The position numbers were made by a program, and so were the translations under genes. The notes under the pieces were generated by a model that saw nothing but the letters and a program-made list of their open reading frames with translations, ran no database searches and had not been told where the DNA came from. This document shows positions 1 through 27,972 of a stretch of DNA of 27,972 bases, in pieces. This stretch comes from a virus, in IMG/VR virus record IMGVR_UViG_3300034682_000445, positions 1-27,972 of that record. The stretch is one strand, 5' to 3'. Numbering within the stretch: position 1 is the stretch's first letter; every line of letters starts with the position of its first letter.

Positions 1-684
1 CAGTTGAGTTGTGTTAACACCTGTTTGCTGCAACGTGGTTCGCAGAGAATTCAGCGTTGCGTTTTGTTTTTGATATTGAGCATCGAGCTGATTAACTTCT
101 TTGCGGGCTGAATTAAACTCTTTCGCTTGTTTGGTTACAGCCGATTCGGTAGAACGCAGGGCCGACGCCAGAGTGCTGGTTTCTTTCGATGATGCACGAT
201 ATTGCTCACCCAGTGCTTTGGCTTCTTCACGTGCCTTTTTCAGCTCGTCACGCTGTTCCCGGGTAGGTGCGGCAGTATTTTTAATGCCGGTCGACAATAG
301 GTCTACTTTAGCTTTTGCCTGCACCCACTCGTTAGACAGCTGCTGAGTGACAGACATGCTGGCTTTATATTCGCTGTTCGTCGATGCAACAGCAGATTTT
401 GAGTCGGCTAACCCCTTGCCTAATGCGGTGGCACGAGTACGGGCATCATCCAATGTCCCGCTTAATTCAGACGTGCCTTTTTTCAGTTGCTGGAATTGAT
501 TAATTAACTGATCTTGCTGGCGCAGTTTGTCCAGATCTGAAACTAGCTTTTCTACTTCAACGCTAGATTCAGTTGTTTGGCCACCGAGCTTATCAACCTC
601 AGTGATCAACTTACTGATATCCACCAGCCCATCGATTGCGGCAATGATCCGCAGCTGGATATCACTCTGGTTTTTGTTAGACAT
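1..684 (-). CDS. Phage tail tape measure protein, N-terminal part (runs off left edge)
   Basis: The frame is open from an ATG at 684 to the left edge, 228 codons, so only the N-terminus is present. The product is rich in Lys, Glu, Gln, Ala and Ser with long heptad-like stretches and almost no proline, as expected of the coiled-coil rod that sets tail length and is threaded through the tail tube. It starts MSNKNQSDIQLRIIAAIDGL, a beginning I associate with TP901-type tape measure proteins. It lies directly after the major tail protein gene with 62 nt and a terminator-like hairpin between them. The two overlapping tail-assembly chaperone genes (lambda G and GT) that normally precede a tape measure gene are absent. 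The ribosome-binding site (AGAG, 6 nt before ATG) is weak. Identification rests on position and composition. Confidence 0.8.
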   Translation of the reverse strand, partial: MSNKNQSDIQLRIIAAIDGLVDISKLITEVDKLGGQTTESSVEVEKLVSDLDKLRQQDQLINQFQQLKKGTSELSGTLDDARTRATALGKGLADSKSAVASTNSEYKASMSVTQQLSNEWVQAKAKVDLLSTGIKNTAAPTREQRDELKKAREEAKALGEQYRASSKETSTLASALRSTESAVTKQAKEFNSARKEVNQLDAQYQKQNATLNSLRTTLQQTGVNTTQL

Positions 685-705
685 GGTTTTCTCTATGCAG
701 GAAAA

Positions 706-729
706 ACAAAAAAGGCGCCGAAGCGCCTT
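706..729 (-). terminator. Intrinsic terminator-like hairpin after the major tail gene
   Basis: On the minus strand GGCGC-TTCG-GCGCC is followed by six T residues. It is a 5-bp GC stem closed by a stable UUCG-type tetraloop. It lies between the major tail protein stop codon and the tape measure start, inside the late operon. It would cut downstream expression unless the polymerase is Q-modified, or it may instead protect the 3' end of the major tail mRNA. Confidence 0.75.
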
Positions 730-746
730 AGAGGTTTATTGATTGG

Positions 747-1508
747 TTATGCGTCCAGAATTACCATTTCCCACGGCGCATCTTTACCTGCAGGCGTTAC
801 CAAGGTTCCTTCCAGCTGACCTTCAACGAAGTCGCCTTTCATCAAGTCAGTAGCACCTTTAGCAGTGAAGGTTACCTGATGGAAAATAACTCGTACTTTC
901 TGGTTAGTAGCCAAGTTAATACCATCAATCAGAACACGACGGGACTTGGTAATTTCAGTGGCACCGGTAATACGCGTACCAGTTACGGCTTTGGTTTTAC
1001 CGGTTATTTTCACGGCAATCGCAGCATCCGGGTCCAGCGCTTTGATCAAGCCCATATCACGGTTAACTTCGTAATCTGTTCCTTCAACTAACGCGGTGCC
1101 GCCGGCAGCGGGTGTTACTGACCAAGAGGCAGTATCAATATTCTGATTCGGTAATTCGACATACCCTTCTTCAGTTAATGTCACAGGAATATCAGTAAAT
1201 GTCGCGACTTCAGGAGCATAGGCTGTGGCTTTACCTGCTACAGCATCGGCTAACAGTGATTTAGTTGCGGTATCCCAGGTGATGGACAGCTTTGCCGGGT
1301 CTTTCGGCACCTGAACTGAATCCAGTGTCTGACCGAAGTTGGATTTTTTATTACTGGTACGGTTTTTTTCTTCCGTCGTTGGCGGAGTAGCCTGACATTC
1401 AGAAACGTTGATCGGACCAATTGCCGGACCATAGTTCCCCGCTGACAGGATGTCAGAAATATATACGTCACCGGCCAGCAGCAGGCCTGAATCGACAAAT
1501 TGACCCAT
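747..1508 (-). CDS. Major tail (tail tube) protein, gpV-like
   Basis: The protein of about 253 residues would polymerise into the tail tube. Position (between a gpU-like gene and the tape measure gene), length and the flanking terminators fit a siphovirus major tail protein. Residues 100-145 (the IPVTLTEEGYVELPNQNI area) look like a beta-rich insertion, which is common in tail tube proteins. Two start codons are possible. The upstream ATG at 1514 is only 2 nt from the AAGGAG ribosome-binding site (1517-1522), whereas the ATG at 1508 has an 8-nt spacing, so I chose 1508. Sequence similarity cannot be tested here, so the call rests mainly on synteny. Confidence 0.8.
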   Translation of the reverse strand: MGQFVDSGLLLAGDVYISDILSAGNYGPAIGPINVSECQATPPTTEEKNRTSNKKSNFGQTLDSVQVPKDPAKLSITWDTATKSLLADAVAGKATAYAPEVATFTDIPVTLTEEGYVELPNQNIDTASWSVTPAAGGTALVEGTDYEVNRDMGLIKALDPDAAIAVKITGKTKAVTGTRITGATEITKSRRVLIDGINLATNQKVRVIFHQVTFTAKGATDLMKGDFVEGQLEGTLVTPAGKDAPWEMVILDA

Positions 1509-1540
1509 TGTCATGTCTCCTTAAAGACGTGGTTTTACAA

Positions 1541-1569
1541 AATAAAAAACCCAGCGCAATGGCTGGGTT
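1541..1569 (-). terminator. Intrinsic terminator-like hairpin before the major tail gene
   Basis: Minus strand: AACCCAGC, a 6-nt loop, GCTGGGTT, then a T-rich run (TTTTATTTTG). The 8-bp perfect stem makes it one of the strongest terminators in the window. It lies between the gpU-like gene (ends 1592) and the ribosome-binding site of the major tail gene is on its other side, so it separates cistrons within the late operon. With the hairpin at 706-729 it brackets the major tail gene. Confidence 0.7.
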
Positions 1570-1591
1570 ATGGTGTTGAATACCGACGAAG

Positions 1592-2020
1592 CTATAGTTC
1601 GTCGGTGTAATTAATTGTGACTGGTATCTGTGCTACAAAGCTGAATTCAAATCCTTCAGGAAGAAAGAATTCTGGCTCGCCAATAGTAAACTTTCCGGCA
1701 ATTGGATTATCCCCGAGTGAGAGCAGTCGATTATCTTTCAAGAGTGCAACCCGCATATCAAACAGCGCATCATCAAGATCTTCATCCTGATCGGGCCCAG
1801 CAGCGACAGCAACAAACAGGTTATATTTCCGTTCTGCGGATACGGTTTTATTTGTATTGCTGTTCTTTTGTTCATCAACTGGCTGCAAAGCAAAGAATGG
1901 ATATGACGTATTTCCACTGCTTAAGTGTTGTGCGAGATAGCCTTTTTCAGCTTTTGCGCCGGGGATATTTTTCAGCTTAGTAACCAGTCTGCCTGCATAT
2001 ATGGTGATGTTACTTTTCAC
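1592..2020 (-). CDS. Tail terminator / minor tail protein, gpU-like
   Basis: Proteins of this size at this position cap the tail tube and join it to the head in lambda-like phages. The order Z-like, this gene, major tail protein matches lambda Z-U-V. I moved the start to a GTG at 2020 that overlaps the stop of the upstream gene (GTGA). It has GAGG 8 nt upstream and gives 142 residues beginning MKSNITIYAGRLVTKL. An upstream GTG at 2047 in the same frame would add nine residues but has no better ribosome-binding site. The body contains many hydrophobic and acidic beta-like stretches and no membrane segment. The assignment is by synteny and size; the residues alone do not prove it. Confidence 0.65.
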   Translation of the reverse strand: MKSNITIYAGRLVTKLKNIPGAKAEKGYLAQHLSSGNTSYPFFALQPVDEQKNSNTNKTVSAERKYNLFVAVAAGPDQDEDLDDALFDMRVALLKDNRLLSLGDNPIAGKFTIGEPEFFLPEGFEFSFVAQIPVTINYTDEL

Positions 2021-2595
2021 AGTCCATCCCTCATCTGTTTGCGCCACTCATCAGCCAGAAGCTGTTCAACTTCCGGTCTTATTTCTTCTTTTGCATCCCG
2101 CCACACCTGAGCAACCGACGGGCCATATAAGATCCGGTAGTCATTGCGACCAGACCCGGTTCTTTGTGCGATTCCCATTGTCAGCCCCATCCTGGCGTCT
2201 TGTTCGCCATACTTAAGCTTAATGATCCAAGCGTGGTTCAAGGTTTTCGGACTGCCACCAGCTTTTACTTTAACTGACGTCCCCGCCAGTCGGCGCTTGC
2301 CGGGAAGTTTTGCAGGTGCAAACAACTGAGTTCCGGAATACCGACGCAGCTGAGTTGAGCGAACACGACCAGATATCACTGCCATTGGGTCTGTATTACT
2401 AGCTTTCTGTGAAACGTACAGTCGGCTTTTAACATAGGTTTTTGTCAGTGCGACCTGACTGGTTATTTTCTCAACACCAAGATCATAAGCTGTAGGAACA
2501 ACATTGTTTATTGAGCGGATCAGAGCAGAACGAAGATTCGCAGGCAATTCGCTGAACGCCGCCTTTGCTTCATCTAATCCGATCTGTTCAATCAT
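2017..2595 (-). CDS. Minor tail protein Z family (prophage minor tail protein Z)
   Basis: The 192-residue basic protein resembles lambda gpZ. It has an N-terminal helix with LPANLRSALIRSINNVVPTA, then a segment with many Lys and Arg (residues 60-120), and the KLKYGEQDARMGL area near the C-terminus. Such proteins act at the head-tail junction and are needed for the DNA to extend correctly into the tail. The gene overlaps its upstream neighbour by ATGA (2592-2595) and its own stop overlaps the next start, so translation is probably coupled. Length matches lambda gpZ, which is 192 residues as I recall it. Confidence 0.75.
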   Translation of the reverse strand: MIEQIGLDEAKAAFSELPANLRSALIRSINNVVPTAYDLGVEKITSQVALTKTYVKSRLYVSQKASNTDPMAVISGRVRSTQLRRYSGTQLFAPAKLPGKRRLAGTSVKVKAGGSPKTLNHAWIIKLKYGEQDARMGLTMGIAQRTGSGRNDYRILYGPSVAQVWRDAKEEIRPEVEQLLADEWRKQMRDGL

Positions 2596-2909
2596 GCTTT
2601 TATCACCTGATATGAGATAAACATGCCATCATCGTCTGACAGTTTGTTCAGTCGATAGCTTTCGTCATTGGCCAGCGTTATTACATCGCCTCTGGCGTGC
2701 TCACTACGATCTGACTTTAACCAGCTGATAACAATGGTAGAGTTAACCATCATTACTGATTGATCAGAATCTTTGACTCCGCGTTCTACCCCAACGCGAA
2801 GAGGGGTTGCTATTCCGCCAGCCGGCGTATACATGGCAAATTCATCTTCACCAAATACACTCATCATTGTTTTTGCTGCCGTTCCAAACGCGTTATCAAA
2901 TACTGACAT
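2592..2909 (-). CDS. Head-tail joining protein, lambda gpFII / Gifsy-2-like
   Basis: This 105-residue protein sits between the capsid genes and gpZ, where lambda has FII. The beta-rich sequence with VGVERGVKD, STIVISW and a late GDVITLANDESYRLN segment fits the small head-tail connector family (Pfam 'ATP-binding sugar transporter-like' from Gifsy-2, a misleading family name). It would bind the portal/gpW complex and form the tail attachment surface. The start ATG at 2909 lacks a good nearby ribosome-binding site. The purine-rich GAGGGAG upstream is buried in the hairpin at 2912-2933, so its translation may depend on how that hairpin folds. Confidence 0.65.
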   Translation of the reverse strand: MSVFDNAFGTAAKTMMSVFGEDEFAMYTPAGGIATPLRVGVERGVKDSDQSVMMVNSTIVISWLKSDRSEHARGDVITLANDESYRLNKLSDDDGMFISYQVIKA

Positions 2910-2911
2910 AT

Positions 2912-2933
2912 GAAAAAGGGAGCAAGCTCCCTC
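2912..2933 (-). terminator. Intrinsic terminator-like hairpin after the DUF2190 gene
   Basis: Minus strand: GGGAGCTTGCTCCC followed by five T residues. It lies between the DUF2190 protein gene (ends 2939) and the FII-like gene (starts 2909). It also contains the only purine-rich block that could serve as ribosome-binding site for the FII-like gene. Confidence 0.65.
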
Positions 2934-2938
2934 TCCTA

Positions 2939-3259
2939 TTAGTTAGATAAACGAGCGTCTGCATAACCGCCTGATTCAGCAGTGACAAGTTTACCGAAGT
3001 CATCAGCATCTTCGGCTGAGTCAGCGACTAACTGACCGGCAGTGCCATCCCATTTAACCATTGCACCTGCAGTCAACCCAGCTGCACATGGCAAGCGCCA
3101 TACACCATCGGCACGAGCGGCAAATTCAGCACCAGCGGCAGCGGTGACCAATGGTACAAGTGTTAATGCCCCGATTTTTACCGGCACACCAGATACAACA
3201 CCACCAGCTGGGGCGATCATGGTCAGGACGCAACCAGTGCCAACATAATTCTTAGCCAT
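2939..3259 (-). CDS. DUF2190 family protein, probable capsid decoration protein
   Basis: The 106-residue Ala/Gly/Val-rich protein with MAKNYVGTGCVLTMIAPAGG at its start matches the DUF2190 type, small beta-rich proteins often annotated (misleadingly) as RecA/RadA-like phage recombinase. It lies just after the major capsid gene, which is the position of lambda gpD, so I infer a head-stabilising role on the outside of the capsid. Start ATG at 3259 has AAAGAGA 6 nt upstream. It is flanked by a hairpin (3290-3309) upstream and a terminator (2912-2933) downstream, so its mRNA could be made or kept as a separate abundant unit. Confidence 0.75.
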   Translation of the reverse strand: MAKNYVGTGCVLTMIAPAGGVVSGVPVKIGALTLVPLVTAAAGAEFAARADGVWRLPCAAGLTAGAMVKWDGTAGQLVADSAEDADDFGKLVTAESGGYADARLSN

Positions 3260-3289
3260 AGTTATTTCTCTTTAATAAGAAGAATGACT

Positions 3290-3309
3290 GGCAGGTCATC
3301 AGACCTGCC
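3290..3309 (-). other. Perfect 8-bp hairpin between capsid and DUF2190 genes
   Basis: GGCAGGTC and GACCTGCC are separated by 4 nt just after the major capsid stop codon. There is only a weak T-rich run behind it on the minus strand (TTCTTCTTATT), so it may be a poor terminator or a 3'-end stabilising structure for the capsid mRNA. Confidence 0.5.
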
Positions 3310-3316
3310 TTTCGGA

Positions 3317-5416
3317 TTAAGCGCCGTTAGATTTAACCAAGCCGCGGAAGTCGAGCGGAGCAACGCCGGCATCGATGCGAACCTTGGTTGATACGCCGTC
3401 AGAAGTGAAGCCTTGCTGCTGTTCCATGTATGGAGTATCAACACCATTCAGGTATGCAACTTCGATGGTATCCATACCTTGTGCCGCAGCCAGATAGAAT
3501 GCTGTAGCAGATGCATCATCCAGACGCGGTTCGCCAATGACTTCGGCAAAATTGCGGATTGGGTTGTCGATTCCGCTATTCATATCAGCACCTGGAACAG
3601 ATGCAGAACGGATCGTTTGATTTAATTTTGATTCCAGCGCAATTGGTGAAAGAACGAATGCCGGACGGATATTCAGAGTCCGTCCTTTTGCATCACCTTC
3701 AGCTTGAGTTTTCTGTGTGCGCATCATAGTTCGAGCTTTATCCAGAGCCTCGATACTCACTGCTGATGTTGCGCCGGTCAGCAAGTTTTTATGATCAGTA
3801 CTGAAAAGTGCTTTACTATCAGTTTTCAGCGTTGGATTTGCGACTAACAGTGCATAAACCAGATCACCGATAGTGGCTTTCGCAGCCATCCCCATTTTGC
3901 GAGGAATGTCAGTCAGTGCCATCAGATCATCGTTAATGATGGCCTGACGAGTAATGCCAAAAATCTCACCGTATGTCGCCAGTGCGATCTGTTCACCACG
4001 TTCGCCCAGGGTGATGTATTTGTATTCAGCGCCTTCACGAACTTGACGCAGAGAAGAAAACTCACCTAAACCAACACGGTTAGCTATCTTGAAGTCACCC
4101 AGCTCGCCTTTTTTGGTCCACTTCTGGAACGTTTCTTCTGACTCTTCCCAGCCTTTGAGCATTGATTTATGTGCAACGTCCAACAGGATAGTGCCGAAAT
4201 CAGATGACGTATGGGTAAAGGATAAGCCCACCAGTTCCATCGGGTTGTAACTGCCGACACCGATACCGCGATCAGCCAGTGATGCCCGGGCCAATTCACG
4301 CAAGCTCATATGGTTGTAACCATTACTTGCTTGGCGTTCGGCTAAACCGGCGCGGGCCAGAACAGAGGCTTTTACAGAATCACCAACTAAGTTGCCGTTG
4401 CCAGCATGAATGTGCGCTGCTGATGGGCCTGCCGTTGGAATAGTGTTTTTACCCATTTCCTGCATGATCTGGGCTTTCGCCATAGCGGGAGTGATATCCA
4501 TATCGCCTAAGCAAGACGCCAACAGATCCGGATATTTGTTACCAGTCAGCGCAAACAGATCGGTGATGTCAGTTCGGCGGCATTGTTCCATTTGTTTAAA
4601 GCGAGCCTGAATGTCGGCTTCACTTGGTTGATTAGCACTTGGCGCTTGCAGAGTTACCTGAGCAGCAGGTGCTGGAGCGGCAGCTGGTGCAGGCTGTTGC
4701 GCATTACCACGCGGGGCAATCAGATTTTTTAAAGCATTTGGCATGTTGGCGAACTCCTTCATGCGATTAGTGTTGATAGAGGCAGCAGCCTGCAAGGGCG
4801 CTTCCAAGTAATCAGCGAAACCCAGTTCAATAGCTTGTTTGCCATCAATCCAAGTTTCTTCAGTAAGCAATGCGGCAATTTCTTCCCGGCTTTTCCCTGT
4901 TTTCTTTTCGTAAGCTGAAAGCATCATGACTTCATTGCGATCAAGGAAGTCAGCCATCCCACGCATATCATCAGCATTCCCAGCTGTTCCGCACCATGGC
5001 TTGTGAACCATTAGCCAGGCATTTTCTGGCATATAAACTTTCGCATTAGGAAGACAGGCAATCACCGATGCCATGCTGGCAGCGATACCATCAATAAAGA
5101 TCCGGATGTTGGCTGTCAGGCGACTTAGTGTGTTGTAAATGGCTAGGCCATCCATCACGTCGCCACCCGGTGAGTGAATGCGGATATCAATGTTTTTAGC
5201 ATCAAATACGCCTTTTGCTTTTGCTTCATCCAGAAAGCTTTTTGCTGAGATTCCCCAATATCCGATGATGTCGTAAATGGCAATTTCAACAGGCTGGTTA
5301 TTGATAGCGGCAGAAATTGAATACCAGCTTTTATTACTTGGTTCTGTCACGGCTTCTGGTGCGGCCGCCATCGGGCTGAGCAGCATCTTGTTGAGTAACT
5401 TGCTGGCCTGAGTCAT
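3317..5416 (-). CDS. ClpP-like prohead protease fused to major capsid protein
   Basis: One reading frame of 699 residues carries two functions. Residues about 30-210 are a ClpP/S14-S49-type protease: SPGGDV (82-87), catalytic Ser114 in GIAASMAS and His138 in WLMVHKPW. The third catalytic position falls near EETWID (186-191), where I see Glu rather than the Asp I expected. A Pro/Ala-rich linker (about 235-275) leads to a major capsid domain (about 330-699) that ends in a beta-rich segment. The protease would cut itself and the N-terminal part away during head maturation, with the linker region acting as scaffold. I chose the ATG at 5416 because AGGAG lies 9 nt upstream; an ATG at 5437 in the same frame has none. 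The gene overlaps the portal gene by 83 nt. Such fusions are known in some phages. Confidence 0.9.
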   Translation of the reverse strand: MTQASKLLNKMLLSPMAAAPEAVTEPSNKSWYSISAAINNQPVEIAIYDIIGYWGISAKSFLDEAKAKGVFDAKNIDIRIHSPGGDVMDGLAIYNTLSRLTANIRIFIDGIAASMASVIACLPNAKVYMPENAWLMVHKPWCGTAGNADDMRGMADFLDRNEVMMLSAYEKKTGKSREEIAALLTEETWIDGKQAIELGFADYLEAPLQAAASINTNRMKEFANMPNALKNLIAPRGNAQQPAPAAAPAPAAQVTLQAPSANQPSEADIQARFKQMEQCRRTDITDLFALTGNKYPDLLASCLGDMDITPAMAKAQIMQEMGKNTIPTAGPSAAHIHAGNGNLVGDSVKASVLARAGLAERQASNGYNHMSLRELARASLADRGIGVGSYNPMELVGLSFTHTSSDFGTILLDVAHKSMLKGWEESEETFQKWTKKGELGDFKIANRVGLGEFSSLRQVREGAEYKYITLGERGEQIALATYGEIFGITRQAIINDDLMALTDIPRKMGMAAKATIGDLVYALLVANPTLKTDSKALFSTDHKNLLTGATSAVSIEALDKARTMMRTQKTQAEGDAKGRTLNIRPAFVLSPIALESKLNQTIRSASVPGADMNSGIDNPIRNFAEVIGEPRLDDASATAFYLAAAQGMDTIEVAYLNGVDTPYMEQQQGFTSDGVSTKVRIDAGVAPLDFRGLVKSNGA

Positions 5417-6893
5417 TGTTTTGAGCTCCTGAATCATTGGCTGGATCGGTATCTGTCACGATGCCGTGTTCCTTATTGAATTTGATTTCTTCAACACGCT
5501 GACGTTTAACTTCATCAGGGTTTTGACCTTCCGCCCTGATCCACTGAGTTTCAGTAGCAGCTCCGCCACGAATTTTTGTTTTCCATGCATCCGATTCTTT
5601 TGAAGGGTCAATCCAAGGCATTACCGGCGCGAGATAGACGGCATCAAATAACGTGCGTCTATCGAGGTCTGGCGGAAGCTTCAGATCAGTCAGCAGTTCA
5701 GCGGCAAGCCATTCTCGATAGACGGGTCGAGACCACATCCCAACGAATTCATCTTGCAAGACGGCATAGCCTTCAAACCCTTCCACCAGCTCTTGTCGTT
5801 GAGCTGAATAAGAGCCGTCATAATCACGAGCAATACTGGAATAATTACTTCTTGTCCCCGCGGCTCCAGAACGAAGCTGCCCCTCACGCCATACATTCAA
5901 TTGCGTGTTTGGCCGGTTACTTTGAATGGTGCCAACTTCTTCACCAGGACGAAGATCATCGAAAGTCATACCTGGTGAAATATTGAAACTACGAGGCTGA
6001 CCCTGCGTTTCCGGAGTCATGTAATTGTCGGGATTACCTTTTTTGATATAAAAGGCAAGACACGCAGATATGCGGGCTGCAACGCGCTCCGCCTCTTCCA
6101 CATCTTTCAGATCAGATAATCGAGTGATGATGCCGTGTAGCAAAGTAATGCCGCGAACTTGGTGAATCCGCTTTCTTAAAGCCAGGTGAAGCATGTCGTC
6201 AGCTGAGATACTTTTCGTAGTGAATCTGATGCCAGTGGCTTCACCTGGGTGATCGAGTAACACGTTGTAAGCGATTGGTCTGCGCCAGCCATTTAACTGA
6301 ACGCCTTGGACGATGTTTTTCCCCGGGTCATTCAAATCGAGAGGAACAAAATCTGACTCCAGCAATTCGATAGCGAATGGTGTGTTTGTCAGGTATTTAT
6401 AATTGGGAACAGACCCTCGAATTAGTTTCCCGAACACATCACCATCACGAAGCCACGACCTGAGAACTAATCGTTCCATCTGTGGTCGAGAAAAGGTGCC
6501 AGTAACTTCAGGGGAAATTGACCATGCGGCCCAGCGGTGGCGAAGTTCAGCGGCAAAGTCAGTTAATATTTCACCAGTGAGACTTCTCGGCTGTGGCTCA
6601 ATTTGAATTCCCTTTGCCCCGATGATCCGCTCTTCCATTTTATCGAGCAGGCCAATCACAATGTCGTGGTTTTCATCCAACCAGCGCGCTTGTTCGCGAA
6701 GAGATCGCCCAGATGCAAATACCGCATTATTAGCAGCCCGATGTTCACGGCTGGCTTTATGCGTGCGGCTGGGTGTTGCCGCCTCATAACCATTTATTAG
6801 TAACCGATGGTAGGCTCGATTTGCACCCCACTGAGGCGCAACAGCAGCAATGGCTTGCTCTACTCCTTCTGCTAGCTTACTCAGTAGTTTCAT
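5334..6893 (-). CDS. Phage portal protein, lambda gpB family
   Basis: At 519 residues it is close to lambda gpB (533). The early WLDENHDIVIGLLDKMEERI region, the WAAWSISPEVTG segment and LLESDFVPLDLNDP are typical of lambda-type portals. The portal is the 12-subunit ring at one capsid vertex through which terminase pumps DNA and to which the neck and tail attach. The C-terminus is hydrophilic (Asp/Gln/Asn-rich, about residues 470-519) and is encoded by DNA that also encodes the start of the protease-capsid fusion in another frame. It lies between gpW and the capsid gene, exactly as in lambda. Confidence 0.92.
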   Translation of the reverse strand: MKLLSKLAEGVEQAIAAVAPQWGANRAYHRLLINGYEAATPSRTHKASREHRAANNAVFASGRSLREQARWLDENHDIVIGLLDKMEERIIGAKGIQIEPQPRSLTGEILTDFAAELRHRWAAWSISPEVTGTFSRPQMERLVLRSWLRDGDVFGKLIRGSVPNYKYLTNTPFAIELLESDFVPLDLNDPGKNIVQGVQLNGWRRPIAYNVLLDHPGEATGIRFTTKSISADDMLHLALRKRIHQVRGITLLHGIITRLSDLKDVEEAERVAARISACLAFYIKKGNPDNYMTPETQGQPRSFNISPGMTFDDLRPGEEVGTIQSNRPNTQLNVWREGQLRSGAAGTRSNYSSIARDYDGSYSAQRQELVEGFEGYAVLQDEFVGMWSRPVYREWLAAELLTDLKLPPDLDRRTLFDAVYLAPVMPWIDPSKESDAWKTKIRGGAATETQWIRAEGQNPDEVKRQRVEEIKFNKEHGIVTDTDPANDSGAQNNDSGQQVTQQDAAQPDGGRTRSRDRTK

Positions 6894-6902
6894 GGGTTAG
6901 CC

Positions 6903-7112
6903 TCAGTTAAAAGTAGCAAGCGAATGCGAAGGACGACCACCCCGCCGGATTGAAGCTAGTTTTTGTTCCCACTCCTGCCGGCCTTTGCGGATTTCACTTA
7001 AGTTTTCACGTTGTAACAGCCGATTTCCCCACATCACGTTTTTACCTTGCAGTAAGTCCCGTTCTGCCTGCGTATAGCGAGTCAGCATGTCTAAAATTTC
7101 TGTTTCGTTCAT
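6903..7112 (-). CDS. Head-tail connector protein gpW-like
   Basis: The 69-residue basic protein has the helix, hairpin, helix layout of lambda gpW (68 residues): a first helix with TQAERDLLQGK, a short strand-like MWGNRLLQRENL, and a second helix SEIRKGRQEWEQKLASIRRG. gpW plugs the portal after DNA packaging so that FII and the tail can join. The gene overlaps the terminase large subunit stop by ATGA and precedes the portal gene by 9 nt, as in lambda A-W-B. Confidence 0.8.
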   Translation of the reverse strand: MNETEILDMLTRYTQAERDLLQGKNVMWGNRLLQRENLSEIRKGRQEWEQKLASIRRGGRPSHSLATFN

Positions 7113-9058
7113 AGCCAGCCCGATCGGTTAAAGCCACCAATCCAGCTTGATTGCTGGTTTGATGAACTGGAATTATTTGATTCTTCTGGAGGGTTTTGAT
7201 CTGAGCGCTCTGGCGCTTGAACTGTTTGATTTAGATTAAAACCAAAGTGCTGGACACCAATTCGAATAGCTGCCAGCGAATAAACTGCACAGTCAGTTGG
7301 TTCGTTTCTTACGCCACTAGGGCATATCCAGCGATAAACTCGACGACCTTTGACGAACTCCATCTTCTTTCGTTCAGCGGTCAGGCCTTTGAAGTAGGTT
7401 TCATCAGCCCATTCCGCTATTGGGTGATGTCGATAACCTGGGCAAGGTTGTTCTATGTTAGATGGCACCATAGCTAAACGCGGGTAGATAATATCCTTGG
7501 CGTTATCGGTACCAACTTCCGTCAGGTACACACCTTTTCGTGTTCTTTTGCGCGGGAAGTTAGCGACCGGTTTCCCGTAAATGCTGGCCCCTTTTACAGG
7601 TATCCAGCGTTGCGGGCTCGATTTGCAGAATGTGTAGACCTCATCGGTGTAATGGCCACCAGAGTCAATACAACCAATCCGGATATCCAGCTGTGTTCCA
7701 TCTTCCCGAGTAAACGAACGAGTTAACTGCTTCCTTAGTGTGTCCCATATTTCCTGACGGGATAAATCACCAAATAACCGGCCGTACTCAATTACCCAAG
7801 ACTCTTCACCTGCTCCCCAGCCAGTTATCTCGTATTCGAATCGGTCATCCTGGGTATCAACACCAGCTGTGACATATAACGCTCGAAGAGGAACTTCAGC
7901 CCGGTAAACTTCACGCCTTCCTGCAATCGCTTCCCACTCCAGCTTCTCGCCAGTTTCCTCTTCCCATGTTTCACCAAGGGTAGTGTTAACAAAGGTTTTT
8001 AATTTGCCTGGGTCATCTTTAGTTTTCAGAAAATCCTTAACAATCTGAACCCAAGTAGTAAATGGAGAATATGCGGTCCATACATGAAAGGTCACTGAAT
8101 CAGGGGTATCAATCGCGTTATTATCAGAATCAAAATAGTCATAACCATCTATGGTCCAAATATTTGTTTTTTCACAAATAAAACGACCATCAGACTGATC
8201 AAGCTCAGACTGTTTGATAACACATGCATTATGTTCACAAAGGTAATAAGTAGTTTTTGCGTCATCACCATCCCATTTGATCCCAAATGAGCAATCTGTA
8301 CCGCCCCATTTAAGATGCTGTTCATTTCCACAGTGCGGGCATTTAACGTGAAACCTGAAGAAATGAGGAGATTCACTGGCTGCTCGCTCTATCTGGCATT
8401 GACCAGCAATTTTTGGTGTTGACCCACGAACAGATTTTGGATTTGTAGAACCCTCAATGCGTTTATCCCCGAGGAATGTTGCAGAACCTTCTTTATCAAT
8501 ATCAGGGGGAAAAGCGGCTAGCTCATCGTAATAAACATCATCGACTGACTTTTCTCGATAGTTCCCGCCGGCATTACCACCGAGAACCCAAAAACCACGG
8601 CCATTTGAAAAACGTTTTAACTCAAGGGTATTGTCTCTATGTTTTTTCCCAATCCAAGGTGATATAGCCTTGATAGCAGGGACATCCCTTATCATTGGCT
8701 CCACATGAGATTTCATAAAATCTGATGCGGCACCGTCTGTTGGCTGAAATAGCAAACAGTTTCGTTTCTTGTGTTGAATCTTATATGCGATTACACCAAG
8801 CAGCATTTTTGAATAGCCAATTCGCGCTGACTTGATCAGGTTTACTTCTCTGATGTCATCATTAGCCATGCTGTTAATGATGGCTACCTGAAAAGGTAGC
8901 GTTTCCCACTTACCTTCCTGGTATGACGACTCAACAGGTAAGTAATAATTTTCGTTCATCCATTCCACTGCCGTCATTGGCCGTGGACGATGCAGCGCGA
9001 CAAGCCCTCTCCGAATAGCTGATCTTAAATTCTCAGCTTGAATTGGTGAGATACTCAT
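7109..9058 (-). CDS. Terminase large subunit, lambda gpA family
   Basis: The 649-residue protein matches lambda gpA (641) in length and motifs. A variant Walker A KSARIGYSK (residues 76-84) and Walker B VDDVYYDE (172-179) form the packaging ATPase. A CPHCGNEQH zinc-type pair follows at about 239-247, and the GVDTQDDRFEYEI segment contains acidic residues of the cos-cleaving nuclease. It cuts concatemers at cos and translocates DNA into the prohead through the portal. The ATG at 9058 has GGGAG 7 nt upstream and overlaps the small subunit gene by 26 nt. The C-terminal end is Asn/Ser/Gln-rich and would bind the portal. Confidence 0.95.
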   Translation of the reverse strand: MSISPIQAENLRSAIRRGLVALHRPRPMTAVEWMNENYYLPVESSYQEGKWETLPFQVAIINSMANDDIREVNLIKSARIGYSKMLLGVIAYKIQHKKRNCLLFQPTDGAASDFMKSHVEPMIRDVPAIKAISPWIGKKHRDNTLELKRFSNGRGFWVLGGNAGGNYREKSVDDVYYDELAAFPPDIDKEGSATFLGDKRIEGSTNPKSVRGSTPKIAGQCQIERAASESPHFFRFHVKCPHCGNEQHLKWGGTDCSFGIKWDGDDAKTTYYLCEHNACVIKQSELDQSDGRFICEKTNIWTIDGYDYFDSDNNAIDTPDSVTFHVWTAYSPFTTWVQIVKDFLKTKDDPGKLKTFVNTTLGETWEEETGEKLEWEAIAGRREVYRAEVPLRALYVTAGVDTQDDRFEYEITGWGAGEESWVIEYGRLFGDLSRQEIWDTLRKQLTRSFTREDGTQLDIRIGCIDSGGHYTDEVYTFCKSSPQRWIPVKGASIYGKPVANFPRKRTRKGVYLTEVGTDNAKDIIYPRLAMVPSNIEQPCPGYRHHPIAEWADETYFKGLTAERKKMEFVKGRRVYRWICPSGVRNEPTDCAVYSLAAIRIGVQHFGFNLNQTVQAPERSDQNPPEESNNSSSSNQQSSWIGGFNRSGWL

Positions 9059-9572
9059 CTAACAGCTCCGGGATCATGTCATCGAGGCCTGCAGCAATGT
9101 TCTGGGCTTTGACGATTTCCCGCTTAAGGTACTCGATGTGTTTAGTCTCCAACTCAGGGAACTTGCGCCGCATGTTAAGCGGGACAGTATCGAGAATACT
9201 GCCTATCTGAGCGGCTATGCGTGACAAGGTAAAAGTAGCGAATTCCATTTCGACTACTTCTTTCATGGCTTTCTGGTTTGCCAAGGTTTGCGCATCAGCT
9301 CTGGCCTTGGTGAGTCGATGCGTTTCATATTCAATCGTTCCTTCAACGTATTCAGTGGATTCGGATCCTGAAAGCTCCTGAATGCGTAAATTCAGAGGTT
9401 CACATTTCCTATCTGAGTACCACTCCATGATCACCGCTACATCATAGAGATTTTCTTTTCCTCTCCCGCCCTCAACTGCTATCGGCATCCCTTGTTTCTG
9501 CCAGTTCGTAAGGGTTCTGACATCTTTGCTGATCAGTTCAGACAGCTCTGATTTATTCACCAGCTTTGGCAT
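9033..9572 (-). CDS. Terminase small subunit, lambda Nu1-like
   Basis: The N-terminal 55 residues form a winged helix like that of Nu1: LVNKSELSELISKDVRTLTN, then NWQKQGMPI and a GGRGKENLYD wing, followed by WYSDR. This part binds the cosB sites. The central part is helical and acidic/basic (dimerisation), and the C-terminus would contact the large subunit. Length with the ATG at 9572 is 179 residues, close to Nu1 (181). A GTG at 9581 in the same frame is possible, but neither start has a clear ribosome-binding site. The gene is immediately downstream of the cos-like region, as in lambda. Confidence 0.9.
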   Translation of the reverse strand: MPKLVNKSELSELISKDVRTLTNWQKQGMPIAVEGGRGKENLYDVAVIMEWYSDRKCEPLNLRIQELSGSESTEYVEGTIEYETHRLTKARADAQTLANQKAMKEVVEMEFATFTLSRIAAQIGSILDTVPLNMRRKFPELETKHIEYLKREIVKAQNIAAGLDDMIPELLDEYLTNSS

Positions 9573-9599
9573 GAAAAACACCGTGGAGATGGGAAGGAA

Positions 9600-9710
9600 G
9601 GAAATGCCATTTTTTGCGCGTCATATGTAGCGAATCACCGAGAGTCAGCGCACCCGTAATGGGGGTACCGGTCGGAGGGACCCGTTGACGTCCGCCCAAT
9701 AATGGTGCAA
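9600..9710 (-). other. cos site (cohesive-end packaging site), predicted
   Basis: The 140-nt gap between Rz1 and the small terminase gene holds no gene. Read on the minus strand it contains GGGCGGACGTCAACGGGTCC (9678-9697), which shares its first GGGCGG and the later CGGGT with my memory of the lambda cosN sequence. It then has a GC-rich patch with GGTACC, and farther on GGCATTTCCTTCCTTCC (near 9596-9612), similar to the cosB region of lambda (GGCGTTTCCGTTCTTC as I recall it). Orientation (cosN on the lysis side, cosB next to the small subunit gene) agrees with lambda. The exact nick positions cannot be read from sequence. Confidence 0.6.
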
Positions 9711-9714
9711 TGGG

Positions 9715-9987
9715 TCATCGATGCTGCTCGATCCATGTGTTCAGCTTGTCGATTTCGATGTGACATATTCGGAATGCTCCTTGCTCCTGCCTCACCTGCT
9801 CCACCGCATCACCATATGTGCTACCTACGAACGCAGGCTCAGTGCATTCAGGGACTAATGCTGCTGGTGGAATTCGGTAATGGACTTCCGTTCTGGTTAC
9901 TACCTGCTGGCCTGAGCATGCGGATAGTGTCAGCAGGCAAGCGAACAGTAGCGCATGCTTCACTGTGTAGTGACTTGCGTACAGCAT
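9715..9987 (-). CDS. Rz1-like outer-membrane spanin lipoprotein
   Basis: The 90-residue product starts at an ATG at 9987 with CGAGGA 9 nt upstream. It has a lipoprotein signal: a hydrophobic HALLFACLLTL core and a lipobox LSAC with the lipidated Cys at residue 24. The mature part is proline-containing (YRIPPAALVPEC) and then helical. The start lies inside the Rz gene in another frame and the gene extends 133 nt beyond the Rz stop, an overlapping arrangement as in P2 LysB/LysC. Together with Rz it would fuse inner and outer membranes in the last step of lysis. Confidence 0.85.
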   Translation of the reverse strand: MLYASHYTVKHALLFACLLTLSACSGQQVVTRTEVHYRIPPAALVPECTEPAFVGSTYGDAVEQVRQEQGAFRICHIEIDKLNTWIEQHR

Positions 9988-10264
9988 CGATAGTGATCCT
10001 CGTCTGTTCACGCTCTAATCCAATGGCCTTATGCTTACCTGTGACTAACTGATCATTAGCCTTATCATCAGATGTCAGTTCTCTTACCTTTGCGGCGTTG
10101 TTAGCAGCAACCTCAGTCAGTGCGCTGTTGCTCTGCTCTAATGAGGTAACCTGACCATGCAGTGCTGCTGTATCTACACGCATAGCCATTAACACCAGCA
10201 CTAATAGTGCAATAGCAATAAGCAGGACAATGATGGTCCAGCGTTTCACTGTCTCAATGATCAT
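9848..10264 (-). CDS. Rz-like inner-membrane spanin
   Basis: Starting at the ATG at 10264, which overlaps the endolysin stop by 11 nt, this 138-residue protein has one N-terminal membrane segment (WTIIVLLIAIALLVLVLMAM). A periplasmic coiled-coil region follows (QVTSLEQSNSALTEVAANNAAKV), and the C-terminal VRKSLHSEACATVRLPADTI is typical of Rz partners. It is the inner-membrane half of the spanin pair; the Rz1 gene lies within its 3' end in a different frame. An in-frame start at 10297 would lie deep inside the endolysin gene and has no reason to be preferred. Confidence 0.85.
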   Translation of the reverse strand: MIIETVKRWTIIVLLIAIALLVLVLMAMRVDTAALHGQVTSLEQSNSALTEVAANNAAKVRELTSDDKANDQLVTGKHKAIGLEREQTRITIDAVRKSLHSEACATVRLPADTIRMLRPAGSNQNGSPLPNSTSSISP

Positions 10265-10733
10265 TAGTCTCACCACCACATTGCACATACTTAGCAATCA
10301 GCTTATCGAGTGAGTGCTCTGGTTGCCCATAACCTGCACCAGGTAAACTTGCCCATAGGTTGCTGCACTTTCGAATAGCCAAAGCAATACAGCCTGCTTT
10401 GATATCACCAAGCGCCCCGCGCTCAATGATCAAACGAATAGCCCACTTATCTTGAGATACCGGCCCGAAGTCTGGTAGTTGCAATAGCGATTTATAGTGA
10501 GGCCAATCTTTTGCAAGGAACTGATAGCGACCAGCGGCTGTTGATTTCAAACCTTTACTGTTAACGGTTACCAGAATGCGCGGATGATCAGCGTAATCAT
10601 TAAAGAAGTCAGGGCTGTCTTTCCCATTAACGACTTTGTTGTAACCATCATCACCAAGTCCTGCCGTTCCTTCGCTCCATGCCAGCATATCGAGAAACGC
10701 CAGAACATTGGCTGTATCATTGATTCTCGCCAT
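10254..10733 (-). CDS. Endolysin, lambda gpR-type lytic transglycosylase
   Basis: At 159 residues it matches lambda R (158). AFLDMLAWSEGT carries the catalytic Glu21. TAAGRYQFL, IIERGALGDI, CSNLWASLPGAGYGQPEH and the C-terminal LIAKYVQCGG align by eye with lambda R. The enzyme cleaves the MurNAc-GlcNAc bond forming 1,6-anhydro ends. There is no signal peptide, so it depends on holin holes to reach the cell wall. The start ATG at 10733 has AAGG 9 nt upstream and overlaps the holin stop by 17 nt. Confidence 0.95.
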   Translation of the reverse strand: MARINDTANVLAFLDMLAWSEGTAGLGDDGYNKVVNGKDSPDFFNDYADHPRILVTVNSKGLKSTAAGRYQFLAKDWPHYKSLLQLPDFGPVSQDKWAIRLIIERGALGDIKAGCIALAIRKCSNLWASLPGAGYGQPEHSLDKLIAKYVQCGGETNDH

Positions 10734-11052
10734 CGCTGCCTACCTTTTTAGTGATAACAACATTTGCCAGAGCGCGGATCTTCTCCACACCAAGAAAACC
10801 AACCATGCCGCCTATAAAGCCTGATGCAGATAATGGAACGCCGATCCATTCCATCGCACTCATTAATGAAAGGCTGATCGCGCCACACATAGCGGCTTCA
10901 AGAACGCGTTGACGGTGAGTACCGCCGGAATACATAACACGCAACCATGCAGTAACCAGAGATAAAGAGAAGCCGTAGATAGCAGGCTGGTGGAGAGTAA
11001 CCCATTCAATAAACATGGCCAGAAGGCCGGAAGTTTTGTCTGGCATCTTCAT
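10717..11052 (-). CDS. Holin, lambda S family, with dual-start motif
   Basis: From the ATG at 11052 the product begins MKMPDKTSGLL, very like lambda S (MKMPEKHDLL). It is 111 residues and has three hydrophobic segments (about residues 20-38, 52-70, 75-90) and a basic C-terminus (TKKVGSDGENQ). Holins accumulate in the inner membrane and open at a set time to release the endolysin. Two Met codons, at 11052 and 11046, form the Met-Lys-Met dual start: the longer form with the extra Lys would be antiholin, the shorter the holin. AAAGG is 2 nt from the first and 8 nt from the second start. The reading frame is open further upstream, but the MKM match settles the start region. Confidence 0.9.
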   Translation of the reverse strand: MKMPDKTSGLLAMFIEWVTLHQPAIYGFSLSLVTAWLRVMYSGGTHRQRVLEAAMCGAISLSLMSAMEWIGVPLSASGFIGGMVGFLGVEKIRALANVVITKKVGSDGENQ

Positions 11053-11060
11053 GACCTTTA

Positions 11061-11072
11061 CCCCGCCGGGGG
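11061..11072 (-). promoter_or_regulatory. Small hairpin before the holin start, possible start-choice control
   Basis: Minus strand CCCCCGGCGGGG can fold into a 4-bp GC stem that covers the GGGG block that would position the ribosome at the first holin Met codon (11052). In lambda S a stem-loop upstream shifts initiation between the two Met codons, so I infer the same role here. Confidence 0.45.
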
Positions 11073-11080
11073 ACAGAAAC

Positions 11081-11106
11081 AAAAAAGCCCCGGAATATCC
11101 GAGGCT
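11081..11106 (-). terminator. Intrinsic terminator in the late leader (second)
   Basis: Minus strand AGCCTCGGA-TAT-TCCGGGGCT followed by six T: a 9-bp stem with one G-T pair. It is 29 nt upstream of the holin start and second in line from the late promoter. It fits a tR'-like terminator that Q-modified polymerase reads through. Confidence 0.8.
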
Positions 11107-11120
11107 CAAATTTTTGGCAC

Positions 11121-11144
11121 AAAAAAACCTGCGCAATGCAGGTT
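11121..11144 (-). terminator. Intrinsic terminator in the late leader (first)
   Basis: Minus strand AACCTGC-ATTGC-GCAGGTT followed by T7. The stem is a perfect 7 bp. It lies about 135 nt downstream of the predicted late promoter start. With the next hairpin it makes a tandem terminator in front of all lysis and structural genes. Confidence 0.85.
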
Positions 11145-11283
11145 AGTAAGTGCTGAGTGCAACAACAGCAGCATGGTAATTTATACAGTAATGTTGGGGG
11201 GGGCACAATACCAAAAACAAAATAGTGTAAAAAATTAACACAAAACCACTATATGTTGTGTTGTAAAAATAAACAGTATTGAT

Positions 11284-11311
11284 CTTATAGTTTACAGGTG
11301 GAAACTGTCGA
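11284..11311 (-). promoter_or_regulatory. Predicted late promoter (pR'-like)
   Basis: On the minus strand TCGACA (-35, 11306-11311), a 16-nt spacer and TATAAG (-10, 11284-11289), each five of six matches to the sigma70 consensus. Transcription would start near 11277 and meet tandem terminators after about 130 nt, before the holin gene, as lambda pR' does with tR'. The rest of the otherwise gene-free stretch 11053-11412 is this leader. It also holds a run of eight G (11196-11203, C on the transcript). The Q protein binding site should be in or near the promoter, but I cannot identify it. Confidence 0.6.
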
Positions 11312-11412
11312 CAAGGATGCGTAGAATTCACGCTCCTTTAGCTTATGTTGTTCTATACTCAGTTTGAGTTGTTAACAAAAGGCTACAGCCGTATTTATTC
11401 TAAGGAGGATGC

Positions 11413-11733
11413 ATGAGAAAAATGATTCTCAGATGCATGGCTTACATGGAAGATGGGCTATATGTTGCAGTTTGTATTGATTTGTCTCTTGCTGCACAAG
11501 CAAACACTTTAGATGGTGCTCAAAAAAAGCTTGAGTTACAAATTAAAGACTACATTCAAGAAGCTTGTGAAGATGCTGCTTATACTGAGCAGTTATTATC
11601 ACGTAAAGCTCCATTTTCGTTGATCTTGAAATATCATCTGCTTAGCCTGGAAATTTTCTTTAGCAGGCTAATCAGAAGAAAGGCTCCTAGTGCCGCCAAG
11701 TTATTCCAAGAAAGCAATAGTTGTCCGGCATAA
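11413..11733 (+). CDS. HicB-like antitoxin (DUF1902/HicB-type N-terminal fold)
   Basis: The 106-residue product starts with the HicB-type pattern ILRCMAYMEDGLYVAVCIDL, SLAAQANTLDGAQKKLE and QIKDYIQEA, a partial RNase-H-like fold that covers the toxin. The C-terminal third (KAPFSLILKYHLLSLEIFFS and on) does not look like the helix-turn-helix or ribbon-helix-helix that most HicB proteins use to bind their promoter. The gene has a strong AAGGAGG ribosome-binding site 4 nt before the ATG. A weak promoter may lie at TTGTTA (11369-11374), 17 nt, TATTTA (11392-11397). It stands on the plus strand between phage genes of the opposite strand, which marks it as a moron. Confidence 0.6.
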   Translation: MRKMILRCMAYMEDGLYVAVCIDLSLAAQANTLDGAQKKLELQIKDYIQEACEDAAYTEQLLSRKAPFSLILKYHLLSLEIFFSRLIRRKAPSAAKLFQESNSCPA

Positions 11734-11745
11734 GGATTTGCTTAA

Positions 11746-12042
11746 GTGGGATTGTTTTCTAAAAAATTAACACCTTTAACTTACAAAGAAGTTACCGAAG
11801 CTTTGGAATGTCTTGGCTTCGAACTGCAACCAAAGAAAGGGACAGCCCACGAACAGTGGGTAATGATTTCAAAAAAGAAAAAATATAAGGTTACTGTGGA
11901 TAAGCACGAGTCCCCTTTCACAGTAACCCTAATTAAAAGCATGGCTAATCAAGCTGGCATGAACCATCGCGAGTTTCATACTTTATGCAAAGAAGGTTTG
12001 GAACAAAAGCGTATCAATGAGCTTTTAAATCAAATACTTTAA
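11746..12042 (+). CDS. HicA-like toxin (mRNA interferase)
   Basis: The 98-residue basic protein contains the HicA pattern: LTYKEVTEALECLGFE (helix), GTAHEQWVM with the likely catalytic His35 (usual motif G-S/T-x-H-x-x-W/F), KYKVTVDKHESPFTVTL and a C-terminal helix with IKSMANQAG. HicA cleaves mRNA until bound by its partner. It begins with a GTG at 11746, with AAGGA overlapping the stop codon of the antitoxin gene, so translation is probably coupled. The antitoxin gene comes first, the reverse of the usual hicAB order. At 98 residues it is longer than a typical HicA (60-80), with an extra C-terminal helix. It is convergent with the Q gene, 24 nt away. Confidence 0.65.
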   Translation: MGLFSKKLTPLTYKEVTEALECLGFELQPKKGTAHEQWVMISKKKKYKVTVDKHESPFTVTLIKSMANQAGMNHREFHTLCKEGLEQKRINELLNQIL

Positions 12043-12066
12043 TATCTGTGTAAAATAAGATTAAAG

Positions 12067-12636
12067 TCATTCATTACTTCTCGTTAGAGCATTATTGAAA
12101 ACCTCATGATCAATTGTTATTAACAATTTACTAGCTTCAGATAGCAATAGATCATGAGTTTTTCCCCATGATTTATGATCTATTCCGCATGCCCCCGCAA
12201 TCGCTCGGCCTGACAGTCTTACCCGACCACTTCCAGAACAGCATTTACATGTATTGTTTTCACCAATTATTTTTTGAACTTCAGTGCTGTAATGGAGCTT
12301 TTCATGATAGCCCCTGCCTTGGCACTCCTGGCAAATAGGTGATGTCATATCCATCAGTGCAACTTTTACTATTCCTGCTCTTGTTTCGCGTTTGATGCGA
12401 ATTCGATTAATACCGCAATACAAATCAAGACTACTTTGCAGGTAGCGGAGAACTGGCAGTAGTTTCGTTTCCTGACCACAATATCGGTAATAGGCCCAAT
12501 CAAGTGCTGGTCCTTTAAGTCCAGCGAGCAATGCAATTCTGTCTTCAAACTTCCAAACAGGTGTTCCGCCGAACCCCATACCATCTATCTGTTTCGCTCT
12601 TGGGGTTAATCCAGCAAGTATTATTGCGACGTTCAT
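12067..12636 (-). CDS. Late antitermination protein Q-like
   Basis: The 189-residue protein sits at the end of the early operon just before the late promoter, the position of Q. It has two CxxC-type zinc pairs of the form C102-x2-C105-QGRGY and C130-x2-C133-SGSGR, similar to the zinc-binding antitermination proteins of the phage 82/P21-like Q class, followed by a helix-turn-helix-like AGACGIDHKSWGKTH. Q would load on polymerase paused near the late promoter and let it pass the tandem terminators at 11081-11144. Its start overlaps the RusA gene stop by ATGA. Confidence 0.75.
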   Translation of the reverse strand: MNVAIILAGLTPRAKQIDGMGFGGTPVWKFEDRIALLAGLKGPALDWAYYRYCGQETKLLPVLRYLQSSLDLYCGINRIRIKRETRAGIVKVALMDMTSPICQECQGRGYHEKLHYSTEVQKIIGENNTCKCCSGSGRVRLSGRAIAGACGIDHKSWGKTHDLLLSEASKLLITIDHEVFNNALTRSNE

Positions 12637-13007
12637 GCTCCCCCCTTTATGCTCACCTTCAGACTGCCACCTTTTATTATTTCTCCGCGGCTTATTTCTA
12701 ATCTGTCTATTTGGCTATCATCAAGCCACACACCGGCATGCGTCAGTGCATCAAGAGTAGCTTTCAATACATTATCAAGATCTCGATGCCGTCTATCTGG
12801 CGGGCTGGCCACCAGCGTCACGGATATTCTTCCTGATAGTTGCTTGCCCGATATGCCAGACACTAAGCAGTGCTTCCCAGCTAATGCCCGGAACTCCCGC
12901 CCTTCTTTGCTGAGTAGTGTTTTAGGCTTTCCTCTGACAACTACATTTCGCCAGATCCGGTTTGTGCTTGGTGGCCATGGCAATGTGATGATAATTTCAT
13001 CTCCCAC
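12633..13007 (-). CDS. rusA: RusA-family Holliday junction resolvase
   Basis: The 124-residue protein has the RusA signature: LPWPPSTNRIWR at the N-terminus, RHRDLDNVLKATLDAL with Asp76 and Asp78, and LDDSQIDRLE with Asp96. These correspond to the catalytic Asp residues 70, 72 and 91 of E. coli RusA, shifted by about six residues. It cuts four-way DNA junctions, resolving recombination intermediates and branched DNA before packaging. Placement next to Q, in the region equivalent to lambda ninR, agrees with lambdoid phages in which rusA replaces other resolvases. Confidence 0.92.
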   Translation of the reverse strand: MGDEIIITLPWPPSTNRIWRNVVVRGKPKTLLSKEGREFRALAGKHCLVSGISGKQLSGRISVTLVASPPDRRHRDLDNVLKATLDALTHAGVWLDDSQIDRLEISRGEIIKGGSLKVSIKGGA

Positions 13008-13194
13008 TGGATACCTCCATCAATCGCCCAGTGAGGATTTCATCTTGCCGATGATTGGCTGCAACCTTGATCATCACGCTGGAATCCGGCGCTCGTTCTG
13101 AGCATCGATCGCGCATAACATCCAGAGTCTGGATTGTTTTAGCCAGGCGAAAATATCTGACCCATGATCCAATATCTGATTTATCGTTTGTCAT
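12997..13194 (-). CDS. Small protein of unknown function, 65 residues
   Basis: I place the start at the ATG at 13194, which overlaps the stop of the upstream DUF968 gene (ATGA) and has AAGGGG 7 nt upstream. The product begins MTNDKSDIGSWVRYFRLAKT. It is mostly helical and charged with no membrane segment or zinc motif. It overlaps the rusA start by 11 nt. It sits in the ninR-like area, where small accessory proteins are common. I do not recognise it. Confidence 0.65.
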   Translation of the reverse strand: MTNDKSDIGSWVRYFRLAKTIQTLDVMRDRCSERAPDSSVMIKVAANHRQDEILTGRLMEVSSGR

Positions 13195-14213
13195 ACCAGT
13201 GCCCCTTCTTTTAATGCTCTGTCGATAGTGCTCAACAGGTGGCTTATCTGGCTTCCGTGCTCTCTTTCCCAAGTGTGCATATCTTTGTGCAGTTCATTGT
13301 GGTGCTGCCGGCATAATGGGATAGTGAATAGATCATGCGTTTTTCCGCCCATCTTCCCCTGTCCATGCCCAATCAAATGATGCGGATCATCAGCCTGTTT
13401 ACCGCAAACGACGCATGGCAACACTTTCACGTATCTGGTGTAACTCGTGTTTTCCCAGTGCTTTGGTTTCGGTCTCAGCATGAACAGCGCTGGTGGCTCG
13501 GCGTCAGCAACAAATTTAACGACCGGCTTTACTCTTTGAACTATCTCAGTTCTTGGCGACTCTCTGTATAAATCATCAGTGCTCTTCATCCCGAGATGAG
13601 TTTGCTTTAGTGATGATTCAGGTCGTCCCAATACTGCCCGTGTCACTGATTCCGGTAGTCGATCAATCCAGCCTTTCAAAGTCAGCCACCAGCAAAGTTC
13701 TGGCAGTGTTAACGGATGTGCAGCTGGTAAACCTAACTCCATGCAAATCGCACTAAGCCAGAACGCAACTTGGTTGCGCCGAGCGATGGGCTTGATCATC
13801 GATTCATCTTTTAGCTCGTTGTCATGCACCCAACACAGACGAACCCAGCTGGTACCGATTTTACGCAACACCAATTCTTTATGGCATTCCTCAGTAAAAA
13901 ACTGACACTCGTGCTTAAATGAGACGAACTGTTTTAAGCCTTTTTCGTAATATTCATTTTCAGCCTGCAGGGCATCCCATAACGGCAATAGGCGATCATC
14001 GTTAAGTAATACCGATTCACCGGCGATTGAGGGGATATCCACCAGCCCAGCCTGATAACTATCAAGACCTGCCGGAGCGTGAAGGACTAGAACTCGGCCA
14101 CCAGCAACCGACTTCATTACAGGATCAAGCTGTTGACCAAGTTTAAGCATCAACAGCCCAAGCTCTTTTACTGCGACCGGTGTCGCCAGAACGGCCTTCA
14201 ATTTACCCGCCAA
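13191..14213 (-). CDS. DUF968 family protein with HNH-like zinc site
   Basis: The 340-residue protein ends in a DUF968-type domain: CVVC (267-270), DDPHHLIGHGQGKMGGKTHD (275-294), then PLCRQHHNELH (299-309). The CxxC, the DPHH dyad and the CxxHH form a zinc site and a histidine centre like those of HNH nucleases. DUF968 proteins occur in lambdoid early operons and a nuclease role in recombination is suspected. The N-terminal 240 residues have several Trp and hydrophobic helices I do not recognise. The start is uncertain: the only candidate in frame is a TTG at 14213 (a second TTG lies four codons later) without a good ribosome-binding site. The stop codon of the frame is at 14244-14246. Confidence 0.75.
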   Translation of the reverse strand: MAGKLKAVLATPVAVKELGLLMLKLGQQLDPVMKSVAGGRVLVLHAPAGLDSYQAGLVDIPSIAGESVLLNDDRLLPLWDALQAENEYYEKGLKQFVSFKHECQFFTEECHKELVLRKIGTSWVRLCWVHDNELKDESMIKPIARRNQVAFWLSAICMELGLPAAHPLTLPELCWWLTLKGWIDRLPESVTRAVLGRPESSLKQTHLGMKSTDDLYRESPRTEIVQRVKPVVKFVADAEPPALFMLRPKPKHWENTSYTRYVKVLPCVVCGKQADDPHHLIGHGQGKMGGKTHDLFTIPLCRQHHNELHKDMHTWEREHGSQISHLLSTIDRALKEGALV

Positions 14214-14256
14214 TGGATATGCGTAATGAAATGGTGTCGTAATTCACTACACCCCC

Positions 14257-15012
14257 CTACGCAACATCACTGAATAAGATATGTGTCTGGTGACCATCCC
14301 AGTCTGACTTCATCGGCAATTTGCCATCGACGTACATTTTATAGATGGCCTTAGCACCCTTCTTTGTCAGAGTTGCTTTAGGGCACACCCGGGTAACACC
14401 TTCACGAATTTTGATTTCGCCCATTTCTTGCTTCAGATATTTATCCCGTGCGTATGCAGCAACCATCCAGTCTGAACCCTGTTTGAATAACCAGTTCATC
14501 TTGTAAAGTGCATCCATAACTTGGCGGATATTTACCCCATTAAGCTGGCGAGCGAACTGGCAAGGTGTCATGCCGATAGCGAATTGATCAGCGAGTGTAT
14601 TGCAGGTCTTTTGAAGACGATTTACGTCATCGGTAAGTGCTTTCGCCTGTCGATATTGTTCTGCCCATGCAATTGCCGCTTCTGCCGGGTCAGTGAAGTT
14701 TGGCATCGTGATTTGATGTTTGGTCGCTTCAGCTTCAAGTTCTTGCCAGCGATCCACAAGGCGTGCAGTAAACTCAGGGCTAAGTTGAGCAACAACAACA
14801 TAGCTATCACGCTTATTGATTAGATACTCATAGTAGGACTGATTGTTCTGCTCATGGGTGTACTCCGTTGGCGCATACCCCGTAATTACGCCAGAAGACA
14901 TTAATCTTTCAATGCTTCTGATTACATTAGCGTGACGGGACTGTACTAGCTCTGCAATATCACGGCTACTCATGGTTAAAGCGTTATTTGTTGCGATTGA
15001 TAATGTATTCAT
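14257..15012 (-). CDS. Rha family / KilA-C antirepressor-like protein
   Basis: The 251-residue protein has an N-terminal Rha-type domain (about residues 1-105, MSSRDIAELVQSRHANVIRSIE, SYVVVAQLSPEFTARLVDRW). A linker helix follows (DDVNRLQKTCNTLADQ), then a C-terminal phage antirepressor KilA-C-like domain (TPCQFARQLNGVNIRQVMDAL, LTKKGAKAIY). Such proteins interfere with phage repressors or host regulators and can block infection where IHF is lacking. The start ATG has AGGGGA 6 nt upstream. It stands alone behind 119 nt without a gene, which could hold its own promoter. Confidence 0.85.
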   Translation of the reverse strand: MNTLSIATNNALTMSSRDIAELVQSRHANVIRSIERLMSSGVITGYAPTEYTHEQNNQSYYEYLINKRDSYVVVAQLSPEFTARLVDRWQELEAEATKHQITMPNFTDPAEAAIAWAEQYRQAKALTDDVNRLQKTCNTLADQFAIGMTPCQFARQLNGVNIRQVMDALYKMNWLFKQGSDWMVAAYARDKYLKQEMGEIKIREGVTRVCPKATLTKKGAKAIYKMYVDGKLPMKSDWDGHQTHILFSDVA

Positions 15013-15131
15013 TGTCGTTCCCCTGTTTCCGGCAGGTTCCTATTATTAGGCATATTTTTAATCTTCAGTATTCATAGATAACTTTTAAAAAAGTTAAAAC
15101 ATCTATCGATTTTACCGATAATTAAGACCAC

Positions 15132-15533
15132 TTATGTCATCAGTGGTGAGTGCGTTTTAACCCATGGGCTACCATTCACATGATCAACATCCAGTAGTAG
15201 CAATACCTTCTGACCATGATGTGCTTTGGTAAATTCCATGCGATCGCCTTTGCTTTGTTGCCAACCAGGCAAGAACGCGACAACCTCACACGTTTGCAGC
15301 ATCGGAATAGCGATCTGCATGTACTCATGATGTTCAAATCCCTTTGGCAGCACGGCAGGGTTCATCACCTTGGCTCCATGGCTGCGTAGATATTCTTCTG
15401 CAGCAAAGAATGTTGGGTAATTGAATTCAGGAAGACCGGTCATGGGACCGGCTATATACACTTTCCGATCGGAAAGATTTATCCGACCGGTAATGTTTGC
15501 TGCGATTTTTGCGGCCAATAAATCACTCATCAC
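15132..15533 (-). CDS. DUF4406 family protein (nucleoside deoxyribosyltransferase-like)
   Basis: The motif KVYIAGPMTGLPEFNYPTFF at residues 24-43, followed by AEEYLRSHGAKVMNPAVLPKG, is the hallmark of DUF4406. The fold resembles nucleoside 2-deoxyribosyltransferases. Later GWQQSKGDRMEFTKAH provides Asp/Glu residues where such enzymes have their active site. The substrate in phages is unknown; a role in nucleotide metabolism or modification is inference. The start ATGATG overlaps the previous stop. Confidence 0.8.
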   Translation of the reverse strand: MMSDLLAAKIAANITGRINLSDRKVYIAGPMTGLPEFNYPTFFAAEEYLRSHGAKVMNPAVLPKGFEHHEYMQIAIPMLQTCEVVAFLPGWQQSKGDRMEFTKAHHGQKVLLLLDVDHVNGSPWVKTHSPLMT

Positions 15534-15856
15534 AGACCACCTTTGCCGCTGGTGGATGGGATGATCTTGTGGCCAACGCGAACAACCATGTTTTCTATTT
15601 TCATCAGGAACTGGCCGATTATCGAGATAAACGCCAACGCGATTAATATCGGCCCTCGTAATGACCAGATCAGCATTCGACTAACCAACCACCACTGCGA
15701 TGTGACTAGTGTAAAAAACAGCACAAACCCAACCACGCTAATAAATAGTTTCAGCGAATCGGGCACCGGGGCCGGCAATACCATTAAATTATTGACGCTG
15801 TAAACAGCAGATAAAATCCAGATCGCCGCCATGATCATCCAAATGAACTTACCCAT
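15530..15856 (-). CDS. Small membrane protein, three predicted membrane segments
   Basis: The 108-residue protein has hydrophobic stretches at about residues 4-24 (IWMIMAAIWILSAV), 37-58 (LFISVVGFVLFFTLV) and 68-86 (GPILIALAFISIIGQFLM), and a basic end. The function is unknown. It has a strong GGAGGAG ribosome-binding site 7 nt before the ATG and overlaps the upstream small protein gene by 8 nt. I see no holin-like dual start, so a regulatory or exclusion role is as likely as lysis. Confidence 0.6.
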   Translation of the reverse strand: MGKFIWMIMAAIWILSAVYSVNNLMVLPAPVPDSLKLFISVVGFVLFFTLVTSQWWLVSRMLIWSLRGPILIALAFISIIGQFLMKIENMVVRVGHKIIPSTSGKGGL

Positions 15857-16073
15857 GCTTTATCTCCTCCCGCGCTCTGGCGGCCAGTTGTTTTAATTCA
15901 TGACATGACCGCACCAAGCGAAGATCATCAGTAACTGTGTCAGTGTCATCAGGCTCAATACCATTGTGTGCGGATCCGCAAAATGGTTTCCCAGCGGCAA
16001 CCAGCGAGAACACAGCTGCCACCAGTAACAACCCCAATACAATCAGAAAAATTTCCATTCCATATACATCCAT
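15849..16073 (-). CDS. Small membrane-anchored protein, 74 residues
   Basis: One N-terminal membrane segment (IFLIVLGLLLVAAVFSLVAA, about residues 8-27) is followed by an acidic stretch (EPDDTDTVTDD) and a basic, helical end. The start at 16073 overlaps the previous stop as TGATG, with a G-rich block 7 nt upstream. An alternative start is the Met codon at 16058. I do not recognise the family. Confidence 0.5.
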   Translation of the reverse strand: MDVYGMEIFLIVLGLLLVAAVFSLVAAGKPFCGSAHNGIEPDDTDTVTDDLRLVRSCHELKQLAARAREEIKHG

Positions 16074-16555
16074 CAGAACGCCCCCCCTGTGACCTGATAT
16101 CCCTGTGACTCAGCCTTTCCCGCCAGCATTTGCACATGAGCAGAAACTTCAGAATCAGCAATTTCACCTCTCAGAGACTTAACCTGCGCCTGCATCTCCA
16201 GTGCTCGAATAGAAATCTCTGGCATCGATGTCCCTTCCTGCTTGTTCAGCGCCTGCATGCACAGTCGTTTAAGCAGTTGAGGTTCTGGTGCAAAGTCTCT
16301 TGATGGCTCACGATCATCTAAATCACTAACCACTTGCATAATTAATCTTGGTAGAAGCCCTTTCAGCTTCATCCCATATGCAATGCAGTTCCCTGCTACA
16401 TTCCCGTTTATTTGGTTGCTGCTTTTTGGCCAGAAACCAATCAGTGCAGGTAGTAAATCATTGGAGATAAACAGAGCCGCGTCATCACTCACAAGTTGAT
16501 CTGTTTGCAGCTGCAGTGCGCTGCCCATAGGGATGACCTCATAGTGGTTTGTCAT
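16073..16555 (-). CDS. Protein of unknown function after the replication gene
   Basis: The 160-residue protein follows the replication initiator with a 17-nt overlap and has GGAGGG 7 nt upstream of its ATG. The first half is hydrophobic without a clear membrane helix (ALFISNDLLPALIGFWPKSS), and the second half has a coiled-coil-like LEMQAQVKSLRGEIADSEV. It is where lambda has P, but I see no similarity to P or to a helicase loader. Confidence 0.55.
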   Translation of the reverse strand: MTNHYEVIPMGSALQLQTDQLVSDDAALFISNDLLPALIGFWPKSSNQINGNVAGNCIAYGMKLKGLLPRLIMQVVSDLDDREPSRDFAPEPQLLKRLCMQALNKQEGTSMPEISIRALEMQAQVKSLRGEIADSEVSAHVQMLAGKAESQGYQVTGGAF

Positions 16556-17651
16556 AGTTATACCCTCCCTTGCCAGATTCGATGATGCTCTGTGCCATAG
16601 CTTGAGCTGCAGCTACGTTGCTGGCTGGTTTCTGACCTCTAGTAACACCAGTCTCACTGTTCGCTTTTCGCAGCTGCAGCCCGTCCCACTTGTCGCGCAG
16701 CGTTGCTGGTGCTTGGCAATACTCCAGCTCACGGCCTGTTCTGCAGACCCATGAAAACAACTCGCAGATTTCACGATGAGTACGGTTGTCGTGCTGGCGC
16801 ATCAAGCGAACATCGTTCACCCAGCTAACCAAATCGGGTTTTTTAGGCTCTGCCAGCCCTTTCGCAGAAAACGCATCGACTCTTTTTTCGATGAGCCATG
16901 TTGCGCAGGTCAGATCATCTTGTGTGCCCCATCGCAGAGTTTTCCCTCGCTTGGCATGAATCGCAGCATCGGGAGGAATAACATCCTGCTCAGCGACAGG
17001 GTCCGGGGCGGCTTCAGCCGTTCCGGCACCAAGAGTCTCTTGATCTTGGTTGTTTATCTTGGTTGTTTTACATGGTTGTTCTTCTGGTACTGGTAGGTGT
17101 TCGGTCGGTTGTTCGGCATGGTGTACGGCATCCCCCACCAAAGCCTTGCTGTCATTGGGTTTGAGGTGTTCGCCTAGGTGTTCGGGTTGCTGTACGGTCG
17201 GTTGTCCGCATGAAGTGGGGTTAACCAGCGACTGATAAGGGTCGTAGTTGCAAATCGTGATCACCGTGCCTTTGTCGTAACCTGCGCGAACAATCATCCC
17301 GTTCTGTTCAAACCACTCCAGCATACGAACAACAGCCTGACGGCTCATTGGCTTACCTTGTCGATCGCGCATTTCATTAGCAAATCGACTTGGTATAATC
17401 ACCAGTTGGCCACGAGCAAGTGACCAATCCTGTCCGTTGTAATTCACTGTCTGTTCGCTGGAGCTGGCGCGCAATACCAGCCTTGTCCATGCAGCCAGCA
17501 AATAAGCGTCCTTTGTCCAATCATCATCGAGCAATGACCGATAGAACGCCGCGAAGCCGCGCTTCTTGTTTCTCATAACGCCACTCCGATCATCGCGGAT
17601 TGTTTGTTCTGGCTGCTGGAATGCTCCGGGGAATTGAATGACGGCGTTCAT
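16539..17651 (-). CDS. Replication initiator, lambda O-like, with winged-helix N-terminus
   Basis: The 370-residue protein has a winged-helix-like N-terminal region: GFAAFYRSLLDDDWTKDAYL, RGQLVIIPSRFANEM, KPMSRQAVVRMLEWFEQNG. This is typical of phage replication proteins that bind origin iterons. A low-complexity middle follows (about 140-235, rich in Gln, Pro, Glu, His and Thr). The C-terminal domain (TCATWLIEKRVDAFSAKG, WVNDVRLMRQHDNRTHREIC) is of a type seen in DnaT/GntR-like loader regions. The repeats in the middle part encode an iteron array, so ori is probably inside this gene, as in lambda. It overlaps the upstream stop by ATGA. Confidence 0.7.
   Translation of the reverse strand: MNAVIQFPGAFQQPEQTIRDDRSGVMRNKKRGFAAFYRSLLDDDWTKDAYLLAAWTRLVLRASSSEQTVNYNGQDWSLARGQLVIIPSRFANEMRDRQGKPMSRQAVVRMLEWFEQNGMIVRAGYDKGTVITICNYDPYQSLVNPTSCGQPTVQQPEHLGEHLKPNDSKALVGDAVHHAEQPTEHLPVPEEQPCKTTKINNQDQETLGAGTAEAAPDPVAEQDVIPPDAAIHAKRGKTLRWGTQDDLTCATWLIEKRVDAFSAKGLAEPKKPDLVSWVNDVRLMRQHDNRTHREICELFSWVCRTGRELEYCQAPATLRDKWDGLQLRKANSETGVTRGQKPASNVAAAQAMAQSIIESGKGGYNYDKPL
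17047..17208. repeat. Iteron-like repeats inside the replication gene, predicted ori
   Basis: On the plus strand a 9-bp unit GGT(T)GTTCGG recurs: GGTTGTTTA (17047), GGTTGTTTT (17061), GGTTGTTCT (17074), GGTGTTCGG (17096), GGTTGTTCGG (17107), GGTGTACGG (17120), GGTGTTCGC (17165), GGTGTTCGG (17177) and GGTTGTCCG (17200), with a weaker TGTACGG copy at 17191. Nearby copies lie 11-13 bp apart, about one helical turn. They encode the Gln-Pro-Thr-Glu-His-Leu-like repeats of the protein. Confidence 0.6.
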
Positions 17652-18061
17652 GCTTCACCGCCTTCAAAATAATTAATAAACTTCTGCTGGCGATGACTGT
17701 TGAAGTATTCAATAGCTTCATTCATCGTTGGATGAAATCGACACTCGTTTTCGCGGACATCATCAGCATTGCTTCGCTTAGATGCACACAGCAAAAGGCG
17801 GCCACCCCGGCATGGTTCGATACTGAATCGTATTGCCATGTTATGGGCAGCAATGACAGCAAAGGTTAGATAGGAATAATCATATGTACCAAAATGGTTG
17901 TGACAATTTTCTGATTCAATCGATATTCCTTTACCCATCGATATTGATTGAATCTTTCCAAACATGTGGTTAGCTCCACCATGAATGAAAGCCAGAAAGT
18001 TGTAGCACTCTTGTTGATCAGGGGTCATCCATGAGAAGTTTTCTAAGTGAAATTGACTCAT
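17648..18061 (-). CDS. Protein of unknown function, 137 residues
   Basis: A soluble protein with WMTPDQQECYNFLAFIHGGA near the start and a Tyr/Phe-rich middle. The last part, RFHPTMNEAIEYFNSHRQQK, is helical. I see no clear domain. The start overlaps the upstream gene (ATGA, 18058-18061) and its stop overlaps the replication gene start, so it is part of the tightly coupled early operon. Confidence 0.6.
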   Translation of the reverse strand: MSQFHLENFSWMTPDQQECYNFLAFIHGGANHMFGKIQSISMGKGISIESENCHNHFGTYDYSYLTFAVIAAHNMAIRFSIEPCRGGRLLLCASKRSNADDVRENECRFHPTMNEAIEYFNSHRQQKFINYFEGGEA

Positions 18062-18327
18062 GACGCACCCCCTATCAACATAACTCGCTGGAAACGGACA
18101 GCGCGCTCACACTCTTTGCAATACCGCTTCCATTTTTTAACTGACGGCTCAGTTGCCCAGTCATCGCGCAACCATTGTGATGTTCTTCGATTTCTCCATG
18201 CTTCCAACATGCAATTACGAGGATCACCATTAAACGGTATCAATCGCCCACATGTAGCCACCAGAATATCAACGCATTCATTTTTTGAGTTCAGTGCAAT
18301 GTGAACCATAGTTCGTTGCTTGATCAT
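18058..18327 (-). CDS. Small basic protein of unknown function, 89 residues
   Basis: Basic with many Arg and Trp (RNRRTSQWLRDDWATEPSVKKW) and a late CKECERAVRF, which could bind zinc or nucleic acid. The ATG at 18327 has AAGGGG 7 nt upstream and overlaps the stop of the 59-residue gene upstream. I do not recognise the family. Confidence 0.6.
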   Translation of the reverse strand: MIKQRTMVHIALNSKNECVDILVATCGRLIPFNGDPRNCMLEAWRNRRTSQWLRDDWATEPSVKKWKRYCKECERAVRFQRVMLIGGAS

Positions 18328-18503
18328 GTCGGCACCCCTTCAATCACTTTGTACGTTCCGGATGCCGGCATGCGTTCAATAACTGCGAACCGGTTGCCAC
18401 TCATGAAATGCTTACCAACACGCTGATAGCCAAGATTCTCTGCATATTTTGCTGCAGCTCGGCGAGTTGGAAGACGAGGCGACATATCCAAATTAGCGGG
18501 CAT
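18324..18503 (-). CDS. Small protein, 59 residues
   Basis: Starts with MPANLDMSPRLPTRRAAAKY and ends with SGTYKVIEGVPT. The ATG at 18503 has a strong GGAGG 6 nt upstream and the stop overlaps the next start (ATGA). The SPRLPTRRAAAKYAENLGYQ segment looks like a short DNA-binding or helical region. The function is unknown, but signals and coupling support a real gene. Confidence 0.65.
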   Translation of the reverse strand: MPANLDMSPRLPTRRAAAKYAENLGYQRVGKHFMSGNRFAVIERMPASGTYKVIEGVPT

Positions 18504-18648
18504 GTGTCACCTCCATCAGCAATGCAGCCGCTTGATCGCGGGTTAACCGCTGTCCGTGCAAATACCACCCCCAATCAATACCGGGGCGACAAAGTAAGGC
18601 GGCTCGAAGGCCTTGTCGTTTTACAGATGACTTGCTATTCTTTTCCAT
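18493..18648 (-). CDS. Small protein, 51 residues
   Basis: The ORF begins MEKNSKSSVKRQGLRAALLC and ends ALLMEVTHAR. AGGA lies 9 nt before the ATG at 18648. The last codons overlap the start of the 59-residue gene, whose ribosome-binding site lies within this frame. The product is basic at the N-terminus and has GIDWGWYLHGQRLTRDQAAA. I do not recognise it. Confidence 0.6.
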   Translation of the reverse strand: MEKNSKSSVKRQGLRAALLCRPGIDWGWYLHGQRLTRDQAAALLMEVTHAR

Positions 18649-18680
18649 GTTCACGTTTCCTAAAGTTAGCTGTGAGCCAT

Positions 18681-18716
18681 GCCCCGACTGTTCGCGCAGT
18701 GCGGGGCGTTTCTTTT
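18681..18716 (+). other. GC-rich hairpin with a downstream T-rich run
   Basis: GCCCCG-ACTG, a 6-nt loop, CAGT-GCGGGGC, then TTTCTTTT on the plus strand. It looks like a plus-strand terminator, although no plus-strand gene leads into it; it may stop antisense transcription or act as an RNA structure in the pR-like transcript. It lies in the 167-nt gene-free gap between CII and the 51-residue gene. Confidence 0.4.
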
Positions 18717-18795
18717 CCTGCTATCTGTGCCAGCTATGTAATTTGAGCCGCCCTGATAACCTGTATTTGTTTTTATTACCGTGCTTTATTTATTT

Positions 18796-18815
18796 CCCCC
18801 GTAGCAATGCGGGGG
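18796..18815 (-). other. GC hairpin directly after the CII-family gene
   Basis: Minus strand CCCCCG, an 8-nt loop, CGGGGG, beginning just after the CII-family stop codon (TAG at 18816-18818). No T-run follows on the minus strand, so it is not a standard intrinsic terminator. A role in antitermination or mRNA stability of the cro-cII transcript is possible. Confidence 0.4.
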
Positions 18816-19352
18816 CTATTTACTCTGAGGAATTGGGTCGCGAAGAATGCGCGGCACAGGTTCAGAATTGATTTCACGAACATTAGCGCCAGTGCTTTTA
18901 ATCAGACCAATCACCTGCTGTGCTACTTCAGTCCCTATCCGCTCAATTGCTGAATGCTCTAACCGATCGATAACGCCATCAGCCCGCGCCTGATAAATCG
19001 TCTGCATCATTTGCCCAAACACTGACTGGATGAGCATCACTTGATCAGCAAGCTCTTCGTCGTTCATCGAGCCAGCAGGAATATCCACCAGCACCTTTCC
19101 GCGCAGATGAGCCCACGCATCAATGATCCCGTTATCGTCAGCAAGTTCAGTAATGGCTACCGCTTCACCAAGGCTTAAATGATGCGTATCACAGTCCGGG
19201 TTCAGCTTGTTTGCCATCACCACTGGTGATTTGCCTAACTGGCGAGCCAGTTCACTGATATTGCTTCTGTGCCCCAGTTCTTGGGCCGCCACCAGCACAT
19301 CAGGTAAAAGAGAGATGTGCTTTACCGTGTTATTCCCTGTTTTGTTTGTCAT
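18816..19352 (-). CDS. CII-type phage regulatory protein (CP76 family)
   Basis: The 178-residue protein resembles the CP76/CII regulatory family of P2-like and other phages. It has an N-terminal helix-turn-helix area, ELGHRSNISELARQLGKSPVVMANKLNPD, then HLSLGEAVAITELADDN. The C-terminal half is helical (LADQVMLIQSVFGQMMQTIYQARADGVI). Family members control the choice between lysis and lysogeny. It is the second gene of the pR-like operon, right after the Cro-like gene. The start ATG has GAGA 7 nt upstream. Confidence 0.75.
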   Translation of the reverse strand: MTNKTGNNTVKHISLLPDVLVAAQELGHRSNISELARQLGKSPVVMANKLNPDCDTHHLSLGEAVAITELADDNGIIDAWAHLRGKVLVDIPAGSMNDEELADQVMLIQSVFGQMMQTIYQARADGVIDRLEHSAIERIGTEVAQQVIGLIKSTGANVREINSEPVPRILRDPIPQSK

Positions 19353-19372
19353 GATTCATCTCGCTGGCTGTG

Positions 19373-19588
19373 CTAACCTTTGGTTATGGCGTTAACAATC
19401 TCATTGCCATTGCCTGACAGTGGTAAATTTTTAAGCTGAGTTTTTGTTAAACCGGCCTTTTTAAGCGCTGGAACCCACTGTGTAGGTACTTTCCCGCGAT
19501 TAAATGCTCTAACAACTGCGGTACCAGAGATGTTTAATGCTCGTGATATCGCTGCTTTTGAGCCGAAATAATGAAGCAGTTCTTCCAT
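19373..19588 (-). CDS. Cro-like / YdaS-type helix-turn-helix repressor
   Basis: The 71-residue protein has the Cro/YdaS helix-turn-helix: EELLHYFGSKAAISRALNIS, GTAVVRAFNRGKVPTQWVPA, then KKAGLTKTQLKNL. It is divergent from cI and first in the rightward operon. I chose the ATG at 19588, with AGGA 7 nt upstream, because the longer frame would start at 19618, upstream of the transcription start predicted for pR. The gene end overlaps a fifth TAAC-N5-GTTA match (19374-19386). Confidence 0.8.
   Translation of the reverse strand: MEELLHYFGSKAAISRALNISGTAVVRAFNRGKVPTQWVPALKKAGLTKTQLKNLPLSGNGNEIVNAITKG
19374..19386. promoter_or_regulatory. Operator-like palindrome at the cro end
   Basis: TAAC-CTTTG-GTTA fits the pattern of the four operators at pR, cI and pL. 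It overlaps the cro stop codon. One such match is expected by chance in a window of this size, so its function is unproven. Confidence 0.3.
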
Positions 19589-19620
19589 TTTGGGGTCCTG
19601 TATACTTTCCCACAGCATGA

Positions 19621-19649
19621 ATACTAACTAGCAGTTATTATTATATCAA
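19621..19649 (-). promoter_or_regulatory. Predicted pR promoter for cro with overlapping operator
   Basis: On the minus strand TTGATA (19644-19649), a 17-nt spacer and TAGTAT (19621-19626) drive cro. The start would be near 19614, upstream of the AGGA and ATG of cro. The operator TAACTAGCAGTTA (19625-19637) lies in the spacer and reaches the -10 element, so bound CI would block the promoter. Confidence 0.7.
19625..19637. promoter_or_regulatory. CI/Cro operator at pR (TAAC-N5-GTTA)
   Basis: TAACTAGCAGTTA has 5-bp perfect arms (TAACT/AGTTA) around AGC. It is the same half-site pattern as at 19683, 21449 and 21489. Confidence 0.65.
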
Positions 19650-19682
19650 GAAACTTAAACTTTATTTTTATTGCCTCAATAT

Positions 19683-19695
19683 TAACCGAGTGTTA
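19683..19695. promoter_or_regulatory. Operator just upstream of the cI start
   Basis: TAAC-CGAGT-GTTA ends 4 nt before the cI ATG at 19700. Binding here would shut or adjust translation initiation or transcription from the cI promoter (pRM), as lambda OR3 does. Confidence 0.6.
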
Positions 19696-19699
19696 GTTT

Positions 19700-20395
19700 A
19701 TGAATCGGAATACAGAAGAAATGGCTCGATATGAGGCCGACAAAATAGCTTTCGCTAAGCGTTTGAACCAAGTGCTGGATCAGATGGGTTGGCCTGTTCG
19801 CGGAAGAATTGCAAAGTTAAAGCGGTCATTGCGCGATCCAATATCTGAAGTCGGTGCAGGTAAATGGCTGAACGGCGATTCATTGCCTGAATTAAAACGT
19901 ATTAGTGATTTGTCACGGATAACTGGGAAAAGTGTTCAGTGGTTACTGACAGGCGTTGATGTTGGCGAGAACAATAATATAGAGCCATCACCATTCCCTG
20001 TTTACCAGGTGCCACTGATTTCATGGGTGAGCGCTGGAATGTTATGTTGTACTGGTGATGTGCCATCTGCAGATATGGCAGAGGTATATGAGACAAGCCC
20101 CGTAAAAGTAGGCTCTCGTGCGTATGCGCTTACGGTAAAAGGTGATTCGATGACCAGCCTATCAGGCGGGAAAAGCTATCCAGATGGGGTGGTGATCATT
20201 GTTGACCCAGATGTAGAGGCTAAGCCGCCATGTCGCGTAATTGCGCGAGTTGGTGATGAAACCACTTTCAAAGAACTTGTAGTAGATATGGGGCAATGGT
20301 ATTTGAAGCCATTAAACCCACAGTACCCAATGATCAAGGTAGATGAGCGCGTCAGCATCTGCGGGGTTGTTAAGTGTACAGTTATGAAAGAGTAG
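19700..20395 (+). CDS. cI: CI-like phage repressor, S24/LexA family
   Basis: The 231-residue protein has an N-terminal DNA-binding helix-turn-helix (about 15-90, FAKRLNQVLDQMG, EVGAGKWLNGDSLPELKRI, SDLSRITGKSVQWLLTG). The C-terminal S24 peptidase domain carries Ser150 (VKGDSMTS) and Lys191 (TTFKELVVD) as catalytic dyad, and an Ala112-Gly113 cleavage site in WVSAGML. RecA-stimulated self-cleavage after DNA damage would induce the prophage. It points away from cro. The ATG at 19700 has no clear ribosome-binding site, and the operator at 19683-19695 sits directly in front. A Met codon seven residues on, with AGAAGA upstream, is an alternative start. Confidence 0.92.
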   Translation: MNRNTEEMARYEADKIAFAKRLNQVLDQMGWPVRGRIAKLKRSLRDPISEVGAGKWLNGDSLPELKRISDLSRITGKSVQWLLTGVDVGENNNIEPSPFPVYQVPLISWVSAGMLCCTGDVPSADMAEVYETSPVKVGSRAYALTVKGDSMTSLSGGKSYPDGVVIIVDPDVEAKPPCRVIARVGDETTFKELVVDMGQWYLKPLNPQYPMIKVDERVSICGVVKCTVMKE

Positions 20396-20409
20396 TGTTA
20401 TTTGATCAT

Positions 20410-20433
20410 GCAGGCTTAGTGTTCTAAGTCTGC
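20410..20433. terminator. Hairpin between convergent cI and the DUF4124/BamE-like gene
   Basis: GCAGGCTTAG, a 4-nt loop, CTAAGTCTGC: a 10-bp stem with one G-T pair between two convergent genes. There is no strong T-run on either strand, so it is a weak terminator candidate or a simple hairpin. Confidence 0.4.
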
Positions 20434-20437
20434 CAGA

Positions 20438-20947
20438 CTATTCAATGTTGGTATCTTTTAGCGAAACCTCAGACACCGAATCACCATCAAAATATACATA
20501 TTCTTTATTCCCCCAATCACGAACATATGTCCATTCCTCTCTAAGCCCATATTTAGTGGTTACCTGTTTTTTCCTATCAGGATCCCCCCAGGACTTAACA
20601 ACATCTTTCGCAGACATTCCTTCAATAACTCGATGCTGTCTAATGGCATCTGAGTTGGCTCGATCAGATACACTAGCCTCCTGAGCTCGATTAGCGGCCG
20701 CCACCTCAGCGTTATATCTGGCTTCCGCGTCTGCTGCTGTCTGAGCTTGCAATTTTTCCAGTTCTTCCTGCTTAGTTTTTTGCTCTGCGGACGACATTTC
20801 ATTTTTTTGAAACTGCCCAATCACTTTAGATTTATTACCAGCACATGGTCTATCTTGGAATGTATCTCCACATTGATAAATCTGGCCAGCTTGCGCGTTA
20901 AACATAGTAAGCAGGGCCACCAGCACCCCATAAAATACATACCGCAT
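20438..20947 (-). CDS. Secreted DUF4124/BamE-like protein in the rex position
   Basis: From the ATG at 20947 (AAGGAGG 7 nt upstream) the 169-residue protein has a signal peptide (MRYVFYGVLVALLTMFNAQA, cut after Ala20). A short DUF4124-like Cys loop follows (IYQCGDTFQDRPCAG, Cys26 and Cys35), then a helical, Gln/Ala/Glu-rich middle (50-105). The C-terminal segment EGMSAKDVVKSWGDP...EEWTY resembles SmpA/BamE-type lipoprotein folds. I infer a periplasmic or envelope role. It lies between cI and pL on the opposite strand, where lambda has rexAB, so it may be expressed in lysogens and change the host envelope or block other phages. The function is not established by sequence. Confidence 0.7.
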   Translation of the reverse strand: MRYVFYGVLVALLTMFNAQAGQIYQCGDTFQDRPCAGNKSKVIGQFQKNEMSSAEQKTKQEELEKLQAQTAADAEARYNAEVAAANRAQEASVSDRANSDAIRQHRVIEGMSAKDVVKSWGDPDRKKQVTTKYGLREEWTYVRDWGNKEYVYFDGDSVSEVSLKDTNIE

Positions 20948-20949
20948 GA

Positions 20950-21363
20950 TCACGCCTCCTTGTGGCAGAACGGACAAACTCTGGCGGCTTCCTTCATGCT
21001 TTCAAAACAATGTGGGCATGGAATTCTGGTTCTATCTTTAAGGTATACAGCCATAACCAAGCCTACAGGCTCAAATACAAAGCCTAATAGTGCGCCATTT
21101 AGCTTATTCAATTTATGCCTGCCCATTACTGCTCCGGCAATCCCAAACAGAATCATTGACGCCAACTGATAATAAGCCAGAGTTTCTGAATGCCTTCCAA
21201 ACCTGACTACTACGAATATCGCCCATGCAACAGCAGCTACAACCTTTATTACCTCTGTAGCATCCAATTGAAATTGAGTCGCTTTGATGGTCTTTAACAG
21301 CACGTCATTAGTGATTTTTTGTCCCTCACTATCCTTCGCTGGTGTCTGATCCACATACGCCAT
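20950..21363 (-). CDS. Zinc-ribbon membrane protein in the rex position
   Basis: The 137-residue protein has three hydrophobic segments (about 38-54, 66-81, 92-107) and a C-terminal zinc ribbon with CPHC (116-119) and CPFC (130-133). It begins with a charged stretch (MAYVDQTPAKDSEGQKITND). It is directly upstream of the secreted DUF4124/BamE-like gene (stop to start 2 nt) and has AAGGGA 6 nt before its ATG. The two are one unit, divergent from pL. A TATATA element at about 21425-21430 on the minus strand could be its -10, in which case its -35 region would reach the operator at 21449. Confidence 0.65.
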   Translation of the reverse strand: MAYVDQTPAKDSEGQKITNDVLLKTIKATQFQLDATEVIKVVAAVAWAIFVVVRFGRHSETLAYYQLASMILFGIAGAVMGRHKLNKLNGALLGFVFEPVGLVMAVYLKDRTRIPCPHCFESMKEAARVCPFCHKEA

Positions 21364-21448
21364 AGGTCATCCCTTTCGCTTAACGGCAATTTACTAAAGA
21401 TTACACCACGCTCCATTCAGCGCCTATATACACTCAAACAAAAAATAC

Positions 21449-21461
21449 TAACCAACAGTTA
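21449..21461. promoter_or_regulatory. Operator upstream of the pL-like promoter
   Basis: TAAC-CAACA-GTTA ends one base before the TTGACA of the pL-like promoter. It has the same pattern as the operators at pR and cI. Confidence 0.65.
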
Positions 21462-21489
21462 TTGACATAATACAAACCAATAGTATGCT
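21462..21489 (+). promoter_or_regulatory. Predicted pL-like promoter for the plus-strand operon
   Basis: TTGACA (21462-21467), a 16-nt spacer and TATGCT (21484-21489) form a strong -35 with a moderate -10. Transcription would start near 21496. Operators flank it at 21449-21461 and 21489-21501, the second overlapping -10 and the start. It faces away from cI, like lambda pL, and feeds the plus-strand genes from 21511 to 27733. Confidence 0.75.
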
Positions 21490-21501
21490 AACTGTCAGTT
21501 A
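21489..21501. promoter_or_regulatory. Operator overlapping the pL-like start site
   Basis: TAAC-TGTCA-GTTA inside a 15-bp perfect palindrome CTAACTG-T-CAGTTAG, the most symmetric of the four operators. Confidence 0.7.
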
Positions 21502-21510
21502 GGTTATTTC

Positions 21511-21804
21511 ATGTGGCACCCCAGCAGAAGGTGGGCAACATCTGCAACAGGGCTCGCAGCCTCCACAGCTCTCCTCTGGGAAGGGAAACCGACCAGAGTG
21601 CAATCTGGAAAAATAGCGAGTGACCTGCTGACGTGGGAAAGACCTCAGAGTGTTGGAGCACACAGCTGGTGGAAGTCCAGCATACAACGGGGATTGTTTT
21701 ATGGAATCGAGCCGAGCAAAGCCACAGAGACTGTGCAAGTTAGTCGCCCGATCATGGTTTATCCAGATATTGACGGCATAGGACGCAAGGAAGACGGGCA
21801 ATAA
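21511..21804 (+). CDS. Possible leader ORF, 97 codons, doubtful
   Basis: An open frame starts 15 nt after the predicted pL start with AGG 7 nt upstream. The product (MWHPSRRWATSATGLAASTA at the start) has six Trp in 97 residues, no recognisable fold and a composition unlike its neighbours. The same DNA is full of short hairpins and is richer in G+C than the genes around it, so it may be a structured leader RNA and not a gene. A shorter frame starting at 21513 (36 codons) also exists. I leave it as a weak candidate. Confidence 0.2.
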   Translation: MWHPSRRWATSATGLAASTALLWEGKPTRVQSGKIASDLLTWERPQSVGAHSWWKSSIQRGLFYGIEPSKATETVQVSRPIMVYPDIDGIGRKEDGQ

Positions 21805-21874
21805 GCAGGATTTGAGCATCCTGTACGTAGAGCAATCCACCGATGTGTAATTACATCAAAAAGGTGTCTGCGAT

Positions 21875-22024
21875 ATGTCTCAGTTTATTAGAGATTTAAT
21901 CGCCTTACTTGCTGAGTGCTGCCTGTCACGATTGCGAGTAGCTCCGATTGATGATCATGAAAAAGACATTAGTCGGGTTGTGTTTGCAGATGTTGAATCA
22001 TCACGCATTAAAGGGATGCGGTAA
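21875..22024 (+). CDS. Small protein, 49 residues, in the pL leader
   Basis: Translates as MSQFIRDLIALLAECCLSRL followed by a basic, acidic, then basic end (VESSRIKGMR). AAGG lies 10 nt before the ATG. Positioned early in the pL operon, a place where lambdoid phages keep small regulators. No family recognised. Confidence 0.45.
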   Translation: MSQFIRDLIALLAECCLSRLRVAPIDDHEKDISRVVFADVESSRIKGMR

Positions 22025-22152
22025 ATAAGGCGGAAACAGGCATTTAGTTCATGGATTGTTGGGTAATGAGGCGGCACAACAACACCAGATCCCGCCTAGC
22101 TCGTGAAAACATTAATTTTGTTCATCCGAGCCACGCTTGCTGGAAGGTGAGC

Positions 22153-22250
22153 ACACAACTGAATGTCATCTGTAGCTCAGAAGGTAGAGCGAACGACTTT
22201 GAATCGGGAGGTCACCGGTTCGATTCCGGTCAGATGGCACTCAGTTGTGT
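22153..22250 (+). repeat. 10-bp inverted repeat enclosing the tRNA-like element
   Basis: ACACAACTGA (22153-22162) and TCAGTTGTGT (22241-22250) are perfect inverse complements lying three and two bases outside the tRNA-like sequence. Two of the three bases between (T and G at 22164-22165) also pair with C and A at 22238-22239. The acceptor stem could thus extend to a nearly unbroken helix of about 19 pairs with one A-C mismatch. Confidence 0.75.
22166..22238 (+). tRNA. tRNA-like element, anticodon UUG (Gln), degenerate anticodon stem
   Basis: A 73-nt sequence with a full tRNA layout: acceptor TCATCTG/CAGATGG (U-G first pair), TA at positions 8-9, D-arm GCTC-AGAAGGTA-GAGC, anticodon loop CTTTGAA (anticodon TTG), variable AGGTC, T-arm ACCGG-TTCGATT-CCGGT and base 73 a C. 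The anticodon stem AACGA/TCGGG has only three good pairs; the outer two are A-G mismatches. No CCA is encoded. The base before position 1 is G and base 73 is C, a pair that marks bacterial tRNA-His, not Gln. It lies in the pL leader of the phage. It may be a functional tRNA, a decayed one, or a tRNA mimic with a regulatory role. Confidence 0.65.
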
Positions 22251-22266
22251 TCGTAGCGCAACCTGA

Positions 22267-22287
22267 CCACCAGCAGCAACCTGGTGG
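22267..22287 (+). other. 7-bp hairpin before the nut-like site
   Basis: CCACCAG, a 7-nt loop, CTGGTGG: perfect arms. It stands directly in front of the boxA-like CGCTCAAT at 22288. Confidence 0.5.
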
Positions 22288-22325
22288 CGCTCAATTCAAA
22301 TACCCGGCTGGCTCGGTTAGCCAGC
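22288..22325 (+). promoter_or_regulatory. nut-like site (boxA plus boxB hairpin), candidate
   Basis: CGCTCAAT (22288-22295), similar to boxA CGCTCTTA, is followed after 11 nt by a hairpin GCTGGCT-CGGTT-AGCCAGC (22307-22325) with a 7-bp perfect stem and a 5-nt loop, the form of lambda boxB. The small basic gene at 22348 follows. Against it, the site is about 790 nt from pL, whereas lambda nutL lies close to the promoter. Confidence 0.35.
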
Positions 22326-22347
22326 ACCTATCTCAAGCGAGGTGTTC

Positions 22348-22533
22348 ATGGACAAACCTGATTTGCCAGCTGGCTGGAAACAATCTCAATCAAACGGCTG
22401 GGCAATGCGGCAGCACAGAGAGTCCAGAACACCAGCTAAAGCGACGAAAGCAGATATGAAACGGCATGAAGTCCGCCGCGCCATAGAAAACATCAAAGAA
22501 GATCTGGAACTAGCAAGGGAGTCATCACTATGA
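22348..22533 (+). CDS. Small basic protein, possible N-like antiterminator
   Basis: From the ATG at 22348 (GAGG 5 nt upstream) the 61-residue product begins MDKPDLPAGWKQSQSNGW. Its middle is Arg/Lys-rich (AMRQHRESRTPAKATKADMK, RHEVRRAIENIKEDL), a composition seen in arginine-rich RNA-binding motifs of N proteins, although the order differs from known N sequences. It follows a nut-like site. The stop overlaps the next start (ATGA). If not N-like it may be a small accessory protein. Confidence 0.4.
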   Translation: MDKPDLPAGWKQSQSNGWAMRQHRESRTPAKATKADMKRHEVRRAIENIKEDLELARESSL

Positions 22534-22850
22534 GTAAACCAATATCTCAAGAACGCATCGACCTTGCTAATCAGGTCCAGTCGTTAGCCAAGCAATACAC
22601 CTCCAAAGAGGTTGCTGTAATCACGGGTAAGTCTCAGCCGTACATTAAATCGCTGGCTCAAGATTTCGGTATCAACTTCTTCAAACCAAAACTTGATGAT
22701 CATGACATCTATTTGATTCGTGAGGTTCGTCGCCAATACGGTCTTGGTTTGGCAGAAATAGCAGAGAAGTTTGAAATCAGCACCGGCTTCGCTTGTCGTG
22801 TATGCGCCGGCATCAAAAAACCATCCAAAGCACAACTGGCTTTAGCCTAA
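22530..22850 (+). CDS. Helix-turn-helix protein of unknown role
   Basis: The 106-residue protein has two helix-turn-helix-like stretches: SKEVAVITGKSQPYIKSLAQ (about 25-45) and LGLAEIAEKFEISTGFACRV (about 73-92). It probably binds DNA as a regulator of the early operon. It begins right after the 61-residue gene (ATGA) with AAGGGAG 8 nt upstream. No specific phage family is recognised. Confidence 0.6.
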   Translation: MSKPISQERIDLANQVQSLAKQYTSKEVAVITGKSQPYIKSLAQDFGINFFKPKLDDHDIYLIREVRRQYGLGLAEIAEKFEISTGFACRVCAGIKKPSKAQLALA

Positions 22851-22861
22851 GGCAGAACGCC

Positions 22862-23161
22862 ATGCACCCACGCGAATTCATTGAGAAAAACATCACTCAA
22901 TTGTTGCAGAAGGATGGTTATGTCGGCGTTGCTCTCAGTGAAGGCGTGAAGGCGTCACTGCGTTACTTCGATAACCAACCCGTTTTCAGACCAGGTAAAT
23001 GCTTCGATGACTGCCTTGCAGTTGGTAAACGAGAAGCCAAGTCATACAAGCGATTGATGGACCAGCAGCTGAAGAAGGCCGAACAGGATGCCAAAGCCGT
23101 TGCAAAACAAAAACAACCAGTCAGAGGTAGAAATGAACGACTACGCCCAGCGGCTTGCTGA
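22862..23161 (+). CDS. Conserved phage protein of unknown function, 99 residues
   Basis: Start ATG at 22862 with AAGG 9 nt upstream; a longer frame at 22793 would overlap the HTH gene. The product, MHPREFIEKNITQLLQKDGY and on, has a helix-rich N-terminus, CFDDCLAVGKREAKSYKRLM, and a basic Lys/Gln-rich end. I have seen similar small proteins in phage early regions but cannot assign a function. It overlaps the methyltransferase start by 29 nt. Confidence 0.55.
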   Translation: MHPREFIEKNITQLLQKDGYVGVALSEGVKASLRYFDNQPVFRPGKCFDDCLAVGKREAKSYKRLMDQQLKKAEQDAKAVAKQKQPVRGRNERLRPAAC

Positions 23162-24554
23162 ATTACAGCAACAGCCAGATCATGTGCTAAAACAAATCAG
23201 AGACCAGTGGCAGACACCTCAAGAGTTAGCAATGGGGCTGTTCTGGCATTTCACTCCGAAGATTGGCCCCGTTGTTCTTGACCTGTTCGCCAGTGATGCA
23301 AATGCCTTGGCTCCTAACTATTACACGGCTGAAATAAATGCACTGACTCAGGAATGGGCTAATGATTTGCGCCAGCTCGGCGGCGCGGCGTTCGCTAACC
23401 CACCCTACTCTCGCCCTCAATCTGATAGTGATGGCACTCCAATCACTGGTATTGAAAATATTCTGGCTTATTGCCGTGAGCAGCGCGAATTGGGCGCCAA
23501 GATCATGCTGCTTATCAAGGCCGGCACCAGTGAAGGATGGTGGCCAGAAGATGCAGACTTCATTCAGTTCGTTTCCGGGCGTATTGGTTTCAAAACACCG
23601 AACTGGTATGTGCCACGCGACCCGAAGAAAGACAAACCAAGTTCTAGCGGGTTCGCTTCTGCTGTCGTCATCTTTGATAAAGACTGGAAATGGGAACGCA
23701 GACCATTTGAACGTCTGAACCGCAACGACCTTGAAACCCAAGGCCGCATGATCATGAACATGATCGAGAGCCGCGCCACTGTAATTGCTGAATCAATGCT
23801 GCCAGCGGTTGCAGCGATAGAACCACCAGTAACAACCGAACATACACATATTGAAGAGTCAGATTGTAAGTTAGCCGAAGTGGTTGATGACAATTACCAG
23901 CTCGATCTGGATGCCTCCGAAGAACCTGAGCTTACCTATGCAGATAAAACGCTGGATGAACTCGAACTGGAGTTTAAAAGTAATTCACTAGCGTGCGGAA
24001 GTTGGAACCGCTTTGTTGCCGAGATGACAGTGCGCTTTGGCTGGCCTGACAAGTATAGTCATCGGGAAGTTATGTTTGTCCTCACATCTATTGATACCGA
24101 TGGAGAGATGACCGGCACGACAGAAGACCAAAAACTGCTTATCAATAATTTCACCATGGCATTAAACGAAGCAGAAAAGCGACTGACACTGACAAATGAA
24201 CAGCGTCTGGATGCTCTCTCAGCACTCACTAAGCATATCAATAGCAACCAATTACCTCCGCTGTTTGAGCAGATCAAGATCATTCGTGAAGCAGTTATTA
24301 AGCATCAGCATGCTAAACCAATAAACGTATCAACATGGATAGTTGAACAAAAACACGACGACATTGTGAAATTGTCTGATGAAGACAAGTTAACCATAGG
24401 AAGACTTATTCCTCAGTGGGTAAAAGAGTTTGGATTAGATGAGGCCTTATCAAGAACGGGGTTTGCGCTGACTAACTTATTAAATGGTCGTCCAGTGTCG
24501 CATGGCTGGTCTGAATGTGGATCGGATACGAAACTGGAGGTCGTAAATGGCTAA
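23133..24554 (+). CDS. Dam-type DNA N6-adenine methyltransferase with long C-terminal extension
   Basis: Residues 1-200 are a phage Dam-type N6-adenine methyltransferase: [20 protein letters not shown] (21-40), [14 protein letters not shown] (47-60, AdoMet region), and the catalytic NPPY (89-92) in [10 protein letters not shown]. It would add methyl groups to adenine, perhaps to protect phage DNA or alter regulation. About 270 residues (200-473) follow with no recognised domain; they are acidic in the middle ([14 protein letters not shown]) and helical later ([20 protein letters not shown]). The ATG at 23133 has GAGG 5 nt upstream; a start at 23088 would lie inside the upstream gene without need. 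Confidence 0.8.
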
Positions 24555-25089
24555 GGGAATTAACAAAGTAATTATCGTCGGCAACCTCGGCCAAGACCCA
24601 GAAGTTAGATACATGCCTAACGGTAATGCCGTTGCGAACATAACAGTGGCCACCAGCGAAAGCTGGAAAGACCAACAAGGTCAGCAGCAGGAACGCACCG
24701 AATGGCATCGCATTGTTCTGTATAAGCGCCTAGCTGAAATCGCTGGGCAATATCTGCGTAAAGGCTCAAAGGTTTATCTGGAAGGTCGGCTACGGACTCG
24801 GGAATGGCAAGACCAGCAAGGTCAGAAACGGTATACAACAGAGATCGCGTGTAATGAATTGCAGATGCTTGATGGAAAACCTTCTGGTGGTTGGGGTCAA
24901 CCATCAGGCCCAGCAAATAACCAACCAGCCAGTAACAGTGCTCCACCAGCACAGAACGGTGGTTACAACTACGCCGCAGGAAAGAATGGTCCACCAGCCG
25001 GTTACACAGAACCACCAATGGACTTCGACGATGACATTCCTTTTGCTCATCCGTTCCTGCAATACCCTGAACTTATTTATGCGATTTGA
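24547..25089 (+). CDS. ssb: Single-stranded DNA-binding protein (SSB) with extended C-terminus
   Basis: Residues 1-110 are the SSB OB fold ([56 protein letters not shown]). A Gly/Gln/Asn/Pro-rich linker follows (111-158). The conserved acidic tip DFDDDIPF sits at 159-166, but the protein continues 14 residues, [14 protein letters not shown]. In ordinary SSB that tip is the very C-terminus and binds partner proteins. GGAGG lies 6 nt before the ATG; it overlaps the methyltransferase stop by 8 nt. It would coat ssDNA during phage replication and recombination. Confidence 0.93.
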
Positions 25090-25098
25090 GGCTTACTT

Positions 25099-25656
25099 AT
25101 GAACCACTTAATGATTGATTTAGAAACAATGGGCAAAGCAAACAATGCGGCTATTTTTCAAATTGCAGCAGCCTTTTTTGACCCAAAAACAGCTCAGGTT
25201 GGAGAAACGTTTAGCCAGTTAGTCTCTCTGGAATCATGCACTGAATACGGTTTAACAATGGATGTAAGCACGATCATGTGGTGGATGGAGCAATCGGATG
25301 AAGCTCGTCCAAAATCAAATCTCCCATATATGCAATTACCAACAACATTGGGGGCTTTTAGCGACTTCATCAAAACGTATTCATCAGACGCAAAAGTTCA
25401 ACCATGGGGAAATGGCGCAACGTTTGATCTGATCATTCTGAAAAGCGCATTTCAGGCATGCAGTATCCCTTTGCCTTGGCGGTTCTATAACGAACGTGAC
25501 GTCAGAACCGTTGTTGAGCTGGGTCGAATGATTGGTTTTGATCCAAAAAAGGAAATTCCATTCCAAGGAATTAAGCATGAAGCGCTTGATGACTGCCTTC
25601 ATCAAATTGAATACGTATCGGCAATAGTTCAGCGGCTAACAAAGGCTGAAGCATGA
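25099..25656 (+). CDS. DEDDh 3'-5' exonuclease (exodeoxyribonuclease VIII / Rv2179c-like)
   Basis: The 185-residue protein has the DEDDh active-site set: Asp7 and Glu9 in MIDLETMG, Asp110 in GNGATFD, and His160-x-Ala-x-x-Asp165 in KHEALDDC. It matches the small phage 3'-5' exonucleases of DUF5051/Rv2179c type. It may degrade RNA or DNA ends in phage replication or recombination. GAGG lies 7 nt before the ATG. It follows ssb with 9 nt between. Confidence 0.85.
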   Translation: MNHLMIDLETMGKANNAAIFQIAAAFFDPKTAQVGETFSQLVSLESCTEYGLTMDVSTIMWWMEQSDEARPKSNLPYMQLPTTLGAFSDFIKTYSSDAKVQPWGNGATFDLIILKSAFQACSIPLPWRFYNERDVRTVVELGRMIGFDPKKEIPFQGIKHEALDDCLHQIEYVSAIVQRLTKAEA

Positions 25657-25692
25657 GTCTGTTATGTCAAATGCATGTGTCGTGAGGAACCT

Positions 25693-25968
25693 ATGAACGA
25701 ACGAATCAGAACCGTAGTGATCGACTTCCCAACTGTCGGCCTCATAGCAAAGAAGAACGTTTGCCGGATCATCGGTTGCTCAGAGCGCACCCTTCCTGAA
25801 TGGAAGAAGCAAGGCATCTTTACTCTGGAACCAGTTATATCCGGCCCCGGTAAACCGTCCATGTATTCAGCGGCTCAACTGCGGGCATGGATAGAAGAAC
25901 GTGAGCTGAACCCTTTCAACTTACCGATCGATAACTTAACCAAGAACAAAGGCACGGTGGCTGTATGA
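25693..25968 (+). CDS. MerR/excisionase-like helix-turn-helix protein
   Basis: From ATG 25693 (GAGG 5 nt upstream) the 91-residue protein has a winged-helix pattern: KKNVCRIIGCSERTLPEWKK, QGIFTLEPVISGPGKPSMYS, AAQLRAWIEERELNPFNL. This pattern occurs in MerR-like regulators, Nu1 and excisionases. Excisionase (Xis) is the most interesting option for an early-operon gene but is not proven. The stop overlaps the next start by ATGA. Confidence 0.6.
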   Translation: MNERIRTVVIDFPTVGLIAKKNVCRIIGCSERTLPEWKKQGIFTLEPVISGPGKPSMYSAAQLRAWIEERELNPFNLPIDNLTKNKGTVAV

Positions 25969-26279
25969 GCATTAAAGAAATTGAGGTTGTGCGCAATGAA
26001 TTTGGCTATTGGACACATCCTGATTACCCATCTTATTGGGGTGAAGATACCACTGAAGAAGAAGTAAATAAGTGGTTTAGCGATAACAAAATAAAGTCGG
26101 TTGATGTTTGGCTGCAGGATGAAGATGAGCCGCTTTCTGAAAAATATGCGGCAGGTGAAATTTATGCCAGCGATTGGAATCCAAAAAAGCCAACAGAAGA
26201 TTCATTTCTGTTGTTCATTACCGACACAGAAGATGGATGCTTGGCATTGTTTGCTACTCCTATTCAGGAGGAAGTATGA
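25965..26279 (+). CDS. Acidic protein of unknown function, 104 residues
   Basis: About 25 Asp/Glu against 8 Lys/Arg give a net charge near -17. It starts MSIKEIEVVRNEFGYWTHPD and ends ITDTEDGCLALFATPIQEEV. I faintly recall similar phage proteins of unknown function with EVVR...WTHP near the start. DNA mimicry or protein inhibition is possible from the charge but not shown. Coupled to both neighbours by overlapping codons. Confidence 0.55.
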   Translation: MSIKEIEVVRNEFGYWTHPDYPSYWGEDTTEEEVNKWFSDNKIKSVDVWLQDEDEPLSEKYAAGEIYASDWNPKKPTEDSFLLFITDTEDGCLALFATPIQEEV

Positions 26280-26800
26280 GCTATTACAAAAATGAAACAT
26301 CCAGCGTTCTTGAAATATCTGAACAGATTAAATCGAAAAAAGTTGCGCTTTACAACAGAGCGAAAGAATTTGCCAAACAGTTCAATGCAGAGCCGGTAAT
26401 GGTTTATTGCGGAACAAGATCATCACTTGATGGAGTGACTTTCAAAGGTGGTGAAATTTATCTGAATGCTGCGTTATGGACCATCCCAGACAGAAAACTT
26501 AATGGTTTATGCAGACCACGGAAAAAAGTTCCCGCAACACTCAAGCAAGAATTAGCAAAGTTGCAGGAGTTATGGAGTGATAAACCAGATGAAACTATTG
26601 ATACAGACCCTGTATATGATGCGCTAGGGTTTGATTACATGGCAATGTGCATGTCAGGTGGGGGTCGAATGTTTACAACTCCAACTTGCATTTATGTCCA
26701 AGCAAATCAAAAACCATCCGCTGGTTCTGGAACTATTGAAATTCTTGGTAGTGAATTTGAAGCGGCTAAATTGATGATGGAAAAGCGGGAATCGGCATGA
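26276..26800 (+). CDS. Protein of unknown function, 174 residues
   Basis: Strong AGGAGG ahead of the ATG at 26276, which overlaps the previous stop. A soluble protein beginning MSYYKNETSSVLEISEQIKS, with a helix, a KKVPATLKQELAKLQELW stretch and a later CMSGGGRMFTTPTCIYVQ region. No known domain recognised. A longer frame opening at 26174 overlaps the upstream gene and is not used. Confidence 0.6.
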   Translation: MSYYKNETSSVLEISEQIKSKKVALYNRAKEFAKQFNAEPVMVYCGTRSSLDGVTFKGGEIYLNAALWTIPDRKLNGLCRPRKKVPATLKQELAKLQELWSDKPDETIDTDPVYDALGFDYMAMCMSGGGRMFTTPTCIYVQANQKPSAGSGTIEILGSEFEAAKLMMEKRESA

Positions 26801-27039
26801 TTAATCCCGGAAGCTTTTTAGATAAATATTTACCACGGTTCATCACTGAGGAAGTTGCATTACAAGAAACTCATGATGGATTTATTCCTATGTGTGCAAT
26901 GCAAGATATAAAACAAGGTGAATTCGTTGCTGCAAAATGCATATTTAAGTCGTTTAATCTTTTTGGATTAGCAATATGTCCTAGGATGATAGAAGGTTCA
27001 TTCATTAAATTACATGAATTATCTAAGGATGGTGAGTGA
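26797..27039 (+). CDS. Small protein of unknown function, 80 residues
   Basis: The ATG at 26797 overlaps the previous stop (ATGA). Product: MINPGSFLDKYLPRFITEEV and on, with ALQETHDGFIPMCAMQDIKQ and a hydrophobic FKSFNLFGLAICP. Unknown function; codons and coupling fit the operon. Confidence 0.55.
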   Translation: MINPGSFLDKYLPRFITEEVALQETHDGFIPMCAMQDIKQGEFVAAKCIFKSFNLFGLAICPRMIEGSFIKLHELSKDGE

Positions 27040-27362
27040 TGGGATGGGCTAATTGCGGTGAAGATAAGAATGGCCGGCCTATTGGTTATGCTCATTCGTC
27101 TGTTTGTGATCATGATGGTTGTAATAAAGAAATTGATCGAGGCTTATCATACGCGTGTGGTGGTATGCATGGTGATGATGAATACAGTTGTGAGAAATAT
27201 TTTTGCTATGAACACATGTCAAATTGGGTTGAAGATGATCAAGGGGGCACTGTTCGTGTTTGTAATAGCTGTGCAAATGAATTGCTAGAATCTGGTGATT
27301 ACAAAATGGATGAAGATGAAGGTGTGATTAAAAGAGTTTTAGATCACAAGGTTGGTGAATAA
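27039..27362 (+). CDS. Cys-rich zinc-binding protein, 107 residues
   Basis: The ATG at 27039 overlaps the previous stop as TGATG. The product has CDHDGCNKEI, ACGGMHGDDEYSCEKYFCYE and CNSCANELL, a chain of Cys and His residues that fits a zinc-ribbon or FYVE-like fold. It ends with TGG... acidic stretches (DYKMDEDEGV). It has the same CE-x(3)-C-x(2)-H signature as the next protein, so they may be paralogues. Function unknown. Confidence 0.55.
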   Translation: MGWANCGEDKNGRPIGYAHSSVCDHDGCNKEIDRGLSYACGGMHGDDEYSCEKYFCYEHMSNWVEDDQGGTVRVCNSCANELLESGDYKMDEDEGVIKRVLDHKVGE

Positions 27363-27733
27363 TGCCTTGCTATGTCTGCAAATCAAATCCCCCAAGTAAG
27401 GAAGAATTTAAACACTGGAAGAGCATCGGTTTCACCGGAACATATCAGCAGTATGCCGCGGCTAAAAATAACGTCAGCGATGCGCCTATGTTTATCTGTG
27501 GTGATTTAGGTGAGCACTGCGCTGATTGCGCCGCAATTGCAGAGTTTCTTTGTGATTACCCGGTTGGCGATGGGAAGACCTGCGATCGAAAGATATGTCA
27601 TAGCCACGCCAAAGAGGTCGCGCCAGAGGTTCATTATTGTAAGTCGCATTACAAAGAGTGGGTGAGATTTAAAAATGCTGGCGGCATTGCCGAACATTTG
27701 AAAAACATAATCGCGTTCAAAGATGAAAAATAG
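27362..27733 (+). CDS. Cys-rich zinc-binding protein, 123 residues
   Basis: Coupled to the previous gene by TAATG. It has CYVC at its start (MPCYVCKSNPP), then CADC, LCDYPVGDGKTCDRKICHSH and HYCKSHYKEW. The pattern resembles that in the preceding 107-residue protein (C-D, C-x(4)-C-x(2)-H). Likely to bind zinc; may bind RNA, DNA or a host protein. It is the last visible gene of the plus-strand operon. Confidence 0.55.
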   Translation: MPCYVCKSNPPSKEEFKHWKSIGFTGTYQQYAAAKNNVSDAPMFICGDLGEHCADCAAIAEFLCDYPVGDGKTCDRKICHSHAKEVAPEVHYCKSHYKEWVRFKNAGGIAEHLKNIIAFKDEK

Positions 27734-27765
27734 TTGTCTTAACGATAGCCATGTAACTACAAATA

Positions 27766-27972
27766 TTAATGTAGTCGATGCCCTGCATGCTCTAATTGTG
27801 CGGAATACTCTTCCATAGCCATATCAAGGCTTGGCAGAATTACAATTTCTTCGTCCCCATCTTTGACGGCATAACAGATCAGAGTAAAGCTGCCATCAGG
27901 GTTGCTTTCAAACACTTCAATTACATGAATTCCGTCAGCTTCACCGGCAACTATTTTCCCGAATTTAATCAT
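27766..27972 (-). CDS. Small protein of unknown function at the right edge
   Basis: The frame is open from an ATG that lies exactly on the right edge (MIKFGKIVAGEADGIHVIEV) to the stop at 27766, 68 codons; a start further right cannot be excluded. The product is acidic and beta-rich with an end of HAGHRLH. It is convergent with the plus-strand operon, 32 nt from the last gene. No family recognised. Confidence 0.4.
   Translation of the reverse strand: MIKFGKIVAGEADGIHVIEVFESNPDGSFTLICYAVKDGDEEIVILPSLDMAMEEYSAQLEHAGHRLH

Follow-up and report, generated by a model that had tools for sequence, protein, structure and literature searches.

The tRNA-like element in the early-left leader of this virus is probably a non-decoding cassette, made from a tRNA core and carried on the socket stem of a modular untranslated leader RNA. 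Most likely, it is a domesticated tRNA-like module; a functional tRNA-Gln, mimicry of tRNA-His and a neutral relic are all less likely. The stem is conserved and covarying in many phages, the RNA enclosed by it is exchanged, and the tRNA core is shared with a second phage.

The window, as we call the whole stretch of DNA analyzed, is a virus record of 27,972 bases which encodes a lambda/N15-like terminase. CI-like and CII-like regulators and a weak Cro-like match are encoded near the leader, and the early-left operon includes a Dam-like methylase and an SSB; the closest prophages found for the Dam protein belong to Aeromonas, Rheinheimera and Marinobacter. The pL leader setting proposed in the first-pass annotation is supported, given that a pL-like promoter is surrounded by operator-like repeats CTAACTGTCAGTTAG, as read from the sequence, with the CI-, Cro- and CII-like genes close by. 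The first convincing ORF of the operon starts at 22342 or 22348, and the tRNA-like element is located ~670 nt downstream of the promoter (Table 1). A possible ORF of 49 aa with a Shine-Dalgarno-like AAAGGTG is present in the leader (21875-22024), and short hydrophobic ORFs were observed in other leaders (MYQLMMLSLLVTLCLG in L032 and MWLLLLMLIWLLGL in L024). When the ORF after the leader and CI were used as queries, only distant relatives were retrieved, none of them with leader tRNAs, and the search of the leader against phage, plasmid and E. coli collections returned mostly tRNA bodies or partial matches. Homology to the Q-downstream tRNA clusters of enteric phages was discarded, the likeness being limited to the body of a tRNA-Thr.

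Table 1. Features of the early-left leader and of the tRNA-like element in the window.
Feature	Positions	Strand	Basis or remark
pL-like sigma-70 promoter, TTGACA-16 nt-TATGCT	21462..21489	+	operator-like TAACTGTCAGTTA repeats on flanks
Untranslated early-left leader, ~845 nt	21497..22341	+	start inferred from promoter, end from ORFs
Upstream hairpin of conserved block, GCTCG...CGAGC	22099..22131	+	alignment with L026, L032, L038, L073
P0 hairpin GCTTGC-TGGAAG-GTGAGC, abuts P1	22135..22152	+	
P1a 5' arm ACACAACTGA, first half of 10-bp inverted repeat	22153..22162	+	model R1
A of A.C mismatch, partner C22240	22163..22163	+	
P1b 5' strand TGTCATCTG, two extra pairs plus acceptor 5' strand	22164..22172	+	covariation
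D arm GCTC-AGAAGGTA-GAGC	22175..22190	+	one compensatory change vs L068
Anticodon arm AACGACTTTGAATCGGG, anticodon TTG at 22199-22201	22192..22208	+	3 nt shorter in L068
T arm ACCGG-TTCGATT-CCGGT	22214..22230	+	
P1b 3' strand CAGATGGCA, acceptor 3' strand, C73 and A	22231..22239	+	covariation
P1a 3' arm TCAGTTGTGT, perfect complement of ACACAACTGA	22241..22250	+	model R1

The cloverleaf (22166-22238) is scored by tRNA models: ARAGORN calls a tRNA-Gln(TTG) at 22165-22240, and RF00005 of Rfam matches 22166-22238 with 53.6 bits against a cut-off of 29, a score close to those of ordinary phage tRNAs. The tRNA layout with a UUG anticodon, described before from the letters only, is therefore corroborated, and so are the two mismatched pairs of the anticodon stem (A27.G43 and A28.G42), around which the loop still has 7 nt and a plausible UUG. 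The perfect 10-bp inverted repeat that encloses the cloverleaf was also recognized, together with the two further pairs (22164-22165/22238-22239) that lie inward of the A.C mismatch (22163/22240); in most copies of the stem a mismatch or a 1-nt bulge separates P1a from P1b at this point. None of 200 shuffled sequences folded as well as 22150-22253 (z = -5.3). For the core in the window, the predicted minimum-energy fold is another hairpin, favored over the cloverleaf by 4.7 kcal/mol.

Among 986 distinct tRNAs in the phage loci examined, only four have a contiguous flanking helix of at least 9 bp (10 bp in the window, 9 in L068/L213, 13 and 10 in L088), two of them (L068 and the tRNA-Leu of L088) having been fetched by patterns that required the arms. 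With shuffled partners this length is reached in ~0.05% of the cases. Matches of a broad T-arm pattern, mostly ordinary phage tRNAs, were used as background. The helix of 13 bp surrounds a tRNA-Leu(TAG) on the reverse strand of L088 (9895-9983), within a very large phage tRNA array.

The inverted repeat of the window represents a conserved stem, P1, which in other copies reads CACAAC...GTTGTGGTGA. About 30 copies were found, in leaders of phages or prophages of Aeromonas, Hafnia, Marinobacter and Klebsiella and of unassigned viral contigs; the scans of the collections were based on patterns. In an alignment of 20 copies, 97.4% of the cells across 19 pairs are standard-paired and 57 cells changed on both sides; none of 500 shuffles was as good, and pairing fell to 25-54% when the partner was slid as a control. 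It should be noted that the outer eight pairs are invariant because nearly all the copies were fetched with a pattern containing them, while the inner eleven were not selected by the pattern. A covariance model, R1, trained on the 20 rows and giving rough E-values, recognizes the socket (P1a, mismatch or bulge, P1b) in the window with 82.5 bits (E 1e-16), the window being one of the training rows. Furthermore, R1 revealed copies out of reach of the search pattern, in which the outer arms carry compensated changes: CAACCG/CGGTTG in Marinobacter L028, CAACTCAG/CTGAGTTG in L022 and CAACGAAA/TTTCGTTG in L077b, and also those of Klebsiella Taipeivirus KP6. The new copies (Marinobacter L028, Aeromonas L022, L077b, an Aeromonadaceae MAG (L030), KP6 (L084) and two more Aeromonadaceae genomes) have mostly E-values of 1e-7 or better, with L077b weaker (2e-4). 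An R1 copy is present in 9 of 75 Aeromonadaceae genomes. The exact pattern, searched in 395 genomes of the order, gave three already-known Aeromonas genomes and one probable chance match. Seven exact-pattern matches (L056, L059, L065, L066, L075, L076 and L081) were rejected as resembling chance, with weak folds and no frame. No Rfam family covers the P1 module at its gathering score in any of the loci scanned.

R1 copies are found in leaders of early and late operons of temperate phages, and also in the large lytic Taipeivirus KP6, and in the loci read the modules point the same way as the operon. The leader with the module is placed after a repressor-like gene in L038 and L044, precedes genes that look RecE/RecT-like in L032, L073 and L077, and in L052 and the Hafnia phage L082 the module lies before the holin. 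Two modules in tandem were observed in single leaders of L026 (5949-6036 and 6271-6420) and L069 (453-537 and 1007-1177). In KP6 (OR882092), the copy lies in ~3 kb without annotated genes (~5592-8617, the same as L083 290-3095), a stretch rich in predicted structures, where STnc100 matches with 49.7 bits, T-loop motifs are present, a permuted tmRNA scores below threshold, and a tRNA cluster adjoins. In the prophage locus L061, matches to the C4 antisense RNA and isrK (2717-2960) accompany an R1 copy.

What the stem encloses varies from phage to phage. By blast of the window against Aeromonas prophages, 22065-22164 aligns to L026 (75%, E 1e-10) and the alignment ends at the tRNA: behind the same upstream block, L026 carries the arm ACACAACTG, 148 nt of an unrelated fold, and then CAGTTGTGGTG. 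In L032, L073 and L038 the same block is followed by a three-way fold of 85 nt or by a fold of 107 nt; its hairpin in the relatives reads GTTCG...CGAAC, and the hairpin at the position of P0 differs in most of them. Conversely, the stem GGATTGCATTG/CAGTGCAATCC is preceded by a different upstream block in each of L024, L044 and L038. One block with several inserts, and one stem behind three blocks, indicate that frame and insert were exchanged independently. On the transcribed strand the interiors are compact RNA folds, and most relatives have no tRNA at all inside P1. It had been proposed that the repeat is an extension of the tRNA, which does not agree with relatives that keep the stem while enclosing other folds; the suggested inspection of related phages for the same repeat around tRNAs revealed the stem without the tRNA, the opposite of the tRNA without the repeat that was to speak against the proposal. 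T-arm-like hairpins appear in 6 of the 32 interiors (shuffling predicts 0.04), including those of L064 (two), L080 and L085, of which L085 was fetched with a T-arm pattern and L064 and L080 were not. Separately, several leaders with the module also contain a complete tRNA-Pro(TGG) gene, which encodes CCA wherever this was read (L032 8331-8405, L038 1768-1844, L044 1658-1734, L068 4770-4844, L069 775-849 and L073 3495-3571).

Only two phages, the window and L068, have this exact tRNA core, and the two cores are homologous (75% across 96 nt, E 2.7e-9). All 27 pairs of P1, the D arm and the T arm are kept between them, and six were changed on both sides, five of these in P1b/acceptor. In L068 the anticodon arm is reduced to a hairpin of 14 nt, with a clean 5-bp stem and no anticodon loop, and the gene is called 'tRNA-???'; the L068 core folds as the cloverleaf at minimum energy. 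Among host tRNAs, the tRNA-Thr(UGU) (TGT in the gene) of Aeromonadaceae is the nearest, and the core of the window, from position 8 to the T arm, is 82% identical to it (positions 8-75). However, the acceptor strands are unrelated, the CUUGUAA loop became CUUUGAA, and the window has no CCA and its ends are locked in the 10-bp helix. Most simply, this can be read as a Thr-type tRNA core set onto P1b, with P1b taking the part of the acceptor stem. With respect to the earlier suggestion of a decayed phage tRNA, the resemblance to tRNA-Thr(UGU) is in its favor, but the acceptor pairing was kept by compensatory changes instead of drifting freely.

A functional phage tRNA-Gln(UUG), with flanks that are complementary by chance, and released by RNase P and RNase Z before a nucleotidyltransferase adds the CCA, would explain the complete cloverleaf, its UUG anticodon and its score, and real tRNA genes, such as those for tRNA-Pro(TGG), are indeed present elsewhere in related leaders. 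We nevertheless regard it as unlikely. Gln identity requires G73, U1-A72, G2-C71 and G3-C70 (PMC9976931), all of them absent in the window, whose acceptor has C73, U1.G72, C2-G71 and A3-U70; U34, U35, G36, A37 and G10 are present and U38 is absent. The CCA is not encoded (the window reads GGC-ACT), whereas the neighboring tRNA-Pro genes in the leaders of L032 and L038 have ACCA. The anticodon stem has its two mismatches, the homologue in L068, with no 7-nt loop, cannot decode, and the relatives have the flanking stem without any tRNA. Since the acceptor identity for Gln is absent, there is no CCA and the tRNA ends lie within a continuous helix, charging of the RNA of the window is unlikely, as is decoding. 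As regards C73 opposite G-1, considered before as a tRNA-His hallmark, the pair is present in the window, but it is U-A in L068. It belongs to the long helix as any other pair does, and mimicry of tRNA-His was discarded. A better competitor, possible although we would not favor it, is that the element is what remains of a captured tRNA-Thr gene, functionless and in decay, with selection acting on the P1 socket only. The likeness to tRNA-Thr, the damaged anticodon arm and the non-cloverleaf fold favored by the core of the window are consistent with it; the free exchange of inserts suggests that their content may not matter, and most of the compensation could follow from selection on P1b only, with none on the core. 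On the other hand, both phages retain every pair of the D arm, the T arm and the acceptor, six of them by compensation, the anticodon arm of L068 turned into a clean hairpin instead of accumulating random damage, and T-arm-like hairpins recur across other inserts. A purely neutral relic is less likely because the pairing has been maintained.

The remaining alternatives assign a function to the stem itself. In a processing or antitermination switch, which we find doubtful, P1 (CAGTTGTG/CACAACTG) would compete with a second helix and the insert would tune the read-through of the operon. In many relatives (leaders of L032, L044, L026 and L022) the 3' arm of P1 is also complementary to a downstream CACCACAA, so that GTTGTGGTG can pair with CACCACAAC, and the copies lie in early- and late-operon leaders, where antitermination acts. 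However, this GTGGTG/CACCAC partner is absent from the window, both helices may simply coexist, and no terminator was found on the + strand of the leader of the window. The processing switch of the first-pass annotation found no support; most relatives have no tRNA in P1. Sequences of tRNAs often serve phages as att sites, and the cassettes are exchanged at short conserved ends, as would be expected if the inverted repeat were a recombination hairpin that swaps cassettes or part of an integration site. Such an element acting at the DNA level is very improbable: there is no identity block, the core being only 82% identical to the host tRNA-Thr and the acceptor strands unrelated, the interiors form compact RNA folds on the strand that is transcribed, and the modules follow the direction of the operon.

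Comparison with known RNAs led to no family that could accommodate the module. The STnc100/PasD prophage sRNAs (RF02076) are likewise structured, occur in lambdoid prophages near Q and often beside tRNAs (PMC13192938); by eye they share with R1 a GGTGAAT...CACC look, and the STnc100 match of KP6 is close to the R1 copy. However, the R1 copies themselves do not match RF02076; Rfam scans of the window and of R1 loci gave no match to it except at that separate site of KP6. GOLLD is also a large phage RNA, with a linker that sometimes contains tRNAs (PMC12286853), but its size and stems differ from those of the module, and neither GOLLD nor ROOL of Rfam matched the window or the related leaders. 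YrlA (Y RNA-like, RF02553) is a tRNA mimic with T and D arms, matched by the window with 30.4 bits; membership was rejected, as the score is below the gathering score of 69, the order of the arms in YrlA is circularly permuted and L068 gave no match. The Proteo-phage-1 RNA (RF03044) scores weakly (24.8 bits against a cut-off of 42) where the leader of L022 begins, upstream of P1; this is a separate element. Finally, PMC11555353 describes phage tRNAs that counter tRNA-cleaving defences. Neither these nor GOLLD with a tRNA presents the same arrangement as the element in the window.

In the reading that we prefer, of a non-decoding tRNA-core cassette on a socket stem, the socket helix is composed of P1a, a mismatch or 1-nt bulge, and P1b of ~9-11 bp, is common to many phages, and the RNA within it is exchanged as a cassette. 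The cassette of the window and L068 is a core most like tRNA-Thr(UGU), using P1b as its acceptor stem. With its end locked in P1a, no CCA, the synthetase identity lost and the anticodon arm mismatched (truncated in L068), it would be neither charged nor used for decoding. Once transcribed and folded in the cell, the tRNA-shaped cassette would remain in the leader RNA and show its elbow and T arm to a host tRNA-handling protein, for which a maturation enzyme, a modification enzyme or a tRNA-cleaving defence nuclease are candidates. A structural mimic that meets such a protein is our best guess, in line with the tRNA mimic among the proposals of the first-pass annotation, and soon after infection or induction it may act as a decoy or offer a docking site; the decoy step is proposed by likeness to the phage tRNAs described as countering tRNA-cleaving defences (PMC11555353).

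The conservation of the stem sequence around contents that change, a host-like tRNA core among them, suggests that phages can build RNA devices from parts. In a more speculative and rather improbable extension, the modular leader RNA of Aeromonas, enteric and other phages would carry cassettes acting as decoys or inhibitors, each for a different host factor, with the tRNA-like ones as bait for tRNA-cleaving defences. If this were true, a leader RNA displaying cassettes would be the RNA counterpart of the anti-defence gene islands. The series of swaps, with the same frame and different inserts, is directly testable, and the R1 family, which has no counterpart in Rfam, offers a defined place to seek RNA-based host takeover or anti-defence.
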